Notes under the pieces: generated by a model
Seen by the model: only the letters and a program-made list of their open reading frames with translations
Told to the model about the DNA's origin: nothing
Databases searched by the model: none
DNA from: a virus
Reading direction: 5' to 3' (one strand)
DNA length: 64,000 nt
IMG/VR virus record: IMGVR_UViG_3300047322_000561
Coordinates: 1 to 64,000 of that record
In this document: positions 1-64,000 of the stretch, piece after piece
Layout: every line of letters begins with the position of its first letter
How positions within the stretch are numbered: position 1 is the first letter of the stretch
Program-made: the position numbers and the translations under genes

Positions 1-647
1 ACATGATCGAGACCAGCGAGGGCGACGTGCCGATCGAGCGCATCGTGCCGGGCATGCTCGTGCGCACGCACTCAGGCGCGCTGCGATCTGTGCTGCGCCT
101 GAGCGTGCGCTCGTGGCGTGGGGCGCTTGTCGTCGCGACTATCGGCGACGACAAGCGCCTGGAAGCGACGCCAGAGCACGAGGTGCTTACCGGCCGTGGC
201 TGGCAGGCGGCGGAGCGTCTTCGCGTGGGTGACCTGGTCGTGACGCTTGTCTCTGCAGAGCGCCGCTTCACGCCTGCCCTCGTGACGGCGCTCGACCGCG
301 TCGAGTATGACGGCCCGGTGCACAACTTCGCAGTCGCTGTCGACAAGACTTACGTCGTCGGCGGCATCGTCGTGCACAACTGCCTCTGCACGGTGCACGC
401 AGTCATCGACCGCAGTCACTTCGACCGCTCTGCAGACGAAGGTCGCGTGCCTGCAGACATGCAGGACCACGAGTCGCCCGACGCAACGGCCTGGCTCAAG
501 CAGAACCCCGGCAAGGCGCGCGCCATCCTCGGCCCGACCAGACACGCTGCGCTCGAGCGGGGCGTGCAGGTGCTCGAGCCGACCGGGCAGATCAAGCGCG
601 TCAGCGCGCTGGTGCAGCGCAGCAGCAGAAAGGCAGGCGCGCGATGA
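1..647 (+). CDS. MuF-like head morphogenesis protein, 3' part, interrupted by a mini-intein
   Basis: The frame is open from the left edge, so the start lies outside the window. The first ~126 codons are an intein C-terminal portion (annotated separately). The host protein resumes at Cys 381-383 with CLCTVHAVID, matching the conserved Cys-x-Cys end motif of the SPP1 gp7 / Mu gpF head morphogenesis family, and then has the family's usual tail (WLKQNP, ILGPTRHAALERG). Family members are minor head proteins packaged with the portal. It precedes the scaffold and capsid genes, as expected. The frame ends in ATGA, overlapping the next start by 4 bases. The intein identity is strong; the family call rests on about 88 C-terminal residues plus context. 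Confidence 0.8.
   Translation, partial: MIETSEGDVPIERIVPGMLVRTHSGALRSVLRLSVRSWRGALVVATIGDDKRLEATPEHEVLTGRGWQAAERLRVGDLVVTLVSAERRFTPALVTALDRVEYDGPVHNFAVAVDKTYVVGGIVVHNCLCTVHAVIDRSHFDRSADEGRVPADMQDHESPDATAWLKQNPGKARAILGPTRHAALERGVQVLEPTGQIKRVSALVQRSSRKAGAR
3..380 (+). other. Mini-intein (Hint domain), C-terminal ~126 residues
   Basis: Protein-splicing element inside the head morphogenesis gene. Visible signatures are a block-B TPEH motif (TxxH) near residue 61 and a block F/G ending in TYVVGGIVVHN, with the penultimate His and terminal Asn, followed by Cys+1 of the host protein. Only about 60 residues separate blocks B and F, so there is no room for a homing endonuclease. The N-terminal splice junction and its Cys/Ser lie left of the window. 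It interrupts the conserved Cys-x-Cys motif, the usual choice of inteins for an essential site. Confidence 0.85.
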
Positions 648-874
648 TGTCTTACCGGCACTACCGAGGCGGCACCTACACGCTGCTCTGGGTCGCGCGG
701 CTGAGCGAGGACCGCGAGCAGCGCGTCGCCGTCTACGTCTCGCACCAGCTCGGCCAGGTCTGGGTGCGCCCGATCGAGATGTTCCTGGAGCCGGTGCTCT
801 GGCCGGACGGCGTCATGCGCGCGCGCTTCACGCTGCTGTCGCTCGCGCCACCGCTGCCGGCGACCGACCCGTGA
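644..874 (+). CDS. Small DUF1653-like protein
   Basis: 76 residues with the DUF1653 pattern: YRHYRGGTY near the start, then V.V..S, a WVRPIEMF core and a closing RFTLL. The molecular role of this small family, common in bacteria and phages, is not established. The start ATG overlaps the head protein stop (ATGA); a second ATG follows immediately. It is probably translated with the head gene. Confidence 0.7.
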   Translation: MMSYRHYRGGTYTLLWVARLSEDREQRVAVYVSHQLGQVWVRPIEMFLEPVLWPDGVMRARFTLLSLAPPLPATDP

Positions 875-1044
875 CGCTGCTCGCGCTCGACCTGCTCGTT
901 GCCACGCTCATCGCCTGGGGCTACGCGCACGTCGAGTCGCGCTACTGGCCGGCCGTCGCGCTGTTCTGGGCGCTCGAGCTCTGCGTCGACGTCTGGGCGT
1001 ACTGCGCGACGTGTGCGCGAACGGCACGGCAAAACAGGAAGTGA
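871..1044 (+). CDS. Small membrane protein
   Basis: 57 residues from a GTG that overlaps the preceding stop (GTGA). Two hydrophobic stretches (LLALDLLVATLIAWGYA and WPAVALFWALELCVDVWAY) predict one or two membrane helices, followed by a basic tail. No family recognised. A lysis or superinfection role is possible for such late-operon membrane peptides, but nothing shows it. Confidence 0.5.
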   Translation: MTLLALDLLVATLIAWGYAHVESRYWPAVALFWALELCVDVWAYCATCARTARQNRK

Positions 1045-1098
1045 TGGGGCCCGCGTAGCTGTCGCTGCGCAGAGGGTCTCATCCGAGAGAACGCCCCA

Positions 1099-1119
1099 GC
1101 GCCGGGGCAATGTTACGGG
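1099..1119 (+). promoter_or_regulatory. Candidate late-gene regulatory motif, copy 1
   Basis: Lies in the 188-base gap before the scaffold gene. It reads GCGCCGGGG, three variable bases, TGTTACGGG. The same arrangement with the same spacing recurs at 22534-22554 ahead of another late gene block, with 18 of 21 bases identical. No sigma-70-like -35/-10 pair stands out nearby. It could be a phage-specific promoter or activator site. The rest of the gap shows only short GC-rich inverted repeats. Confidence 0.45.
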
Positions 1120-1232
1120 CCCGTGCGGTGCTGTGAAAGCATCCGCGCCAGCGCTGCAGCTCTCACCCGTGAGCTGCCTGAGCGCGTGTTCTCAACGGGG
1201 ATACCGGCCTAGCCGGGGAGACGAGAGCCACC

Positions 1233-2081
1233 ATGCCCATGCCCATCAAGCACGCCCGCAGCCACGCGTACGCCGCCAGCGCCTTTCAGCGCGAGGTGTT
1301 CGACCCGCTGTGCATGCGCGAGCCTGTCGTCCGCAGCGCGACCGTCTGCGGCGCCCTGCCCTGGTTTGCGCTGCGCGACGTGCTGCGCTCGCCAGACCAC
1401 GACCCCGCAGGCGGCGGCAAAACCTTCTCGCAGGAGGAGGTCAATGCGATCGTCGGCGAGCGCGTCGGCAAGCTCAAGACGCAGCTGGACACGGCGACCG
1501 CAGCGCTGAGCGAGCTCGACAGCATCAAGGCCCGGCTGGCTGAGGCGGACGCAGCGCGCGAGGAGCAGCTCGAGCAAGAAAAGCTCAAGGGCAAGACCGA
1601 GCTCGAGAAGCTGCAGCACAACCTGCAGAAGTCGACCGAACAGCGCAAGCAGCTCGAGGCGGACTGGGCCGCGAAGGTCGCCGCCGCTGAGCAGGTCGCA
1701 GCCAAGGCAGCAGACGCGCACCGGGGCTACGTGCAGCGCCACCTGGTCTCGAGCGCGCTTGCAGACGCGGGCATTGCCAAGGGCGCGAGCAAGGCCGCGA
1801 CGCTCACGTTCCTGTCCGAGGCGCAGATCGAGCTCGACGACAACCTCGAGCCCAAGAGCGTCGCAGTCGGCGGCAAGAGCTTCGCGAAGCTCGCCGAGGC
1901 GGCCAAGCAGTACCTCGTCGACAACCCCTACTTCGCGGGCCGGAGCGACGGCGGCAGCGGCGCACCGCGCTCGCCGCTCGGCGGCAATGGCAGTCCGCAG
2001 ACCGTCGACCAGCACCCCAACATCGACAGCCTGCTCTCCGCAGGTCTCAGCGCACAAGCACAGGCCAAAAACTCTTCGTGA
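1233..2081 (+). CDS. Scaffold protein (GP20-like)
   Basis: 282 residues. The middle (about 75-175) is Glu/Lys/Gln/Ala-rich and predicted coiled coil, starting with KTFSQEEVNAIVGERVGKLK, the usual opening of phage GP20-type scaffold proteins. The C-terminal part has the frequent ..YLVDNPYF.. motif and a disordered Gly/Ser tail. Scaffolds guide procapsid assembly and are lost before DNA packaging. A purine-rich GGAGACGAGAG lies before the ATG; a second ATG two codons on is possible. It sits directly before the major capsid gene, with an inverted nuclease gene inserted between them. Confidence 0.8.
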   Translation: MPMPIKHARSHAYAASAFQREVFDPLCMREPVVRSATVCGALPWFALRDVLRSPDHDPAGGGKTFSQEEVNAIVGERVGKLKTQLDTATAALSELDSIKARLAEADAAREEQLEQEKLKGKTELEKLQHNLQKSTEQRKQLEADWAAKVAAAEQVAAKAADAHRGYVQRHLVSSALADAGIAKGASKAATLTFLSEAQIELDDNLEPKSVAVGGKSFAKLAEAAKQYLVDNPYFAGRSDGGSGAPRSPLGGNGSPQTVDQHPNIDSLLSAGLSAQAQAKNSS

Positions 2082-2088
2082 CGGGAGA

Positions 2089-2652
2089 CTACCCTGCAGA
2101 CGCTTTCAACATTGGCAGATGCTTCCACTTCCGACCCGTCACGACGCGGTGCGCTGTCGTGTGGTCGACGTGAAACCAGCCAGCAAGCGTCTTCTCGTGG
2201 ACTTCGTGCGCGACGTGCAGGTACCGCATCAGCATCACGTGAGCGTCGGTTAGGCGCGCTCGGTGATGCCTCTGCCCGTGGTACTCGGTGCCGTGCGCAG
2301 CGCGGTCTGCTGCGTTCTCCTGAGCAGTGCCCCAGCGAAGGTTTTCGAGACGGTTGTTCGTCGGGTCCCGGTCAGGGAAGTGGCACGCCTGAAGGCCAGG
2401 AGGGCGCGCGCCGACGAACGCTTCCAGTACGAGGCAGTGCACGCCTACGGGGCGACTTTGCTCGCCTGATTTCAGGCTTAGCGACACAACCAGGTGCCCG
2501 TACTGGTTACCGGGATACTGACGCAGCAGGCGCGGCTCTCGCCGGACGCCACCCTGGAAGTCTCGCCAGCTGCGCACGCGACCTTGGTCGCTCACTTCGT
2601 ACTTCTCAAAACCGACAGTTGGCAACCAACGCTCAGACTCAGGTGCATCCAT
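2089..2652 (-). CDS. HNH homing endonuclease with NUMOD4 motif
   Basis: An N-terminal NUMOD4-type segment (ERWLPTVGFEKYEVSDQG) precedes an HNH core (VHCLVLEAF, QACHFPDRDPTNNRLENLRW, with His/Asn metal-site residues) and a C-terminal helix-turn-helix-like region. This is a free-standing homing endonuclease of the phage type. It lies antisense between scaffold and capsid, the only minus-strand gene in that block apart from tnpB, so it is an insertion. The ATG at 2652 is chosen because the NUMOD4 motif starts just after it. A start at 2694 would add 14 unconserved residues and abut the capsid start. Confidence 0.85.
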   Translation of the reverse strand: MDAPESERWLPTVGFEKYEVSDQGRVRSWRDFQGGVRREPRLLRQYPGNQYGHLVVSLSLKSGEQSRPVGVHCLVLEAFVGARPPGLQACHFPDRDPTNNRLENLRWGTAQENAADRAAHGTEYHGQRHHRARLTDAHVMLMRYLHVAHEVHEKTLAGWFHVDHTTAHRVVTGRKWKHLPMLKASAG

Positions 2653-2693
2653 TGCCTGCAGTGTACCTGAGCATCTGAAAGGCGGGTATTCCA

Positions 2694-3968
2694 TTGAGTT
2701 TTACTCTGTACGAAGCGGCTAAGATCGCCCGAAACCCACTCACTCGCGGCGTGTTCCTCGGCATCGCTGTCACCAACGAGCTCTTCAGCCGAATGCAGTT
2801 CGTGCCGAAGTCTGGCTCCGCGTGGACATACGCTCGAGAGAAGGCGCTGCCCACGATCGAGTTCGTCGATCCCGCCAACCCCGTCACCGTCGAGTCGTCC
2901 GCGACGTTCGACGACGTGACCGTGCCGCTGCGTCTCATCGAGACCGACGTCGACGTGCTCAACACGACGCTCAACCAGAACGACCCGAACGGCGACCCGC
3001 GCGCCATCCAGCTCAAGCAGAAGCTCAAGGCGCTGGGCATGAAGCTGCAGGACCGCATGTTCGGCGGCGGCTACGTGACGAGCGCGACGTTCGATCGCCC
3101 GGCCGTGTCGCCTGCCGCAGCGCTCGTGTTCGTCAGCGCCAGCGCGCACACAGACTCGTTCCGGTTCGGGCCGGGTGACATCAAGTACACGCACGCCGGC
3201 ACGCTCTGGAGCTACCGCGCGCCCGGCGACCGTACGTTCGGCGCGCCCGTCGCTGTCGCTGCGAACTCGACCAACGTCGTGCTCAGCTCCGACAACCCCA
3301 ACAAGAAGATCGTTCTCAACATCACGGTCGCCAGCGCGACTGCAGACGGCGTCGTGTCGGTCAACTTCGCGACGACCACGCACGAGTTCGACGGTCTGCC
3401 GAAGCTCTGCCCCGCGACGCAGACCGTCGCGTCGACCGGCGTAGACGGCGACGCGCTGAGCTTCGACGTCATGGACCAGCTGCTCTTCGAGAAGCTCAAG
3501 GAGCGCGATAACGCCTGCTTCTTCATGAACAGCAAGCTCAAGCGCAAGTTCATGGCGCTCGCGCGTAGCGCAGCGGGCGGCATGATGCCCGAGCAGTTGG
3601 CCATCCCAGTGCTCGGGATGAACGGGCAGCCCTCGCAGATTCTGGTGCCGCACTACAACGGCTATCCGATCTTCCAGGTCGACGACGTGCCGAGCAACGA
3701 GGCCAAGGGCGCGAGCACGAACCTGTCGTCGCTGTACATCGCATCTCTGGCTGCAGAGCAGGGTCTGTACTTCGGCGTGCAGCAGGAGAGCGAGCAGGCG
3801 CTGGCGAACCTGACGCCGTTCGACGCGCTGATCGGCGGCGTGAAGATGTACGACATCGGGCAGCTCGAGGCGAAGGCGGCGTTCCGCACGCGCCTCGAGT
3901 GGTACGGCTCGCTCGCACTCGGCACCGAGTACGCCATCGCGCGCGCCTCCGAGATCAAGACCACCTGA
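2694..3968 (+). CDS. Major capsid protein
   Basis: 424 residues, following scaffold and preceding connector genes. The protein looks like an HK97-fold capsid: an early E-loop-like region with many charged residues, a long Thr/Ala-rich middle and conserved-looking ends (YPIFQVDDVP, GLYFGVQQE, RLEWYGSLALGTEYAIAR). It starts at TTG, with GGCGGG about seven bases upstream; no ATG or GTG lies close by in frame. This ribosome site lies next to the 5' end of the inverted nuclease gene, so the insertion had to leave it intact. No proteolytic prodomain was identified. Confidence 0.85.
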   Translation: MSFTLYEAAKIARNPLTRGVFLGIAVTNELFSRMQFVPKSGSAWTYAREKALPTIEFVDPANPVTVESSATFDDVTVPLRLIETDVDVLNTTLNQNDPNGDPRAIQLKQKLKALGMKLQDRMFGGGYVTSATFDRPAVSPAAALVFVSASAHTDSFRFGPGDIKYTHAGTLWSYRAPGDRTFGAPVAVAANSTNVVLSSDNPNKKIVLNITVASATADGVVSVNFATTTHEFDGLPKLCPATQTVASTGVDGDALSFDVMDQLLFEKLKERDNACFFMNSKLKRKFMALARSAAGGMMPEQLAIPVLGMNGQPSQILVPHYNGYPIFQVDDVPSNEAKGASTNLSSLYIASLAAEQGLYFGVQQESEQALANLTPFDALIGGVKMYDIGQLEAKAAFRTRLEWYGSLALGTEYAIARASEIKTT

Positions 3969-4007
3969 CCTGCAGCGCTGCGCGCGCGCAGCAGGAGCTC
4001 GACGCCC

Positions 4008-5201
4008 ATGGCACTCTCGCTAACCGACGTCCCGTATGAGCCAGCGACCCAGTACACGGATCGCTGGCTGTTCGTGCTCAGCGACGAGCTACAGGGCGAG
4101 CACGGCGGCACCTTCTTCGAGCTCGGCGTCGCGACACGCGAGGTCGACGTGCGCTGTCTGCGCAAGTTCATCTGCGCGCACCCGGTCGAGGGCGCGCGGC
4201 GCACCTTCGGCGAGCGCCTCGACCTCGGCGACTGCACCAAGCTCGGCAAGCCGCCCAAGCCGCCTGACCCTGGCGAAGGCGAAGAGGGCGGCGGCGAAGA
4301 GAGCGGCGAAGGCGAAGGCGAAGGCGAAGGCCCCATCGGCGGCACGCTGCCCACTGCGCCCGGCGTCGACAACGCCTTGCCAGGTGAACAGCCCGGCATC
4401 GACCACGAGCTACCTGGCGAGCGCCCTCCCATCGGCAGCACGCTGCCAGAGGGGCCGGCGATCGACAACGAGCTGCCGCGCCCTGGACTGCCGCCGCTGG
4501 GCAGCACGCTGCCAGAGGGGCCAGGCATCGACAACACGCTGCCGCGCCCTGAGCTACCTGACGAGCTGCCGCCGCTGGGCACGACGCTTCCGACGCGCCC
4601 TGGCGTCGACAACGAACTGCCCGGCGAGCAGCCCGGCATCGACAACGAGCTGCCGCCCGACCGTCCGCCCATCGGCGTGACGCTGCCCGAGGGGCCGCGC
4701 CCCGGCAACGAGCTGCCGCGTCCCGAGCTGCCGGACGAGCTGCCGCCGTTCGGCACGACGCTGCCCGAGCGGCCCGAGGGCGGCAACCTGCCAGCCATCC
4801 CCGAGGCTGGGCAAGAGCTACCGGGCGAGCAGCCCGGCATCGACAACGAGCTGCCGCCTGAGCTGCCGCCCATCGGCAGCACGCTGCCGGAGCGTCCTGG
4901 CATCGACAACGAACTGCCTCGTCCAGAGCTGCCCGACGAGCTGCCGCCCTTCGGAACGACGCTGCCCACCCGGCCTGGCGTCGACAACGAGCTCCCTGGC
5001 GAACAGCCGGACATCGACAACGAACTGCCGCCCGAGCCGCCTCCCATCGGCACGACGCTGCCGACGCGGCCAGGCATCGACAACGTGCTGCCCGAGCCTG
5101 AGCCGCCGCCTGCTGCTCGCGAGCGCGCGCCCATCCCGCCGCCGCCGAAGCCCAGCTGGAGCGAGAAGCTCACGGGCAAGGGCAAGGGCAAGAGCAAGTG
5201 A
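4008..5201 (+). CDS. Proline-rich tandem-repeat protein between capsid and connector
   Basis: 397 residues. The first ~80 (to GDCTKLG) look globular. Then come an acidic Gly/Glu linker and about 260 residues of imperfect repeats built on G-x-TLP-(x)2-PG-(I/V)-DNELP and GEQPGIDNELP units, ending in a Lys-rich tail. Position suggests a head-associated protein, perhaps a decoration or head-fibre protein displayed on the capsid, but no family is recognised. The repeat is acidic and likely disordered or polyproline-like. The stop overlaps the next start. Confidence 0.65.
   Translation: MALSLTDVPYEPATQYTDRWLFVLSDELQGEHGGTFFELGVATREVDVRCLRKFICAHPVEGARRTFGERLDLGDCTKLGKPPKPPDPGEGEEGGGEESGEGEGEGEGPIGGTLPTAPGVDNALPGEQPGIDHELPGERPPIGSTLPEGPAIDNELPRPGLPPLGSTLPEGPGIDNTLPRPELPDELPPLGTTLPTRPGVDNELPGEQPGIDNELPPDRPPIGVTLPEGPRPGNELPRPELPDELPPFGTTLPERPEGGNLPAIPEAGQELPGEQPGIDNELPPELPPIGSTLPERPGIDNELPRPELPDELPPFGTTLPTRPGVDNELPGEQPDIDNELPPEPPPIGTTLPTRPGIDNVLPEPEPPPAARERAPIPPPPKPSWSEKLTGKGKGKSK
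4332..5102 (+). repeat. Coding tandem repeats (PGIDNELP-type)
   Basis: About nine G-x-TLP units and four GEQPGIDNELP units alternate in a higher-order pattern with PELPDELPP spacers. DNA-level copies remain very similar, so array length could change by recombination. Such arrays often vary between related phages. Confidence 0.7.
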
Positions 5202-5641
5202 TCACCTACGTCGCCGACTTCGACTCCTTCCATGCTGCGTTCGCGCAGCTCGAGGGAGCGCTGCAGCTGCGCTTGAAGCAGGGCCTGGACCTGACGCTCG
5301 AGAGCATCGCTGCGCGCGCGAAGCAGACGACGACGTTTACCGACCGCACGGGCGCGCTGCGCAACTCCATCCAGTCAGACGGCGTGCAGGAGGAGGGCGA
5401 CGAGCTCGTGGGTATCGTGAGCTTCGCCGCGACGAGCGAGGCGAAGCTGCGTAAGAAGCGCGGCAACACGCGCCGCTCGATGGGCAAGGGCTACCCGTAC
5501 GGCCTGGCCCAAGAGTTCGGCACGCGCACCGGCGTGCGTGAAAAGCGCTTCATCCGCGACGCCATCGACGACGAGGACGGCGAGATCCTCGAGAGCGCCA
5601 TGGCGCGCGCGTTTCGAGACTGCGGCTTCGAGGTGGTCTGA
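5198..5641 (+). CDS. HK97 gp10-like neck / head-tail connector protein
   Basis: 147 residues with the family's usual features: an N-terminal helix, TGALRNSI near residue 50, and YGLAQEFGTRTG...RFIRDAI near the end. Members cap the neck or join head to tail. It overlaps the repeat gene upstream and the next start downstream (TGATG), within the connector gene block. Confidence 0.75.
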   Translation: MITYVADFDSFHAAFAQLEGALQLRLKQGLDLTLESIAARAKQTTTFTDRTGALRNSIQSDGVQEEGDELVGIVSFAATSEAKLRKKRGNTRRSMGKGYPYGLAQEFGTRTGVREKRFIRDAIDDEDGEILESAMARAFRDCGFEVV

Positions 5642-6033
5642 TGGCGCTCGCCGTCGACAGCATCTGCACCGACACGGACCTTGCCAACCAGGTCGGCGGT
5701 CTGTCCGAGCTCAACCGCATCAACAAGGACCAGCCGACGCGCGACGTCTTCCGCCAGGCTGCGCTCGCTGATGCGCTCGCCGCGCTGGCCTCGCGCTCTC
5801 CGCCCCTGCACGAGACTGACCTCGCCAACCCAGTCGAGCTCAAGCTCGCCGTCTGCTACCGCGCGCTGAGTAAGATCTACTTCGCAGCGATGGCGGCCGA
5901 GGACGACCGCAATCACACGCTCGCCAAGAACTACGAGCGCGAGTACCTCGGCGCCATTCGCGGGCGCTTCACGCCGGCAAGCGGCGGCGGCGGCACCGTC
6001 GGCGGCGGCACCTTCCCCTTCGAGCGGAGGTAG
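5641..6033 (+). CDS. Head-tail connector, Mu gp36-like
   Basis: 130 residues, largely helical, with a VELKLAVCYRALSKIYF segment and a Gly-rich C-terminal tail. In Mu the order is gp36 (DUF1320), gp37, gp38, sheath, and this gene is in the gp36 place. Assignment rests mainly on order and helical pattern. It is translationally coupled to the gene before. Confidence 0.55.
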   Translation: MALAVDSICTDTDLANQVGGLSELNRINKDQPTRDVFRQAALADALAALASRSPPLHETDLANPVELKLAVCYRALSKIYFAAMAAEDDRNHTLAKNYEREYLGAIRGRFTPASGGGGTVGGGTFPFERR

Positions 6034-6036
6034 CTC

Positions 6037-6747
6037 GTGGCGGACAACGCGCTCGACTCCCTGCCCGACCCGCTCATCACGCCGATCCTGGCGCTGCTGT
6101 ACGACGCCATCAATGCAGACCTCACCGCCGAGATGACGGCCGCCGGCGTGCCGCCTGACCTGCTCGAGCCCGCGGTGCAGACGACGTGCAAGGTGCCGTT
6201 CACGCTCGGCATGGAAGGCTCGGGCGTCTTGCCTGCGCTGCACTGCTACCGCGTTCGTACGCGCTCGGTGCAGACGACGATGTATTACCTGGACCACGGC
6301 AGCACGCTGCAGTTCGCGTACGCGACGCCGCCGACCGGGCGCGACATGCTCGACGTGCGCTGGCCGCTGCTCGACCGCGTCTGGCACGCGCTCATCCGCA
6401 CGCTCGTGCGCGGCAGTCACCCTGCGCATCAGGGCGGCGCGGACGTGCTGCTCGAGGCAGGCGTCGTGCGCATCCTTCGGCAGACCGCGATCAAGCGCGA
6501 GCTGTTCACGCCGGACGGACAGCAGACCTTCCCCGGCTTCGTCGCCGAGGTCGATGTCATCTGGCGCGATGACAACGACCAGGACCAAGGGCCGTTCTAC
6601 CCGGCGCTGAGCTTCGACGCGCAGCTCTACACCGACAACGAAGACACCTCGCAGGACCCCGACGTCATCGCGCGCGTGCTGACCGACGCAGGCGAGGCGG
6701 ACCCTGCCGGCAAGGACTTTCCGCGACCCCCAGACTGGAGCCTCTAA
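6037..6747 (+). CDS. Mu gp37-like tail completion protein
   Basis: 236 residues from GTG, 3 bases after the previous stop. It occupies the Mu gp37 position, two genes before the sheath. The N-terminal half contains the hydrophobic PLITPILALLYDAI segment; the middle is beta-rich. Sequence alone does not fix the family. A tail terminator or completion role is inferred from synteny. Confidence 0.5.
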   Translation: MADNALDSLPDPLITPILALLYDAINADLTAEMTAAGVPPDLLEPAVQTTCKVPFTLGMEGSGVLPALHCYRVRTRSVQTTMYYLDHGSTLQFAYATPPTGRDMLDVRWPLLDRVWHALIRTLVRGSHPAHQGGADVLLEAGVVRILRQTAIKRELFTPDGQQTFPGFVAEVDVIWRDDNDQDQGPFYPALSFDAQLYTDNEDTSQDPDVIARVLTDAGEADPAGKDFPRPPDWSL

Positions 6748-7085
6748 TGTCAGACACGATCAAGGTGCAAGCCGTGGACGGCGCAGTCCTGCCGGTCGAG
6801 CGCGGCCACGGCTACGTCGGCTACACGCAGTGTGCAGCGGACGACCCGGAGGCCGACCACGTCATCGGCACCGTGTGCGGGCTCAAGCGCGTGCCGACGC
6901 CTGTCGAGGTGCCGAACACGCTCTACTACCGCTGCGCGGTCAACGTGGGCGACCTGGTCGCGGTGCAGTCCGATCCACCACCACCCGAGCTCGAGGACGA
7001 GTCCGAGACTGAGTCGCGTCTCGAGGAGCTCGAGCGCTTCGAGCCTGAAGATGAGCAGCAGCCCGCTGCAGAGAGCGAGGTCTGA
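6747..7085 (+). CDS. Mu gp38-like (DUF2635-like) small tail protein
   Basis: 112 residues with the VQAVDGAVLPVERG opening and a ..YYRCAVNVGDLVAV ending of the core, then an acidic tail. DUF2635 proteins always lie just before the Mu-type tail sheath, as here. Function unknown. The start overlaps the preceding stop. Confidence 0.6.
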   Translation: MSDTIKVQAVDGAVLPVERGHGYVGYTQCAADDPEADHVIGTVCGLKRVPTPVEVPNTLYYRCAVNVGDLVAVQSDPPPPELEDESETESRLEELERFEPEDEQQPAAESEV

Positions 7086-7088
7086 GTC

Positions 7089-8558
7089 ATGCCCATGCAA
7101 AGCATTCTCGCGGCAGGCGACAAGCGCCCCGGCGTCTACACCAAGGTCTGGCTCGGCGTCGGCCTGCGCGCGACAGGCGACAGCACGCGCCACGTCGAGC
7201 TGTTCGGCAACAAGCTGCCCATCGGCTCCGCGGTCGCGAACACCGAGTACGACGTCTACTCCGAGGACGACGCGCGCTCGCTGTTCGGCGCAGGCTCAGA
7301 GCTACACCTGATGGTCAAGGCGGCCATCGCTGCGTGGGCCGGCGTGACGCTCAAGTGCATCGTCATCGCGGAGTCGGCGGGCGCCGCAGCGAGCGGCACG
7401 ATTATCTTCTCGGTCATCGCGAATGCGAACGGCACCGGCTACGTGACCGTGCTCGGCGAGGAGATCGAGTTTCCGATCACGGCAGCCGACACGCCGACCA
7501 TCATCGGCGACAACGCCATCGCAGCCATCAACGCGAAGGGCGACTGGCCTGTCACGGCGACCAACGCAGCCGGCACGCTTACTGTGTCAGCGCGTCAGAA
7601 GGGCCCGCGCGGCAACTACATCGCGGTGCGCGCGCGCGTAAGCGGCGGCATCGGCGTGCTCTGCGCGCCGCCCGTAGGCGGCTACCTGACGCTCGGCACG
7701 ACGTCAGACGACCCGCAGACGGCGCTCGACGTCATCGCGTCTGTGCAGCGGCGCTACCTGGTCGCGCCGTACAGCGACCCGACCAACCTCACGAAGTTTC
7801 AGACGCACGTCGATGCGCAGGACGAGCCCGAGGTGGGCCATCGCAAGCAGATGGTCTGGGCGAACCTCGACACGCTCGCCAACGCGACAGGCGTGGTCAC
7901 GGGGCGCAACTTCGGACGCGGGCAGTGCGGCTGGATGTATAACTCCGACCTGCCCTGCTCGATGATGGCGGCAGGTCTCGCCGCGCGTCGCGCAGCGGGC
8001 GAGTCGACTAGCTGCGCGCACAACTTCAACGGCGAGACGGTCGGCGGGCTCAAGGCGCAGTACCGCGTCGCAGACCGGCCCAACTCGTCGCAGCTGCAGG
8101 CGGCGCTCAACAACGGCGTCACGCCGCTGCAGAGCGCAGACGACGGCTCGGCGTACATCGTCCGGTCGATCACCACGCACAGCCGCGACACGCTCGGCAA
8201 CGCCGACTACCGCGTGCTGGACACGCTCAAGGTCTCGATCACCGACGAGGCTGCAGACCGCGTCGAGACTGAGTTCTGGGACCGGTACCGCACGTTCAAC
8301 GCGTCGCAGGACCCGCCCGAGGGCGAGCCGAGCGCGCCGGGCGTGGTCACGCCATCGATGTGCGAGGACCTCGCGTACGAGATTCTGACCGGCATGGAGA
8401 GCGAGGGTCTGCTCGAGTCCGGCTCGGTCGAGCGCCTCAAGGATCAAATCATCTGGGAGCTGTCGACGGTCAGCGCCGGCCGCTTCAACGGCGTCATGCT
8501 GCTCGACGCTGTCGAGTGGGCAAACCAGTTCGCGACGAGCGTGCTCCAGGTCGGCTGA
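7089..8558 (+). CDS. Tail sheath protein (Mu gpL-like)
   Basis: 489 residues, the usual length for Mu-type sheaths. It has the early KRPGVY motif, a middle domain with Ala/Gly-rich beta segments, and a C-terminal contractile core (VLDTLKVSITDEA, AYEILTGMESEGLLE, MLLDAVEWANQ). Sheath subunits form the contractile outer tube. The gene is followed at once by the tube gene, which supports the call and places the phage among the myoviruses. Confidence 0.9.
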   Translation: MPMQSILAAGDKRPGVYTKVWLGVGLRATGDSTRHVELFGNKLPIGSAVANTEYDVYSEDDARSLFGAGSELHLMVKAAIAAWAGVTLKCIVIAESAGAAASGTIIFSVIANANGTGYVTVLGEEIEFPITAADTPTIIGDNAIAAINAKGDWPVTATNAAGTLTVSARQKGPRGNYIAVRARVSGGIGVLCAPPVGGYLTLGTTSDDPQTALDVIASVQRRYLVAPYSDPTNLTKFQTHVDAQDEPEVGHRKQMVWANLDTLANATGVVTGRNFGRGQCGWMYNSDLPCSMMAAGLAARRAAGESTSCAHNFNGETVGGLKAQYRVADRPNSSQLQAALNNGVTPLQSADDGSAYIVRSITTHSRDTLGNADYRVLDTLKVSITDEAADRVETEFWDRYRTFNASQDPPEGEPSAPGVVTPSMCEDLAYEILTGMESEGLLESGSVERLKDQIIWELSTVSAGRFNGVMLLDAVEWANQFATSVLQVG

Positions 8559-8582
8559 GGCTGAAAGAGAAGAGGTCTCCGC

Positions 8583-8957
8583 ATGGACAAGTACGAGGGC
8601 AAAGGCATCATCCAGCTCAACGGGCGCACGCTCGCAGAGGCCACCAAGATCAGCGTAACCGTCAAGTCGCAGGACAGCCTCGTGGTCACCATGATCAAGG
8701 GCGCGACGGGTTTCTCGGACGGTCCTGGCATCACCGAGGCGTCGATCGAGTCTGCCGTGCCGCTCAAGGGCTACGAGGCCGACTTCGTCGAGGCGGTGCG
8801 CAGCAAGGCGACCGTCAAGCTCGTCACGATGTCTGGTGGTCGACGCCATCAGACCGAGGGGCGCATCACCGAGTCGAGCTGGTCAAACCAGGTTGACTCG
8901 CCCACGCTGCTGACAGCGAGCTTTCAGGGCAAGATGCTCAAGAGCCTGGGCGGCTGA
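8583..8957 (+). CDS. Tail tube protein (Mu gpM-like)
   Basis: 124 residues, mostly beta-strand, with the GRTLAEATKISVTVKSQD hairpin and a hydrophobic end (LTASFQGKMLKSLGG). This is the family's usual size and it sits right after the sheath. A purine-rich AGAGAAGAGG ribosome site lies upstream. It forms the inner tube through which DNA passes. Confidence 0.85.
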   Translation: MDKYEGKGIIQLNGRTLAEATKISVTVKSQDSLVVTMIKGATGFSDGPGITEASIESAVPLKGYEADFVEAVRSKATVKLVTMSGGRRHQTEGRITESSWSNQVDSPTLLTASFQGKMLKSLGG

Positions 8958-9490
8958 TGGCGAAGTTCTCGGACGAGATTGTCGCCGCTGCGCTGCGCCC
9001 GCGCAGCGTCGTGCGCAAGTACCCGTTCCCCGGTGCGCCTGGCATCGAGGTCGGCATCAAGCTGCTCACGGACAGCGAACTCGACAGCGCGCGCCTGCAG
9101 GCGGTGGACTACTGCAGCAAGAAGTCGGCGAACTTGATCGCGGACCCGGAGTTTCTCGACCGGCTCATTCAGCGCGAGATTATCGCGCGCGCGTTCTTCG
9201 ACCCGGAGCAGGCGGGGCACTACTTCTTTGCCGACCACGGCGAGGTCGCGCAGCTCGACAACCTGACGGTGCGCTCGCTGCACGAGCTCTACCAGCTGCA
9301 TGCGCAGTCGATGGACCCGCTTGCGTTCTGCCCGGTCGAGCAGGTGCAGGAGCTGGCAGACACCCTGGGAAAATCCGAGAACGCCGCGGGCATTTTGAGT
9401 TTGTACGACTTGTACACGGCGCGGAGCTGCGTGCTTTCTTTGGCCTTGAAGCTGCGCGAGACGCAACTGTCACGCAGTGCGTCTACCTGA
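8957..9490 (+). CDS. Tail assembly chaperone, zero-frame product
   Basis: 177 residues in the zero frame. Position between tube and tape measure is that of Mu gp41 / lambda gpG. The first ~139 residues include the PGIEVGIKLLTDSELDSARL helix typical of these chaperones. A slippery GGGAAAA lies inside the gene (9367-9373), and a downstream -1 frame encodes a plausible extension. The zero-frame tail after that point is less convincing than the -1 frame. Confidence 0.75.
   Translation: MAKFSDEIVAAALRPRSVVRKYPFPGAPGIEVGIKLLTDSELDSARLQAVDYCSKKSANLIADPEFLDRLIQREIIARAFFDPEQAGHYFFADHGEVAQLDNLTVRSLHELYQLHAQSMDPLAFCPVEQVQELADTLGKSENAAGILSLYDLYTARSCVLSLALKLRETQLSRSAST
9367..9373 (+). other. Programmed -1 frameshift slippery site (G GGA AAA)
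   Basis: In the zero frame the heptamer reads G GGA AAA, matching the X XXY YYZ rule and close to lambda's G GGA AAG. After slippage the -1 frame stays open to a TGA at 9529-9531, adding about 52 residues (ending ..VYLTELRKAAREAGHL) and giving a ~191-residue fusion from 8957. That stop overlaps the tape measure GTG as GTGA. Frameshifted chaperone pairs are conserved among long-tailed phages, Mu-like ones included. Confidence 0.8.
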
Positions 9491-9527
9491 CTGAGCTGCG
9501 CAAAGCGGCACGAGAGGCGGGGCACCT

Positions 9528-11564
9528 GTGACAATCGAAGCGATTGCCAAGATTGTTGTGCGGGGCGTCTCCGAGGCGCTCAAGGCCACGCAGGGCGTCA
9601 CGCGCGCGACGCGCGAAGCGAACAAGGCCGGGCAGGAGCAGGCCAAAGCGTCTGAGGCTGCCAACAAGGCAGCGATTCGCGATCACCAGCAGCGCATCAA
9701 AGAGCAGGAAAAGCTCACCGCTGCGACGCAAAAGGCTGCCACCGCGCAGGCCAAGGCGCAGGCGAAGGCAGCACAGGCGGCGGCCGACGCAGCGACGCGT
9801 GCGGAAAAAGAGCAGGAGCGCCTCGCGCAGAAGCAGGCGGACTACTGGGCCAAGCTCGCGCAGAAGTCCGCCGACCAGCGCATCCGGCAAGAGGAGCGCG
9901 TGACGCAGGCAGCGGCGCGCGAAGCTGCCAAGCAGCAGAAGGAAGCGGAGAAGACTGCGGCCAAGCAGAAGAAGGACCGCGACGAGACGTTCCGGCGCGT
10001 CGGCGGCGCAGTCGGCGCAGTCGCTGCAGGCGCGCTGGCGGGCGGCATGGCGGCGGTCGGCACGGCGCGCTCGATCGGCGGATACAAGAGCGTGCAGGAG
10101 CGCGTGACGTCCGCGAACGAGTTTCGCGAGCGGCTCGTAGGCGTGACCAGCGCGGCAGGCATGACTGCCGAGCAGCGCGAGGCGACGCAGGGGCAGGTGC
10201 TCGAGGCGAGCAAGGCGACGGGCAAAGACCAGGGCGAGCTGCTCAGCGTGCTCGAGACCGGGCACGGGCAGTTCAACGACCTGAAGTTTTTCGCGGACAA
10301 CCTCAAGGAGATCGCCACCATCGCGAAGGTCGCCAACGCCGACACGGGCGACTTCGCCAAGGCGGTCGGCTCGGTGAAGCAGGCGTTCAACCTGACGGGC
10401 GAGGACGCCATCAAGGCCGCGTACCTCATGAAAGCTGGCTCGGACAAAGGCTCCGTCGAGCTCAAGGACTTCGCGAAAGACTTCGCTGCAGGCGCCGGCA
10501 TCTTTGCGCAGAACACCAAGCAGACTGGCATCGCTGGCGTGCGGCAGTTCTTAGGCACGGCGCAGGGCATCGCGACCGGGCAGTTCGGCTCGGCTGAGAG
10601 CTCGACGCGGCTCGAGCGCTTCATCGCGGACGTCAACGACGTCGACGTGCGCAAGGGCCTCAAGGGCATCGGCATCAACAACGTCGCGGACTCGAGCGGC
10701 AAGGTCGACGTGGGCCGGCTGCTCGACCAGCTCGGCAACAGCCAGAAGTTCAAGAGCGCAGCGACGCGTCAGGGCATCTTCAAAGAGACGCGGTCGCTAC
10801 AGGCAGTCGAGGCGCTGGTCGCTGCGCGCGAGCGCGAGAAGACGGGCGGCGTCGGCTTCAAGAGCATCGCGGGCGTGGACGAAGCCGCAGGGCGCAGCGC
10901 GGTCAGCACAGGCTTTGACGCGCTGTCGCAGGAGGGCTTCTTCAAGATGCAGCAGCTGGCCGCCAAGCAGCAGGCGGACGTCACGGAGAACCTCGACAAG
11001 TACAACAAGCAGGTGCTGCGCGTGCTCGAGGCAAGCGGCCGGCTCGAGAGCGCATTCGGAACGCTTGCCCTGTGGGCCAATAGCATCGCAGCGGCCGGCG
11101 TCGTGGGCAGCGTGGCGAAGCTCGCGCTTGCGTCGAGGGGTAAGACGGGCGCCGACGTGGAGACCGCAGGCGGCTCGCTGGCTGGCATGGCCGTCAACTC
11201 GCTCAAGACCACGGGCGCGATCGGCGGCGCTGCCGCAGCGGGCGGCGTGGCGGGCGGCGCTGTCATGGCAGCGGGCGGGCTGTTTGCGCTCGGCGCCGGC
11301 GTGGCTGCAGGCATGGCGCTCAACGAGGGCGTGAGCGCGGCGCGCGACGACAAGCAGAGTTTGAGCGACTTGCTCGCAGGCGTGCTCGAGCAGATTGCAG
11401 GCGGCGGAGTCGTCGGCGGCAGCGCCAAGGACCGCATCGGCGCGACCATCACCAACGAGAACGGCGGCACGCGTCAGATCGTCGCGGTGCTCGAGAAGAT
11501 CGACACGGGCCTACGCGCGCAGGCAGACAAGCCCCAGGCGGGCGGGAAGCGCGGGCCCCCATGA
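9528..11564 (+). CDS. Tape measure protein
   Basis: 678 residues. The first ~150 are an Ala/Lys/Glu/Gln coiled coil, followed by a Gly/Ala hydrophobic stretch (VGGAVGAVAAGALAGGMAA), a long helical body, and a second hydrophobic Gly/Ala region near 560-600. It sets tail length; at roughly 1.5 angstrom per residue the tail would be about 100 nm (inference). The GTG start overlaps the stop of the frameshifted chaperone, and the end overlaps the next gene by 4 bases. Confidence 0.9.
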   Translation: MTIEAIAKIVVRGVSEALKATQGVTRATREANKAGQEQAKASEAANKAAIRDHQQRIKEQEKLTAATQKAATAQAKAQAKAAQAAADAATRAEKEQERLAQKQADYWAKLAQKSADQRIRQEERVTQAAAREAAKQQKEAEKTAAKQKKDRDETFRRVGGAVGAVAAGALAGGMAAVGTARSIGGYKSVQERVTSANEFRERLVGVTSAAGMTAEQREATQGQVLEASKATGKDQGELLSVLETGHGQFNDLKFFADNLKEIATIAKVANADTGDFAKAVGSVKQAFNLTGEDAIKAAYLMKAGSDKGSVELKDFAKDFAAGAGIFAQNTKQTGIAGVRQFLGTAQGIATGQFGSAESSTRLERFIADVNDVDVRKGLKGIGINNVADSSGKVDVGRLLDQLGNSQKFKSAATRQGIFKETRSLQAVEALVAAREREKTGGVGFKSIAGVDEAAGRSAVSTGFDALSQEGFFKMQQLAAKQQADVTENLDKYNKQVLRVLEASGRLESAFGTLALWANSIAAAGVVGSVAKLALASRGKTGADVETAGGSLAGMAVNSLKTTGAIGGAAAAGGVAGGAVMAAGGLFALGAGVAAGMALNEGVSAARDDKQSLSDLLAGVLEQIAGGGVVGGSAKDRIGATITNENGGTRQIVAVLEKIDTGLRAQADKPQAGGKRGPP

Positions 11565-12517
11565 GCTACTGGGAGGAGAACCTTCAGCAGGCGTCGCTCG
11601 AGTACGTCGAGTTTCCCGTGCAGGACAGGAAGCTCGGCACCGGCCGGCGCAAGGCCAGCACGCAGCTTCCCTACCGCAGCGGGCAGCTCGTCGAGGACAT
11701 GGGGCGCAAGGTCTACACCTGGACGCTCACCGTCCCGCTCTATCGCGGCATGGACTGGCCGACCGAGACGCTTTACCCCGACGTCTATCTTCGTCTCCTG
11801 TCGCTCGTGACCGACGAGAGCGTGCGCGGCGAGGTCAGCTACATCGACCCGGAGTTCGGGCCGTTCCAGGTTGCGATCCTCGACTACGACATCAGCACGC
11901 CTGCCGACAAGCAGGACGGCGTGCTCATGACGCTGCACCTCGAGGAGCGTGGTCTCGACCAGGACCTGCTCGCCAACCTCTCGCCGAGCAAGCAGGGCGG
12001 CGCCACCAAGGCGCTGCTCGCCGCGCAGGAGGTCGACCAGCAGGTCGAGTTCGACCCGGCGCCGCAAGAGGACAAGCCCGACGTCTCGCTAGGCGCTGCG
12101 TGGACAGACTTTCAAAACACGCTCGACCAGGGCGCGCTCGCGGCGGACGAGATTGCGGCGCTGCTCGACGACCTGTACTTGACTGCGGAGAAGTTCATCA
12201 ACTTCAGCGCAGCCGAGGAGCTCGAGCGCTGGTCGCTGTTTCAGAGCGTGATTCGATTCCTCGGCGCTGCAGAGGACGCGGCGGACTCGAGCGCGTCTGA
12301 CCAGGGCTCGACGAGCGCGCTGGTCGAGGCGGTGCTGCTCGCCGACATGAGCGCGTTCGACATTGCGACCTACTACCACGACGACGCAAGCCGCGCGGAC
12401 GAGGTCGTGTTCAACAACCCGGTCTCGAACCCGCTGAGCTACCCGCGCGGCAGCACGGTGCGCGTGGCGAGCGATGCGCGCACGCCGGAGCAGCGCGCGA
12501 CCGGGACCGGCCGGTGA
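11561..12517 (+). CDS. Baseplate protein, Mu gp43-like (DNA circularisation N-terminal type)
   Basis: 318 residues. The N-terminal ~120 fit the DNA_circ_N pattern (YRSGQLVEDMG, TWTLTVPLYRG, LRLLSLVTDE, GEVSYIDPEFG). Mu gp43 and its kin connect the tape measure and tail tube to the baseplate hub. The C-terminal half is acidic and helical. It follows the tape measure and precedes the hub, as in Mu. Confidence 0.75.
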   Translation: MSYWEENLQQASLEYVEFPVQDRKLGTGRRKASTQLPYRSGQLVEDMGRKVYTWTLTVPLYRGMDWPTETLYPDVYLRLLSLVTDESVRGEVSYIDPEFGPFQVAILDYDISTPADKQDGVLMTLHLEERGLDQDLLANLSPSKQGGATKALLAAQEVDQQVEFDPAPQEDKPDVSLGAAWTDFQNTLDQGALAADEIAALLDDLYLTAEKFINFSAAEELERWSLFQSVIRFLGAAEDAADSSASDQGSTSALVEAVLLADMSAFDIATYYHDDASRADEVVFNNPVSNPLSYPRGSTVRVASDARTPEQRATGTGR

Positions 12518-13956
12518 GCGAGCAGCGCGAGGACTGGGCCGAGCTCGAGGTCGACGGCCAGGTCGTCGACAGCTGGACCAGCTACAGCGCGCAGAACGAC
12601 CTGTTCACGCCGGCCGACGCGTGTCGGCTGAGCATCGGCGTCGGCGTCACCAGCCAGCAGGAGCTCAAGCAGAACCTCACGCGCCTGCGCGCCATGTTCA
12701 CGCCCGGCCGGACCGCGAAGCTCTGGATTACCTCAGCCGGCAAGCGGTCCTTGCAGGGCGTGTTCGTCATCGACCGGCGCAACGTCGACAACGACTACGA
12801 CTCGGGCACGCAGTTCTCGGTCGAGCTGCGCGACCTGGCCGCCAAGATGGTCGACAGTGCCGCCGACCCCAAGCTCTACGAGCGCGGCGACACGCTCGTC
12901 GGCGTCGCGCGTAAGGCCGTCAAGCAGTGGGGCATCGAGGTCACGGCCGACCACATCGGCAGCCGCGACTTGCGCCAGGCGCGCGTGACCAAGGACAAGC
13001 TCGCACGCCTGCAGAGCAAGGCGCGCGCAGCAGGCGTGCCGCCGCGCCTGATGAGCGAGAAGATCGCAGCGAGTATCGAGAAGGGCACCATCACGTTTGA
13101 CGACTTCGTCGCTGCGTCCGTGGGCGGCATCTACACGCAGAAGGCGTACAAGACGTTCGACGCAGTCAGCGGCACGAGCATCGTCGTGGACGAGAAGACC
13201 GACCTTCGCCCGTTCACGCCGGGCGCCGCGGTCGTCTCGTACAAGGGCTATTACACGGGCATCCCGTACAGCGGCGCGGCCGGGCTGAGCTCGCTCAAGA
13301 TCTACCAGCTCAAGGTGCAGGACGTGCGGCCGCAGTCCGGCGAGACGGTCTGGGAGTTCCTCGACCGCTCGGCCAAGCGCAACGGCTTGATCATGAGCAT
13401 GACCCCAGACGGCAAGCTGCTGTTCTGCGGGCTGCACTATGACCAGGCGCCGAGCTACCGCATCGTGCGGCGCATCTCGGATGGCTCCGAGAACAACGTG
13501 GTCAGCGGGTCTGAGTCGCTCGACATCAGCAACGTCTACAGCGACGTCGTCGTGTACGGTCGCGCCAAGGGCAAAGACAAGACGCGCACCAAGTTCAAGG
13601 GGCACGCGTCGACCAAGCCGAACGAGGCGGTGCACGTGCCCTACCCCAAGACGCTTGTCGTCAAGGACAACTCCATCAAGAGCAAGGACGACGCGCAGCA
13701 CCGCGCCGAGTACGAGCTCGCCAAGAGCAGGCAGGGCGCGCAGGTCCTCGCGTACACGATGATGGGGCACTCGCAGAGCGGGCTCATGTTCGCGGCCGAC
13801 ACGACAGCGACCGTCGACGACGAGGTGCTCGGTATCAGCGGGACGTTCTACGTGACGGCGCGCGACTTCACGCGCTCGACCAGCATGCCGCCGCGGACCG
13901 CGCTCAAGCTCGTTCCGCTCGGCAGCATCGTCCTATCCACCAGCGGAGACATCTGA
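12514..13956 (+). CDS. Baseplate hub protein, Mu gp44-like
   Basis: 480 residues from a GTG overlapping the previous stop. The start (LEVDGQVVDSWTSYS..LFTPADACRLSIG) and the end (TATVDDEVLGISGTFYVTARDF) fit Mu gp44 / T4 gp27-type hubs, which form a trimeric ring at the tube tip that carries the spike. A ~130-residue insertion-like middle (about 165-290) has no obvious counterpart and may be a lineage-specific domain. Confidence 0.75.
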   Translation: MSEQREDWAELEVDGQVVDSWTSYSAQNDLFTPADACRLSIGVGVTSQQELKQNLTRLRAMFTPGRTAKLWITSAGKRSLQGVFVIDRRNVDNDYDSGTQFSVELRDLAAKMVDSAADPKLYERGDTLVGVARKAVKQWGIEVTADHIGSRDLRQARVTKDKLARLQSKARAAGVPPRLMSEKIAASIEKGTITFDDFVAASVGGIYTQKAYKTFDAVSGTSIVVDEKTDLRPFTPGAAVVSYKGYYTGIPYSGAAGLSSLKIYQLKVQDVRPQSGETVWEFLDRSAKRNGLIMSMTPDGKLLFCGLHYDQAPSYRIVRRISDGSENNVVSGSESLDISNVYSDVVVYGRAKGKDKTRTKFKGHASTKPNEAVHVPYPKTLVVKDNSIKSKDDAQHRAEYELAKSRQGAQVLAYTMMGHSQSGLMFAADTTATVDDEVLGISGTFYVTARDFTRSTSMPPRTALKLVPLGSIVLSTSGDI

Positions 13957-14480
13957 TGGGCAATCGCGGCAACACGCGCGAGGTCGTCGGCGAGCTCATC
14001 TCGTTCGGCGAGCTGGTGCGCGCAGGCAAGAACGGGCTCACCGAGACGCTGCGCGAGCACGACGACGACCAGTCCGCCGACGAGTGCGAGGTCTACGGCA
14101 GCGCGGGGCTACAGAGCAACTGCCCGCCTGGAGCGGATCGCATGTTCGTCGACCTGGCGGGTGAGCGCGTGGTCATCGGGCAGCGCGAGGTGCGCTGGCA
14201 GATCGCGGTCGAGGCGGGCGAGACGGTGCTGCGCGCGCTCGGGCCGGGCAAGCCCGCGTACCTCAAGCTGCGTCCGGACGGGACGGTGCTGCTCTCGGGG
14301 CTGGGCATCGTGCTCGGCGCGGACACGGCAACAATGCACGTCGCGCTTGCTGAGCTCGTCGCGACTGCCGTCAACGCGTGCGTCGTGGGGCACACGCACG
14401 GCAGCCCCGGAACGCCGGGCGCGATCACGGTGCCTGTGACAGCGGCGGCCATCTCGAGCGCCGTGGTGAAGTCGCTGTGA
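13956..14480 (+). CDS. Baseplate spike protein, Mu gp45-like
   Basis: 174 residues: an OB-like start (TREVVGELISFGELVRAG), then short beta repeats (KPAYLKLRPDGTVLLSGLGIVLG) fitting a beta-helical needle, and a C-terminal VGHTHGSPGTPG. Mu gp45-type spikes pierce the outer membrane and bind a metal near the tip; an H-x-H is present here. Its place after the hub supports the call. Confidence 0.75.
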   Translation: MGNRGNTREVVGELISFGELVRAGKNGLTETLREHDDDQSADECEVYGSAGLQSNCPPGADRMFVDLAGERVVIGQREVRWQIAVEAGETVLRALGPGKPAYLKLRPDGTVLLSGLGIVLGADTATMHVALAELVATAVNACVVGHTHGSPGTPGAITVPVTAAAISSAVVKSL

Positions 14481-14493
14481 CCGAGGAGGCAGC

Positions 14494-15537
14494 ATGTCTG
14501 TAAGTTTCATCGACCCTTCCGGTAAGACGCTCGTCTCGACCAGCGAGCCGCTCGACTTCTCGTGCACGACGACGCCGATCGCCATCAGCATCGGGTTCGG
14601 CTCCGTGCGCCCTGAAGAGCGGGTGTATCGCGACGGCGCGTTCCTGCCGGGCTATCGGCGCAGCACAGCGAGCGCAGGCGTGTTCAGCATCGTGCGCGAC
14701 CAGGAGTGGCCGGCGAACCCGCAGCTGTACGTCGACGAGCCGACGCTGCCGCCCGTTGGTGGCCAGACCATGGGGGCGATCTACGAGGTCGACCTCACGG
14801 CCCAGCCCTCGCAGCCCCTCATGGCTGCGGGCAGCTACGTCATCGACGGCAAGACGTGGTGGGCCAAGGGCGGTCTCGGCAGCCAGGGCGCGCGCACAGA
14901 GGTCATCAACGGAAGCGGGCTGCGCTTTTACTGGCCGCAGGGCGTGAACTTCCCGGGCGACTACTCATCGTGGCGATCAGGCTATCCATCGATTACGCCC
15001 ATCAAACGGACGCTGCTCATGCCGCTCAGTCAGATTGCTGGGTACAACCCGCAGGCAGCGCTAGCGATCCTGTGGCGCTTCAGCAGCAACAGGTCTTTGT
15101 CCGCATCGATTGACGGGGCTGGCAACTACGGCGGCGTCATGGACGCTGCGCTAAACAGCGCGGACATCCTGCGCGCAGAGCATCAGACGCAAATGTCTGT
15201 TTCGCGTGTGCAGCAAACAGGGTCATGGTGGACCAGCAACGAGAACGGGGACACGCGCAACCCTGGCGGCGCTGGCACCGCAGTACAAGCAGACCACGTG
15301 CAAGGCGTCTATCGCTTCCTCGCAGATCGCTGGTACCCGTTGCTCGGGCCGTGGACAGGCTCTTTGACTGTGCCTGATAACTACGTCTCGGAGATCACCC
15401 TCACAGGCGACATGGTGATGCGCAATCGGTGCTCGGCGAGCCCCTGCTTCCTGTTCGCCTTCGAGCACACGAACGGCGGCTCCGGGATGACCGACACGTA
15501 TCTGACGCACCTCAAGATTCTGCAGCCGAAGGTGTGA
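14494..15537 (+). CDS. Tail-associated protein of unknown family, possibly adhesin
   Basis: 347 residues, beta-rich, aromatic and Gly/Ser/Asn-rich in its second half (RFYWPQGVNFPGD, WWTSNENGD, YPLLGPWTG). It sits between spike and wedge genes, where Mu has no equivalent. Composition resembles carbohydrate-binding or receptor-binding beta domains, but no motif identifies it. A ribosome site (CCGAGGAGG) precedes the ATG. Codon use is slightly less GC-rich than its neighbours. Confidence 0.4.
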   Translation: MSVSFIDPSGKTLVSTSEPLDFSCTTTPIAISIGFGSVRPEERVYRDGAFLPGYRRSTASAGVFSIVRDQEWPANPQLYVDEPTLPPVGGQTMGAIYEVDLTAQPSQPLMAAGSYVIDGKTWWAKGGLGSQGARTEVINGSGLRFYWPQGVNFPGDYSSWRSGYPSITPIKRTLLMPLSQIAGYNPQAALAILWRFSSNRSLSASIDGAGNYGGVMDAALNSADILRAEHQTQMSVSRVQQTGSWWTSNENGDTRNPGGAGTAVQADHVQGVYRFLADRWYPLLGPWTGSLTVPDNYVSEITLTGDMVMRNRCSASPCFLFAFEHTNGGSGMTDTYLTHLKILQPKV

Positions 15538-15541
15538 ACCC

Positions 15542-15979
15542 ATGAGCTCGTCCGCTTCGTACTTCCTGCCGGCCCCCTACGGCGGCACCTCGTCTGCAGG
15601 CTCAGGCCCCGCAGCGCTGAGCAAGCCGCGGCGCTGGATCGACGCGCGCACGCGTGACTGGCTGGTCGAGGGCGGCGACTACAAACAGGACGACGGCTTC
15701 ACGTCCAAGGTCGTGCTCGCTCTCGGCACCAAGCGCGGCACGTGCCAGGCGCACCCGCGCTTCGGCTCGATGCTGCACCTGGTCAAGCACGCCGACGAGC
15801 GCGGCCGCAGGCTCTCTGAGAGCTACGCGCTGCTCGCCGTGCAGCACCTCTCGGACGAGGTGCGCGACCTCAAGGCAACCGCCGAGCTCGACCCCAAGTG
15901 GCCGGGCCTCATCTTCATCACCGTGTCCGGTCGCCGTGGCACGACGACGGTGTACGCGAAGTACACGGCGAGGGTCTGA
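15542..15979 (+). CDS. Baseplate wedge protein, Mu gp46-like (gp25-like)
   Basis: 145 residues: RTRDWLVEGGDYKQDDGFTS near the start, RFGSMLHLVKHADERG in the middle and a closing VSGRRG. This is the Mu gp46 pattern, related to T4 gp25, which links sheath and wedge. It is followed by gp47-type proteins, as expected. Confidence 0.75.
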   Translation: MSSSASYFLPAPYGGTSSAGSGPAALSKPRRWIDARTRDWLVEGGDYKQDDGFTSKVVLALGTKRGTCQAHPRFGSMLHLVKHADERGRRLSESYALLAVQHLSDEVRDLKATAELDPKWPGLIFITVSGRRGTTTVYAKYTARV

Positions 15980-15981
15980 CG

Positions 15982-17874
15982 ATGGCGCTCTCTTTCTACA
16001 CGATTGCTCGGCTCATCTCGGATGCGAAGGCCATCATCCGCGGCGGGCCTGCGACGGGCATTGGCACCGAGCTCGGCACGGACACCGACCTCATCCTGAA
16101 CGCGTCTGCGCGCATGCTGCAGGGCGCGCAGGTCTCGGCCGAGCACACCTACCAGCAGCTGGACCCGGCGACGGCGGACGCGCAGCGACGCGACAACCTG
16201 GCCGACACGTACGGCGTGACGTTCGAGCGCGAGGCGACGCCTGCGCGCGGGCTGATGGCGATCTACTTCGGCGTGGATTCTGGCGGCGACCCGATCAACC
16301 TGCCGGCCGGGCACGTCGTCGAGTTTCCGGGCGAGCTGTTCGGCGACGGGCAGGCGCGCTCGTACCGCACGCTGCAGGACGTCAATCAGGTAGGGTTTTA
16401 CCTCTTCGGCGAGATCGCATTCGGGGTCGGCACGAGCGCGCGCAAGCTCAGGCCAACAGGCCCAGACGGCGTGAAGCTCATCTCTCGGCACGACATCCTG
16501 CGCGTGCGGACCAGCGACGGCGCCGCGATCCGGGAGACGTGCGTGCGTCGGGTCAACACTGAAGACCAGTCGGTTGATCTGCTGGCCGCGCTCAACAGCG
16601 CGTTTCTGGGCACCACGAACGAGTGGATCGAGCAGATCGCCAAGAACGTGGTCGTCGAGGTCGAGTGCACGACGCCGGGCGCCCTCGGCAACGCGCCCAC
16701 GGTTCGCCACCGCCACCTCGACGACGAGACGCACCTGCTCACGTACTACCTGTTCGAGGCGAGCGGCGGGGGCGAGGCGGTCGGCCCGATGGACGGGGAC
16801 ACGGCGCGCGTCGTGCGCACGCTCGAGGACACGATCGCCTACCCGCCGAGCTTCGCCAATGCGCAGCACCTGCGCGAGCTCGCGCTCGCGTGCCCTGACG
16901 TCGACCTCGACGACGCGCTCGTGTACCGGGGCGTGCGCGGCCGCGGCACGGTCGACATCGTCTGCATCGGGCGCAGCGGCTCGATCCGCTCGAGCGCCTT
17001 CCCCGACGTGAACCTGAGCTATTGCAGCTGGGGCAACAACACGCGACGCATCGGAGACGCGCAGGCCGCGCGCGTGCAAGCGTGGCTCAGCTCCAAGCTC
17101 GGCTACTTCGACGACGTGCTCGTGCGCTCGGTCGAGTGGGACTGGCGCGGCCCCTGCTACGCAGCGCCGAGCTCGGTCAGCTTCCTGCAGGCCATCAACG
17201 CGGTCGAGGTCATCGTCACGGCGCTCGACGGCTACGGCCCGGACAGCGGCACGGTCGTCGAGGTCGCGCCCTACGTGGCAAGCGCAACGCGCCTGTACGC
17301 CGCAGCCGACGGCGACCCGATCGACACGGACATCCTGCCAGGGCAGCGCGTCTGGGTCACGGTCGGGCACAGCCAGACGGACGGGCGCCTGGCCTACGCG
17401 ACGGTCGTCACGGAGGTGCTCAACCTCGACGCCGAGGGGAAGTACGCGACTATCGCGGACGTGACGGCGCTCGGGCCGGGCGCGAGCGCGCTCGACGGCT
17501 CGGACCTGGTGGTGCTGCGCTGGGGCTCGGCCGGTCGCCTGACGCAGCAGCTGCTCGACGTGGTCTACGCGTACTACGACCAGCTCGGGCCGGGCTCGTA
17601 CACAGCAGCGCCGTTCGGGCCGGGCTTCGCCAAATACTTTCAGCCGACCGTCACGACGCTGGCGCCGGGCGTGGGCGCCTCGCGCTGGCCGCCCGAGGGT
17701 CGACGCTGGGCATCGGGCGTGCGCGCGAGCGAGCTGCGCGCAGCGCTGATGGCGGTCGAGGGCGTCGACAACGTGCTGCTGCGCGCTGCAGACGGCAACG
17801 GGCAGCTCATCGACTATGACCCCTTGCTCTTTCAGACCTGCGCGCTCTCGGGCTGCCTGGTCAAGTACCTCTGA
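15982..17874 (+). CDS. Baseplate J-like wedge protein 1 (Mu gp47 family), enlarged
   Basis: 630 residues from the ATG two bases after the previous stop; an upstream in-frame extension is only read-through of the preceding gene in another frame. Features: a helical N-terminus ending ADAQRRDNLADTYGV, the J-domain beta segment with NLPAGHVVEFPGE, and Gly-rich beta repeats. Mu gp47 is about 380 residues, so this one carries extra domains, especially residues ~270-480. A J-like paralogue follows directly. Confidence 0.7.
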   Translation: MALSFYTIARLISDAKAIIRGGPATGIGTELGTDTDLILNASARMLQGAQVSAEHTYQQLDPATADAQRRDNLADTYGVTFEREATPARGLMAIYFGVDSGGDPINLPAGHVVEFPGELFGDGQARSYRTLQDVNQVGFYLFGEIAFGVGTSARKLRPTGPDGVKLISRHDILRVRTSDGAAIRETCVRRVNTEDQSVDLLAALNSAFLGTTNEWIEQIAKNVVVEVECTTPGALGNAPTVRHRHLDDETHLLTYYLFEASGGGEAVGPMDGDTARVVRTLEDTIAYPPSFANAQHLRELALACPDVDLDDALVYRGVRGRGTVDIVCIGRSGSIRSSAFPDVNLSYCSWGNNTRRIGDAQAARVQAWLSSKLGYFDDVLVRSVEWDWRGPCYAAPSSVSFLQAINAVEVIVTALDGYGPDSGTVVEVAPYVASATRLYAAADGDPIDTDILPGQRVWVTVGHSQTDGRLAYATVVTEVLNLDAEGKYATIADVTALGPGASALDGSDLVVLRWGSAGRLTQQLLDVVYAYYDQLGPGSYTAAPFGPGFAKYFQPTVTTLAPGVGASRWPPEGRRWASGVRASELRAALMAVEGVDNVLLRAADGNGQLIDYDPLLFQTCALSGCLVKYL

Positions 17875-17883
17875 GGGGAGCGC

Positions 17884-19509
17884 ATGCCAGACCAGCCAAG
17901 CTACTCGCGTGACGAGCTCGACCAGCAGGCGCGCGACCTCTTGCGCACGCGCAGGCGCGGCGTAGACGTCAAGGAAGGCTCGCCCTGGGACCTCGACGCG
18001 CGCGTGCTTGGCGCGCTGTCCTGGGGCGTGCAGGCGCAGAGCAAGGTCGCCTGGCGCCTGCTCGACCGCGCCAAGTCGTTCGGGCAGTACCTGCGCCAGT
18101 ACGCGTACGAGGCCGGCGTGGGTGCGGACCTGCCGGCAACGACGGTCGGCGCCACCAAGGCGACCGGGCGCGTCATCCTGCGCTCGACGACGGGCTCTCA
18201 GGTGCAGCCTGCTGGCACGGTGCTGCGGCACGCGGACGGCACCGAGTACACGCTCGACGCGAACGCGACGACCTCTGCCACCGCAACGCTGGTGCTGCGC
18301 GCAGGCCATCGCAGCGGGCGGCGTCGGCTGTATCAGGGGCATGCGGGCGCAGGCTTTGTGACGGTCGCGCCGGGCATGGTCTTTCGCTTCGCGCGCACGG
18401 GCGAGCTGTGCGCGCTCGAGGACACAGAGCAGTCAGTCGCGCTGCAGCGCTACCTGTTCGACCTGTACATCGACCTCGACGACGACCCGCAGACGCTCGA
18501 CCAGTTCAGCCAGGAGCTCGGCGCAGTCGGCGCGATCACCGCCAAGCTCGCAGGCGCGCGCGCGAACAAAGAGTCCAAGGACGTGCTCACGATCGTGGGC
18601 CCGGTCGGCACCATCCTCGGCGAGGCCACCATCCTCTACACGCGCGGCGGCGCCGACGTCATGGCCCCTGCTGCGCAGCAGGCCGCCATCGACGAGCTCG
18701 ACAGCGTGCGCGCAGGCACCGGCACCATCGAGGACATTCGCCAGATCGCGCTGAGCTACCCGCGCGCGCGCATCCGCGAGTGCTACGTCATCCCGGCGAC
18801 GCACGGCATCAGCACCTACACGCTCCTGCCCATCCTCGCCGAGGGGCAGTACCTCGGGCCTGCGCTGCGTGCGGATGTGATCGCCTACGTGGCGGCGCGC
18901 CTGTCGCCCGTCGACAAGCTGCACGCAGCGGGCGTGTACGAGGAGGTCGACACGGCAATCGCGACGCTCAACGTCGCGGTCGCCGAGAACTACGAGCCGG
19001 ACTGGACGCTCGCCAACCCGTCGCAGCCTGGGCTCACCGTCACGACGACCGGCAGCCAGTCGCTCGTGCTGAGCGCCGTCGATGACATCGCTGTCAACGA
19101 CCGCGTCATCGTCTCGACGACCGGCATCGGCACCGGCAGCGGGCCCTACATCGTGCAGCGTCGCGTGACCTCGCTGGTCGGTCTGACCGTGGGGCTCGAC
19201 CTGCCCCTGCCCTACCCGCCCGGCACCTCGGACACGCGCGTCACGCCAGGCGGGCCGCTCGCCGACAGCCTCATCGAGGCCATCTACCAGGCGTACGAGG
19301 CGCGCGCGCCGAGCGTCGCCTCGACCGGGCCTGAGATACGCTTCCCGCCGCCGGCGGTGTCGGACGACGAGGCCGGCATCTGCGCAGCGGTCTCGACCGT
19401 GCCGGGCGTGGTCGACGCAGAGTTTCTTGGCGGCGCCCCGGTCACGCTCACCCAGGCGGGCGGCGTGCTGCTGCCCGGCTGCACCATCCTGATGCGCACG
19501 GAGCGATAA
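17884..19509 (+). CDS. Baseplate J-like wedge protein 2 (Mu gp47 family)
   Basis: 541 residues. It shares the J-like plan with the gene before: helical start, YEAGVGADLPATTVGATKATG, QPAGTVLRHADGTEYT, and a C-terminal domain (IEDIRQIALSYPRARIRECYV, ..VYEEVDTAIATLNVAV..). Most Mu-like phages have one such gene. Two adjacent ones suggest a heteromeric wedge in which each copy has specialised. A GGGGAG ribosome site precedes the ATG. Confidence 0.7.
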   Translation: MPDQPSYSRDELDQQARDLLRTRRRGVDVKEGSPWDLDARVLGALSWGVQAQSKVAWRLLDRAKSFGQYLRQYAYEAGVGADLPATTVGATKATGRVILRSTTGSQVQPAGTVLRHADGTEYTLDANATTSATATLVLRAGHRSGRRRLYQGHAGAGFVTVAPGMVFRFARTGELCALEDTEQSVALQRYLFDLYIDLDDDPQTLDQFSQELGAVGAITAKLAGARANKESKDVLTIVGPVGTILGEATILYTRGGADVMAPAAQQAAIDELDSVRAGTGTIEDIRQIALSYPRARIRECYVIPATHGISTYTLLPILAEGQYLGPALRADVIAYVAARLSPVDKLHAAGVYEEVDTAIATLNVAVAENYEPDWTLANPSQPGLTVTTTGSQSLVLSAVDDIAVNDRVIVSTTGIGTGSGPYIVQRRVTSLVGLTVGLDLPLPYPPGTSDTRVTPGGPLADSLIEAIYQAYEARAPSVASTGPEIRFPPPAVSDDEAGICAAVSTVPGVVDAEFLGGAPVTLTQAGGVLLPGCTILMRTER

Positions 19510-19510
19510 C

Positions 19511-21868
19511 ATGCAGCTCGGAGTTCTCACACGCGCCGGCTATCGAGCGCTGCTCATCCGCCTACAAGGCTCGGGCCTCGCCAACGAGCCTGGCACCAAG
19601 CGCTACACGGAGCTCGACGCCGTTGCGGACATCGCCGACAAGGTGACGCAGGCGCTCGAGAACGTGACCGCGGGCTTGTTCATGACCAGCGCAGTCGCGA
19701 CGCTCGACCTCTACGAGCGCGTTCGCTACCTGGTGCAGGGCACAAGCGTCACGGACGCGACGCGGCAGGCGCGCCTCATCGCGTTTCACCAGGGCGCGAG
19801 CAAGCTCGTGCCTGCACGCCTGGCCAACGCGTTCGGGACGTACCTTGCGAACCTGACTGGGCAGACGCTGGGCAGCGAGGCTGCGGCGCTCAGGGCGCAC
19901 GCATCGTCGCCGCTCAGCGCGTTTCTGGTGGGGCGCAGGGAGACGGCAGCAAACACCGAGCTCAAGCGCCGTGACCTCTGGCCCATCCTCGAGCGGGGGC
20001 TGCCTGCGCGCGCGACGCCTGGCCCCATCTCGACAGCAGACGCAGTCTGGGGCGCAGCGCTCGACCCGGCGAGCATCGCGATGGCGTCGGTCGTGAGCGT
20101 GCCGACGAACAAGGCGCGCATCGCTCCGATCGAGGTGCCGCCTGGCGGGTCGCTCACGCGCGAGCAGTGGATCGAGCTGCAGTCCATGCTCTGCTGGAAG
20201 TCGCACGGCTTCTCCGTCAACCAGGACAAGCAGGGCCGCACCATCTTCGTGAAGATCACGCTCGCCCCAGGCGCAAGCTTTACCGAGACCTCGCTCGACT
20301 ATACCGACCGGCTCATCACCGTGGCCGGCTGCGTCTCAGAGTACTCCGTCGACGACCCTACGGTCCGCTCTCCTGCCGAGCACGTGTTCGCGACGACAGG
20401 CAAGACGAACTACGGGCAGAACCTCCGCAACTACAACAACAGCAACGGCCAGGGCAACGGCGCCGGCGTGCTCGGCATCGCGGTCGGCGCGATCGGCACG
20501 TCGCTCGAGATTGACAACATCACCAACACGATGGCGGTCCCGCTCACGCTCAACCTGGCGCTGATGATCCAGGTCACGCCCACCTTCCTGCGAAACACGA
20601 CGACAGACACGCAGCCCTGGCTCGACGCTGACACGGTGCTGCGCGCCGACCTGGCCGAGCTGTACAAGGCGCAGGTCGTCTCGAGCCAGAACACGCCGGG
20701 CAACTTCGCGGGCGTCTCTGCAGGCGCGCTGCGGCGCGTCCTGTACACCGGGCCGCTCTACTACCAGCCCGACTATGGCGTGCCGGACACAGCCGTGCTC
20801 GACAGCTCTGAGGACTGGCGCAATCGTTGGGTGCTGGTGTCCAGCTGCTTCATCGCGTCCGGGGACGACGCGATTCCGAACGACGCATTTCCGGTGCCGA
20901 GCTGCGACGGCATGTACAACGCGGACGGCGCGCCGTGGCGCATCTGGTACACCGGGCCGGGCGCAGCGTCCCCGCCTGCCGCGCTCGGCGCCAACGAGCA
21001 CCCCGTCGAGTTTCCGGGCGTGGGATTCCAGCAGACGGTCTTCTTTTACGTCGACCCTGCCGGCGCGCTGTGCGTCCGAATGAAGCCCGTGGGCAGCACG
21101 CTGCGGCGCGCTGCCAGCTGCATCGCGCTCGTCATCGCGACCGAGCGCGACGTCAGTCCGATCTCCGTGGCGAGCGTGCCAGTGCATGCGACGCAGGTGC
21201 AGACAGTCGACCTCGAGCAGCCCCAGCACTGCGGCTGCTTTGCGCAAGGCCAGCAGGGCGGCGCGCCGCGCTACCTGCTCAGCGACGCTGCGCCCAAGGC
21301 GGCGCCGACAGCGCCCCCGCTCGGGCTCATCACCGAGGGACACTCGCCCTCGCGCCCTGTCTCGTGGCGCGTGCACGAGCGCCTCGGCGCGCTCGACAAT
21401 GGCACGTACGAGGTGCGCCAGAAGATCTACGGGCAGCGCAAGCGCGTCGTGTCGATCGTCGTGCCTGCCGGCGCCACCGTCCCTATCGACGACTTCAACA
21501 AGCTGGCAGAGACCGCGCCTGGGCTGAACGACCAGGTCGACTTCCGCGACCGATACCTCATCGTGCACGGTCGCGCGAGCTACTCTGACATCCGACTCGG
21601 CGCAGCCGTGCCGCTGCCGGACAACATCGCATTGGCGATCGGGTGGTCGATCTACACGGGGCCGTACGAGCTGGCCGCGCACACAAAAGAGATCAACCCG
21701 ACGCTCTCGATTCGCTTCGAGTTCGCGCGCGCAGGCGCAGGGCGCGGCCTGCACTCGCGGCTCGTCCTAATCAACACAGACGCGCTGCCGGTCTACGTGA
21801 ACATGACTGTCGAGGTCAGCGGCAAGCTCGGACTGTGCGACTCGCGCCTGTACGGGTACGTCCCCTAA
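19511..21868 (+). CDS. Large baseplate/fibre protein with possible gp48-like start
   Basis: 785 residues. The first ~120 are helical, as in Mu gp48 (DUF2313) wedge-to-fibre adaptors. The rest is beta-rich with several aromatic, Gly/Asn-rich domains (LRNYNNSNGQGNGAGVLGIA, ..VLYTGPLYYQPDYGVPD.., ..VRQKIYGQRKRVVSIVV..). It occupies the gp48/tail-fibre position. A fusion of adaptor and fibre, or a large tail spike, is inferred. No enzymatic motif was seen. Confidence 0.5.
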   Translation: MQLGVLTRAGYRALLIRLQGSGLANEPGTKRYTELDAVADIADKVTQALENVTAGLFMTSAVATLDLYERVRYLVQGTSVTDATRQARLIAFHQGASKLVPARLANAFGTYLANLTGQTLGSEAAALRAHASSPLSAFLVGRRETAANTELKRRDLWPILERGLPARATPGPISTADAVWGAALDPASIAMASVVSVPTNKARIAPIEVPPGGSLTREQWIELQSMLCWKSHGFSVNQDKQGRTIFVKITLAPGASFTETSLDYTDRLITVAGCVSEYSVDDPTVRSPAEHVFATTGKTNYGQNLRNYNNSNGQGNGAGVLGIAVGAIGTSLEIDNITNTMAVPLTLNLALMIQVTPTFLRNTTTDTQPWLDADTVLRADLAELYKAQVVSSQNTPGNFAGVSAGALRRVLYTGPLYYQPDYGVPDTAVLDSSEDWRNRWVLVSSCFIASGDDAIPNDAFPVPSCDGMYNADGAPWRIWYTGPGAASPPAALGANEHPVEFPGVGFQQTVFFYVDPAGALCVRMKPVGSTLRRAASCIALVIATERDVSPISVASVPVHATQVQTVDLEQPQHCGCFAQGQQGGAPRYLLSDAAPKAAPTAPPLGLITEGHSPSRPVSWRVHERLGALDNGTYEVRQKIYGQRKRVVSIVVPAGATVPIDDFNKLAETAPGLNDQVDFRDRYLIVHGRASYSDIRLGAAVPLPDNIALAIGWSIYTGPYELAAHTKEINPTLSIRFEFARAGAGRGLHSRLVLINTDALPVYVNMTVEVSGKLGLCDSRLYGYVP

Positions 21869-21901
21869 AGTTTCCTCGCCGATCTGCCGATAACGTGAGC
21901 C

Positions 21902-22495
21902 ATGCGAAACATGCTCACGATGGTGTGCGTTCTCGCCGTGGCTGCATGTGCAGACGACCCGGCGACGAACGACAACGGCAACAGAACAGACGCGCCGGAC
22001 GCAAGCACGCTTGTCGTGCTCGACGCTGCAAGCGACGCGCAGCAGACGCTCGAGCCAGACGCAGGCGCGCCAGACGCAGGCGCGCACGCGAGCGACGCGG
22101 GCGTGAGCGCAGGCGACGCGAGTGCGGGCGACGCGAGCGCAGACAGCAGCGTCGTAGCGCCTGCGCCAGTCGTGCTGACGCAGGCGTCTTATCAGCGGCT
22201 GTGGGACAGCACGCTCGCGTCGACGTGCTGGGACTGCCACACGTACGACGACCACCAGCCGCCGGTCATCGACTTCAGCCCCGGCTTCGGCGTGGACGTG
22301 CTCCTTCGCGCCTCGCGCTGCAACGGCATGCCCTACGTGACACCTGGAGACCCGAGCCGGTCGCTGCTCTGGCGCGTCTTTCAGTCGGACGCGCCCTGCG
22401 GCGTGCACCCTGACACGCAGCGCTCGCCGCCGATGAAGCCGAGCAGGCTCGACCCGATCGCTGCGTGGATACGCGGCGAGCTCGAGACGCGCTAG
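21902..22495 (+). CDS. Lipoprotein with monohaem cytochrome-c-like domain
   Basis: 197 residues. A short signal ends in the lipobox LAVAAC (Cys16), followed by a ~65-residue Asp/Ala/Gly/Ser-rich linker (DAGAPDAGA..) and a ~105-residue domain with CWDCH (109-113), a c-type haem CxxCH motif. Downstream, PGDPSRSLLWRVF and PPMKPSRLDPIAAWI match the planctomycete/myxobacterial-style cytochrome c layout, where a Met near the second motif is the usual axial ligand (candidate Met178). It would be exported and membrane-anchored. It is embedded among tail genes, so it is probably a cargo (moron) gene. Haem attachment and redox activity are not shown. Confidence 0.7.
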   Translation: MRNMLTMVCVLAVAACADDPATNDNGNRTDAPDASTLVVLDAASDAQQTLEPDAGAPDAGAHASDAGVSAGDASAGDASADSSVVAPAPVVLTQASYQRLWDSTLASTCWDCHTYDDHQPPVIDFSPGFGVDVLLRASRCNGMPYVTPGDPSRSLLWRVFQSDAPCGVHPDTQRSPPMKPSRLDPIAAWIRGELETR

Positions 22496-22533
22496 CCCGA
22501 GGGGGGTCACAAGAGCGATACCGCCCGCGCGCG

Positions 22534-22554
22534 GCGCCGGGGGCTTGTTACGGG
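22534..22554 (+). promoter_or_regulatory. Candidate late-gene regulatory motif, copy 2
   Basis: Lies in the ~100-base gap after the lipoprotein gene and about 40 bases before the next start. It reads GCGCCGGGG, three variable bases, TGTTACGGG, as at 1099-1119 with identical spacing. It would separately drive the fibre and hydrolase genes if it is a promoter. Confidence 0.45.
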
Positions 22555-22595
22555 TTCGCAGTCCTCTTGGGCATGCTCCCGCGCGAGGAGCCCCC

Positions 22596-23006
22596 ATGAC
22601 GACGACTGCGCAGACGCGAGAGGCGTCGTACGGCCCAGACCAAGCGCCCTACGCAGCCGCCTGCCTGCGCGGCGCCATGCGCGGCGAGCCCTACCCCATC
22701 ACCGTGACCACGGCGAGTAAGCCCTTCGTGGTGCCCGACGCCTGGAAGGGCGCGCTCGTGCGCATCCAGGCCGAGACCGCCGACGTCTACTACGTCATCA
22801 GCGCCGACGCGACGCCAGCCGCCTGCGACAAGGCAGCGCTCGCCACTGAGGCAGGCAGCCCGGCCGTGCTCACGGCGCCTGTGGGCGGCTGCGGGCGCAT
22901 CGCCAAAGACCAGTGGCAGGACATTCCGTTCCCGAAGGGCGCGACGACGTTCGCGCTGCAGGGCTCGGTCGCGGGCGTTGCGCGCTGTCACCTCGCGGAG
23001 TCTTGA
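22596..23006 (+). CDS. Small structural-type protein, unknown
   Basis: 136 residues from an ATG with GCGAGGAG upstream. Beta-rich, with YPITVTTASKPFVVP and two Cys pairs (..AACDKAAL.., ..GGCGRIA.., ..ARCHLAES at the end). It resembles small phage virion proteins that accompany fibre genes, but no family was recognised. The fibre gene follows 3 bases later. Confidence 0.45.
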   Translation: MTTTAQTREASYGPDQAPYAAACLRGAMRGEPYPITVTTASKPFVVPDAWKGALVRIQAETADVYYVISADATPAACDKAALATEAGSPAVLTAPVGGCGRIAKDQWQDIPFPKGATTFALQGSVAGVARCHLAES

Positions 23007-23009
23007 GCC

Positions 23010-25319
23010 GTGAGCCTTCGCCGCACGCGCGCGCGCTTTCGTCGCATCCCGGAGACCATGCGGCGCGCAGGACGCAGCGGCCCGGGCGGCAGTGGTGGCG
23101 GGCTCGGCGGCGGCAGCAGTGGCGGCGGCGGCGCCGACGTGGGGCTGGTCGCGCTGAGCAACTTCTCGGCGGCCAACTTCATGGCGACTGCGGCGGGCGG
23201 TGGCGAGGCGGGGGTTGATACCGGATTCGGCAACGTCACAGTGTTTCGGCTCAAGAGCCTTGGGACTGGGCCGGTCACGCTGCGCTCCGCGCTGCTCACG
23301 TCTGGCACGAACGGCGGCTGGCAGCAGTTTATCAGCGCGGCGAACGCCGTTAGTGGCGCCTATTGGCGTGGCAACTTGCTCCAAGGCGCGGGCTATCCGT
23401 TGGCGTTGTCCGACGTGGGTCGCGTCATCGTCTTGATCACCAGGATCACGGCGGCAGGAGGGCAGATCAAAACGCATGTCAGCAAGTTCAGCGCGGCTGA
23501 CGTGGCGCTCGGCAGCTACGGCGCTGGATCCCCTGCTCCTAGTGCCTTGGGCGCGTACCAGACTGGCGGGCAGCCCGCGACGAACGTGGAGATCCTAGCG
23601 GCGCTCGACTTTCGCGGCGTGCCGTCGCAGGCGCAGGTTGACGCGCTGTTCGACGCCATCCGCACCCGAGGCGACGTCCCCGACACGATGGACGGCGCCA
23701 CTATCACGCATCGATGGAGCCTGCGCGACGAGCTGCGCGGAACCGTCGTCGTCGACGGGCAGGCTGCGCCGGCGCAGCTGACGGACACGGTCACGAGCGC
23801 GCCGGTCGATGCGCTGCTCAAGGTCGGCGCCCCCACAGTGCGTAAGATCGACCCGACGATCGAGGGTCGGCGCACGCTGGGGGCGCAGGGGTTCAGCACA
23901 GCGAACTACCTCGCGAGCGTCATCGGCCAGGGCATTCTCGGGTCAGCGTCGGGGCATTTCGTTGCTGTTTCCCTGCGCTTCGATGTCCTGCCCACGGGCT
24001 CGCAAGACCTCGTCTCGTACGCCAACGCAGGCAGCAATGGATGGCAGTTTTACTGCACCGGCACGAACCTTCGGTTTTTCACAGACGCGGGCGGCAACAA
24101 AGCGAGCGCTTCGTACACGGTCACCGCCGCAGACGTCGGGGTGCCGCTGCTATTGATCGGCCAGTACACAGGCGCTGGCGTGCAGCTGTACGTGTGCCGT
24201 CCAGGCTCGCCATTGGCGCAGGTCGGGGCAGACACCGCGGGCACCGGCTACGCGCCCGCGACAGGCTCCGACATGCGCATCGGCGGGGTTGCAGGTCTCA
24301 CGCAACCGTTTGTCACGGGCAGCGTGTTTGCGGTGTCTGGCGCGAGCGGAACGTTCTGCACGCTCGCCGAACTGACTGAGTTGTTTGCCGGGTGGGAGGC
24401 AACAGGACGCCTTCCACGCACAGCCAAGACGCAGCACCTGTGGGACTTCACCACCGACATCCTCGCCAGCGGCGTCGACGCTGTGCCGGCTGTCGTGCTC
24501 GACCGCGTAGGAACAGACCACCTGACGCGCATGGGCGGTGTGTCGTCGGCTGGTGGGCTCACGCTCGCACAACGCGCCGAGCGCGTGTGGAGCTACGAGA
24601 CCACGCCCATCCTCTACGGCGTCAACACGTTCACGGACGCGGACTTTTTCGGCTCGACGGACGGCGTGACAGGCAACGCGGCGGGCTGCTGGTTCGGCGT
24701 GCCGTTCGTGGTCGAGTCGCAGGTCGTCGCGTCGCAGACGCGCACGCTTATCGGCAAGGGCAGCGCAGGCACGGGCTGGGCGCTGAGCTCTGCGGGCACG
24801 AACAGCACGCTTGGCTGCGTGCTCTACAACGGCGTCGGCTCGCCGATCGCGGGGCCTGTGATCGTCGTGGCTGCTGCAGACGTCGGCAAGCTGCTCCTGC
24901 TCATCATCAGCTGGGACGGCGCCGGGAAGATTCACGGCTACGTCAAGCGCGCGGAGTCTGGGGCCGGCGCCAACATGACGGGGTTCACGCCTGCGCTGGC
25001 AGGCGACCCGTTCCGCATTGGGCGGCACCCCTTCACCGCAGGTCAGGCCGCCTCGGGCATTCGCATCCTCGGCTGCATGGGCGGCGCAGGCGTGCCGAGC
25101 TTGGCTGAGGTCTGCGCTGCGCACGATGCGCTGCTCGCGCTCGAGGACCTGGTCGAGATACCCGGCAAGACCGACTACCTGGTCAGCATCAAGCAGGACG
25201 TCGTCGCGAACGGCGGCGCGCTGCCCGCGACGCTCGTCAACCGCAAGGGGGCCGGCGGCGTGACCAAGTCGGGCGCTCCTCAGCTCGCTCCGATCTACGC
25301 CCGCGCAGCGGGCTGGTAA
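23010..25319 (+). CDS. Tail fibre with three LamG/concanavalin-like domains
   Basis: 769 residues from GTG. A basic start and a Gly/Ser hinge (about 25-42) lead into three related beta-sandwich units of ~230 residues, about 43-270, 295-500 and 530-765. Recurring signatures include ..VIVLITRI../..LLLIGQY../..LLLIISWDG.. strands and ITHRWSLRDEL / TQHLWDFTTDI links. LamG-like folds bind glycans, so a receptor-binding fibre is likely. Its place at the end of the tail block agrees. Confidence 0.6.
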   Translation: MSLRRTRARFRRIPETMRRAGRSGPGGSGGGLGGGSSGGGGADVGLVALSNFSAANFMATAAGGGEAGVDTGFGNVTVFRLKSLGTGPVTLRSALLTSGTNGGWQQFISAANAVSGAYWRGNLLQGAGYPLALSDVGRVIVLITRITAAGGQIKTHVSKFSAADVALGSYGAGSPAPSALGAYQTGGQPATNVEILAALDFRGVPSQAQVDALFDAIRTRGDVPDTMDGATITHRWSLRDELRGTVVVDGQAAPAQLTDTVTSAPVDALLKVGAPTVRKIDPTIEGRRTLGAQGFSTANYLASVIGQGILGSASGHFVAVSLRFDVLPTGSQDLVSYANAGSNGWQFYCTGTNLRFFTDAGGNKASASYTVTAADVGVPLLLIGQYTGAGVQLYVCRPGSPLAQVGADTAGTGYAPATGSDMRIGGVAGLTQPFVTGSVFAVSGASGTFCTLAELTELFAGWEATGRLPRTAKTQHLWDFTTDILASGVDAVPAVVLDRVGTDHLTRMGGVSSAGGLTLAQRAERVWSYETTPILYGVNTFTDADFFGSTDGVTGNAAGCWFGVPFVVESQVVASQTRTLIGKGSAGTGWALSSAGTNSTLGCVLYNGVGSPIAGPVIVVAAADVGKLLLLIISWDGAGKIHGYVKRAESGAGANMTGFTPALAGDPFRIGRHPFTAGQAASGIRILGCMGGAGVPSLAEVCAAHDALLALEDLVEIPGKTDYLVSIKQDVVANGGALPATLVNRKGAGGVTKSGAPQLAPIYARAAGW

Positions 25320-25338
25320 CGGCGAAAGGACTGCGCCC

Positions 25339-25842
25339 ATGGAACGCGAAGAGCTCACGCCAGAAGACCGCGCCAAGTGCGACGAGTTCATGGCCACGTA
25401 TGAATACTTCGACGCGGACGGCCTCGTGTACGAGGGCTCAAACCTCGTCATCGGCGACCAGCTGGAGATCGACCACGCCTGGCGCGGCGAGGTGCTCGGC
25501 GGCGAGACCGGCCTGGTCTGGTTCGTCATCCCGGCCTGGGGCGCGCCCATCTTTCCGATCGACCTGATCGACTACGTCTCTGACCGCATCGGCCCCAACG
25601 GCGAGACGATGCCCATCTTTGACGAGCCCGAGATCAACCCGCAGTGCGGGCCTTCCGTGGCCGCAGCGATGGCTCGGACCAAGCCGCGCCGCCCCTTCGC
25701 AGAGGTCCTGCGCGACGCACTGCGACGACTGGCGCCGGCAGACGAGCACAGGGCGCTGCTCCAGCTCGCCAAGCACGGCGTGCTGGACTGCCACAAGCAA
25801 AAGACGCGCAGGCACCCGCACCCGCACGGAGGCCACAAATGA
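25339..25842 (+). CDS. Hypothetical protein after tail fibre
   Basis: 167 residues. The N-terminal half is acidic with aromatic beta-like segments (EYFDADGLVYEGS, LVWFVIPAWG); the C-terminus is basic and His-rich (TRRHPHPHGGHK). No family recognised. It could be a fibre chaperone given its place, but nothing proves it. It overlaps the next gene as ATGA. Confidence 0.45.
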   Translation: MEREELTPEDRAKCDEFMATYEYFDADGLVYEGSNLVIGDQLEIDHAWRGEVLGGETGLVWFVIPAWGAPIFPIDLIDYVSDRIGPNGETMPIFDEPEINPQCGPSVAAAMARTKPRRPFAEVLRDALRRLAPADEHRALLQLAKHGVLDCHKQKTRRHPHPHGGHK

Positions 25843-27203
25843 AGCTCATCCTCTGGCTGTTCCTGGCGCTGAGTCTCGCTGCTGTCGCGCGCGCGCAGAC
25901 GGCGACCGTCACCCTCACCTGCCCGGCCGGACCGCCCGTCGTTGTCGTTGACGGCGGCGCGCTGCCACCGACAGACGCAGGCGTGCCGCCCGTTGCAGAC
26001 GCAGGCGTGCCGCCTGTCGTGGACAGCGGCGTGCCTCCCATCCGTGACGCAGGCGGACCGCCGCCCTCGGGCGAGCGCCCGTCCGCGTCCAAGGGCAAGG
26101 GCTTCTACGTGGTCGGCCCGCGCCTGTACGACGGCAACGGGCATGAGTTTCGGATGCGCGGGACCAACAAGACCCATCAGGACAACTGGGGACCGGGCCT
26201 CGGCAAGACGCGTAGCAACACAACGCGCTGGCTGGTTTACTTCAAGGACGACCCAGACCGCACGATCGCAGACATGCAGTCGCCCAACATCGGCGGCTCG
26301 ACCACCAACGGCCTCGCAGCGCAGGTGCCCGGCTACTGGGACGGCACGTGCAAGAGCGACGCGAACACCTTCGAGACGATGGTCGCGCGCTGGGTACGCG
26401 ACGCAAAGAAGTACCAGACGTTCGAGAAGTACATGGTCCTGAACATCGCCAACGAGTGGGGCAGCGATCACAGGGCGTGGCGCGATGCGTACGTCTCTGC
26501 GCTGCCGCGCATCAGGAGCGCGGGCTGGCACGGCGCGATCATGGTCGACGCACCGGGCTGCGGGCAGGACGCTGCGGCGATCGTCGAGTACGGCGCTGCG
26601 GTGTTCGCTGCGGACCCTGAGAAGAACGTCATGTTCGACTGGCACATCTACGGCAACGTGTCGGACCCTGCCGGCGGCGTGCCGCCTGCGTACGGCGGGC
26701 AGCTCGAGCTCGTGCCGACGATGGACGCGCTACGCGACACGGGGCTTGCGGTCATCGTGGGCGAGTTCGGGCCGGGCAGAAACATCGGCCCGTCGCCGAC
26801 CATGGTCACGCCGCAGCGCATCATCACGGTCAGCGAGCAGCACGGCATCGGCTGGCTCAGCTGGAGCTGGGAGGACAACGACCAGGCGAATGCGAAGTGC
26901 TCGAACACCAGCTTCTGCCACGTCTACGACACGCTGAGCGCGTCGATTGCGCCGAGCAACCTGACTGACTTCGGCGGCATCATGGTCGCGCAGTGGGACC
27001 AGCTCGCGACGCCTGCGACCATCTTCACGTCGCAGCAAAAAGGCTGGACCTGGTACGACTACGTGCTGCTCGGCATCCCGGTCGCCGTCGTGCTCATCGC
27101 AAGCCTGCTTGTGCGACACCACTACATGCGCAGCAGGAAGCGCGCAGCAGCTCGAGCGCGGCACAGAGAAGAGCTCGACCGCGTCATCGACAGCGACGAT
27201 TGA
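25839..27203 (+). CDS. Secreted, membrane-anchored GH5-like glycoside hydrolase
   Basis: 454 residues: signal peptide (1-19, ending ARA), a DAGVPP-type Pro/Asp/Gly linker (45-85), a GH5-type TIM barrel (~88-395), one C-terminal membrane helix (~406-426, VLLGIPVAVVLIASLLV) and a basic cytoplasmic tail. Expected catalytic residues are present: Glu206 in NIANEWG (acid/base) and Glu309 in VIVGEFGP (nucleophile), with DWHIYG and GWLSWSWEDND around the site. The family cleaves beta-glucans, mannans and similar polymers; the substrate is unknown. The stop codon coincides with the TnpB element's right end, so the C-terminus may have been altered by the insertion. Confidence 0.7.
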   Translation: MKLILWLFLALSLAAVARAQTATVTLTCPAGPPVVVVDGGALPPTDAGVPPVADAGVPPVVDSGVPPIRDAGGPPPSGERPSASKGKGFYVVGPRLYDGNGHEFRMRGTNKTHQDNWGPGLGKTRSNTTRWLVYFKDDPDRTIADMQSPNIGGSTTNGLAAQVPGYWDGTCKSDANTFETMVARWVRDAKKYQTFEKYMVLNIANEWGSDHRAWRDAYVSALPRIRSAGWHGAIMVDAPGCGQDAAAIVEYGAAVFAADPEKNVMFDWHIYGNVSDPAGGVPPAYGGQLELVPTMDALRDTGLAVIVGEFGPGRNIGPSPTMVTPQRIITVSEQHGIGWLSWSWEDNDQANAKCSNTSFCHVYDTLSASIAPSNLTDFGGIMVAQWDQLATPATIFTSQQKGWTWYDYVLLGIPVAVVLIASLLVRHHYMRSRKRAAARARHREELDRVIDSDD

Positions 27204-27330
27204 CATCCTCCCTGCCCCTTACGGGGCGGGGATTCCTGAGCCTCGCGACTCAAGCTTCTGCTTCGCAGCCGACCGCACCGCACCCCGGAGGGCACGTTGA
27301 CTAACACCAGCTCCACAGACATTCGCACGG
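27202..27330 (-). ncRNA. Candidate TnpB guide RNA (omega/reRNA)
   Basis: By family rule the guide RNA overlaps the 3' end of tnpB and ends at the element's right end, here the GCCCC-GTAA-GGGGC hairpin. The guide would be the bases just outside the element, inside the 3' end of the hydrolase gene. The 5' boundary is arbitrary. Confidence 0.35.
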
Positions 27331-28439
27331 TCGCCCGTGCTCACCGCCAGCCCGGCGGCACATATGTTCTTGGCAGCGTTGTGGTCGCGGTCGTGCTCTG
27401 CGCCGCAGCCCTCGCAGCGCCAGTTGCGCACGCTGAGATCGAGACGCTCGAGCACGAGGCCACACGCGCTGCAGGTCTTGCTGCTCGGGAACCAGCGGTC
27501 GACTTTGACGAGCTCGCGCCCGTACCAGTCGCACTTGTACTCGAGCTGCCTCACGAGCTCCGACCAGCCGGCGTCGCTGATGCTGCGCGCGAGCGACCGA
27601 TTGCGGACCATGCCCCTTACGTTGAGATCCTCGACTACGATCGCTTGGTTTTCGCGAACGAGTCGAGTGCTCAGCTTGGACAGGTGGTCCCTACGTCGGT
27701 CAGCCACATGAGCATGCAGACGCGCCAGCTTGCGCCGGGCTTTGTCTCGGTTGCGAGAGCCTTTCTTGGTTCGGGCGTAGCGCCGCGAGAGCACGCGCTT
27801 GCGTGCGAGCTCTCGGTTATCGTGGCGTGGGTTGACGATGTGCTCGCCGGTCGAGAGCGTGACGAGGATGTTCAGTCCGACGTCGATGCCGACCGCAGTC
27901 TTGAGCTTGGGCAGCTTCTTGATGCTCGGGTCGTCGCAGAGCATCGAGATGTGCCAGCGACCCGCGCCGTCGACGCTCACCGTCACCGTGGACGGCTCAG
28001 CGCCTTCGGGCAGCGGGCGCGACCAGCGAATGTCGAGCGGCGCGTCCATCTTGGCCAGGTACAGCTGGCCGTCCCGCATGCGAAAGGCGCTGCGCGTATA
28101 GCTCGCGGAGCCGCCGCTGCGACGCTTCTTGAAACTCGGGTACTTGGCGCGCTTGGCGAAGAAGTTGGAGTACGCGGTCTGCAGGTGTCGCAGCGTCTGC
28201 TGCAACGGCACGCTCGACACCTCGTTGAGGAATGCCAAGTCGTCGGTCTTCTTCCATGCCGTCAGTTGTCGATCCTGCTCGGCGTATCCGACGTTCTTCT
28301 TTCCGCTAGTCCAGGCTTCGCTCCGCTGATGCAGCGCCTTGTTGTAGACGAGGCGGCAGCACCCGAGAGTGCGGCGCAGCATCGACGCCTGCTCGGGAGT
28401 CGGCTCGAAGCGATAGCGGAAGGCCCGAAGCACGCTCAC
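27219..28439 (-). CDS. tnpB: TnpB RNA-guided nuclease
   Basis: 406 residues from GTG. N-terminal FRYRFEPTPEQ with LVYNKAL is typical. The RuvC triad is complete: Asp in GIDVGLN, Glu in IVVEDLNV, Asp in DRDHNAAKN. A zinc knuckle (CSACG...CEGCG) sits between the last two. TnpB uses an RNA from the element's 3' end to cut DNA. The C-terminus (..LESRGSGIPAP) runs into the terminal hairpin, as usual. All catalytic residues are present, so it is probably active. A 395-codon plus-strand frame opposite is a shadow. Confidence 0.9.
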   Translation of the reverse strand: MSVLRAFRYRFEPTPEQASMLRRTLGCCRLVYNKALHQRSEAWTSGKKNVGYAEQDRQLTAWKKTDDLAFLNEVSSVPLQQTLRHLQTAYSNFFAKRAKYPSFKKRRSGGSASYTRSAFRMRDGQLYLAKMDAPLDIRWSRPLPEGAEPSTVTVSVDGAGRWHISMLCDDPSIKKLPKLKTAVGIDVGLNILVTLSTGEHIVNPRHDNRELARKRVLSRRYARTKKGSRNRDKARRKLARLHAHVADRRRDHLSKLSTRLVRENQAIVVEDLNVRGMVRNRSLARSISDAGWSELVRQLEYKCDWYGRELVKVDRWFPSSKTCSACGLVLERLDLSVRNWRCEGCGAEHDRDHNAAKNICAAGLAVSTGDRANVCGAGVSQRALRGAVRSAAKQKLESRGSGIPAP

Positions 28440-28483
28440 AGGATACGACGGCGCTCTGTAAGCGCAAGCCAGACTGCTTCGTG

Positions 28484-28744
28484 ATGCGCAAGAACCTGCG
28501 CGTGCTGTACCGCGACGGCGAGCCGCTCCCGGCCTGGGGCGAGAGCGAGGGCGCCGAGCTGCACGCGTTCGTCGACCGGGCGCTGTGCTCGAGCGACAGC
28601 ATCGCAGTCGTGGCGCTGCACCGCGACGAGCAGGGCGCGCGCGTCGTCAAGTTTCGCCGCATGCAGCGCGGCGTACGCACGTCCATCTACGAGCTTGCCG
28701 GCGCGCTGCAGGCAGCGATCGCGGACTGGTTCGACGGCGACTAG
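28484..28744 (+). CDS. Hypothetical protein
   Basis: 86 residues from ATG (a GTG directly before is possible). Mixed alpha/beta, charged, with an amphipathic C-terminal helix (IYELAGALQAAIADWF). No family. It lies just downstream of the presumed left end of the TnpB element, so its upstream context may have been replaced by the insertion. Confidence 0.4.
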   Translation: MRKNLRVLYRDGEPLPAWGESEGAELHAFVDRALCSSDSIAVVALHRDEQGARVVKFRRMQRGVRTSIYELAGALQAAIADWFDGD

Positions 28745-28781
28745 GGGTTTCCCGAAGCACCGGGTCGCACCGGCAGAGAGC

Positions 28782-28810
28782 GCCCTCCCCTCTGCGGGAA
28801 ATGGGAGGGC
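28782..28810 (+). promoter_or_regulatory. Hairpin containing the ribosome binding site of the next gene
   Basis: Perfect 8-bp arms GCCCTCCC and GGGAGGGC with a 13-base loop. The right arm includes GGGAGG, the ribosome binding site for the TTG at 28814, so folding could hide it. It could also act as a weak terminator, though no T-run follows. Confidence 0.4.
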
Positions 28811-28813
28811 AAC

Positions 28814-29281
28814 TTGAAAGGGCACGCAAGCGTGAGGCACGAAGACTTCGAGACGCGTCGCGCGCTGTACGCCTCGAGCGGTGTGCTGCTCGACTCCGAG
28901 CACGGGCGGGTGCGGGTGGTCGAGCCGTTCGACCGGCCCGTCGTCGCGCTGGGCGCCGTGAGCGCGTGCGCGGTGCGCATCGACCTGACGCTGTGCCTGC
29001 GCGCCGTGCGGAACGAGCTCGGGCCTGCGCCGTGCGCCTGGTGCAAGCGGTCGCGCGGCTGGCTCTACTGTCGCGAGCACGAGTTCGCCGAGGCGCTCGA
29101 GCGTGCCGCGCGCTGCGTGACCGACCAGGGCCGCGCCTGGGACTGGGCGTATGCACTCGGGTACCGCCACTCCGATGCGCGCTACGCGTCAGGTCACTGG
29201 ACGGGCGAGCCGGCAGCCTACGTGCGGGGCTGCAGCGATGACGCGGGCGACTACGCGCGCGCTGTCTGGGAGCTGCTCTGA
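28814..29281 (+). CDS. Hypothetical protein with Cys/His cluster
   Basis: 155 residues from TTG, supported by GGGAGG six bases upstream. The middle has CAWCKRSRGWLYCREHEF, a likely zinc site (CxxC...CxxH). The C-terminal part is rich in Tyr, Ala and Asp. No family recognised. Confidence 0.45.
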   Translation: MKGHASVRHEDFETRRALYASSGVLLDSEHGRVRVVEPFDRPVVALGAVSACAVRIDLTLCLRAVRNELGPAPCAWCKRSRGWLYCREHEFAEALERAARCVTDQGRAWDWAYALGYRHSDARYASGHWTGEPAAYVRGCSDDAGDYARAVWELL

Positions 29282-29283
29282 GC

Positions 29284-29601
29284 ATGGCCTTCCGCGACCT
29301 CAAAGCCATCGGCGAGATGTTCCACGAGCTCAGCCAGGGGGCGCTCGAGCAGGCGCACTACGACGCGTACCAGCGCAAGCTCGCTTATAAGCGCGAGTGG
29401 TACCGGTTCAATCGACAGCGCGTCTGCGCTCATCAGCACAGGTACTACCGCGCCAACAAGCCGCGCATCAACGCCTACGACCAGGCGCGCAAGAACACCG
29501 ACTTTGCGCGCGCGCGACGTCGACAGCGCTACCGCGCCGACCGCGAGCGCATCCTCGCGAGCCAGCGTGCGCGCTACCAGAAACAAAGGACCCGACCATG
29601 A
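29284..29601 (+). CDS. Basic hypothetical protein
   Basis: 105 residues, strongly basic, with repeated RYY/RYRA segments (HRYYRANK, QRYRADRERI, RARYQKQR). It could bind nucleic acid. It resembles the short arginine-rich phage proteins often near modification genes. No family assigned. Confidence 0.45.
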   Translation: MAFRDLKAIGEMFHELSQGALEQAHYDAYQRKLAYKREWYRFNRQRVCAHQHRYYRANKPRINAYDQARKNTDFARARRRQRYRADRERILASQRARYQKQRTRP

Positions 29602-29756
29602 ACAGTCATCTTTACGAGTGGAGTCTCTTCGCGTTCTGCACGACGGTGCTCGCGATCTACTTCGGCCTTCCGCAGCCGCTCGGGCGCGCGGTCGCCGCGG
29701 TGTTCTGGTTTCTGATGCTGCTGTGCCTGATCTTCAGAAAGCAGCTGGACTCATGA
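29598..29756 (+). CDS. Small two-helix membrane protein
   Basis: 52 residues from an ATG overlapping the previous stop. Two hydrophobic helices (LFAFCTTVLAIYFGL, AVAAVFWFLMLLCLIF) with a Gly/Pro turn between and a basic end: the size and plan of a small holin, but not enough to call one. It ends in the overlap with the methyltransferase start (ATGA). Confidence 0.5.
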   Translation: MNSHLYEWSLFAFCTTVLAIYFGLPQPLGRAVAAVFWFLMLLCLIFRKQLDS

Positions 29757-31024
29757 GCAGGGCCGCAGCGCGCAAGCAGGAGCCCGAGCAGCAACTCGTC
29801 GTCGTGTACCGACCGCTGGCAGACTTGATCCCCTACGCTCGCAATTCGCGCGTGCACAGTGATGCGCAAATCGCCCAAATCGCAGCGTCGATCAGGGAGT
29901 TCTCGTTCACCAACCCGGTGCTGACCGACGAGCTCGGCGGCATCATCGCGGGGCATGGGCGCGTGCTGGCCGCGCGGCAGCTGGGGCTTGAGCAGGTGCC
30001 GTGCATCATGCTCGTCGGCCTCTCCGAGGTGCAGAAGCGGGCGTACGTCATCGCGGACAACAAGCTCGCGCTCAACGCTGGCTGGGACGAGGAGCTGCTC
30101 GCGGTCGAGCTGCAAGGGCTCGCAGACGACGGCTTCGACTTTGCGCTGACGGGCTTCGACCAGGGCGAGCTCGACGCGCTGCTCAAGCAGGTGGCGCCCG
30201 ACCAGCCTGACCCGAGCGACGACAGCGACGACGTGCCCGAGCCGCCCAAGAACCCGGTCACCAAGCCAGGCGACGTCTGGCAGCTCGGGCGGCACCTGCT
30301 CGTCTGCGGCGATGCGACCGACGCTGCGACCTGGCGCAAGCTGCCGATCGTCGACGCAGTGTTCACGTCCCCGCCGTATGCGCTGGGAATATACGCAGGC
30401 AAACTGCGGGCGCCGAACGGAACTGGCGATCTACGCAGCGCATATCCAGACTTCGAGGACACGCCTGAACAATGGCCAGCAATGATGCACTCGTTCACGA
30501 CCCACGCGCTGGAGCGCGCCTCTCTCTTGGCGGTGAACGTGCAGAGCTTGGCCGGCAACAAGCGAGCGCTCCTGCGCTGGGCGGCGCACTTCGCCGACCA
30601 CCTCGTCGACCTCGCAGTGTGGGTCAAGGACAACAGCCAGCCGGCCATGAACCCGGGCGTGCTCAACAGCCTGTTCGAGCTGCTCTACCTGTACGGGCCC
30701 AGCGGCTCGACGCGTGCGCTACCGTTCGCGGACTTTCGAGGCACAGTGACGAACGTGTACAACGGCCCGGCAGCGCGCGCGTCCGACAAGGTCAGCGACG
30801 AGCACGGCGCAGTCTTTCCGATGCACTTGCCGACGTTCGTCATGCGCGACCTGGCGAGCCAGGCCAAGACCTGGATCGACTGCTTCGCGGGCACGGGCAC
30901 GAGCATCAGCTGCGCCGAGCAGCTGGGCCGCACGTGCCACGGCATCGAACTGTCGCCTGCGTACTGCGACGTAATAGTTCAGCGCTGGGAGACGCTTACC
31001 GGGCTGCAGGCAACGCGCGGCTGA
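29753..31024 (+). CDS. ParB-domain DNA methyltransferase fusion
   Basis: 423 residues. The N-terminal ~100 form a ParB/Srx-like domain (LIPYARNSRVHSDAQIAQIA, GGIIAGHGRVLAARQLG). After an acidic Pro linker comes a beta-class methyltransferase with TSPPY (motif IV, about 200) before DCFAGTGTSI (motif I, about 380). Such fusions methylate adenine N6 or cytosine N4 and are common phage protection enzymes. No partner nuclease is present, so it is likely solitary, guarding the genome or host-mimicking. The specificity cannot be read from sequence. It is the last gene of the late block. Confidence 0.85.
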   Translation: MSRAAARKQEPEQQLVVVYRPLADLIPYARNSRVHSDAQIAQIAASIREFSFTNPVLTDELGGIIAGHGRVLAARQLGLEQVPCIMLVGLSEVQKRAYVIADNKLALNAGWDEELLAVELQGLADDGFDFALTGFDQGELDALLKQVAPDQPDPSDDSDDVPEPPKNPVTKPGDVWQLGRHLLVCGDATDAATWRKLPIVDAVFTSPPYALGIYAGKLRAPNGTGDLRSAYPDFEDTPEQWPAMMHSFTTHALERASLLAVNVQSLAGNKRALLRWAAHFADHLVDLAVWVKDNSQPAMNPGVLNSLFELLYLYGPSGSTRALPFADFRGTVTNVYNGPAARASDKVSDEHGAVFPMHLPTFVMRDLASQAKTWIDCFAGTGTSISCAEQLGRTCHGIELSPAYCDVIVQRWETLTGLQATRG

Positions 31025-31038
31025 GCCCGCCAGGAGCC

Positions 31039-31076
31039 GCCCTCGCGCCTGCGTGCGCCGCCCTGAGCGCGAGGGC
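31039..31076. terminator. Strong hairpin between convergent blocks (1)
   Basis: Perfect 10-bp arms GCCCTCGCGC / GCGCGAGGGC with an 18-base loop, just after the methyltransferase stop. No T-run. Likely a transcription barrier at the end of the late block. Confidence 0.5.
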
Positions 31077-31128
31077 GTGCGCGCCTACGGCCGGCAGCTC
31101 GGAGCGCCGCGTGCTGGCGCCAGACGCG

Positions 31129-31167
31129 AGCGCGCCCCGCTGGGCGCAAGGCTCGGCGGGGCGCGCT
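31129..31167. terminator. Strong hairpin between convergent blocks (2)
   Basis: Perfect 12-bp arms AGCGCGCCCCGC / GCGGGGCGCGCT with a 15-base loop, next to the end of the minus-strand operon. With the first hairpin it separates rightward and leftward transcription. The remaining gap up to the next gene is GC-rich with no other structure seen. Confidence 0.5.
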
Positions 31168-31189
31168 TGGTGGGTTGGTGGTGGGCGGG

Positions 31190-31528
31190 CTAGTCGAGCT
31201 CGAGCACGAGCGCGTCGCCGACGATGACGCTGTGCAGCCGGCCCGGGTAGAGCTCGGTCGCGCGCTCGTTCTCGGACAAGCCCTTGAGCTGGCCCTCCTC
31301 GTTGACGACCAGGCGCACCATGCCCTGCGGCACGGTGCCGCCGAGCTTGACGCCGAGCTCCTGCTCCAGGTCGCGCAGCGCCAGCGGATGCGGGCGCACG
31401 AGCTCGATCCATCCGCCGACGATGGTTTGCATCGCTTCGAGCGTGGGCCGGAAGTCGCGCACGACCTCGGGCGGCTGGTTGACACGCAGGATGACTGCGA
31501 CGCGGGGGCGCATGTCCATGTCAGTCAT
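31190..31528 (-). CDS. DUF3846-like protein
   Basis: 112 residues. The C-terminal half fits DUF3846 (MVRLVVNEEGQLKGL..NERATELYPG..HSVIVGDALVL), a small family common in phages and plasmids with unknown role, often near antirestriction genes. Last gene of the leftward operon; its start overlaps the preceding gene by 8 bases. Confidence 0.65.
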   Translation of the reverse strand: MTDMDMRPRVAVILRVNQPPEVVRDFRPTLEAMQTIVGGWIELVRPHPLALRDLEQELGVKLGGTVPQGMVRLVVNEEGQLKGLSENERATELYPGRLHSVIVGDALVLELD

Positions 31529-31919
31529 CGGTGATGTCCTCCGGGCGCAGGCGCGCGTCGAGAATGTTGGTGCGGGTCAGCGTCTCGAAGTCGAGCACGA
31601 TCATGGCGGGCGGCTGCTCGGGGTGCGCCTCCCAGAGCGCAGCGATGCGCGCGCGGAAGTGCTCGACGGTCGGGCAGAACGTCTGCGTGCAGTCGCCCTC
31701 GGCGTAGCAGAACGTCTGGCGCAGCTCGACGTTGACCCAGACGCCGAAGTACCAGGCATCCTGGTCGGTGTCCCACTGTTGCCAGCCGAGGGCGAGCAGC
31801 TTGTGGTCGTAGATGTAGCGCTCGCCCTCCTGGCGGAACCAGGACGCGACGTCGTTGCCTTCGGCGAGCGTCTGCTCAGAGAAGTTGGGGCGCACGTTGT
31901 CGACGTACACGCGCGTCAC
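31521..31919 (-). CDS. Hypothetical protein
   Basis: 132 residues, acidic, aromatic-rich (WFRQEGERYIYDHKLLALGWQQWD), with two Cys (CYAEGDCTQTFC). It resembles no family I recognise. It overlaps both neighbours by a few bases, so the operon is tightly coupled. Confidence 0.5.
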   Translation of the reverse strand: MTRVYVDNVRPNFSEQTLAEGNDVASWFRQEGERYIYDHKLLALGWQQWDTDQDAWYFGVWVNVELRQTFCYAEGDCTQTFCPTVEHFRARIAALWEAHPEQPPAMIVLDFETLTRTNILDARLRPEDITDD

Positions 31920-32191
31920 GACGCACCTCCGTCAAGGTCGAGGTCCGCGATCGCGCCCTGCGTGCGACGCACGCGCAAGAGCTGCCCGTACTCGTCCTCG
32001 CTCGCGCGCTTGTGCGCCCGGACAGAAGACTCGACGTGCTCGCAGCGCGCCGCGACGTCGCCGCGCGCGTGCGCTTCCATCGCGTGCGCCATCTGCTCGC
32101 AGGCGATCGAGTATTGCCGATTGCGCGCAGTCGCAGCGATGCGACGCAGCGCGCCGACCGTGGACTGCTGCATGTCGAGAAGGCTCAGCAT
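31916..32191 (-). CDS. Small helical hypothetical protein
   Basis: 91 residues from an ATG that overlaps the end of the ribbon-helix-helix gene. Helical, with MAHAMEAHARGDVAARCEHVE; charged C-terminus. A longer reading from further upstream would only read through the neighbouring gene in another frame. No family. Confidence 0.5.
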   Translation of the reverse strand: MLSLLDMQQSTVGALRRIAATARNRQYSIACEQMAHAMEAHARGDVAARCEHVESSVRAHKRASEDEYGQLLRVRRTQGAIADLDLDGGAS

Positions 32192-32382
32192 GCGGCCTCC
32201 TGGCTGCGCACGAGCTGCGCGAGCGCGAGGCGCACGACGGTGGCGGTGGTGGTGCGCAGCTGGCGCGCGAGCGTCTCGAGCTGCGCGGCGTCGCCGGGGC
32301 TCAGGCGCACGACGACGCGCTCGCCGAGGCGAACGTTCGCGGGCAGCGGCGGGCGGCCGGGCTTGCGGGTCCCGGTGTTCAT
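32185..32382 (-). CDS. Ribbon-helix-helix protein 1
   Basis: 65 residues: basic GRPPLP arm, a beta strand (ERVVVRLSPGD), then two helices (AAQLETLARQLR, ATVVRLALAQLV). Typical Arc/CopG/MetJ-type fold that binds DNA as a dimer through the strand. One of four similar genes in this operon. The role is presumably repression or transcription control. Confidence 0.75.
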   Translation of the reverse strand: MNTGTRKPGRPPLPANVRLGERVVVRLSPGDAAQLETLARQLRTTTATVVRLALAQLVRSQEAAC

Positions 32383-32468
32383 GCGCGCCCCAGCAGGACG
32401 CGCACAAGCGCAGAGCAGCTGCGCACGTACGGCAGCGCAGACATGACGTGGTCGAGGTAGCGTTTCAC
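32379..32468 (-). CDS. 29-residue small protein
   Basis: GTG start with GGAGACACC upstream. It encodes KRYLDHVMSALPYVRSCSAL and a short tail, overlapping the RHH gene start as ATGA. It could be a coupling or leader peptide rather than a functional protein. No annotation family. Confidence 0.4.
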   Translation of the reverse strand: MKRYLDHVMSALPYVRSCSALVRVLLGRA

Positions 32469-32486
32469 GGGTGTCTCCTATCGGCT

Positions 32487-32505
32487 CGGGGTAACAGCTA
32501 CCCCG
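32487..32505. promoter_or_regulatory. Small palindrome in intergenic gap
   Basis: Arms CGGGGTA / TACCCCG separated by ACAGC, between the Lys/Ala-rich gene and the 29-residue gene. Short for a terminator; an operator for one of the adjacent RHH proteins is possible. Confidence 0.3.
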
Positions 32506-32582
32506 CGACTAGGCTCGAGCTCTCGCCGGCTAGAGCACAGTCGCGGCGCAGACGCGCAGCGAGGGCGCGTGCGTCACGACGT

Positions 32583-33035
32583 TCAGCGGACGAGGTCGAG
32601 AATGCGCTGCGCGATGCGCAGGCCCTCTGCGATGCCAGCGGCGCGCGGGTCGGCGGCCTCGTCCTGCGCGCGCTTGCGGGCGGCGGCGAGCTGCACCGCG
32701 AGGGCGCCCTGCGCCTGCGTGAGCGTCACGCCGAGGTCGAGCGACTGCTGCGCGGGCTGCTGCGCCGCCGCCTTCTGGGCGGGCTGCTGCGCGACGGCGG
32801 GCGCCTTGACGGGCGCCGCGACGACGGGCGCGGGCTGCGCCTTCTGCGCCTTCTTCTTCGCGTACCAGCGAGCGGCGGCGGCGCGCTTGGCCTCGAGGCG
32901 CGACGCGACACGGGCCTCCTCGGCGGCGATCTCGGCGGCGCGCTGCACGGCGAGTCGGTCCTTCGGGGACAGCGTCTTGGCGCGAGCGGAGACGACGGTG
33001 GAGACGGGGGCGGACTTCTTGATGAGCTTCGACAT
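32583..33035 (-). CDS. Lys/Ala/Gln-rich hypothetical protein
   Basis: 150 residues from the ATG before SKLIKKSAP. The first half is basic (ARWYAKKKAQKAQPAP), the middle is an Ala/Gln/Pro-rich low-complexity stretch (..VAQQPAQKAAAQQP..), and the end is an amphipathic helix. This histone-like composition could mean DNA binding. A 25-residue longer start is possible but has a poor ribosome site. Confidence 0.45.
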   Translation of the reverse strand: MSKLIKKSAPVSTVVSARAKTLSPKDRLAVQRAAEIAAEEARVASRLEAKRAAAARWYAKKKAQKAQPAPVVAAPVKAPAVAQQPAQKAAAQQPAQQSLDLGVTLTQAQGALAVQLAAARKRAQDEAADPRAAGIAEGLRIAQRILDLVR

Positions 33036-33122
33036 GGGGGTACTGCTTCTGCGGGCGGGAGAGGGGCGCGGCACCCTGCCGCCCGACCTGCTCACCACCA
33101 CGCAAAACAAGCATGCGCTTTC

Positions 33123-33176
33123 TTGGCAGCCAAGTAAACGGGCAATAGTTGGCTGCCCGATAACCGCGCGTGGTTA
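33123..33176. promoter_or_regulatory. Inverted-repeat region before the Lys-rich gene
   Basis: TTGGC-A-GCCAA (33123-33133), a second GGCTGCC (33151-33157) inverted relative to GGCAGCC (33125-33131), and TAACC / GGTTA arms (33161-33176). The 165-base gap (33036-33200) holds these and no gene. Candidate operators, perhaps for the neighbouring RHH proteins. Confidence 0.35.
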
Positions 33177-33200
33177 CGCGCTCTTGGCGATGCGCTTTTT

Positions 33201-33392
33201 TCAGAGCTTGCGGGCGGCCAGCTCGGCGACCGCCAGGCGCACGACCTCTACATCGCTGAGCCCGAGCTGCCTGCTCAGCGCGTGAAGCTGCGCGAGCGCG
33301 CTCGGCACGAAGCGCACGGTGACGCGGTCTGCGCTGCGCTTTGCAGCAGGTAGCGGGGGGCGCCCGCGCTTCGGTGTTTTCTTGGCGGCCAT
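33201..33392 (-). CDS. Ribbon-helix-helix protein 2
   Basis: 63 residues: KRGRPPLPAAKRSADR arm, RVTVRFVPSAL strand, then helices ALSRQLGLSDVEVVRLAVAEL. Paralogue of the other three RHH proteins in this operon, sharing the GRPPLP arm. Probably a DNA-binding regulator. Confidence 0.7.
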   Translation of the reverse strand: MAAKKTPKRGRPPLPAAKRSADRVTVRFVPSALAQLHALSRQLGLSDVEVVRLAVAELAARKL

Positions 33393-33430
33393 CTAGTCGA
33401 CAGCTACACGACGCGCCCGCGCACGTCGAG

Positions 33431-33625
33431 CTATCGCACGCGCTTGCGCTTGGCAAACTCCCGCAGCGCGCGTCGCACCACGTCGGCCGGCCCCAGCCCC
33501 AGCTGCGCACACAGCTCAGTCAGCGCGAGCTCGTCCTCCGGGTACAGGCGCGCGACCACGCGCCGCTCTGCGCGCGCGAGGCCCGGTTGCGCGCGCCCGC
33601 GCCGCTTCTTCGCTGCTCCAGTCAA
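33431..33625 (-). CDS. Ribbon-helix-helix protein 3
   Basis: 64 residues: basic arm, RRVVARLYPEDELALTELC, then QLGLGPADVVRRALREF. Same RHH layout, here with a YPEDE/YPDDE turn shared with copy 4, so copies 3 and 4 are probably the closest pair. Confidence 0.7.
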   Translation of the reverse strand: MTGAAKKRRGRAQPGLARAERRVVARLYPEDELALTELCAQLGLGPADVVRRALREFAKRKRVR

Positions 33626-33707
33626 TGCCTTTGCCCTGCCGTAAAAATGTCTGACACAAAGGACGCATGCTGCAGCGCTGCCCAGTAGCTGTCAACAGCA
33701 CCCTGCT

Positions 33708-33932
33708 CTATTGCGCGGCGTCGTGCGCGCGAACTGCATGCCTGCGCGCGAGCAGCTGCAGCGCGGCGCGAATGATCTCGCCCTCGCTGCTGTCGAGCTT
33801 CGCGCAAAGCTTGGCGAGCAGCTTCTCGTCGTCCGGGTACAGGCGCACGCTGATGCGCCGCACTGCGCGCTGCTCAGGCGGCAACGCCGGCCGACCTACT
33901 GCGCCAGCTTTGTGAAGACTCTTTTTGGTCAA
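33708..33932 (-). CDS. Ribbon-helix-helix protein 4
   Basis: 74 residues: VGRPALPPEQRAVRRISVRLYPDDE strand region with KLLAKLCAKLDSSEGEIIRAALQLL helices. The most upstream of the four RHH genes; a pair of direct repeats lies just before it. Confidence 0.7.
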   Translation of the reverse strand: MTKKSLHKAGAVGRPALPPEQRAVRRISVRLYPDDEKLLAKLCAKLDSSEGEIIRAALQLLARRHAVRAHDAAQ

Positions 33933-33955
33933 CGGCGCGACCCTAGTCTGACTGA

Positions 33956-33972
33956 CGTGAAATCGCGTGAAA
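33956..33972. promoter_or_regulatory. Direct-repeat operator candidate
   Basis: Two CGTGAAA copies exactly 10 bp apart (33956-33962 and 33966-33972), one helical turn, upstream of RHH gene 4. RHH dimers often bind such side-by-side repeats. The rest of the 232-base gap (33933-34164) holds a short ATAGTTGG also seen near 33145, and no gene. Confidence 0.4.
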
Positions 33973-34164
33973 CTGAGTGGCCATAGTTGGGCACCTCTAT
34001 ATCACCGGAGCGGCGCACTAGGAAAAATCATGGGCGCGATTGGCAGCGCGGCAAAGTGTACGCGCACCGCGCGCTCGCAACGTTCGACGTAGTTTGTCCT
34101 ATGCGCTGGCTGCCTTCAGTATTTGTTCAGTCCGACGTGCGCTCGGGGCGCGCCTCCCCCGGCG

Positions 34165-34659
34165 TCAGTCCGCATCGTCCCAGACCGGCACGACTTGCAG
34201 CTCGTCCCGTTTGAGCCCGTGCCGGCGTGCAACTCCGTCCAATTCCCGTTCGGCCTCAGCGCGCGTGTCATAGCGCAAGTCCTTGAGCAGCCCGCGCGCG
34301 GGCTCCCAGTCCTGTCGACTCTCATTCCAGCGCTGCCATGTGAACCTCGCGCCGAGCTCGAGCTCGCGCGAGCGGCGGGTCGCTAGCTCGCGCATGCGCT
34401 CGCCGAAGCCATCGATGCTGTCCGCGTACGTGCCGCCCGGCGCGCGGCCGATCATCGCGATCACTGTCAGGGCCGCAGGCAGGCGCACGTGATCAAACTG
34501 CCACAAGTCGTTCAGGTGAAAGCCTCCGAGCTCGGAGGCATTCCACCAGCTGCACAAGAGACGCCGCATGCGCAGGCCCGTACTGCTGTGGCCCTCGGCC
34601 ATCTCGAAGACGACATCGAGCGCGCGCAGCTCGGCGTCGGTGGGAATGAACTTGGCCAT
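34165..34659 (-). CDS. Hypothetical protein (phage-type, tentative DUF7673-like)
   Basis: 164 residues. The centre, LLCSWWNASELGGFHLNDLWQFD, followed by MIGRAPGGTYADSI, resembles a small domain I associate with DUF7673; this is tentative. The C-terminus is charged and helical. The start is one base after the upstream stop. Confidence 0.5.
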   Translation of the reverse strand: MAKFIPTDAELRALDVVFEMAEGHSSTGLRMRRLLCSWWNASELGGFHLNDLWQFDHVRLPAALTVIAMIGRAPGGTYADSIDGFGERMRELATRRSRELELGARFTWQRWNESRQDWEPARGLLKDLRYDTRAEAERELDGVARRHGLKRDELQVVPVWDDAD

Positions 34660-34660
34660 G

Positions 34661-34837
34661 TTAGACCTGGCACTCCCCGTCGCGATGCGTGCGCGCGCTG
34701 TGGCCGCAGTGCGGACACACGTAGTCGTCGTCGGGCGGATCGGGCGGCAGGTCTGGCCAGTGCGGCACGAGGCGCTTGTCGTTCGGCACTTCGTGAAACG
34801 GGTTGTCCATCGGGCGGGGGGCCATTGCGTTGAGCAT
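34661..34837 (-). CDS. 58-residue zinc-finger-like protein
   Basis: Proline-rich start (LPPDPPDDD) then CPHCGHSARTHRDGEC, a CxxC...C zinc-knuckle-like end. It starts at an ATG overlapping the upstream stop (TGATG) and runs into the gene below with one base between. Such short CPHCGH proteins are frequent in phage early operons. Confidence 0.6.
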   Translation of the reverse strand: MLNAMAPRPMDNPFHEVPNDKRLVPHWPDLPPDPPDDDYVCPHCGHSARTHRDGECQV

Positions 34838-35085
34838 CAGCTTGTCTCCTCAGGTTGGCATACCTCGATCGGCTCGAGCTTCGCCCAGCGTCGAGCGCAG
34901 CGCGCGCACGTGACGAGCGGCGCCTCGTACTCTGACCAGCCTGCGCTGCGTCGGCCAGGCTTAGCGCCGCACAGCGCCGACCAGTTCGCGCCCTGCACTG
35001 CATGCGCGACCCTACCCGTGTCGCGCTCGGCGCCGTTGGCGCAGCGACCGAGCAGTCTACGAGGGGCGATTGCGTTCTTGACCAT
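34837..35085 (-). CDS. 82-residue zinc-ribbon-like protein
   Basis: Contains WSALCGAKPG and VTCARCARRW, a C...CxxC pattern seen in small phage proteins. Both ends overlap the neighbours in TGATG form, so it is coupled into the operon. No defined function. Confidence 0.6.
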   Translation of the reverse strand: MVKNAIAPRRLLGRCANGAERDTGRVAHAVQGANWSALCGAKPGRRSAGWSEYEAPLVTCARCARRWAKLEPIEVCQPEETS

Positions 35086-36035
35086 CAGCTTGCTTTCGCC
35101 TTCCGCGCCACGATCCGGCGCCCGAGCTCATGCACAGCAATGCACAGCTGCCCGTACCGGTCAGCGTCGCCCACGCTGCTGTCGCGCAGCCCGCGCAGCG
35201 TCGCGAACTGCAGCTCGAGCTCAGCGAGCGACCCCGGCGCCGGCGTGTCTGGCGCCGGCCTGATCGAGCGCAGCCCCGGCCCCGCCTTCGCCATCGTGCG
35301 CATCGTGCCGAGCACGTACCCGGCAGGGTTGGGAACCTGCGCGGCTGAGCGTCTGAGAAGCGCAGCGAGGGCGGGCGCAGCGACGTGCGCCAGCTGCTGC
35401 CCTTCCCGCTTCTGCAAGAGCTGCCAGACCTGGCCGTAGTGCGGCCAGCCCCAGCGCGCGCAGACGAGCTCGAGGGGGCTGCCACGCACGGGCTCTGGGA
35501 CATTCTCGGGCTCGGGAAATTTCAAACCTCTGCCAACAGCCGCGAGCGCAGCTCGGTCCTCGGGCGTCAGGTCATCCACAGGCGGGCAGTTATCCACAGG
35601 GCTCACGCGCGCAGCAACAGTCTCCTCTGGGATCTCTTTCTGTTGGTTGCTCACGACGCTGCGCCCCCTAGTCATCGTGACGTGGGCAGGCGCCAGGTCG
35701 ACGACGAGCTCGCGCTCGAGCGCTTCGAACGCAAGCACCGCGTACGAGTTCGCCGTCTGCGAGTGGTCCTCGTCCTCGCGGAAGCACGGCTTGCTCGCGA
35801 TGTAGCCGGCGCGCTCAAGGGCCTTGGTCGCGCGGTAGGACGTCGAGGGGCTGAACCCGCTGAGCTCGCCAAGGTCTGCATGCGAGACGACGGCGCCGCC
35901 CTCCCCGCCGTCGTCGAGCGCGTACAGGGTGATCAGCGCCATGCGCTCGGCAGCGCTCGAGCCGGGCGGCAGGTAGCCCCAGAGCTGTCGCAGCTGGGCT
36001 TTGAACAGGCGCTGCGCGCGCAGGCGCTCAGCCAT
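35085..36035 (-). CDS. Winged-helix replication-type protein
   Basis: 316 residues from the ATG before AERLRAQ. Residues ~28-98 form a winged-helix unit (RMALITLYALDD..., VSHADLGELSGFSPSTSYRATKALERAGYI). A Pro-rich linker follows, then a C-terminal helical part (VCARWGWPHYGQVWQLL, ..NPAGYVLGTMRTM..) like phage or plasmid initiators. A replication-initiation role is inferred. A second initiator-like gene is at 54472. A start further upstream would overlap the HNH gene. Confidence 0.55.
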   Translation of the reverse strand: MAERLRAQRLFKAQLRQLWGYLPPGSSAAERMALITLYALDDGGEGGAVVSHADLGELSGFSPSTSYRATKALERAGYIASKPCFREDEDHSQTANSYAVLAFEALERELVVDLAPAHVTMTRGRSVVSNQQKEIPEETVAARVSPVDNCPPVDDLTPEDRAALAAVGRGLKFPEPENVPEPVRGSPLELVCARWGWPHYGQVWQLLQKREGQQLAHVAAPALAALLRRSAAQVPNPAGYVLGTMRTMAKAGPGLRSIRPAPDTPAPGSLAELELQFATLRGLRDSSVGDADRYGQLCIAVHELGRRIVARKAKAS

Positions 36036-36624
36036 GGCGCGCCTCGACGATCTGCTCGAAGCGAGCAGCGTGCTCAAGCTCCACACATCTGAGCCGAGCG
36101 TGACAGTCCCGGCAGAGCGTGACTCCATTGCGGCGGTCGAGCGCGCGCTCAGGGTACGCAGCCTGCGGGTAGATGTGATGAGCTTCCAGCTCGCGCTGCG
36201 CACCGCAGTCTACGCAGCGATGGCCGTCGAGCTTGAACACGGCACGCTTCCAGCCCTTCAGCTTCGGAGTACGCCTTGGTGCTGCTCTCTCAGCAGAGCA
36301 CAGGCAAACGCCCTTGGCAGGTCGCTGCAGCAGACCTGTCATCTGCAGCGTGATGAGCGCCAGCTGCGTTTTCTCGTGGCTGATAGCGGCTTCGCGTTGG
36401 AGTTCTTGTTGCCACGCAGTCACGAGCGGGAAGCGGTCGCGTAGCGCGAGAAGCTCCGCAATGCGCAGAGCGTTAGCGTCGCTGGTCTTGGCCTTCACCT
36501 GTGCGAGCCACACTGCTCGGGTGTCGACCGCGATGCGGCGATCGGACGTAGCGCCAACTTGGGACGCGACAAATCCTTGCGCGGTGTGGTCGTCGCTGAT
36601 AGTTTCTGCGGGTCGAGGGCGCAC
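36028..36624 (-). CDS. HNH endonuclease with N-terminal helical region
   Basis: 198 residues. The C-terminal third is a clear HNH motif (RCVDCGAQRELEAHHIYPQA, RNGVTLCRDCHAR) with two CxxC zinc pairs. The N-terminal part is helical and helix-turn-helix-like (ITLQMTGLLQRPAKG). The GTG at 36624 is chosen because AGGAGG lies six bases upstream; a TTG five codons earlier is the alternative. First gene of the leftward operon, overlapping the replication-type gene by 8 bases. Either a homing nuclease or part of replication and packaging. Confidence 0.75.
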   Translation of the reverse strand: MRPRPAETISDDHTAQGFVASQVGATSDRRIAVDTRAVWLAQVKAKTSDANALRIAELLALRDRFPLVTAWQQELQREAAISHEKTQLALITLQMTGLLQRPAKGVCLCSAERAAPRRTPKLKGWKRAVFKLDGHRCVDCGAQRELEAHHIYPQAAYPERALDRRNGVTLCRDCHARLRCVELEHAARFEQIVEARHG

Positions 36625-37024
36625 GTCGCTCCTCCTCAAGCGCCTCGTTTTCCTCCTCTGCCGCCAAAGCGAAAAGGGAAACGGGGCGTTCGGCTTTTAA
36701 CGGTCTGGGTTCGGCGGCCGGGCAGCAGCAGCGCAGCGCGGTCACATGACGCGCATACAACGACCTCGTGCGGCAGGCGCCAAGTTTCTGTCAGACACGC
36801 CGCCGGAATCCGATTTCCAGCGCTCTTTTACAGCACGGCTGCGCGCGAAAGCGCACGCGGAGGCGATCCGTCTGCCGCGATAGGCGATCGCATCGCGTCG
36901 CAAGGAAGCGTGGCGATTGCGGCACGTTGCGAGCGCGTCGGCAGCTTTCTTGCGAACCTATTCCGGCTCCGGTATAGGTCGACGACGGCTCCATCCTGGA
37001 GCCTGAACGGAGCCAGTGGCCAGT
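36625..37024. promoter_or_regulatory. Divergent control region (400 bases, no gene)
   Basis: Separates the leftward operon from the partition operon. It holds a 14-mer GGCGATCGCATCGC (36883-36896) that also occurs at 52775-52788, a sigma-70-like promoter (-35 TTGCGA 36950-36955, 17-base gap, -10 TATAGG 36973-36978) reading toward parA, and the first iteron cluster. A leftward promoter is likely but none was clear. Confidence 0.5.
36950..36978 (+). promoter_or_regulatory. Promoter for the partition operon
   Basis: TTGCGA and TATAGG separated by 17 bases. One GGCTCC repeat lies in the spacer and the next near the expected start of transcription, so repressor binding there would block it, as in self-regulated type Ib partition operons. 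Confidence 0.5.
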
Positions 37025-37043
37025 ATGGAGCCAATGCAGAGCC
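36965..37043 (+). repeat. Partition-site candidate, iteron cluster 1
   Basis: GGCTCC at 36965 and 36987 and RGAGCC at 36998, 37009, 37027 and 37038. Steps are 22, 11, 11, 18 and 11 bases, so most are in phase with one helical turn. The 36987/36998 pair is an inverted repeat around ATCCT. It overlaps the promoter and the start of parA. Confidence 0.6.
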
Positions 37044-37792
37044 AAGGAGTCCCCGAGATATGGCTCGTGGGCGGAGACAAGGGCGGCGCGGGCAAGAGCA
37101 CCTTCGCAGCCATGATCGCGGCAGCCATCGGCACAGTGCGAAAGCAGCCCGTGACGATCATCGACACGGACGTGCTGACCAAGGACGTGAGCATGTGGCT
37201 GGGCACGCGCCTGCGCGACTGGCCGAACCTGCCGGCCATCGTCGGCAGGTTCGAGACCGAGGAGGTTGCGACGCGAGCTTGCGAGGAGCGGGACAAGGGG
37301 CGCTTCGTTGTCATCGATGTCGGCGGGCGCGACTCCGAGCAGATGCGCGTCGCGATGAGCGTGGCCGACGTGCTGCTCATGCCGATCCAGCCCAGCCAGT
37401 TTGACCTCTTCAGCTGCAAGCGCATGACCAAGCGCGTCGCTGAGGTCCGGCGTTGGAACCCCAAGCTGCGTGCCTGGTTCTTCATCAACCGCGCGGACAC
37501 CAAGGCTCAGCTCGCGCACCTGGCCGAGGAGGCGCACGAGCTCTGCAGCAGCTTCGGCCCCACCGTGCTCACGGCTGACGCCGTCATCCATCAGCGCGTT
37601 GGCTTCGCCTACGCAGCGCGCGACGGGCTCGGCATCCTCGAGGTCAAGAACGCGCACCAGGCCGCCGACGAGTTCTGGGCGCTCATGCTCGAGGTCGCCC
37701 CTGAGCTTGCTGAGCTCGACGACGCGCCGCTGCGTAGAGCCAACGTGAAGCCGATACAGAGCCACACTGGAGCCGAGGTAGAGCCGTCATGA
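37025..37792 (+). CDS. parA: ParA-family partition ATPase (type Ib-like)
   Basis: 255 residues with a deviant Walker A KGGAGKST (19-26), Walker B FVVIDVGG, and ..LLMPIQPSQFDLFS.., typical of the ParA/MinD family. There is no N-terminal helix-turn-helix, and the size fits type Ib (ParF-like). Its partner, a small RHH protein, overlaps its stop (ATGA). Partition ATPases move low-copy replicons, so a plasmid-like prophage is implied. ATG at 37025 is used; GTG 37016 or ATG 37034 are possible, and GGAG in the repeats makes the choice unsure. Confidence 0.85.
   Translation: MEPMQSQGVPEIWLVGGDKGGAGKSTFAAMIAAAIGTVRKQPVTIIDTDVLTKDVSMWLGTRLRDWPNLPAIVGRFETEEVATRACEERDKGRFVVIDVGGRDSEQMRVAMSVADVLLMPIQPSQFDLFSCKRMTKRVAEVRRWNPKLRAWFFINRADTKAQLAHLAEEAHELCSSFGPTVLTADAVIHQRVGFAYAARDGLGILEVKNAHQAADEFWALMLEVAPELAELDDAPLRRANVKPIQSHTGAEVEPS
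37736..37785 (+). repeat. Partition-site candidate, iteron cluster 2
   Basis: Five copies of RRAGCC at 37736, 37747 (GAAGCC), 37758, 37769 and 37780, each exactly 11 bases apart. They lie inside the last codons of parA. An 11-base period is not a multiple of three, so it is not a protein repeat. Confidence 0.65.
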
Positions 37793-38133
37793 CGCCAGCA
37801 CGCAAAGCCTTCCAGACAGAGGTAGAGCTGCCTTCCGAGGGCACACCGGAGTCGCTTGCGGAGTGGACGAGCGCTGCGCCTGAGTCGACGCGCAAGCCCA
37901 AGCTGACCCCGAAGCCGTGGGCGCGCTTCGACAAGCACGCAGAGTCGAAGATCACGTTCAACCTGCGGCTCAACGACTACGAGCGCGAGCTGCTCGACGC
38001 AGCCGCGAAGCTAGGCAGCCGCTCGATGCAGAGGGAAGCCAAGCGCATTCTCATCGCCGGCCTCGAGAAGGCACTGCGCGGAGCCAAAGCGGAGCCGTCT
38101 CAGAGCCACACCGGAGCCGAGGAGGAGCCGTGA
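37789..38133 (+). CDS. RHH centromere-binding protein (ParB/ParG-like)
   Basis: 114 residues. A flexible N-terminus (~1-45) precedes an RHH unit (SKITFNLRLNDYERELLDAAAKLGS, QREAKRILIAGLEKAL). This is the plan of type Ib partition partners, which bind repeats in and before the operon and help ParA. Its last residues are encoded by the third iteron cluster. The start overlaps the parA stop. Confidence 0.7.
   Translation: MTPARKAFQTEVELPSEGTPESLAEWTSAAPESTRKPKLTPKPWARFDKHAESKITFNLRLNDYERELLDAAAKLGSRSMQREAKRILIAGLEKALRGAKAEPSQSHTGAEEEP
38080..38129 (+). repeat. Partition-site candidate, iteron cluster 3
   Basis: Five copies of RGAGCC at 38080, 38091, 38102, 38113 and 38124, again exactly 11 bases apart, inside the 3' end of the RHH gene. 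The last 31 bases (38101-38131) match 37757-37787 in cluster 2 at 28 positions, so the block was duplicated or is under selection. Confidence 0.65.
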
Positions 38134-38390
38134 CGAGTAACAGGCTGTCTCGCTCTGCGCCGGACATCGACCTTGCGCGCGTGCGCGAGGTCGCGGCGCT
38201 CGCCAAGACCAAGAGCATCACCGGCGCGTGCGTCGAGTGCCGCGCCGAGCTCGCGCCGCGCGAGCGCTTTCTCGAGTGGGTCGTGCTCGAGCTGCTCGAG
38301 CAGCGCCCCGCAGACATGCTCGAGCGCCTGCGCGACCTGGCTGAGTTTCGATGCGTGGCGTGCAGCGCCAAGACGGGAAGGGGCGCCTGA
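38130..38390 (+). CDS. Small zinc-binding-like protein
   Basis: 86 residues from a GTG overlapping the RHH stop (GTGA). CVECRAEL and FRCVACSAK give two CxxC pairs around a helical core (LELLEQRPADMLERL). Probably a small zinc protein, function unknown, co-expressed with the partition pair. Confidence 0.55.
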   Translation: MTSNRLSRSAPDIDLARVREVAALAKTKSITGACVECRAELAPRERFLEWVVLELLEQRPADMLERLRDLAEFRCVACSAKTGRGA

Positions 38391-38392
38391 CG

Positions 38393-38782
38393 ATGCCTAA
38401 CCCCGACCCCCACCGCGAGCTCGCCACGCTCGAGACCTGCGACACGTACCTCGAGTTCGGCGTCTGCACGTGCTGGCCGAAGTGCGAGCCGACGACTGCG
38501 CCGGACCCGCTCGCCGCAGTCAAACACCGCATCGCCGAGCTGCGCGGCCTGGTCTTCGGCATCAGCAGCGATGCGCTCGCCAAGCTGCCCGAGCTCGAGC
38601 GCCGGCTCATCACCGAGACGCGCGCGCACCTGGCGGAGTACGACCGCGCCGAGCGCACCGCTGGCGTCTGCAGGTGCGGGCACACGACGGCCGACCATCG
38701 CAACAACGACTGGAGCAGCTGCCAGTTCAAGGGCTGCGACTGCGCAGGCTTCTTGGCGCGAGGGGAGGGCGGTCATGGCTGA
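38393..38782 (+). CDS. Cys/His-rich hypothetical protein
   Basis: 129 residues. N-terminal CDTYLEFGVCTCWPKC, a helical middle (IAELRGLVFG.., ELERRLITETRAHLAEY), and C-terminal CRCGHTTADH...CQFKGCDCAGF, a zinc-like pattern common in small phage proteins. GGGAAGGGG precedes the ATG. No function assigned. Confidence 0.5.
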   Translation: MPNPDPHRELATLETCDTYLEFGVCTCWPKCEPTTAPDPLAAVKHRIAELRGLVFGISSDALAKLPELERRLITETRAHLAEYDRAERTAGVCRCGHTTADHRNNDWSSCQFKGCDCAGFLARGEGGHG

Positions 38783-39494
38783 GACCATCAAGCTGCCGCC
38801 CGCGTTCCCTCTCTGCTGGCCGGACGACTGGCCGCGCACCGAGCCGCGCATTCGTGGCCTCGTGCCGAGCAGCGCGCGCGCTGCGGGCGGCACCGGCAAC
38901 TTCCGGATGACAGCTGGACGCGCCTACGACGAGCTTGCGCACGAGCTCGACAACTGGGCCAGCATCGCGTTCCGGCCCAACCAGACGCCGTCGCGCCGCC
39001 TGTTCGTGGTCACCTCGAACGTAGTCAGCAAGCTCGCCGGCCGGCCCGTGAGCGAGGGGCGAAGCACGCGCAACCGCAACGACGATCCTGGCGTGGCGGT
39101 CTGGTGGATCGTGCGCGACGTCGCGGGCCTCAGCCTGCGCGTGGTCGCGTGCGACACGTGGTCGACGGTCGCGCAGAACCTCCGCGCGTGCGGCGTGGTC
39201 ATCGAGTCGCTGCGCGCGATGGAGCGAGCGGGTGCAAGCCAGGCGATGGCGCGCACTGAAGCGGGCTTTGTGCCGGTCGGGCTGCCAGCGCCGCGGGCTT
39301 GGTGGCGCGAGCTGCTCGACCTGCCTGCGGACTTCACAGCTGTCGAGGTCGAGCGCGCCTATAAGAAGGCGGCGCTGCGAGCGCACCCGGATCAAGGCGG
39401 CTCGGACGAATCGTTCATCGAACTCACGCGCGCACGCGAGACCGCGCTCCGGTACGCGTCTGCGCCGAGCGCGTCGGCCGGAGGATGCTCATGA
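38775..39494 (+). CDS. J-domain protein (DnaJ-like)
   Basis: 239 residues. The C-terminal ~45 are a J domain: VEVERAYKKAALRAHPDQGG with the HPD triad (204-206) that activates DnaK-type chaperones. The N-terminal ~170 hold a conserved-looking unit (FPLCWPDDWPRTEP, LAGRPVSEGRS, WWIVRDVAGLSLRVVACDTW) with no known fold. It probably recruits host DnaK for replication or virion assembly, as phage J-type factors do. Confidence 0.75.
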   Translation: MAETIKLPPAFPLCWPDDWPRTEPRIRGLVPSSARAAGGTGNFRMTAGRAYDELAHELDNWASIAFRPNQTPSRRLFVVTSNVVSKLAGRPVSEGRSTRNRNDDPGVAVWWIVRDVAGLSLRVVACDTWSTVAQNLRACGVVIESLRAMERAGASQAMARTEAGFVPVGLPAPRAWWRELLDLPADFTAVEVERAYKKAALRAHPDQGGSDESFIELTRARETALRYASAPSASAGGCS

Positions 39495-39718
39495 CGACCA
39501 TCCTCACGCAGGCGGGCGCCGAAGCGCTGCTGACGCAGCTCGAGCAGGCGCGGGCGCGCATCGTCGAGCTCGAGCAGCAGCTCGCTGAGCTCAAGGTTGC
39601 CCACCGCAAAGAGCTCAACGAGCTGCACCGCGAGCACGCGCGCGACCTGCACGACGCCTGCGCGCAGGCGCGCGACGACGCAGCGTGGGACGCGCGAGAG
39701 CGGGAAGGGGGCTACTGA
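39491..39718 (+). CDS. Small coiled-coil protein
   Basis: 75 residues from the ATG with GGAGG six bases upstream. It is one continuous heptad-like helix (LLTQLEQARARIVELEQQL.., LHREHARDLHDACAQAR). It overlaps the next gene as TGATG. Function unknown. Confidence 0.55.
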   Translation: MTTILTQAGAEALLTQLEQARARIVELEQQLAELKVAHRKELNELHREHARDLHDACAQARDDAAWDAREREGGY

Positions 39719-40362
39719 TGCGAACCGAGTACCTGCTCGAGCCCAAAGAGAAGGTCGAGCGCTGGGGTCCGGGCATCTGGACCGACGAGCCGGACGAGGC
39801 CGAGTGGGTGCACGAGGAGACGGGCCTGCCGTGCATGGTCCTGCGCAACCTCGATCTCGGCACGCTCTGCGGCTACGTCGGCGTGCACGAGACGCACCCC
39901 TGGCATGGCAAGCCCTACGACGAGCCCGACGTATCCGTGCACGGCGGGCTCACGTTCTGCGGGCTGTACGACGACACCGGCATCACCTGGGTAAAGCCTG
40001 CGAGCGTGCTGTCTGCAGAACGCACGAGCACGCTCGGCGCCAAGCCTGACGCGTCGTACGTCGGGCACTGGTTCGTCGGCTTTGACTGCGGGCACGCGGG
40101 CGACCTCCTGCCGCAGCTGCGCACGCTCATCGAGAGTCGCGCGCGCGAGCCGCTGTTCATCGCGTCGCGCCTGCCGCAGACGCTCGAGGACGCAGCCTGG
40201 AGCGCGGGTCTCGACGCTGCCGAGCGCAGGCGCTGGCTCAAGAAGCTGCGCGACCCGATGGAGCGCTACCTGATCGACGTCTATCGCGACTTCGTCTGGG
40301 TGCGACAGGAAGTCGAGGAGCTCGCGCGACAGGCCGGAGCTGCAGCACCGAGGCGCACGTGA
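39718..40362 (+). CDS. Conserved phage hypothetical protein
   Basis: 214 residues. The centre has CMVLRNLDLGTLCGYVGVHE, ..HPWHGKPYDE.., HGGLTFCG and a ..VGFDCGHAGDLLPQL.. segment; the end has YRDFVWVRQEVEELARQ. I associate this layout with an uncharacterised phage and plasmid protein family. The conserved His/Cys/Asp residues suggest an enzyme or metal site. Function unknown. Confidence 0.5.
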   Translation: MRTEYLLEPKEKVERWGPGIWTDEPDEAEWVHEETGLPCMVLRNLDLGTLCGYVGVHETHPWHGKPYDEPDVSVHGGLTFCGLYDDTGITWVKPASVLSAERTSTLGAKPDASYVGHWFVGFDCGHAGDLLPQLRTLIESRAREPLFIASRLPQTLEDAAWSAGLDAAERRRWLKKLRDPMERYLIDVYRDFVWVRQEVEELARQAGAAAPRRT

Positions 40363-40451
40363 CCTGGCCCGAGGCGTTCTTCGGCAGCGTCTGCGTCGTC
40401 GTCTGCGCGGTGCTGTGCTGGAAGTTCTTCTCAGCCATCAACAGGTGGTGA
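40359..40451 (+). CDS. 30-residue single-helix membrane peptide
   Basis: GTG start overlapping the previous stop (GTGA). TWPEAFFGSVCVVVCAVLCW spans a membrane and a short tail follows. Whether it acts alone or is only a translated remnant is unknown. Confidence 0.45.
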   Translation: MTWPEAFFGSVCVVVCAVLCWKFFSAINRW

Positions 40452-40750
40452 CAAAAAAATCGCGCGACTGCGCCGCGCAGGATGTGACAGGCTCGGCGCG
40501 AGGCGGGCTCAGCACGCGCCGCAGACGCAGCGCGCCAATCCCCCGGCGATGCGTGTCTTCCCCGGACCCTTCGTCTGCACCGCGCACCATGCTGAGCCCG
40601 CTTCGTTTTCGTCTGACATTTTTTCGATCGGGTGTTATCACCCGTGTGTACGCGCCCCCTCGCGTACGCCTTTGGGGAAGGGTTTTCCGTCATGACGTTC
40701 CTACTTGGTAGCGTTGCAACGCGCTGCAATCGCCGCTGTCTGGTGCAGCC
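40452..40750. promoter_or_regulatory. 299-base gap with two palindromes
   Basis: No convincing gene. CGGGTG / CACCCG around TTAT (40629-40644) and GTACGCG / CGCGTAC around CCCCCT (40648-40667) lie close together; an A-run (CAAAAAAAT) follows the last stop at the left. These could end transcription of the left block and start the right one. A CTGACATTTTTTCG segment just before the palindromes is AT-richer than its surroundings. Confidence 0.4.
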
Positions 40751-40993
40751 GTGACGCCGGGCAAGCACGTGCTGATAGCGCGCTCGCCGACGCACGCAGA
40801 GACCGCGCAGCGCGTGCTCAACACGCCGGGCCTGGTCACGCGGCTTGCAGACAACTGCGTCGCAGCGTCGCCCACGCTCAGCAACCTGTCCGTGAGCGCG
40901 CAGCAGGTCGCGTTCGCCGAGCTGCGCGACCTCATCCAGGCCGAGCTCGAGCGCATCGCGAAGGCCGGCCCGCACTTCCCGGAGCCCAAGTGA
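40751..40993 (+). CDS. Hypothetical protein
   Basis: 80 residues from GTG. Helical C-terminal half (QQVAFAELRDLIQAELERI). No family recognised. First of eleven short, overlapping genes before the recombinase. Confidence 0.45.
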   Translation: MTPGKHVLIARSPTHAETAQRVLNTPGLVTRLADNCVAASPTLSNLSVSAQQVAFAELRDLIQAELERIAKAGPHFPEPK

Positions 40994-41184
40994 CGACCTG
41001 TCCCAAGTGCGATCAGACGCTGTGCCCGAAGTGCGGCGCGCACGCTGAGTCGGGCTACGGCGTTGCGTTCGGGGGCGGCCTGGGCTCCTACGAGTGGTGC
41101 GCGAGCAGCGGGTGCGAGTGGTACGAAAAGCGCCACGACCGCGAGGACGAGCCGGAAGTGACCGCAGAGCTGGAGACGCCATGA
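40990..41184 (+). CDS. Zinc-ribbon-like small protein
   Basis: 64 residues from a GTG overlapping the previous stop. TCPKCDQTLCPKCGAH plus a later CASSGCEW forms a probable two-knuckle zinc ribbon. Acidic C-terminus. Function unknown. Confidence 0.55.
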   Translation: MTTCPKCDQTLCPKCGAHAESGYGVAFGGGLGSYEWCASSGCEWYEKRHDREDEPEVTAELETP

Positions 41185-41399
41185 CGATGGACGGAACAGG
41201 CAGCAAGTACGACGCTGAGTGCGCGCTCTTGCGCGCTATTACAGGCGCGCAGACCTCGTGCGCGATCGTCATCAACGGCGTGCGCGGCACGGGCTTCTCG
41301 CTGTCGACGACCGACCCGCGCCACGTCGCGCTGACCGCGAGCGTGCTGCGCGACGTGGCCGACCAGCTCGAGGCAGACGCGCGAAAGCTCGCCCAATGA
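41181..41399 (+). CDS. Hypothetical protein
   Basis: 72 residues, mixed alpha/beta (AIVINGVRGTGFSLSTTD), ending in a helix. Overlaps both neighbours by 4 bases. No family. Confidence 0.45.
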   Translation: MTMDGTGSKYDAECALLRAITGAQTSCAIVINGVRGTGFSLSTTDPRHVALTASVLRDVADQLEADARKLAQ

Positions 41400-41617
41400 C
41401 GCGGCCCGCCGAGCGTTACATGCACACGCAGGTCGCCGTCACGCAGGATGTGCGCGGCGTGTACGGCGTCGAGATGCGGATCGAGCAGCCGGACGGCCTA
41501 CGCGAGACGCTGCACGCGGGCGTGTTCGCGACGCGCGAGGAGGCGGTCGCGTTCGCCGACGTGCTGCACGCGCGGTGCTGCGAGCTCGAGCGCGCCAACA
41601 AGGGGCGCGCGTCGTGA
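41396..41617 (+). CDS. Hypothetical protein
   Basis: 73 residues with a beta-hairpin-like centre (VYGVEMRIEQPDGLRETLHAG) and a helix. Overlaps both neighbours by 4 bases. No family. Confidence 0.45.
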   Translation: MTRPAERYMHTQVAVTQDVRGVYGVEMRIEQPDGLRETLHAGVFATREEAVAFADVLHARCCELERANKGRAS

Positions 41618-42237
41618 AGCCCGCCCAGGAGCGCAGGCGCCAGCGCGTGCACCTGCACCAGTACCTCGGCGAGCTCATCGCCCAGGTCGACGCCGCGCAC
41701 GAAAAGGCCGACCTGCTGCCCGAGGCAGAGGGCATGGCGGTGCAGTGCGTCGAGAGCTGCGCGCACGCGACCGCAGGCTGCTGCTCGCTCATCGTGATCA
41801 CGGAGGTCACCGAGGCCGAGTACATCGTTGCGCGCAACGGGAAGGCGGTCGACGCAGCGCTTCCTGTGCTGCTCGCGCAGCACGAGCGCCTCGAGCGCGA
41901 GCTGCCTTTCGAGCCGCCGGAGATGTTCGAGGACCGCGAAGTCGAGCGCTACGTCGCAGCCAGGTACCACGCGCTGCGCATGCCGTGCGCGTTCCTGGAC
42001 GACGCGCGGCGCTGCACCATCTACCGCGATCGGCCGCTCGCGTGCCGCACGCACTTCGTGGTGAGCGACCCGGCGCTGTGCTCGAGCGACGTCCCGGAGG
42101 CCGACCACGCTGCGCTCGACAAAGGCACGCGCACTGCTGCACCGGCGTACCTCGCGCGCGAGGTCGCGCGCACGCGCGGAACGCTCGGCTTCGGCACGCT
42201 CGCGCAATGCGTGCTCGAAGTGCTGAGCCGGTCATGA
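41614..42237 (+). CDS. YkgJ-family Cys-cluster protein
   Basis: 207 residues from a GTG overlapping the previous stop. CVESCAHATAGCC near residue 48 and CAFLDDARRCTIYRDRPLACR near 130 are the two Cys clusters of the YkgJ / UPF0153 family, which bind zinc or an Fe-S cluster. The family's role is not established. Unusual as a phage gene. Confidence 0.7.
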   Translation: MKPAQERRRQRVHLHQYLGELIAQVDAAHEKADLLPEAEGMAVQCVESCAHATAGCCSLIVITEVTEAEYIVARNGKAVDAALPVLLAQHERLERELPFEPPEMFEDREVERYVAARYHALRMPCAFLDDARRCTIYRDRPLACRTHFVVSDPALCSSDVPEADHAALDKGTRTAAPAYLAREVARTRGTLGFGTLAQCVLEVLSRS

Positions 42238-42614
42238 GCATCCACGTGATCACGCTGCGCCCGGCCGAGCCTGCCGCCGAGACGCTCGTGCTGCTGGCGC
42301 GCGCGCACCGGCGCTGGTGCCGCATCGACTACGGGCTAATGGGCGTGCTGGGCGTGCTGGGGCTGATGCAGCTGGCCGCGCTGGGGCTGCGCCACGCCTG
42401 GCTACTCGGGCCGAGCCGGCTGTCTGTGACGAGCTTGTGCCTGCTCGCGGGGCTTGGCGTCTCGACGTGGACTGCGCGCCAGCGCCGCCGCGCGTTCGAT
42501 GCGCTGGTCGACGCGCACAACGACGCGATGAACGCAGAGTTTCTGCGCGTGACCGGCGAGAGCTGCGCGCTGCGCGGCGTGCACCGCGTCATGCGCGACC
42601 AGGAGGACGGATGA
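42234..42614 (+). CDS. Two-helix membrane protein
   Basis: 126 residues. Two hydrophobic helices (LMGVLGVLGLMQLAALGL, SVTSLCLLAGLGVSTW) follow a charged start; the C-terminal half is soluble and helical. No family. Membrane location is predicted. Confidence 0.5.
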   Translation: MSIHVITLRPAEPAAETLVLLARAHRRWCRIDYGLMGVLGVLGLMQLAALGLRHAWLLGPSRLSVTSLCLLAGLGVSTWTARQRRRAFDALVDAHNDAMNAEFLRVTGESCALRGVHRVMRDQEDG

Positions 42615-42976
42615 AGACAGACGAACCACCAGACGGCTACGTCGAGGCTATCCAGGCAATGGGCAACGCCGGCAAAGCATGGGTGCGCGAGCACCCGTTC
42701 GCGTGCTTGGTGCTCAACCCTGTCGACCCGGACAAGCTGCCCGTCGACGAGCCCACGCGTGTTCACCTGCGTGCGCTGCTCAGAAGCGACCCGCATGCGA
42801 AGGTCGGCGTCATCGGCAGTCTGCGCGACTCCATCGAATGGTGGGCCGGCAACGAGCCGACGCGCGACTTGCTGAGCGCGATGGACCGCGCAGCAGGTGC
42901 CAGGCGCCCGACGTACCAGATGGCCGAGTGCGCGCTCGAGCTGTTCGTCTTTCCGAAGCAGGAGGCCACCTCGTGA
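42611..42976 (+). CDS. Hypothetical protein
   Basis: 121 residues, helical, with a Phe/Cys-containing HPFACLVLNPVDPDKLPVDE segment. Start overlaps the previous stop. No family. Confidence 0.45.
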   Translation: MKTDEPPDGYVEAIQAMGNAGKAWVREHPFACLVLNPVDPDKLPVDEPTRVHLRALLRSDPHAKVGVIGSLRDSIEWWAGNEPTRDLLSAMDRAAGARRPTYQMAECALELFVFPKQEATS

Positions 42977-43554
42977 CCGACAAGACGCCACACGAGCCGT
43001 CGATACGCGTCACGCCTGACGGCAAGGGCGTGGTCATCGACGAGTTCGACGAGTTCGCGACAGCGCTCATCGGGATACCGCCCGACGACTTCAACGAGAC
43101 GGCCGGCCACGCGCAGAAGCTGCTGCAGGCAGCGCTCGCAGTCGTGTACAACAAGCCCGAGCTCGAGCCGCCGACCGACGCGCAGAGCGAGCGCGTGCGC
43201 GACATCCTCTTGCTCGCAGCGTTCGCGGCGAGTCAGGAGCTGCTGAGCAAGCGCGGCGAAAACCCGCTCGCGTTCATCCAGCGCGCCAAGCAGGTCGTCG
43301 CCTGGACCAAGCGTCCGATCGCCATCGCCACGACGCTCGAGGAGCTGAAAAACAAGGCGCAGGAGATCGCCCGCCAGGTCGCGCGCCGGCTGTTCCCGAA
43401 CGAGGGGTTCGTGCTGCTGGTGTTCAACGAGGAGGCGCCGGGGCACGTCACGTGGATGACGAGCACGACGCGCGCAGCGGCGATCGAGGAGCTCGAGAAG
43501 TCGCTCGCGAGCATCAAGGCGGACCTGCGCGCGCGCAAGGCGACGTCGTCGTGA
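42973..43554 (+). CDS. Hypothetical helical protein
   Basis: 193 residues from GTG. Mostly helical (ILLLAAFAASQELLS.., LEELKNKAQEIARQVARRL), then a beta-strand pair (FVLLVFNEEAPGHVTWMTS). No family recognised. Confidence 0.45.
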   Translation: MTDKTPHEPSIRVTPDGKGVVIDEFDEFATALIGIPPDDFNETAGHAQKLLQAALAVVYNKPELEPPTDAQSERVRDILLLAAFAASQELLSKRGENPLAFIQRAKQVVAWTKRPIAIATTLEELKNKAQEIARQVARRLFPNEGFVLLVFNEEAPGHVTWMTSTTRAAAIEELEKSLASIKADLRARKATSS

Positions 43555-43766
43555 GCGGCAGACCCTACGTGGCAGCGCTCAAAGCCGTGCAGGAGCTGTC
43601 CGAGCTCCCGACAGCCGCGCTGGCAGAACTGCGCCATGTCGTGCTCGACCTGGGCATGGTCAGCGAGGACGAGCCCGACGTCGCGCGCGCGTGCGTGCTC
43701 GTCGCAGTGCTGCTGCAGGACCTCATCGACAGCGACGCGCGCGTGCGCGAGGAGTTGCGGCGATGA
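43551..43766 (+). CDS. Hypothetical small protein
   Basis: 71 residues, Leu-rich helices (LPTAALAELRHVVLDLG, ACVLVAVLLQDLIDSD). GTG start overlapping the previous stop. No family. Confidence 0.4.
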   Translation: MSGRPYVAALKAVQELSELPTAALAELRHVVLDLGMVSEDEPDVARACVLVAVLLQDLIDSDARVREELRR

Positions 43767-43969
43767 GCGCGCGGCAAAGGAGCTTCGTGCTGGTGATGAG
43801 CGTCGAGGGCGACGCGTTCGACGCGGACTGCCCGACAGCCGAGGTGCGGCGTGTACTGCTGCGCGTGGCGACGAGCATGCTCGCGGACCCGGACAAGCTC
43901 TCGGGCGTGTGCCGCACGTCCAGGCAGACGCTGGCCGGCACGTGGGCCGTGCGGGATGTCGAGCGATGA
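43763..43969 (+). CDS. Hypothetical small protein
   Basis: 68 residues, alpha/beta (FVLVMSVEGDAFDADCP, VRRVLLRVATSMLAD). Overlaps both neighbours. No family. Confidence 0.4.
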   Translation: MSARQRSFVLVMSVEGDAFDADCPTAEVRRVLLRVATSMLADPDKLSGVCRTSRQTLAGTWAVRDVER

Positions 43970-44151
43970 GCGACCGCAGCATAGGCGAAGGGCTCACCGA
44001 GCTGTCTGCCGGGGTCATGATCGGCGCTGCAGCCGCCGCCTTCTTTCTGAGCATGGCGCAGTGCGAGAGCGCCGGAAAGGCGCACAACGCGCGTCGCTAC
44101 GAGGCGTGCATGCGCGCGACGTCGTCTGTTGCGCAGTGTGGCAAGCCATGA
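43966..44151 (+). CDS. Small membrane protein
   Basis: 61 residues with one hydrophobic helix (ELSAGVMIGAAAAAFFLSMA) and Cys residues after it. Last gene of this run before the recombinase promoter. No family. Confidence 0.45.
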   Translation: MSDRSIGEGLTELSAGVMIGAAAAAFFLSMAQCESAGKAHNARRYEACMRATSSVAQCGKP

Positions 44152-44196
44152 GACGCGCGTCAGCGCCCTGCCCCAAACTGGGACTGAGGGCTGGGG

Positions 44197-44216
44197 TCCG
44201 ATACTATAAGAGTATG
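44197..44216 (+). promoter_or_regulatory. Promoter/-10 region for the recombinase gene
   Basis: TATAAG (44205-44210) sits in a small palindrome ATACT...AGTAT; transcription would start about 30 bases before the recombinase ATG. No good -35 is visible. AAGGAG (44232-44237) is its ribosome binding site. The palindrome could be an operator. Confidence 0.4.
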
Positions 44217-44244
44217 GGACGTGAACAGCTGAAGGAGTTTGTAG

Positions 44245-45309
44245 ATGAGCGATGAGCTAGTCCGGGTTGACACCGCCATGCAGCGCGCCTCGTTTGCTGC
44301 GCATGCCGAGCGCGCGCACGAGTTCGCCAAGCGCAGTCGCGCAGACAACACGCGCAGGGCGTACGAAGTGCAGTGGGAGCAGTTTGCAGACTGGTGCGCC
44401 GCGCAGGGGGTTGAGGCGCTGCCGTGTCAACCCCTGACGCTTGCCTCGTACATCGCCGCGCGCGCATTGGATCGCCGCGAGGATAAGCCCGTGCGCAAGG
44501 GGCGGACTGAGCGCGGCACCAAAGTCTTGTTCGCGACGCTCTCGCAAGCGCTCACGGCCATCAACAACAAGCACGTGGCGCACGGTTACGAGCGACCGCG
44601 CTCGTTCTTAGCCGTGCAGACGACGCTCGAGGGCATCAAGCGCACGCTCGGCATCGAGCCTACGCGCAAGGCGCCCGTGCTCGCCGAGACGCTCAGCAGA
44701 ATGGTCGAGGTGCTGCCTAATACGCTCGGCGGCGCGCGCGACCGGGCGCTGCTCCTGGTGGGATTTCTCGGCGCTTTTCGACGCTCTGAGCTTGTCTCGC
44801 TCGAGGTGTCAGACCTGACGTTTAGCAGGGCGGACGGACTCGTCGTGCGCTTGCGCAAGAGCAAGACCGACCAGCACAAGGTAGGTCGCTCCATTGCACT
44901 GGCAAAGCAGGTCGACGCGGACGTCTGCCCTATGCGCGCGACGCAAGCGTGGCTCGAGCGCGCAGGCATTGCTGACGGCCTCGTGTTTCGTAGCGTCGAC
45001 AGGCACGGCAACCTCGGCGCATCGCTCGGCGCCAAAGACGTCGCGCGCGTCGTCAAGCGCACCGCAGCTGCAGCCGGCATCGACACGGCAGACCTGGCCG
45101 GGCATTCGCTGCGCGCGGGACTCGCCACGGAGGCTGCCCAGCAGGGCGCGCGCGCGACTCAGATCATGAAACAGACCGGGCATACGAACGTCGAGATGGT
45201 CTCGCGCTACATACGCGAGGCCGAACTGTTCAAGGACAACGTCACGACAGGGATGATGAGGAGCGCTCGCCGGGCAGTCGAGAACAACGCAACCGGAGAG
45301 CGCACGTGA
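44245..45309 (+). CDS. Tyrosine recombinase (Cre-like)
   Basis: 354 residues with an N-terminal SAM-like binding domain (TRRAYEVQWEQFADWC) and a catalytic domain. The active-site set is present: Arg179 (FRRSEL), Lys207 (RKSKTDQ), His287 and Arg290 (GHSLRAG), His313 and Tyr322 (GHTNVEMVSRYI). Its plan and C-terminus resemble Cre-type recombinases that resolve dimers of phage-plasmids; integration of a prophage is the alternative. A strong AAGGAG precedes the ATG. The next gene overlaps by 4 bases. Confidence 0.85.
   Translation: MSDELVRVDTAMQRASFAAHAERAHEFAKRSRADNTRRAYEVQWEQFADWCAAQGVEALPCQPLTLASYIAARALDRREDKPVRKGRTERGTKVLFATLSQALTAINNKHVAHGYERPRSFLAVQTTLEGIKRTLGIEPTRKAPVLAETLSRMVEVLPNTLGGARDRALLLVGFLGAFRRSELVSLEVSDLTFSRADGLVVRLRKSKTDQHKVGRSIALAKQVDADVCPMRATQAWLERAGIADGLVFRSVDRHGNLGASLGAKDVARVVKRTAAAAGIDTADLAGHSLRAGLATEAAQQGARATQIMKQTGHTNVEMVSRYIREAELFKDNVTTGMMRSARRAVENNATGERT
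45203..45230 (+). repeat. Repeat shared by recombinase and following gene (copy 1)
   Basis: 28 bases in the codons for the recombinase catalytic Tyr helix, matched by 46216-46243 in the same codon phase with two differences. It marks a duplicated gene end. Confidence 0.6.
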
Positions 45310-46271
45310 CGCTTGCGTACCGCCTGTGGGCGCCTCCCGAGCCGGGCCAGCCGCACGTTTCGTGGCAAGCAGGACGCTGCGCCTCCTGCAACAACCAGCG
45401 CACGACTCTGGTGCGAGACCACTGTCATCTAACGGGCTTTCTGCGCGGCCTCCTTTGCCAGTCGTGCAACGGCTGGGAAGCAGGCCAACGAGAGCGCGGC
45501 GGAAGGTGGGCGTTGTACCGCGCGCATCCGCCGACTGTCATCTGCGCCGACGCAGAGCTGTATCGGCCGCTCGGCCAAAGAAAGAGGAGCCAGCCTGAGC
45601 GCTGGGTTGTCGACGCTTTCGGTCCTGCTCCATCAACGCAGCCTGACGTTGCGCAGTACATGCGCAACGCGCTGTGGGCGATGCACGCGAGCGAGCGCGC
45701 TAGGTGCCTGATGCTCAAAGAGCGCGATGAAAACAGCGACGTCTACCTTGTTGGTCTGAGCGACCTAAACATTGAGCATCTGCAGACCGGCCGCGCGCTC
45801 TATTTCTGCGGCAACGATCTCAGTCTGACGGGCAGGCACTTTCTCATCGCGCGAGAGAGAGACAACGACCATCTTCACATGCTGCACGAGCACTTTGCAG
45901 AACGCGACCCGCGGATTCTGTACATGATCTGCTTTCGGGGTATTGACCTCGACGCGCTTCGGCATGCGCCGGTGCGTATCAATGGCGCAGCGGTGGGCGT
46001 CGACGGCTCGCTGCTGTTCTTTCACTGCAGCGCGGAGAAGGAGTTGCTTGCTGCGCGCGAGCTCGTCGCGCCGAGTAGCGGCAGCGCCGACGCGACTACA
46101 GGGCTATGGCGCGAGCTGCGCGCAGACCTCAATGCGTCTGCGGCAATGGCAAACAAGATGCCGTCCGCCATCCTGAAGGGGCGAGGTCGCTCGTCAGCCT
46201 CTATTGACTTGATCACGCGCTGCATACGCGAGGTCGAACTGTTTGACAAAGCAGCCGACGGGCTGCTCTAG
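45306..46271 (+). CDS. Endonuclease VII-like HNH protein with recombinase-like tail
   Basis: 321 residues from GTG. Residues ~20-60 carry an endonuclease VII-type core (RCASCNNQRTTLVRDHCHLTG, GLLCQSCNGWE). The middle is unique. The last ~35 residues (SAILKGRGRSSASIDLITRC..) resemble the recombinase C-terminus but lack its Tyr (Cys instead). DNA 46216-46243 matches 45203-45230 at 26 of 28 bases. It could be a nuclease that captured recombinase sequence, or a fused relic. It overlaps the recombinase stop. Confidence 0.6.
   Translation: MTLAYRLWAPPEPGQPHVSWQAGRCASCNNQRTTLVRDHCHLTGFLRGLLCQSCNGWEAGQRERGGRWALYRAHPPTVICADAELYRPLGQRKRSQPERWVVDAFGPAPSTQPDVAQYMRNALWAMHASERARCLMLKERDENSDVYLVGLSDLNIEHLQTGRALYFCGNDLSLTGRHFLIARERDNDHLHMLHEHFAERDPRILYMICFRGIDLDALRHAPVRINGAAVGVDGSLLFFHCSAEKELLAARELVAPSSGSADATTGLWRELRADLNASAAMANKMPSAILKGRGRSSASIDLITRCIREVELFDKAADGLL
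46216..46243 (+). repeat. Repeat shared by recombinase and following gene (copy 2)
   Basis: Counterpart of 45203-45230, in the last codons of the endonuclease VII-like gene. Both encode IRE(A/V)ELF. Confidence 0.6.
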
Positions 46272-46289
46272 ACCAAAGGGGGAACCAAG

Positions 46290-46625
46290 ATGGGGGCACG
46301 AGCACTAGCACTGGTACCGGAATATCCGCGCAGCGTCCCGCGCGCGCCGACGCGCAGCAAGAAACGCCCGCCCAAGCGCGCAGGCCAGGTCGCGCTCAGG
46401 CGCGTCATCGACCTCGCCTACGACTGGGCAGACGAGTACAAGACGGGCGAGCTCGAGCACGGCTGGCGCTCGTTTGCAGCGCGCAAGATGGGGCTCGAGC
46501 CGCACACGCTGCACCAGTTGCTCAACGAGAACTATACGGGCGGCGTGGGTCTGACCGTGCTCGTGCGCGTCGCCAAGGCGTGTCGCTGCCCGCTTGACTG
46601 GTTTCTCGAGGAGCTGCCCGAGTGA
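46290..46625 (+). CDS. Helix-turn-helix protein
   Basis: 111 residues. A Pro/Arg-rich arm, then a helical unit ending in RSFAARKMGLEPHTLHQLLNE and VRVAKACRCPLDWFLEEL, a Cro/CI-like DNA-binding pattern. AAAGGGGGA precedes the ATG. Probably a regulator of this early region. Confidence 0.6.
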   Translation: MGARALALVPEYPRSVPRAPTRSKKRPPKRAGQVALRRVIDLAYDWADEYKTGELEHGWRSFAARKMGLEPHTLHQLLNENYTGGVGLTVLVRVAKACRCPLDWFLEELPE

Positions 46626-47068
46626 CGGCGCACCGCTACCGCACCGGCGTGCAGACGCGCGTCGTCAACGGCGTCGCGACGTCGCGCGTCGTCGTCTGCA
46701 GGTCGAACATCGACCTGACAGACGAGCGCTTCGTGTACGGCGAGTGGTGCACTGACCACGAAGACGTCAAGCGACACGCAACCGAGCTCGCAGCGGCGCT
46801 GCGCGCTACGCACGAAGGAGGAGACTACATGCCGAACGAACTCGAACCAGGCGACCTCATCCAGCTCGACCCCGTCAAGCATACGTGGGGCCCGATGCTC
46901 TGCATCGTCGACGAAGTCAAAGGCTGGGGCGTGACCTGCTACTGGCTGCAGGCGACCGAGCACGGCAAGCCGCCCGGGGTGTGTCACTACCGCGCAGAGA
47001 CCGGCACGTTCGTGCGCGTCGGCAAGGCCGAGTGGCTGGTGCAGACGCCTGGCATCGACGACCCATGA
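46622..47068 (+). CDS. Hypothetical protein
   Basis: 148 residues from GTG. Beta-rich with Trp/Tyr/Cys (GPMLCIVDEVKGWGVTCYWLQATEHG). A central internal ATG (MPNELEPGD..) could also be a start. No family. Confidence 0.45.
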   Translation: MTAHRYRTGVQTRVVNGVATSRVVVCRSNIDLTDERFVYGEWCTDHEDVKRHATELAAALRATHEGGDYMPNELEPGDLIQLDPVKHTWGPMLCIVDEVKGWGVTCYWLQATEHGKPPGVCHYRAETGTFVRVGKAEWLVQTPGIDDP

Positions 47069-47328
47069 CCGCCCCCGACCCCCGCCCCACCAAGGCCGAG
47101 CTGGTCGAGCTCGGGCGCAGCATCGAGATAGCGCTACGGCCCATCCGCCAGGCGCACCCTGAGCTCGTCTACGCAGTCGCGTACGCCGTGCCGCGCGAGG
47201 GCACCGAGGACACGCTCGCAGCCGGCACCTCGACCAACATCGCCGACCCGCGCAGCATCGTCGTCCTGCTCGCGCACAGCGCCAAAGAGGTGCAGGAGCA
47301 GATGGTCGACCCGAAGGCCAAAGCATGA
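47065..47328 (+). CDS. Hypothetical protein
   Basis: 87 residues, alpha/beta (AELVELGRSIEIALRPI, ELVYAVAYAVPREG). Overlaps both neighbours by 4 bases. No family. Confidence 0.45.
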   Translation: MTAPDPRPTKAELVELGRSIEIALRPIRQAHPELVYAVAYAVPREGTEDTLAAGTSTNIADPRSIVVLLAHSAKEVQEQMVDPKAKA

Positions 47329-47576
47329 GCCACTGCCCGCACCACGACCACGCCATCAGCAGCGCGCCTGCCGTAGGTTGCCCGCTGCACCAGCAGGCGG
47401 ACGTGCTGCTCGACCTGGCCGAGCTGGTGCTGGGCGGCGCTCGGCTCGTCCTGGTCGTCGTCGACGAGGACGACGTCGGGCACCGCTGCCTCGCGGCCAA
47501 CCTCGAGATGGGCGTCGCGCTGCACGTGCTCGAGCGCGAAGCCAAGCGCCTGCGTGACGAGCTCGAGCAGGGCTAG
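47325..47576 (+). CDS. Hypothetical protein with N-terminal Cys/His
   Basis: 83 residues. SHCPHHDHAISSAPAVGCPL has Cys/His ligands for a metal; a hydrophobic ARLVLVVVDEDD strand and helix follow. Last gene of the rightward block; it ends 4 bases into the convergent gene. Confidence 0.45.
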   Translation: MSHCPHHDHAISSAPAVGCPLHQQADVLLDLAELVLGGARLVLVVVDEDDVGHRCLAANLEMGVALHVLEREAKRLRDELEQG

Positions 47577-48475
47577 GCCGGCTCGTCTTCGGTGCGCAGC
47601 TTGGTCACGCGCTCCGCAAAGGGCGCGCCGTCTGGCCCTTTAAAGAAGGGCTCGATCCACTGTGCCCGGCGCAGCGTGCGCCCCGGCCCGTGCGGCTGCT
47701 GACGCCAGTGCCCGCGCACGAGCGTCGTCACGCTCGGCGAGCTGCGCCGGGTGCCGCGCGCGTAGTCGTAGACCATCTGCCTGCAGTCGATCGTTGTCTC
47801 GCGCTTGAGCTGGTGCACGTTGGCGCGTGGCACGCCGCGCTTGTCTGGGCGCGTCGGATGCTGCGGGTACGCGAGGGGCTTGTCCGCACGTGCCGTGTTG
47901 ATGAGCAGCACGACGCCGACCACCAGGCGCAGCAGCAGCTGCCGCACGCGCAGCTCTTGATCTTCGCTGTGGTCGAACGGCATCCCAAGACCGTTCGACA
48001 GCTCGAGCGCGGACAGCGAGTCGCCGTCCGACAGCGCCGCGATGCTGGGCAGCGAGACGTGGCCGAGCGAGACCGGGTCGTTGTACAGCACCGTCACGGC
48101 GCACGTGCGCGCGGTGCGATTGATGGGTATCCAGTCAGGCGTCTCGGCGACGTACACGCTCGTCACGTCGCCTGAGCTGGTCGCGACCAGGCCGGGCGGG
48201 ACCTGCAGTTCGAACGACGGCCAGGGCAGCTTCACGCCGTCGAGCGCCCCGCGCGCCGTCGTCGCCATCAGCGCCGCGGCGAGCTTGTGGCTGACGACCA
48301 CGGACTGCAGGCCCGCTGATGCCCAGACCGTAAACGTGAGCGTCATCTTGCTCGTCGTCTCGTCTGGCGCGTCGCGCATGTAGTGCGCCCAGTCCTCGGG
48401 CGACGCGCGCCAGCGCGCAAGAAGCGTCTTGGCCATCAGCAGGTACGCGTCGCGGTCGGTATTCACGTCCGACAA
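47573..48475 (-). CDS. Conserved phage hypothetical protein
   Basis: 300 residues. The C-terminus has RGHWRQQPHGPGRTLRRAQWIEPFFKG, a pattern I know from an uncharacterised group of phage and element proteins (GHWR...G....W..P...G). The middle is hydrophobic (LLLRLVVGVVLLINTAR). Function unknown. Last gene of the leftward recombination operon. Confidence 0.5.
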   Translation of the reverse strand: MSDVNTDRDAYLLMAKTLLARWRASPEDWAHYMRDAPDETTSKMTLTFTVWASAGLQSVVVSHKLAAALMATTARGALDGVKLPWPSFELQVPPGLVATSSGDVTSVYVAETPDWIPINRTARTCAVTVLYNDPVSLGHVSLPSIAALSDGDSLSALELSNGLGMPFDHSEDQELRVRQLLLRLVVGVVLLINTARADKPLAYPQHPTRPDKRGVPRANVHQLKRETTIDCRQMVYDYARGTRRSSPSVTTLVRGHWRQQPHGPGRTLRRAQWIEPFFKGPDGAPFAERVTKLRTEDEPA

Positions 48476-48505
48476 CTTCTACCGCAGCTGATCGCGCCTG
48501 TCATC

Positions 48506-48745
48506 TCAGTTGATAGCGCGCACGTCAAGACTCAGGTCGAGGCTGCGCGTCACCTCGAGGGCGCTCTGGCCGAGCGCCATCACCCGCAGCCCGGACGCGA
48601 GGCGGACCTCCGCGCGCCAGTAGCAGACGCTGTCCTGGTGCTCGAGCCCGAGCCCGAGCAGCTCGGCGTCGTGCCTGCAGCACCAGCTGTGCACGACGCG
48701 CAAGAGCAGCGCGTGCGAGGGGCGCTCGTCGTCGTTGTCGGTCAT
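48506..48745 (-). CDS. Hypothetical protein
   Basis: 79 residues from the ATG before TDNDDERP. Helical start with WCCRHDAELLGLGLE, then beta (CYWRAEVRLASGLRVMALG). No family. A longer reading would run into the neighbour's frame. Confidence 0.45.
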   Translation of the reverse strand: MTDNDDERPSHALLLRVVHSWCCRHDAELLGLGLEHQDSVCYWRAEVRLASGLRVMALGQSALEVTRSLDLSLDVRAIN

Positions 48746-48939
48746 CGCCGCGCCCTCCTGTGCGCAGGCAAGCGCCAGCGCTCCTCGGTGCTGTCGTACG
48801 TCACATGGCCAAGTGCGCCGCAGTCCGGGCACCAGAAAGAGGAGACGTGCGCGCGCGTCCCGGTCGCCACGTAGGCCACCAGGACGCGCGCAACGTGCTT
48901 GCAGGCGCTGCGCTCAGAACGGGATCTGATCGTCGTCAT
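48742..48939 (-). CDS. Small zinc-like protein
   Basis: 65 residues with CKHVARVLVAYVATGTRAH and WCPDCGALGH, a CxxC zinc knuckle. The start overlaps the end of ssb by 26 bases, which is more than usual, so the true start may be further in. Confidence 0.45.
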   Translation of the reverse strand: MTTIRSRSERSACKHVARVLVAYVATGTRAHVSSFWCPDCGALGHVTYDSTEERWRLPAHRRARR

Positions 48940-49459
48940 CCGGGGGCGACTCGTACTGCGCAGCGCCGTCCTCCGCGCGAGCGCGCGCGCCGAAGTCCTG
49001 CTGCCCGCGCGGCGCAGCGAAGGCGTCGCGGTGCTGGCCGCCGAAGCCGCCCGCGCCGGCGGGGCGCTGGTAGCCCGCCCCGGCGGGGCGCTGCTGCCCT
49101 GCTGCAGCAGCCGGCGCGCGCTCGTAGCGCTCCTGGCCGGGCGCGTCCGCAAGCGGCTCGAGGTCTTCTGCGACCAGCTCGAGCGCGGTCTTCTGGATGC
49201 CCTCGCGCGACTCGTAGTGGCGCAGGCCCAGGCGCCCGTGCGCGCCCACCATGCCGCCCTTGCGCAGCATGCGAGACAGCGGCTCGGCGCGCGTGCCGAA
49301 CAGCGTCACGTCGACCCACAGCACGTCCTTGACCCACTGCCCGTCGCGCTTGACGCGCTGGTCGACGGCAACGCTCAGGTTCAAGACAGCAGTGCCGTCG
49401 CGCGTCGCAGCGAGGCGCGGGTCGTGGCCGAGTCTTCCAGAAATGCACCAAACATTCAC
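48914..49459 (-). CDS. ssb: Single-stranded DNA-binding protein
   Basis: 181 residues from GTG. An OB fold (1-110: GRLGHDPRLAAT, LNLSVAVDQRV, VLWVDVTLFG, GMVGAHGRLGLRHYESREG), a Gly/Gln/Ala-rich linker, and the acidic tip DDDDQIPF that binds partner proteins. It sits next to the Sak4-like ATPase and Gp157 genes, a phage recombination set. Confidence 0.9.
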   Translation of the reverse strand: MNVWCISGRLGHDPRLAATRDGTAVLNLSVAVDQRVKRDGQWVKDVLWVDVTLFGTRAEPLSRMLRKGGMVGAHGRLGLRHYESREGIQKTALELVAEDLEPLADAPGQERYERAPAAAAGQQRPAGAGYQRPAGAGGFGGQHRDAFAAPRGQQDFGARARAEDGAAQYESPPDDDDQIPF

Positions 49460-50001
49460 TGGGCACCTGCCTTGTCTGCCGCGATGACGGCCGCTGCGAT
49501 GGACTGCCAGTATTGCTCGCTGTCGACGGCGTGCTGCCTCTGCGCAGAGAGCGACGCTTCGAAGGCGACGCGGTGCAGGGGCTTGGGGGCGGGGCGTGGG
49601 AAGCGTCGGCGCAGCATGTCGACAAGCTCGAATGAGTCCTCGAACTCCGAGCGTAGGTAGTCGCGCTCGAAGTCGCGCAGCGTCTGCTCTTCGGCGTCGC
49701 TCAGCGGCTTCACTGCGGGTGCGCGCAGACGGTACTCGACAGCGCCAAGCCCTGCTCTCACCGCCCCGCTCCAGAGTCCGCTGTGAGCGCTGGCGGCAGC
49801 CACTGCCTTCGCGTAGTCCTCCTCGCTCCACTCGCCGTCAGCCTGCAGCGCCAGCGTGCGCACGGCGCGGTCGAGAGCAGCCTGCGCGCATTCGATGTAG
49901 GCGTCATGGCCCTCGGCGCAGAACGCGAAGATCGCGTCAAAGGCTTGCTGCTCCTCACTGCTCAGCACGAACGGACCCGGCACAGGCTCGGGCGCGCTCA
50001 C
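49456..50001 (-). CDS. Hypothetical protein
   Basis: 181 residues from GTG. Helical and acidic (LSSEEQQAFDAIFAFCAEGHDAYIECAQAALDRAV). It lies between the ATPase and ssb, overlapping each by 4 bases, so a role in recombination is plausible but unproven. Confidence 0.5.
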   Translation of the reverse strand: MSAPEPVPGPFVLSSEEQQAFDAIFAFCAEGHDAYIECAQAALDRAVRTLALQADGEWSEEDYAKAVAAASAHSGLWSGAVRAGLGAVEYRLRAPAVKPLSDAEEQTLRDFERDYLRSEFEDSFELVDMLRRRFPRPAPKPLHRVAFEASLSAQRQHAVDSEQYWQSIAAAVIAADKAGAQ

Positions 50002-51032
50002 TGGACACCTCCTGCAGCAAGCGCTTCACCGCGCGAGCTGGGCGCGGAACCAGGCTCGGTAGTGGCGCTCGAGGTCGATGCCAAAGGGCTGTCGCCCTGC
50101 TCGGCCGCCTCCTGCGCAGCGAGCGCGCGCTCGGCCTCCTCAGCCTCGGCGGCGTCCTCCTGCGCTTGCTTGACGCGTGCGGCGGCGCGCTCGAGCTCGA
50201 GCTTGACGGCCTCGCGCACGACCACGCTCATCGTGGGGCGCAGGCGCTTGGCGGTCTCGAGCTGTTGCGCGTACGCCTCGGACGTCTTGACCTCGGGCAG
50301 CTGCTCGAGCAGCAACGCGACCGGGTCGACGACAGGCGCGCCGTCCGTGAGCCACGCCTTGAGCTTGTGCGCGACGTCCTCGCCGGCCTGCTTCTCGATG
50401 TAGCCGTCCAGCGCGCGGCAGCGCGTCTTGCTCACGATGAAGTTGTGCTCCTGGTCGATGTCCGCAATCACATCGAACTCGTACTCCAAACCATCCCGCT
50501 GTTGGGGCTGGAGGCCAACCTTGCGGACTGTCGTCTGTCCGCGCGAGTCCTTCTCCATGACGTACTCCATCTTGACGCGCATGGTCGCGATGACGTGCAT
50601 CTTGCACGCGAGGATCGCGTCCACGAGATTGTTGTGCATCGGCGTGACCTCTCGCCAGGCGCCGAAGTTGTTGCCGCTCGCGCCGCCGCCTGAGCGCTTG
50701 CCGACCTTGTCGACCTGCTCGAGTGCGCCTTCCTTGCCCATCCATGCGTGGCTCAGCGAGTCGACGATCACGACGTCGTAGCCTTCTGCTTCGGCGGCGC
50801 GCAGCGCCTCGACGTAGGTAGCAGGCGCGAACGTCTCGAGCTCGAGCACGTCGAAGTCAAACTCACCGCTGTACTTGCTCGCGCTGCCGCGCTCCGTGTC
50901 GATGAGCGCGATGCGCAGGCCGAGCGCCTTGGCAATGCGCAGCGCGGTGTACGTCTTGCCGCTGCCGGTCGGGCCGAGCAGCGCCAGGCGCAGACGGGAC
51001 TGGAGCTTCGTTGCTTTCTTGAACATGGCCAT
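49998..51032 (-). CDS. Sak4-like recombination ATPase
   Basis: 344 residues. RecA-type core with Walker A GPTGSGKT (20-27), Walker B VVIVDS (87-91) and a following SHAW; the C-terminus is an acidic, coiled tail. Sak4-type proteins work with SSB in phage single-strand annealing/recombination. Neighbouring ssb and a Gp157-like gene complete the usual set. GACTCCTTCACTCACTCACG precedes it without a clear promoter. Confidence 0.8.
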   Translation of the reverse strand: MAMFKKATKLQSRLRLALLGPTGSGKTYTALRIAKALGLRIALIDTERGSASKYSGEFDFDVLELETFAPATYVEALRAAEAEGYDVVIVDSLSHAWMGKEGALEQVDKVGKRSGGGASGNNFGAWREVTPMHNNLVDAILACKMHVIATMRVKMEYVMEKDSRGQTTVRKVGLQPQQRDGLEYEFDVIADIDQEHNFIVSKTRCRALDGYIEKQAGEDVAHKLKAWLTDGAPVVDPVALLLEQLPEVKTSEAYAQQLETAKRLRPTMSVVVREAVKLELERAAARVKQAQEDAAEAEEAERALAAQEAAEQGDSPLASTSSATTEPGSAPSSRGEALAAGGVQ

Positions 51033-51103
51033 GATCAGACTCCTTCACTCACTCACGTTGTTTAGATCAGACTCACTCGAGCGCGTCCAGCCGGACGACA
51101 CCA

Positions 51104-51604
51104 TCACTTGATGACGAGCCGCTGGCCGCGCTCGATTACGGTGCCCGGCACAATCTCGCCGCGTCCGCCGTCGTACGCCCTGAGCACGGCGCGCTTGTCC
51201 ACGCTGGTCGTCTCGACGACCTTCGTCTTCTTGAACTCGGGCGGCACGATGTTGATGTTGGTCACCTCGACGCGCTCCGGGTTGAGCTGCAGCTTGAACG
51301 TGAAGGTCTCGCCCTCGACCTTCTCGATGCCGCGCGCGACCATCTGGTGCTGCACGTAGGCGCGCAGGTTCTCGGCGTTGCCCGAGTAGCGCTTGGCCTT
51401 GGTCTGCAGGCGCTCGGCCTCGGCCGCGCACGCAGCGGCGTCTGCGTCGAGCTGCGCGAGCACCTTGCCGATGCCGGCGCACTTGTGCTCGATGGCCTCG
51501 GCGACGTCGCCCAGCGCAGCCGCGAGCGTCGCGTCGCCCGGCTCAGCCTCTTCGGCGAGCTGCAGCAGCTGCTCGTACTCGGATGCGAGTTCGTACAACC
51601 TCAC
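51104..51604 (-). CDS. Gp157-like protein
   Basis: 166 residues from a GTG overlapping the previous stop (GTGA), better than an ATG six codons further up. LYELASEYEQLLQLAEE, then a coiled coil (CAAEAERLQTKAKRYSGNAENLRAYV) and a beta-rich end (VEVTNINIVPPEFKK). This is the Siphovirus Gp157 layout, linked to phage recombination or resistance. Confidence 0.75.
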   Translation of the reverse strand: MRLYELASEYEQLLQLAEEAEPGDATLAAALGDVAEAIEHKCAGIGKVLAQLDADAAACAAEAERLQTKAKRYSGNAENLRAYVQHQMVARGIEKVEGETFTFKLQLNPERVEVTNINIVPPEFKKTKVVETTSVDKRAVLRAYDGGRGEIVPGTVIERGQRLVIK

Positions 51605-51894
51605 GGCGCCACCCGCGTCCACGTGCCGACCGCGTCAGCGTCGTAGTCGCCCTCGAACGTCTTGAAGACCGAGACGAGGCCGTCGAACTTCCAGGTCCCC
51701 GGACCGTCAGGCGCGCCCACCCAGTGCAGGAAGTCGTTATGGTCATGGCCGCAGAAGTTCTCGAGCTCGTCCCGCGTGTTGTCGCAGCCGTCCATAACCA
51801 CGCCGCACGAGCGTTCGAAGTCGGACCACACAGCAGTAAACGCAAGCGTCCGAGTGGCGGCGCCCGTGTTCTGAAGCGGCGGTCTGGTCGGCAT
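51601..51894 (-). CDS. Hypothetical protein
   Basis: 97 residues with CGVVMDGCDNTRDELENFCGHDHNDFLHW, Cys/His and acidic residues that might bind metal. Its end forms the GTGA overlap with the Gp157 gene. No family. Confidence 0.5.
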   Translation of the reverse strand: MPTRPPLQNTGAATRTLAFTAVWSDFERSCGVVMDGCDNTRDELENFCGHDHNDFLHWVGAPDGPGTWKFDGLVSVFKTFEGDYDADAVGTWTRVAP

Positions 51895-52169
51895 CACGCC
51901 ACCTGCGTTGCGTAGGCGCGCAGGTCCGCGCAGGTCTGGTCAACGATGGCCTGGTCGAGCTCGGCAATGCGCTGCTCGCACGCCATCATCGCGAGCGCGA
52001 CGTTGGCGAAGGGCTCGCCGGGCGACAGGTCCTCGACCTCGTGCTTGTGCGCCGGGCCGTAGACGCGCGACGCGTTCGCGCACCCGTCGCTGAGCACGTT
52101 GACGAAGAAGGCCCCGTGCGTCGCGTGCGTGCGCGACCACGTCCGTAGCTGCCATGCGTTGTCAGTCAT
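51894..52169 (-). CDS. Hypothetical protein
   Basis: 91 residues from the ATG with GAGGAG seven bases upstream; a GTG five codons earlier is possible. Aromatic/His-rich start (DNAWQLRTWSRTHATHG), helical end. No family. Confidence 0.5.
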   Translation of the reverse strand: MTDNAWQLRTWSRTHATHGAFFVNVLSDGCANASRVYGPAHKHEVEDLSPGEPFANVALAMMACEQRIAELDQAIVDQTCADLRAYATQVA

Positions 52170-52184
52170 TCTGCTGCTCCTCAC

Positions 52185-52631
52185 TCACCAGCCGAGAACT
52201 TCCCGGCCGAAATCACTGATGCCGCCGCACGCTGCGGCCTCGCGTTCGCGCGCCTCTCGCGCGTAGCGACTGCGCAGGCGGCCGCACGCGCTGCACGTGC
52301 ACGCCTCGTCGTGGCCCTCTGCGTCGTCGTCCTCGAGCTGCGCCTCGACGTCCGCCCAGGTCGCGTTGCGACGCGCGAGCGCGCGCAGCAAGAGCGCGCT
52401 CGGCCGCCAGCGCGCGCCCCACTTGCTGCGTGCGTCGCGTGCGATGCTGGCGAAGTGCGCGAGCATCGATGCGCGTGCGCGCGCGTCCTCCTCGGCGGCG
52501 ATCGCGGGCTCGTCGTAACAGCCGGTCGCACGCACCAGGAGCGCGCACAGAGCGCGCGCATAGCTCGCGCTGCGCTGCTCCTGGCGGTAGGCGCGCGGGT
52601 CGTCGGCGGTCTCGTGCAGCGGCGTGTTCAT
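52185..52631 (-). CDS. Hypothetical protein with CxC/CxxC motif
   Basis: 148 residues; helical, Arg/Ala-rich, with CTCSACGRLRSRYAREAR near the end, probably zinc-binding. First gene of the leftward recombination operon; its start codon lies in the TGTATACAC palindrome. No family. Confidence 0.5.
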   Translation of the reverse strand: MNTPLHETADDPRAYRQEQRSASYARALCALLVRATGCYDEPAIAAEEDARARASMLAHFASIARDARSKWGARWRPSALLLRALARRNATWADVEAQLEDDDAEGHDEACTCSACGRLRSRYAREAREREAAACGGISDFGREVLGW

Positions 52632-52651
52632 GTATACACGTGGTGTATACA
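52631..52651. promoter_or_regulatory. Perfect operator palindrome (phage switch)
   Basis: Nine-base arms TGTATACAC and GTGTATACA around GTG. It covers the start of the leftward operon and contains -10-like TATACA. The core TACAC-N3-GTGTA recurs at 53765-53777 before the Cro-like gene. A likely repressor site. Confidence 0.65.
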
Positions 52652-52827
52652 GGCGACGCGCGACGCGCTAGCGAAAAGGTCGCCGGGGCGCCATTTCGTG
52701 GGGCGGGGCCTCGCGTTTCTCGCGTGAAAGGCGCGTATACGCTGCGCGTGCGCGCAGCGGCTGCGGGGCGGTAGGGCGATCGCATCGCCCCCAAGGGGCG
52801 TTACAGCGTCAGCGTCTCGTTACAGCG
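52632..52827. promoter_or_regulatory. Intergenic region with hairpin and repeats
   Basis: No gene. It holds a hairpin (CGCTGCGC / GCGCAGCG around GTGC, 52740-52759), a GCGTATACGC palindrome (52732-52741), the 14-mer GGCGATCGCATCGC (52775-52788, also at 36883-36896), and two GTTACAGCG copies 19 bases apart (52800-52808, 52819-52827). The hairpin may end transcription of the gene to its right. Confidence 0.4.
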
Positions 52828-53274
52828 CTAACGGCTGTCCCCGTACACGAGCAGCACGTAGTGGGGCCCGCTGCGCGTGTAGTGGCCGGCAGCCCAGGGC
52901 TCGCACTTGCGCGGCGGCAGCGCGGGCGTGCGCGTCAGGCCCGCGACGAAGCGCTCGAGCGCTGCGCCGAGGTGCGGGCTGGCGAAGCTCGTGCCGGCAG
53001 CGTCGGGCGCGGGCGCTGCCAGGGCGGCGTACGCAGCTGCGGCGACAGCGACAGGCTGCAGCGTGTTGTCGTTGGCGGGCTTGGCTCGCATGCGCTCAGC
53101 GAACTGCGTGAGCGCGGCGAGCTCGGCCTCGTCGGGCGGCGCCTCCTCGCCTAACCCATAGTCGTCAGGAGCAATCTCAAACAGCGTCCGCGCGACGGCG
53201 TTGCTTGTTCTTCGTCCCCGTTTGGCGAGGTATGTCGCCACCGACTGCCTGTACCGTTCCCCCACTTGAGCCAT
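52828..53274 (-). CDS. Hypothetical protein overlapping the repressor gene
   Basis: 148 residues from ATG. Basic start (RYRQSVATYLAKRGRRTSNAV), acidic middle, and a C-terminus with KCEPWAAGHY. It overlaps the repressor gene by 98 bases in another frame, so the true start may lie further in, or one reading frame may be wrong. No family. Confidence 0.4.
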   Translation of the reverse strand: MAQVGERYRQSVATYLAKRGRRTSNAVARTLFEIAPDDYGLGEEAPPDEAELAALTQFAERMRAKPANDNTLQPVAVAAAAYAALAAPAPDAAGTSFASPHLGAALERFVAGLTRTPALPPRKCEPWAAGHYTRSGPHYVLLVYGDSR

Positions 53275-53695
53275 CAACCGAGCTTGCTCGTCGTGTCAGG
53301 TTCGCGTCAATCAGCAGTCGGAGTTGATGCACATCATTTCTGTCAACCGTGCCTGCGGTCAGCAGACTCCACTGGATGCGGCGCAAGCGCATCGCGACAG
53401 CAGGTGGACAGTGCGGGCCTTGCTCGGCCAGGTACTGCTCGACAGCGAGCGGCGCGCGCTCCTCCTCGCGCCCGTGCCACAGGTAGTGCGTCGAGCAGCC
53501 GAGCGCGCGGGCGTACGCCTCGAGCATGTCGGGGCGCGGCTCCATGCCGAGCGTGATGTTGCGGTACACAGCCATCATGCTGACGCCCATGGCGCGGGCG
53601 AGCGCGCGCTGTGAGGGGTAGCCCGCCTCGGCGCGGAGGCGCTCGAGACGCTCGGGCAGGCTCTCAGACTCGGGTGCGGCAGGTCGTTTATACAT
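53177..53695 (-). CDS. Phage repressor (CI-like, XRE helix-turn-helix)
   Basis: 172 residues from the ATG before YKRPAAPES. An XRE-type helix-turn-helix (SQRALARAMGVSMMAVYRNIT, EAYARALGCSTHYLW). The C-terminal part is short and ends in a basic, Gly/Thr-rich tail. It faces the Cro-like gene across a 97-base operator region, the standard layout of a temperate switch. No clear self-cleavage domain is seen. Confidence 0.7.
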   Translation of the reverse strand: MYKRPAAPESESLPERLERLRAEAGYPSQRALARAMGVSMMAVYRNITLGMEPRPDMLEAYARALGCSTHYLWHGREEERAPLAVEQYLAEQGPHCPPAVAMRLRRIQWSLLTAGTVDRNDVHQLRLLIDANLTRRASSVDGSSGGTVQAVGGDIPRQTGTKNKQRRRADAV

Positions 53696-53764
53696 GGCGT
53701 GACTAAGTTTACGCGAGTCGCGCAGCAAAGTGCACGTGCTGTCGCACAAGGGCTAGATCGCGTC

Positions 53765-53777
53765 TACACGGCGTGTA
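53765..53777. promoter_or_regulatory. Operator in the repressor/Cro intergenic region
   Basis: TACAC / GTGTA around GGC, the same core as the palindrome at 52631-52651. It lies just before the Cro-like gene, with TATATC a few bases on as a -10-like element, so binding could shut that promoter. The 97-base region (53696-53792) has no other clear element. Confidence 0.55.
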
Positions 53778-53792
53778 TATCCTCGCCGAGTC

Positions 53793-54020
53793 ATGCAGAC
53801 GCGGGGGGACATCGGCAGGCGGATTCGCGCGGCGCGCAAGCTCGCCAAGGTGCGCGTCCGCGAGCTCGCCGAAGCGCTCAGCGTCGTATCGATGACGGTG
53901 TACCGCTGGGAGACCGGCAAGAACCGCGCATCGCTCGAGACGCTCGAAGCCATTGCGGACTTTTTGTGCGTGTCGCGCGCCTGGCTGATCACCGGCGACG
54001 GCGAGGCGCGCGCAGCATGA
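53793..54020 (+). CDS. Cro-like XRE regulator
   Basis: 75 residues: GRRIRAARKLAKVRVRELAEALSVV, then MTVYRWETGKNRASLETLEAIADFL, a classic XRE helix-turn-helix. Divergent from the repressor gene; first gene of the rightward replication and late block. It overlaps the next gene as ATGA. Confidence 0.75.
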   Translation: MQTRGDIGRRIRAARKLAKVRVRELAEALSVVSMTVYRWETGKNRASLETLEAIADFLCVSRAWLITGDGEARAA

Positions 54021-54475
54021 ACAACAGGGGCGCCAGCATGCCGGTCGTCGTCTACCTCGCGGGCGCGTGCGCCGAGCTCGAGCGCATCCGCAAGTGGGCC
54101 GGCGCTGTCTCGCGCTCGCGCTCGCTGGTGCTCGCGGACCGCTGGTTTGATAGCGCAGCGCAGGCGCCCGAGGCAGGCTCGCTCTCGCACGCGCAGGCGC
54201 TCGACGTGCTGCACCAATACCGGGCGCTGCGCAGTGCGCGCGTCTTCTGGCTGCTCTGGCCGACCGAGCACGAGCACGACGCGTCTGTCTCGTTCGGCTA
54301 CGCGCTCGCGCAGCGCTTTCACACCGACCAGAGGTTCGCGATCATCGTGAGCGGTCTGTGCGCTGCGCGCACCGCGCTCACGTCGCTTGCGGACTTCCGC
54401 AGCGACTCGGACGCGCTCGGCTTTGACGCCGTGCTGGCGCTCGCGCAGACGCGCGCCGCGGAGAGCGCGCGATGA
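54017..54475 (+). CDS. Nucleoside 2-deoxyribosyltransferase-like protein
   Basis: 152 residues: VVVYLAGACAELERIRKWAG, DVLHQYRALRSARVFWLLW and ..ASVSFGYALAQRF.. resemble the Rossmann-like fold of nucleoside deoxyribosyltransferases and related TIR-like proteins. Role in nucleotide exchange or host signalling is possible. Family assignment is tentative. Confidence 0.45.
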   Translation: MNNRGASMPVVVYLAGACAELERIRKWAGAVSRSRSLVLADRWFDSAAQAPEAGSLSHAQALDVLHQYRALRSARVFWLLWPTEHEHDASVSFGYALAQRFHTDQRFAIIVSGLCAARTALTSLADFRSDSDALGFDAVLALAQTRAAESAR

Positions 54476-55404
54476 GCTGGTTCAGGGTCGACGACGGCTT
54501 CCCCGAGCACCCGAAGGTCGAGGGCCTCGAGCGCAATCCCAAGCTCTACATGGCCGCGATCACCGTCTGGACGATGATGGGCGCCGACTGCGCGCGACGC
54601 CTCACAGACGGTTTCGTGAGTGTTTCGCGGCTCGAAAAAGTGCTCTGTCGGCTCGGCAAATCGGCGCGAAACGGTGCGACTGCCCTTGTGGATTGCGGAC
54701 TTTGGCGCGTCGTAGACGGGGGCTGGCAGTACCACGACTGGCAGGAGTACCAGCCGACGAAGGCGGACGTAGATGCGCTACGTCAAAGCAAAACTGAGCG
54801 GCAAAGACGCTGGCGAGGACGCGCTGTAGACGCGTCTACACAGCCGACTACGGGCGCGTCTCGAGACGATGCCCTCGTGCGCGCGTCTCCCATCCCATCC
54901 CATCCCATCCCATCCCAGAGAGAGAGCGCGGGCGCTCTCTCCGTGCGCGCGCCCGCTCGTGGCTTCGCCCCTTCCGAGAGCGAGACCCAGACCCAGACGC
55001 CCGAGCTGACCGGGTCCGCACTGCGCGCGCTGTTCCGCTCGACGTGGCTCGCGGCCGGGCGCGACGACCCGCCCTTCCCTGCCGAGGCCGAGCTTGACGA
55101 CCTGGCCGAGCGCGTGACGAACACGGCCGCCCGCCGGCGCGTGCCGCCGGCGCAGCTGTTCACCTCGGCGCTCGAGCACTGGGCGCGCTCCGAGCTCAAC
55201 CCGCGCGAGAAGCGCTCGCCGGTGCAGTGCTTCGCGGTCGCGTTCGGCGAGGTCATCGACCAGGTCGTCACGTCGCAGCCCAGCGCGCACGGCACGCTGC
55301 TCAAGCAGCGCAACGAGGCGCTGCGCAATGGCGACACGGAGCGCTACGACGCGCTCAACGCAGAGCTGCGTGCGCTGAACGGAGGAAGCCATGCGCCCGC
55401 TTAG
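54472..55404 (+). CDS. O-like phage replication initiator with candidate internal origin
   Basis: 310 residues. The start (WFRVDDGFPEHPKVEGL, CARRLTDGFVSVSRL, KVLCRLGKSARNGATALVDCGLW) fits the winged-helix half of phage O-type replication proteins. A low-complexity linker (PIPSHPIPSQ) is encoded by repeats and palindromes. The C-terminal half (~170-300) is helical. As in lambda O, the origin may lie inside the gene. Confidence 0.7.
   Translation: MSWFRVDDGFPEHPKVEGLERNPKLYMAAITVWTMMGADCARRLTDGFVSVSRLEKVLCRLGKSARNGATALVDCGLWRVVDGGWQYHDWQEYQPTKADVDALRQSKTERQRRWRGRAVDASTQPTTGASRDDALVRASPIPSHPIPSQRESAGALSVRAPARGFAPSESETQTQTPELTGSALRALFRSTWLAAGRDDPPFPAEAELDDLAERVTNTAARRRVPPAQLFTSALEHWARSELNPREKRSPVQCFAVAFGEVIDQVVTSQPSAHGTLLKQRNEALRNGDTERYDALNAELRALNGGSHAPA
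54825..54941. other. Candidate replication origin inside the O-like gene
   Basis: Within 117 bases: a 16-base palindrome TGTAGACGCGTCTACA (54825-54840), a 12-base palindrome CGTCTCGAGACG (54857-54868), five tandem CATCC units (54891-54915), and a hairpin with 10-base arms GAGAGAGCGC / GCGCTCTCTC around GG (54920-54941). These lie in the codons of the linker, where the protein tolerates odd sequence. Confidence 0.5.
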
Positions 55405-55888
55405 CGCCGACCCGATGGACCTCGCGCTCGAGCTCGTCAAGAGCGGCGGCGCTGAGCGCGACCTCTCGCTGTTCAGGCTCGCCGTCGAGCTGTGCGACGC
55501 GCTGCCCTCGTACAGCCCGGCGCGCTTTCAGGCGCGCCCCTACGAGCTCGTCGACAAGACCTTCCTGCAGATCGAGGCGAGCCTCGGCAACGCCGCGTTC
55601 TGCGCCGTGCTCGGCGGCTACCGCGCATCTGTGACCGAGCACGAGGCCATCAGCGCGCAGCGTCTGCTCGTGCTCTGCTCGACGGCGCGCACGCTGCTCA
55701 AGCTGTGCGACCGCACGAGCGACGAGCAGACACTCAGGCGCATCGAGGGCATGCTCACGCGCATCGCAGGGCACCTCGCGCTCATGTGGGCCGTCGAGCC
55801 GCCCGCCGCCTCGATCGACCTGCGCACGTGGAGCGTGCAGGTCACGCGCCGCTACGACCTCTTGCCGCGCAGCTGGCGGTACGTATGA
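55391..55888 (+). CDS. Hypothetical protein
   Basis: 165 residues, helical (MDLALELVKSGGAERDLSLF, AQRLLVLCSTARTLLKLCD). It overlaps the O-like gene by 14 bases and the resolvase gene by 4. Perhaps a replication helper by position. No family. Confidence 0.5.
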   Translation: MRPLSADPMDLALELVKSGGAERDLSLFRLAVELCDALPSYSPARFQARPYELVDKTFLQIEASLGNAAFCAVLGGYRASVTEHEAISAQRLLVLCSTARTLLKLCDRTSDEQTLRRIEGMLTRIAGHLALMWAVEPPAASIDLRTWSVQVTRRYDLLPRSWRYV

Positions 55889-56505
55889 GCGAGCAGCGCC
55901 CGGTGCCGCAGCCCTGGCCGCACGAGCACGGACCGTCGCGCGAGCGTGCGCGGCACCTGCTCTCGCACGGCACCGACGAGAACGTCTACGTGCTCGGCAT
56001 CGACCAGGCGCAGCGCAGCGGCTGGGCCGTGCACGACCTGCGCCGCTTCGTGCTGCATGGCTTCACGACGAACGCAGACGAGCAGCAAGACGCCGTCAAA
56101 GCCGTGCGCAAGCTGCCCGGCTTTGACATCAGCAGACTGCTCGTGCTGTTCGAGGACCACAGCAACATCCCAGCGAGCTCTGGCATCCCCACCAAAAACA
56201 TTCTGAGCCTCGGCGACTCGCGCGGAGGCTGGCGCATGCTGCTCGAGATTCTCAAGCACCCGCCGTCGCAGCGCATGCTGGTCGAGCCGAGCGAGTGGCG
56301 CCGCGTCATGGGCGTGCGCATCAACCTGCCGCGCGCTGCATGGAAAAAGAGCGCGCTGTTCTGGGCGACGGTCGTGGCGGGGCAGCCCGTCACCGACGAC
56401 AACGAGGCTGAGGCGATGGCGATTGCGCAGTGGGGCGCGGTCGACGGTCTGTTTCGCTGGGCCAAGAAGCGCGAGCTCGAGCTCGGCAAGAGGAGGTCCG
56501 CATGA
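55885..56505 (+). CDS. RuvC-like Holliday junction resolvase
   Basis: 206 residues. RNase H-fold signatures of RuvC-type nucleases: VYVLGIDQAQRSGWAV (first Asp), RLLVLFEDHSNI (Glu) and ..DDNEAEAMAIAQWG (acidic residues). Resolves recombination or replication branches before packaging. It overlaps the previous gene. Confidence 0.7.
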   Translation: MSEQRPVPQPWPHEHGPSRERARHLLSHGTDENVYVLGIDQAQRSGWAVHDLRRFVLHGFTTNADEQQDAVKAVRKLPGFDISRLLVLFEDHSNIPASSGIPTKNILSLGDSRGGWRMLLEILKHPPSQRMLVEPSEWRRVMGVRINLPRAAWKKSALFWATVVAGQPVTDDNEAEAMAIAQWGAVDGLFRWAKKRELELGKRRSA

Positions 56506-56783
56506 GCAGCGCGGCAGACATCAGTGCGTGTCTTGGTCCGGTGATTCGCAAGCGTCGCGTCGCGCTCGGGCTGTCGCTGCGCGACCTGGCCAAGCGCGTC
56601 GCCACGCACCGCCCGCTCGTCTCGCGCGCAGAGAGCACGCGGCACGTGCTGTCGATCAGAACGCTCGAGCGCTATGCACGCGCGCTGCACTGCAGGCCCT
56701 CTGAGCTGCTCGCTGCGGCCGAGACGCTCTCTGCTGCGCTGGCCGAGCCCGCCGCGCCTGTCGCGCTCGAGGAGGTGCCCTGA
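56502..56783 (+). CDS. XRE helix-turn-helix protein
   Basis: 93 residues: VIRKRRVALGLSLRDLAKRVATHRPLVSRAEST then ..LERYARALHCRPSELLAA. AGGAGG lies before the ATG. A further DNA-binding regulator, distinct from the repressor/Cro pair. Confidence 0.65.
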   Translation: MSSAADISACLGPVIRKRRVALGLSLRDLAKRVATHRPLVSRAESTRHVLSIRTLERYARALHCRPSELLAAAETLSAALAEPAAPVALEEVP

Positions 56784-56995
56784 TGGGACTGCCACGCGTA
56801 CCGCTCAACGTGCTCGACGTGCAGGCCGCACGCGCACTGCACGGGGCCTCCTTCGAGCGGCTGCTCTGCGCTGTCGCGCGGCTGCCGACGTACCAGCGCA
56901 CTGCGCTGCGCGAGCTCGCGCGCGAGCTTGGCCGCGGGGAGCTCCTCGCCATCGTGCCGAACGGACAGGGAAAGGGAACCGACGATGCAAGCTAA
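56783..56995 (+). CDS. Hypothetical protein
   Basis: 70 residues, helical and Ala/Arg/Leu-rich (QAARALHGASFERLLCAVARL). Overlaps both neighbours. No family. Confidence 0.45.
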   Translation: MGLPRVPLNVLDVQAARALHGASFERLLCAVARLPTYQRTALRELARELGRGELLAIVPNGQGKGTDDAS

Positions 56996-57446
56996 CTTGT
57001 TCATCGAGTCGCTGCAGTGCCTGCTCACGCAAGACGAGAAGCTCATCCGTGGCGAGGAGCTCGCGCAGCTCTTGCTCACCACGCACAAGCTCGAGCTCGA
57101 GAAGAAGACGTTTTGCGACGACATCAAGTCCAAGCTCGCCGAGGCCGAGGAGCGCGCGCAGGACGTCGGCCGGCAGCTACGCGAGGGCAAAGAGTGGCGC
57201 GACATCGAGTGCAAGGAAGTGCCCGACTTCGAGCACGGCCAGGTCGACACGGTGCGCACCGACATCAACGAGGTCATCCGCTCGCGGCGCATGCGCCCCG
57301 AGGAGCGCCAAGAGACCATCGTCTACCCGGACGGCACGAGCTGCTCGCCGCCCAAGACGCCGCGCTCTCGCCGGCTCGAGCAGACCAACAAGGACGACGA
57401 CGACGGCGACGCAGACGACGACCTGTTCAAGAGCGGTCTGCAGTAA
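56985..57446 (+). CDS. Conserved phage hypothetical protein
   Basis: 153 residues. A coiled-coil-like N-terminal half, then WRDIECKEVPDFEHGQ and VIRSRRMRPEERQETIVYPDG, a pattern seen in an uncharacterised phage protein family, with an acidic tail (DDDDGDADDD). GGGAAAGGGAA precedes the ATG. Function unknown. Confidence 0.55.
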   Translation: MQANLFIESLQCLLTQDEKLIRGEELAQLLLTTHKLELEKKTFCDDIKSKLAEAEERAQDVGRQLREGKEWRDIECKEVPDFEHGQVDTVRTDINEVIRSRRMRPEERQETIVYPDGTSCSPPKTPRSRRLEQTNKDDDDGDADDDLFKSGLQ

Positions 57447-57495
57447 GCCGCAGCGACGACGCCACCAGCACAGCAACGGAAAGGAACCTCAGCCC

Positions 57496-57804
57496 ATGCC
57501 AGACACGCAAGCATTCGACGACGACCAGACCAGCCCCGACGAGCCCATCCCGTACGAGGTCGCTGCAGTCCCCGACGACGCGGCCCCCGAGAAAAAGCGC
57601 GTGCACCGGCGCACGGAGCTCGAGCGCCTGCAGCTGCGCTACCAGAGCAAGCAGAACGTGGTCGACACGTGCAAGTCGCGCGTCGAGTCGCGCGAGGCAG
57701 AGCTTGCAGCTGCCCAGCGTGAGCTGCGCGTCAGCGAGCAGGAGCTCGACCTCATCGGGCGCATGATCGAGCTCGCCCGCGCCCAGCAGGAGCTCAGCCA
57801 GTGA
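57496..57804 (+). CDS. Hypothetical coiled-coil protein
   Basis: 102 residues. Acidic start, then a long helix (LERLQLRYQSKQNVVDTCKSRV...). Overlaps the next gene by 4 bases. No family. Confidence 0.5.
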   Translation: MPDTQAFDDDQTSPDEPIPYEVAAVPDDAAPEKKRVHRRTELERLQLRYQSKQNVVDTCKSRVESREAELAAAQRELRVSEQELDLIGRMIELARAQQELSQ

Positions 57805-57977
57805 GCGACGCGCAGCACTCCCACTCTCCTGAAGAGCGCGAGCAGCTGCGCGCGGAGGCGCTTGCGCTGCGCGAGTACAACGCCAAGCAGCGCCGCCTCG
57901 CCGACCAAGCCAGGAAGGGCACCAAGCGCAGGGCGCGCAAGCGCGCACGCGACTACCGCCGGCGAGTCTCGCCATGA
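57801..57977 (+). CDS. 58-residue basic protein
   Basis: GTG start overlapping the previous stop. SHSPEEREQLRAEALALREY helix, then a very basic tail (RKGTKRRARKRARDYRRR). Overlaps the next ATG. Probably binds DNA or RNA; no family. Confidence 0.55.
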   Translation: MSDAQHSHSPEEREQLRAEALALREYNAKQRRLADQARKGTKRRARKRARDYRRRVSP

Positions 57978-58495
57978 TGGCAGCCTGCCCCGCGCCTCGA
58001 CGTCGCCCACGCTCGCGCAAGCTCCGCGTCTCGCGCGAGCAGCTGACGATCGTGCGCGCAGTCGCAGCGCGCGGCAGGGCGCGCCGGCAGTGCATCCCGG
58101 ACGGGCACCCAGGCGCGCTCAGCTGGGAGCTCACGCCGTGGACCGACGACGACGCTGCGTGGTTTGTGACGAGCGTGCACCCGGGCGGCCTGACGCAAGA
58201 GCAGGTCGCCGCCGCGATGGGCATCTCGCGCGTGCGCGTGAGTCACCTCGAGGGCGAGGCGCTCGAGAAGCTGCGCATCGGCTTCGCGGCCATCCTCGCG
58301 CAGTTTCCGCTCAGCGCGCTCGAGCTCGAGCTCGGCATCGCGCTCGAGCCAGAGGACTACCTGCTCGGCATGTTCGAGCTGTTCGACCGGCATCGCCGCG
58401 CAGAAGCGCGTGCTGTTGCGGGACTGATTCACGCAGCCGCGGCGCCTTATGACCCTGAACCACGAACGCAGTCCCACCACCCACAATCGCCATGA
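57974..58495 (+). CDS. Sigma-70 region 4-like regulator
   Basis: 173 residues. The centre, GGLTQEQVAAAMGISRVRVSHLEGEALEKLR, fits a sigma-factor region 4 helix-turn-helix, with a basic arm before it. No region 2 is visible, so it is not a full sigma factor. Directly upstream of the terminase genes, it may be a late-gene activator that could recognise the repeated late motif. Confidence 0.55.
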   Translation: MMAACPAPRRRPRSRKLRVSREQLTIVRAVAARGRARRQCIPDGHPGALSWELTPWTDDDAAWFVTSVHPGGLTQEQVAAAMGISRVRVSHLEGEALEKLRIGFAAILAQFPLSALELELGIALEPEDYLLGMFELFDRHRRAEARAVAGLIHAAAAPYDPEPRTQSHHPQSP

Positions 58496-58896
58496 GCAAG
58501 AATCTCTACAACGAAGACCTGCGCGCGCGCGTCTGCCAGCTCATCCAGGCAGGCATCGACGAGCTGGACGCGTTCGGCGTCGAAGGCATCTCGCGCACGA
58601 CGTTCTTCCGCTGGAAGGCCGAAGCCAGGGAGGGCGTCGAGCCGTACGCGTCGCTCTGGGTGGACGTCGAGCAGGCAGCGTCCAAGCGCAACACGACGCT
58701 CACGTTCTGGGCGATGCGCGCCGCGAAGGCCGGCAACATCGAAGCGATCTTCAAGCAGCTGCGCGCGCACCGGCCCGACCTCTACAACGACAAGCAGCGT
58801 GTCGAGCTGAGCGGTCCGAACGGCGGGCCTATCACGGCAGGCATTCGCTACGTCGTGCACGTGCCCGAGGACGAGCCGGAGGAGCAGGACACGTGA
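58492..58896 (+). CDS. Small terminase subunit
   Basis: 134 residues. An N-terminal helix-turn-helix-like part (EDLRARVCQLIQAGIDELDAFGVEG, TFFRWKAEAREG), a helical body (ASKRNTTLTFWAMRAAKAG) and a beta/Pro-rich C-terminus. This layout and its position directly before the large subunit identify it. It recognises the packaging site. Confidence 0.75.
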   Translation: MSKNLYNEDLRARVCQLIQAGIDELDAFGVEGISRTTFFRWKAEAREGVEPYASLWVDVEQAASKRNTTLTFWAMRAAKAGNIEAIFKQLRAHRPDLYNDKQRVELSGPNGGPITAGIRYVVHVPEDEPEEQDT

Positions 58897-60287
58897 CGAG
58901 CGAAGCCGCAGTCGAGGAGGTGCACGTCAGGCTCAACCCAGGGCCGCAGACTGAGGCCGTGCGCTCGTCTGCAGACGTCACCTTGTTCGGCGGGGCCGCA
59001 GGTGGTGGCAAAAGTTTTTCCACGCTGTTCCGCTTCGGTCTGCACGCTGCGCGCTACGAGAAATACTACGGCGCGATCTTCCGGCGCGAGATGCCGCAGG
59101 TCACGATGGGCGGCGGCATCTGGGAAGAGTCGATGAGCATGTACCCCATGTGGTCTGCTCGCCCGAACCTCTCGACGCACGAGTGGCGCTTCCCCGAGAC
59201 GCGCTCGCTCATCCAGCTGCGCGGTCTGCAGCACGCCAAGGACGTCATCGACTACGCAGGCGCGCAGTTCACGGAGTTCGCTTTCGAGGAAGCGACCCTG
59301 ATGGAAGAGACGCAGTTCTGGTTCATGTACTCGCGCCTGCGCTCGACGTGCGGAATGCGCCCGCGCTGCTTTCTGACCTGCAACCCCGACCCCGACAGCT
59401 GGGTCGCCAAGATGGTCAAGTGGTGGATCGGCGACGACGGCTATGCCATCCGCGAGCGCGCCGGGGTCAAGCGCTACTTCGTGCGCGACGGCGATGCGCT
59501 CATCTGGGGCGACACGGCAGACGAGGTGCGCGACCGCGCGCAGCACGTGCTCAACCGTCCGCGCTCGACGCGCCCGCAGAGCTTCCGCTTCATCCCAGCC
59601 ATGCTCGCCGACAACCCGCGCGGCGACCCTGACTACGAGACCAAGCTGATGGCGCTGTCGCTCGTCGAGCGCATGCGTCTACTCGGCGGCAACTGGAAGA
59701 TACGGCCCGCTGCCGGCACGGTGTTCAAGAAAGTCTGGTTCGAGATTGTCGACCGCGTGCCGCACGACGTCATCGCGACCAGCCGTGGCTGGGACCTTGC
59801 GGCGACCGAGCCGAGCACCGAGAACAAGGAGCCCGACTGGACGCGCGGCGTGAAGATGAGCCGGCACGCGTCGGGGCTGTTCGTCGTGCAGGACGTCAAG
59901 AGCCTGCGCGACCGCCCTTACGCCGTCGAGCAGCTCGTGCACAGGACGACCCGCGAGGACGGGCGCGAGTGCCGGCAGGCGATGTGGCAGGACCCTGGCG
60001 GCGCCGGCAAGTCCGAGGCGCAGCGTTTTCTGCGCGAGCTTGCTGGCTGGGACGTGCGCATCGCGGTCGCGTCCGAGAACAAGCTCACGTACGCCAAGCC
60101 CGTCAGCGCGCAGGCCGAGGGCGGCAACGTGAAAGTGCTGCGCGGCGACTGGAACGAGAGCTACCTGAACGAGCTCGAGGCGTTTCCTGACGGCGCCAAG
60201 AAAGACCAAGTCGACGCGACCTCGCGCGCCTTTCTCGACCTGACCACGAGCGTCGTGCCCACGCCCTTCTACGTGCCCGGACTTTAG
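58893..60287 (+). CDS. terL: Large terminase subunit
   Basis: 464 residues from GTG. Walker A GGAAGGGKS (33-41), Walker B around FTEFAFEEAT (126-134), and a C-terminal RNase H nuclease with Asp301 in GWDLAATEP and later acidic residues (QDPGGAGKSEA, KKDQVDATSRAFLD). Drives DNA into the capsid and cuts it. The length is typical. The portal gene follows 12 bases after. Confidence 0.9.
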   Translation: MTSEAAVEEVHVRLNPGPQTEAVRSSADVTLFGGAAGGGKSFSTLFRFGLHAARYEKYYGAIFRREMPQVTMGGGIWEESMSMYPMWSARPNLSTHEWRFPETRSLIQLRGLQHAKDVIDYAGAQFTEFAFEEATLMEETQFWFMYSRLRSTCGMRPRCFLTCNPDPDSWVAKMVKWWIGDDGYAIRERAGVKRYFVRDGDALIWGDTADEVRDRAQHVLNRPRSTRPQSFRFIPAMLADNPRGDPDYETKLMALSLVERMRLLGGNWKIRPAAGTVFKKVWFEIVDRVPHDVIATSRGWDLAATEPSTENKEPDWTRGVKMSRHASGLFVVQDVKSLRDRPYAVEQLVHRTTREDGRECRQAMWQDPGGAGKSEAQRFLRELAGWDVRIAVASENKLTYAKPVSAQAEGGNVKVLRGDWNESYLNELEAFPDGAKKDQVDATSRAFLDLTTSVVPTPFYVPGL

Positions 60288-60299
60288 GAGACCACCGCC

Positions 60300-61871
60300 A
60301 TGCCCTACGCATCCACCAAAGACGCTCTCGAGGCCAAGCGCGACGGCTACGCGCTCGAGCTCGAGTGGCACAAGTTCTTGCTCGACAGCTACACGGGCGC
60401 GGGCGGCTACCTCGGCCGCATCAAGCAGGACGCCGCGGGCTTCTGGGGCATCGTCACGCAGACGTACAGCAAGTTCGCGACGCTCAGCAAAAGCGTGGTC
60501 GAGGCGTCGCACAGCTACCTCGACCGCTTCAACGCAGAAGACTCGATCAAGTACCAGCGGCGCGTCGACGTCGCGCACTACCTCAACTACGTCGAGCCGA
60601 CGACTGCGATCAAGGTCGGCTACATCGCGCGCAAGCCCCACAAGCGAAACAACGTGCCGCCCGAGCTGCTCGAGTGGATCGATCGCACCGGCTACGACAA
60701 GGACCTGCGCAGGCGCGCGCTCGTCACGGCGGTGCTCGGCTGGTTTCCGATGCTGGTCGACCTGCCGAGCTCTCCGCGCGAGGCGCTCACCGTCGAGCAG
60801 ACGGGCAAGCTCGAGCCGTACGTCGTGCTCAACCTGCCCTGTCACCTGTTCGACTACGAGCTCGACGACGACGGCGCGTTCGTCTGGGCCAAGCTCGGCG
60901 TGACGTTCACGCGCAAGGCTTCGTGGGACCAGGACGCAGAGCGGGTCACGCGCTACACGGTCTGGACGCGCACCGACTGGACCGTCTACGAGGTCTCGGG
61001 CGAGCTCGTCGGCGCGCCGACGCATGGCGCGCACAACTTCGGCGCGGTGCCTATCGTCTCGTGGCGTGCGGACACGAGCGTCGAGGACAGCGTCAAAGCC
61101 AAGAGCGTCAACGCCAACATCGCGCTTGAGTGCCGGCGTCTGTTCAACTTGATCTCCGAGATGGACGAGCACATCCGCTGCCAGGTGTTTGCGCAGCTCG
61201 TCTGGCCAGGCGCTGCGCCTGCTGCGAACAACACGGGCACGGGCGGCGTCTCGACCGGGCTCGTCATCAGCGACCAGGCCAAGGTGGTGCCGTTCTACCT
61301 CGCGCCGCCGGCGAGCATCGCCGCGACGCTCGAGGCGCGCATCGTCGCCACCATCATCGAGATCTACCGCATCAGCGGCGTCGAGTATGCGAAAGCGAGC
61401 GGCGTCAACACGTCTGCCCAGAGCAAGGAAGTCGAGTTCGAGAAAACGAACGTGGCCATCGTGAGCTTGGCGCAGGCGCTGGCGCGCGCAGACCGCGACA
61501 CGCTCATCCTGGTGGGGCGCGGTCTTGGCGTTGCCGAGGAAGCGCTGCAGGCCATCGAGTGCACGGCGCACGAGAGCTACGCGGACGCAGCGCTCGGCGA
61601 CGAGCTCGAGCAGGTCACGCAGGCGCTGTCGCTCAACATCGGGCGGCAGGCCAAAGTCGAGATGCTGCAGCGCCTCGTCCAGAAGCTGCTGCCCGGCCTC
61701 GCCAGCGACACCAAGCTGACCATCGACGGCGAGATCGAGCAGGAGATCGACCAGGCGCAGAAGGACAAGGAAGCGGCCACCGCTGCGCTCACGGAGGGCG
61801 CAGCCGAGCCTGACGACGGCGAGCCGCCGCCGCCGCCCCAGGACGACAAGCAGCAGCGGGAGGCAGCGTGA
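60300..61871 (+). CDS. Portal protein
   Basis: 523 residues. Helical stem/clip features and a conserved middle (WIDRTGYDKDLRRRALVTAVLGWFP, CRRLFNLISEMDEHIRC); the C-terminal ~40 are acidic and Pro-rich (PPPPPQDDKQQ). Immediately downstream of the large terminase. Forms the ring through which DNA enters and leaves the head. Confidence 0.8.
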   Translation: MPYASTKDALEAKRDGYALELEWHKFLLDSYTGAGGYLGRIKQDAAGFWGIVTQTYSKFATLSKSVVEASHSYLDRFNAEDSIKYQRRVDVAHYLNYVEPTTAIKVGYIARKPHKRNNVPPELLEWIDRTGYDKDLRRRALVTAVLGWFPMLVDLPSSPREALTVEQTGKLEPYVVLNLPCHLFDYELDDDGAFVWAKLGVTFTRKASWDQDAERVTRYTVWTRTDWTVYEVSGELVGAPTHGAHNFGAVPIVSWRADTSVEDSVKAKSVNANIALECRRLFNLISEMDEHIRCQVFAQLVWPGAAPAANNTGTGGVSTGLVISDQAKVVPFYLAPPASIAATLEARIVATIIEIYRISGVEYAKASGVNTSAQSKEVEFEKTNVAIVSLAQALARADRDTLILVGRGLGVAEEALQAIECTAHESYADAALGDELEQVTQALSLNIGRQAKVEMLQRLVQKLLPGLASDTKLTIDGEIEQEIDQAQKDKEAATAALTEGAAEPDDGEPPPPPQDDKQQREAA

Positions 61872-62179
61872 CGCTCACGGACGGCAGGCTTATCGAGCTC
61901 GAGGACAAGGCGCTCGCGTCGCGCTCGTCGACGGTGCCCGAGGCGTGCTTCAACGTGAGCGTGCACGGCGGCGACCTGCTCGCGCTCGTGCAGCTGGCGC
62001 AGCAGCTCGACGTGCTGCGCGCGATGCCAGGCTTCAAGGCGATCGCTGCCACGCTGCGCAGCGACTACGCCGAGTGGCTCTACAACGAGCAGACCGGGCA
62101 GGAGGAGTACCCGGGCGAAGCCAAGGACTGGCGCGAGGCGTACGCGGTGCTGCTGCTGCTCCTGCAGGAGGCGCTGTGA
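61868..62179 (+). CDS. Hypothetical protein
   Basis: 103 residues from GTG overlapping the portal stop. Helical (LLALVQLAQQLDVLRAMPG, AVLLLLLQEAL). No family. Confidence 0.45.
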   Translation: MTLTDGRLIELEDKALASRSSTVPEACFNVSVHGGDLLALVQLAQQLDVLRAMPGFKAIAATLRSDYAEWLYNEQTGQEEYPGEAKDWREAYAVLLLLLQEAL

Positions 62180-62361
62180 CGCTGACCAAGCAGCAGGTCG
62201 GCCAGATGACCGTCGCGACGTGGGTCGTCGTGCTCGCGCTGTGGTTCGGGGCGATCGTCGTTGGGCTGCCCTGGCTCGCCAGGCGCGACCGTCGCGCGTG
62301 CATCGAACGCAACCTGAAGAGCGGGCAGCCGCTCGGCGTCGCTGAGGAGGTCTGCCAGTGA
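62176..62361 (+). CDS. Single-helix membrane protein
   Basis: 61 residues from GTG. One hydrophobic helix (TVATWVVVLALWFGAIVVGL) and a basic tail. Overlaps both neighbours by 4 bases. Could be part of the lysis module, but nothing proves it. Confidence 0.5.
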   Translation: MTLTKQQVGQMTVATWVVVLALWFGAIVVGLPWLARRDRRACIERNLKSGQPLGVAEEVCQ

Positions 62362-62516
62362 GACACAACCACGAAGACCAAGTCGTGCGCGTAGGCTGCG
62401 CATTCATGATGCTGGCGCTCGTCGTCGCTTTCCTGGCGAGCCTGCCGCTGTTCGACCAGCTGCTGAACGACGCCGACGCGCTGCACCGCGACGTCGAGGA
62501 ACGAGGCCACCGATGA
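62358..62516 (+). CDS. Small membrane protein
   Basis: 52 residues from GTG. One hydrophobic helix (CAFMMLALVVAFLASLPLF) then an acidic, amphipathic part. Together with the gene before it, this adjacent pair of small membrane proteins resembles holin or spanin-like peptides without firm evidence. Confidence 0.5.
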   Translation: MRHNHEDQVVRVGCAFMMLALVVAFLASLPLFDQLLNDADALHRDVEERGHR

Positions 62517-62752
62517 AGCTCGCCCGCATACGCCTCGAGTTCGACCTGCGGCATGCATGGGTCGGCGTGTCCTGGGATGACCGGCCCGTCGTCGACCAGC
62601 TCGTCATCGTCGAGCGACGCCTGCCGAGCGGCACGCGCATCGAGCGCCTGGTGCACCCGCGGCACCTGCACGTCTACCTTTGCCTGATTCCCTTCGTGGC
62701 GCTGCACGTCGAGTTCTCGCTCGGCCTGCCGCGCGAGGAGCCCACGCCATGA
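62513..62752 (+). CDS. Hypothetical protein
   Basis: 79 residues, alpha/beta with a hydrophobic C-terminal strand-helix (HLHVYLCLIPFVALHVEFSL). Overlaps both neighbours. No family. Confidence 0.45.
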   Translation: MKLARIRLEFDLRHAWVGVSWDDRPVVDQLVIVERRLPSGTRIERLVHPRHLHVYLCLIPFVALHVEFSLGLPREEPTP

Positions 62753-63099
62753 GCCAGTCCTGGACCATCAGCATGGGCGACTACCCGGCCGGCTTCGAGA
62801 GCGCGCGTCTGCTCGTCGCGACGTTCCTGGGCATGTCGATGGTCGTCGCGTGCGACAGCTTCGACACAACCTTCACCGTCATGCTCGAGGCAGACGACGG
62901 CACGTGTCCGGTCGAGGTTACGCCCGCATCGTTCGCGAGCATCGCGGTCTCGTGCGCAGCCGTGCGCAAGCAGCCGCGTAAGCCGCTCATCGTGCTGCAG
63001 CGGCGCGACGTCGACAGGCCGTTCTCGTTCGTCCAGTTCGCCGACGCGGACGAAGCGAGTGTGCTCTTGACGCAGGCGCAAAGGGAGACACCACAGTGA
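62749..63099 (+). CDS. Hypothetical protein
   Basis: 116 residues, beta-rich (LLVATFLGMSMVVACDSF, FTVMLEADDGTCPVEVTP). Overlaps both neighbours by 4 bases. No family. Confidence 0.45.
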   Translation: MSQSWTISMGDYPAGFESARLLVATFLGMSMVVACDSFDTTFTVMLEADDGTCPVEVTPASFASIAVSCAAVRKQPRKPLIVLQRRDVDRPFSFVQFADADEASVLLTQAQRETPQ

Positions 63100-63449
63100 A
63101 CATCACCGCGCACGAGGTTCTCACCTGCGACGTGTGCGGACGCAGGATCGAGCGCCTGCGGTCAGCAATGCTGGCGTGGACGGTTGAATCTGACGATCGC
63201 GTGTCAGCGCTGAGACTGTCTCACAAGGGCGAGTGCGACGACGACAAGCGCTACTACTTCGATGAACTGGACGTCTACGCGCATCCGGCGTGGGCTCTGC
63301 GCAAGCTAATGCACCTGCACCTGTTCTATCTGTTCACGGCAGAGCAGGCGCGACGACTTGCGCTTATCGCATGGGCCGCGTCTGCCGTGGCGACAGCTGA
63401 GGAAAAACGCAGAAGCGTATCCTACGGACAGTTCTTGATGTCGATGTAG
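63096..63449 (+). CDS. Hypothetical protein with zinc-knuckle start
   Basis: 117 residues from GTG. LTCDVCGRRIERL and GECDDDKRYYFDELDV suggest a zinc site; a helical C-terminus follows. Base composition is less GC-rich than its neighbours. No family. Last complete gene of the block. Confidence 0.5.
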   Translation: MNITAHEVLTCDVCGRRIERLRSAMLAWTVESDDRVSALRLSHKGECDDDKRYYFDELDVYAHPAWALRKLMHLHLFYLFTAEQARRLALIAWAASAVATAEEKRRSVSYGQFLMSM

Positions 63450-63512
63450 TGAGCAAGCATCCACCGCTCTTTCACAACGAGCGGCAAGGACGACGCGGGG
63501 GGATGAAGAGCC

Positions 63513-64000
63513 ATGGTCTATTTCGTAATCGGCGAGGGCACTCGCATGCTCAAGATTGGCAAGGCCGACGACGTCGCGCTGCGCGTCAAGGATCTGCAGG
63601 TCGGAAGCCCAGCGGTGCTGCGTGTCGCGTTGCTTTGCTCGGGCGGACTTGCCGAAGAGGGCGCGCTGCACAGACGCTTTGCGGAGCATCGCCGGCACGG
63701 CGAGTGGTTTGTCGCGGATGCGATTCTGAGCGAGTGCGCGGCATGGACAGAGGAGACGCGAGTCTGCCAGGCGTGCGGTCATGAACGCGACCGCCACGCA
63801 CAACGCTTCTGCCGCGCGCGCATCGAGCGCTTTCGCGCAGTGTACGGCCGCGCTCTTCAGGAGCGACACCAGTACCGGTGCCTCTATCGAAGCGAGAACG
63901 GCAGGGCTTGCCGCACGCAAGTGCGAGGCGCGCTCTTCTGCGCGCAGCACGCTAGGCCGCACACGCCGTCTGAGCAGGAGCTCGACTGGGAGTACGGCGG
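63513..64000 (+). CDS. GIY-YIG (T5orf172-type) endonuclease, 5' part
   Basis: Open to the right edge; 162 codons are visible. Residues 3-76 match the T5orf172 / Mug113 branch of GIY-YIG: YFVIGEG, MLKIGKADD, LQVGSPAVL, LHRRFAEHR, GEWF. Two Cys/His clusters follow (CQACGHERDRHAQRFC, then CLYRSENGRACR...FCAQH), probable zinc modules for DNA binding. Lower GC than its neighbours fits a mobile homing-type gene between head genes. Confidence 0.75.
   Translation, partial: MVYFVIGEGTRMLKIGKADDVALRVKDLQVGSPAVLRVALLCSGGLAEEGALHRRFAEHRRHGEWFVADAILSECAAWTEETRVCQACGHERDRHAQRFCRARIERFRAVYGRALQERHQYRCLYRSENGRACRTQVRGALFCAQHARPHTPSEQELDWEYG

Follow-up and report, generated by a model that had tools for sequence, protein, structure and literature searches.

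Three arrays of 11-bp-phased hexamers, two of them read through by genes, form a putative split centromere/operator in a phage ParA-RHH partition module

Results

A partition module with three phased repeat arrays

We describe in a tailed phage what is very probably (we put the probability at about 0.82) a type Ib-like partition module, in which an RHH protein would bind a putative centromere/operator split into three arrays of short phased repeats. The DNA analysed (64,000 nucleotides, hereafter the window) comprises positions 1 to 64,000 of the IMG/VR virus record IMGVR_UViG_3300047322_000561, i.e. nearly the whole of its 66,029 bp. Genes of a contractile-tailed phage are recognisable in it, encoding the major head protein, tail sheath, baseplate hub, portal and large terminase. 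A gene with degenerate internal tandem repeats (66- and 78-bp units) is also seen at 4008-5201; it is common to the relative phages, among which it is rearranged.

Sixteen RRAGCC hexamers lie in three clusters between positions 36965 and 38129. Cluster 1 (36965-37043), located before parA and the presumed operator and centromere segment, contains six sites, at 36965(-), 36987(-), 36998(+), 37009(+), 37027(+) and 37038(+), separated by steps of 22, 11, 11, 18 and 11 bp. Its first two sites, which read GGCTCC, are on the minus strand, a feature that the preliminary description of this DNA did not mention, and the cluster contains the inverted pair GGCTCC-N5-GGAGCC. Cluster 2 (37736-37785, plus strand) contains five sites, at 37736, 37747, 37758, 37769 and 37780, one of which is GAAGCC; it lies within the last codons of parA, immediately 5’ of the start codon of the RHH gene. 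Cluster 3 (38080-38129, plus strand), also of five sites, at 38080, 38091, 38102, 38113 and 38124, lies within the last codons of the RHH gene, immediately 5’ of the next start codon. All positions and steps previously claimed were re-found: the 11-bp step is exact in both clusters 2 and 3, and their ends (37757-37787 and 38101-38131) agree at 28 of 31 bases, differing at three positions.

Taken singly, RRAGCC is rarer in the window than expected by chance (111 occurrences versus 166 expected). Pairs of RRAGCC spaced by 11 bp number 10 versus 0.16 expected, and none of 100 shuffles contained 10 or more. All ten pairs are at the partition locus, with no others across the 66,029-bp record. Scans for sigma-70 promoters and for terminators found none near the clusters, the sigma-70 consensus being possibly not that of the host. 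A weaker pair, TTGCGA-17-TATAGG, was seen by eye only at 36950-36978; if this were a promoter, the first site of cluster 1 would fall between its -35 and -10 elements.

The genes of the module

The parA gene (37016-37792, plus strand) encodes a ParF/MipZ-like deviant Walker-A ATPase. Its product matches Pfam MipZ (4.7e-11), CbiA and AAA_31 as well as the ParA family phrog_164 of PHROG (3.7e-30), and its best match in the PDB is ParF (4dzz). As in small ParA proteins, the Walker motif (GGDKGGAGKST) is near the N terminus, the protein is at most 258 residues long and there is no N-terminal DNA-binding domain. The start of the gene is uncertain, the candidates being GTG at 37016, ATG at 37025, ATG at 37034 and a non-standard ATA at 37058, and cluster 1 may therefore reach with its final one or two sites into the first parA codons. 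We observed at 37034-37060 that parA has no standard start codon that is well placed; of the candidates, the ATA at 37058 is best spaced from a Shine-Dalgarno sequence (AAGGAG) and nearly matches the starts of the homologues. At its other end, ParA extends 31 residues beyond the conserved C-terminal block, and this tail (37706-37789, plus strand) carries cluster 2; in most homologues the tail is shorter, the commonest lengths being 2-5 residues.

The start of the next gene (37789-38133, plus strand) overlaps the parA stop codon by four bases (ATGA). It encodes a putative RHH centromere-binding protein, ParB/ParG-like, immediately after parA as in type Ib systems, though its profile and Foldseek matches are individually weak. 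Its domain matches in Pfam all fell below the cut-offs, and a profile search gave weak matches to HP0222, MNT and Arc. In an AlphaFold2 model, two confidently predicted helices follow the expected strand region; the best Foldseek matches of this model are RHH proteins, with ParG further down, all at E-values above 0.1. The protein has only two plasmid matches, on a Candidatus Megaera plasmid and on Allochromatium pALVIN01, both encoded immediately after parA, and it aligns with many parA-following partners from plasmids, phages and genomes. It is on homology, context and helix prediction that the RHH fold is predicted here. Read-through of cluster 3 produces the C-terminal tail RGAKAEPSQSHTGAEEEP (38077-38130, plus strand), which is missing or shorter in homologues and modelled with low confidence. 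A third gene (38130-38390, plus strand) completes the apparent operon; its start overlaps the RHH stop codon (GTGA), and its product of 86 residues has two CxxC pairs and no family match in Pfam or PHROG.

DNA, not peptide, is constrained at the gene ends

Selection on the two gene ends acts on the DNA and not on the peptide, because synonymous recoding never restored the phasing. The last 60 nucleotides of parA and the last 57 of the RHH gene were recoded using the phage’s own synonymous codon usage. All four phased pairs were recovered in none of 20,000 trials for either gene end (the maximum was three), and the recoded ends average 0.19 (parA) and 0.31 (RHH gene) phased pairs versus the four observed. 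The preliminary description had already dismissed protein repeats as the cause, on the grounds that 11 is not divisible by three. That argument is nearly right, but an 11-bp array regains frame every 33 bp, and therefore the ParA and RHH tails share the peptide QSHTGAE; it is the recoding that excludes a protein cause.

The 11-bp rule recurs in the ParA-RHH family

The survey covered the window, two plasmids and 160 ParA loci taken from contigs of viral or cellular origin. We located the partner gene in each and reduced the set to 92 operons at less than 80% ParA identity. A small protein follows parA in nearly all of the homologues, and many of these proteins are recognisably of the RHH family described here. 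Identical hexamers 11 bp apart were found before parA in 30 of 91 operons, versus about 5 at other distances, and within parA in 2 of 91. A lag-11 test on the non-redundant operons was positive for 19 of 86 upstream regions, 13 of 88 junctions, 8 of 87 downstream regions and none of 88 parA bodies; counts at other lags were lower (11 upstream for lag 10). Thus, the 11-bp rule is enriched but not universal, holding in about a fifth to a third of operons at the stringency used. The hexamer itself varies by operon: GATATC, TGACTT/AAGTCA, GGTRCC and CTATCG were found, among others. As in type Ib systems, a short-repeat array precedes the operon, both in the window (the six sites of cluster 1) and, by enrichment, across the family. 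This recurrence favours the reading proposed from the window’s sequence at the outset, namely a ParA/RHH partition operon with phased repeats that probably serve as the centromere/operator bound by the RHH protein.

Single-sequence searches of viral contigs with ParA and with the RHH protein returned no direct relative of either. RGAGCC at 11-bp steps, a search of the kind proposed in the preliminary description, does occur in viral contigs, at 48 loci, none of which has a detectable ParA homologue. Matches of three copies are near chance by a rough estimate, and the arrays of 4-26 copies are other repeats, with the exception of L019. In that contig, an RHH-like gene (1209-1540, minus strand) lies beside a recombinase-like ORF, with no ParA neighbour detected, and has AGAGCC-type repeats at 11-bp steps immediately upstream. 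Two viral contigs, L022 (4189-4585) and L039 (5961-6159), have at their ends long arrays in which an 11-bp unit (about CTAGAGGGAGC) is repeated, the longest runs being 26 and 15 phased copies, respectively.

Arrays meeting gene ends in other operons

The closest RHH homologue found (phmmer 9e-16) adjoins parA in L183, the Myxococcales MAG contig JAOUOP010000051. There, six sites precede parA (at -74, -63, -52, -41, -30 and -19) and ten follow the RHH stop codon (at +2, +13 and so on to +101), all at exact 11-bp steps. This locus thus shares with the window a ParA, an RHH protein, exact 11-bp arrays before parA and at the RHH end, and a GC-rich hexamer. It differs in the hexamer (GGTRCC versus RGAGCC) and in having no detected junction array. 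Its downstream array starts 2 bp past the RHH stop codon, whereas cluster 3 is inside the gene; by this comparison, cluster 3 appears to be the same kind of array as the downstream one of L183, but read through by the gene.

Extra clusters in coding 3’ ends had been called unfamiliar. In the relatives surveyed, arrays elsewhere than upstream of the operon are common and lie in several places: in the parA-RHH gap (L130, L161, L165, L172 and L173), past the RHH stop codon or, in a small number of operons, across a gene end. In L115 the array extends 44 nucleotides into the end of parA, and in L125 and L153 less far; an 8-bp array crosses the parA stop codon in L199, and a repeat includes the stop codon of the RHH gene in both L237 and L222. 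Coding-embedded arrays are thus recurrent, and what is unusual in the window is that each of the two genes holds a complete phased array within its end. No second operon of this kind was found among the surveyed relatives, nor a published account of one in the open-access literature searched, which omits many papers.

Different cassettes at one locus in relative phages

TerL relatives include the G001 contig, near-identical to the window, and a search with the HNH neighbour added no close relatives to the two phages G001 and G005. The G001 contig is interrupted between window positions 36602 and 43219 and does not cover the partition locus, so that its apparent lack of parA carries no information. 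G005 (63.7 kb) has roughly 70-85% nucleotide identity over the aligned parts, and its ParA cassette at this locus (L070:11478-12685, minus strand) is a different one, the partner of which is RHH-like by eye. Its repeats are 8-bp-phased; one set precedes parA and the other falls within the 5’ coding part of the partner gene (0 of 300 shuffles each). The cassette having been swapped in G005, different cassettes with coding-embedded phased repeats occupy one locus.

Discussion

In the reading that we favour, RHH dimers would bind the RRAGCC hexamers and, the 11-bp spacing being one helical turn, successive dimers would be placed on one face of the DNA. The resulting partition complex would be captured and moved by the nucleoid-bound ParA ATPase. 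Its sites would be distributed over three arrays, before parA, at the parA-RHH junction and at the RHH end, which may act jointly, and the array before parA would, by analogy, also repress the operon. Clusters 2 and 3 are wholly coding because both reading frames run through their array, adding the C-terminal tails. More tentatively, and with the odds rather against it, the coding arrays might be parts of one three-part centromere that double as intra-operon control: bound RHH protein would act as a roadblock setting the ratio of ParA, RHH and third protein, and the tails would only carry centromere DNA.

Known systems share several of these features. Known RHH centromere proteins recognise short repeats and act as repressors of their own operon (PMC5016525). 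The delta/omega/parS system of pSM19035 has, like the window, a small ParA, an RHH ParB and three arrays, each before a gene, with repeats in both orientations (PMC9499535, PMC5016525). Unlike the window, its repeats are contiguous 7-bp heptads and its promoters separate, and parS is described at promoters and not at gene ends. Full activation of ParA there needs at least four contiguous repeats (PMC9499535), compared with the five repeats of clusters 2 and 3 each. TP228 ParF/ParG/parH also has an RHH partner and repeats before the operon, and ParF is by sequence the closest solved ParA; its centromere, however, is upstream only (PMC5016525), and coding-embedded arrays are not described there. 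The parABS systems of mycobacteriophages RedRock and Miko are likewise phage-borne, and their direct repeats make up more than one parS locus, RedRock having parS-L and parS-R and Miko/Rachaly an additional parS locus (PMC7157519). They differ in that their repeats are of 8 bp and their loci are described as flanking or downstream of genes, and RedRock has no integrase. Archaeal (Sulfolobus) SegAB combines a ParA-like motor with an RHH protein, SegB, whose sites are mostly intragenic, some of them within segAB (PMC12284271), but it is chromosomal and its sites are palindromic and scattered instead of forming phased arrays. Thus, multiple phage parS loci, parS at several promoters and intragenic RHH sites, including those in segAB, are already published.

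The parC region of plasmid R1, which belongs to a type II system, has five repeats per block. Its RHH protein ParR binds 11-bp direct repeats (PMC9426499) that are split into two blocks (PMC5016525), and the 11-bp step of the window would, as for ParR, place dimers on one face of the helix; the motor of R1, however, is the actin-like ParM, whereas the motor gene of the window encodes a Walker ATPase, not ParM, which sets it apart from the ParMRC type.

Might the arrays serve only as operators? The RHH protein would then be an autorepressor, and the arrays would tune the expression of all three genes of the operon. Cluster 1 would overlap the promoter region; clusters 2 and 3 would have no centromere role and would work inside the operon, as roadblocks or operators ahead of the following start codon. 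Every array does immediately precede a start codon, the parS sites of pSM19035 overlap three promoters (PMC9499535, PMC5016525), and the L019 RHH-like gene has its upstream AGAGCC 11-bp repeats with no parA neighbour detected. Nevertheless, we consider this unlikely: in type Ib systems one stretch of DNA often serves as both operator and centromere, the largest array of L183 (10 sites) follows the last par gene and is better explained by a centromere, and the scan around the clusters gave no sigma-70-like promoter, albeit with a consensus that may not be the host’s.

Far less probable still are two readings in which the RHH protein has no part. One would make the repeats replication-initiator iterons, i.e. 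an origin, bound by the nearby protein encoded at 35085-36203, which has winged-helix and weak replication-initiation matches. The 11-bp arrays, however, go together with the ParA-RHH module in a set of about 90 non-redundant operons, and the different ParA cassette of G005 comes with different, 8-bp repeats. The other, which we regard as just as improbable, holds that the tails are low-complexity sequence expanded fortuitously from a duplicated 11-bp unit and have no DNA-binding role. Clusters 2 and 3 are identical at 28 of their final 31 bp, spacers included, which does imply that one was probably copied from the other, but the hexamer is found again in the non-coding DNA upstream, where the spacers differ, the recoding test rules out a cause in the peptide, and homologues keep the phasing with other hexamers. 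We therefore retain the partition module with a split centromere/operator as the most probable reading.

Phage-plasmids are plasmid-like prophages with partition and replication genes, usually without an integrase. The preliminary description assigned the window to such an element. The partition module is present as it proposed, but phage-plasmid status is not established, as an apparently complete tyrosine integrase is also encoded (44245-45309), about 6 kb from the module; the replication-initiator match in the phage is weak. Given the integrase, plasmid-like maintenance may not be needed, and the phage may combine integration and partition functions. The partition module alone does not settle the lysogenic state.

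The module shows how a compact phage can hold a presumed multi-array centromere at no cost in space, its genes being read through the arrays. For the large and poorly studied ParA-RHH family, a testable rule emerges, in which the hexamer follows the RHH protein while the 11-bp spacing and the positions of the arrays are often kept. If true, this rule would allow RHH specificity and incompatibility to be predicted from the sequence.
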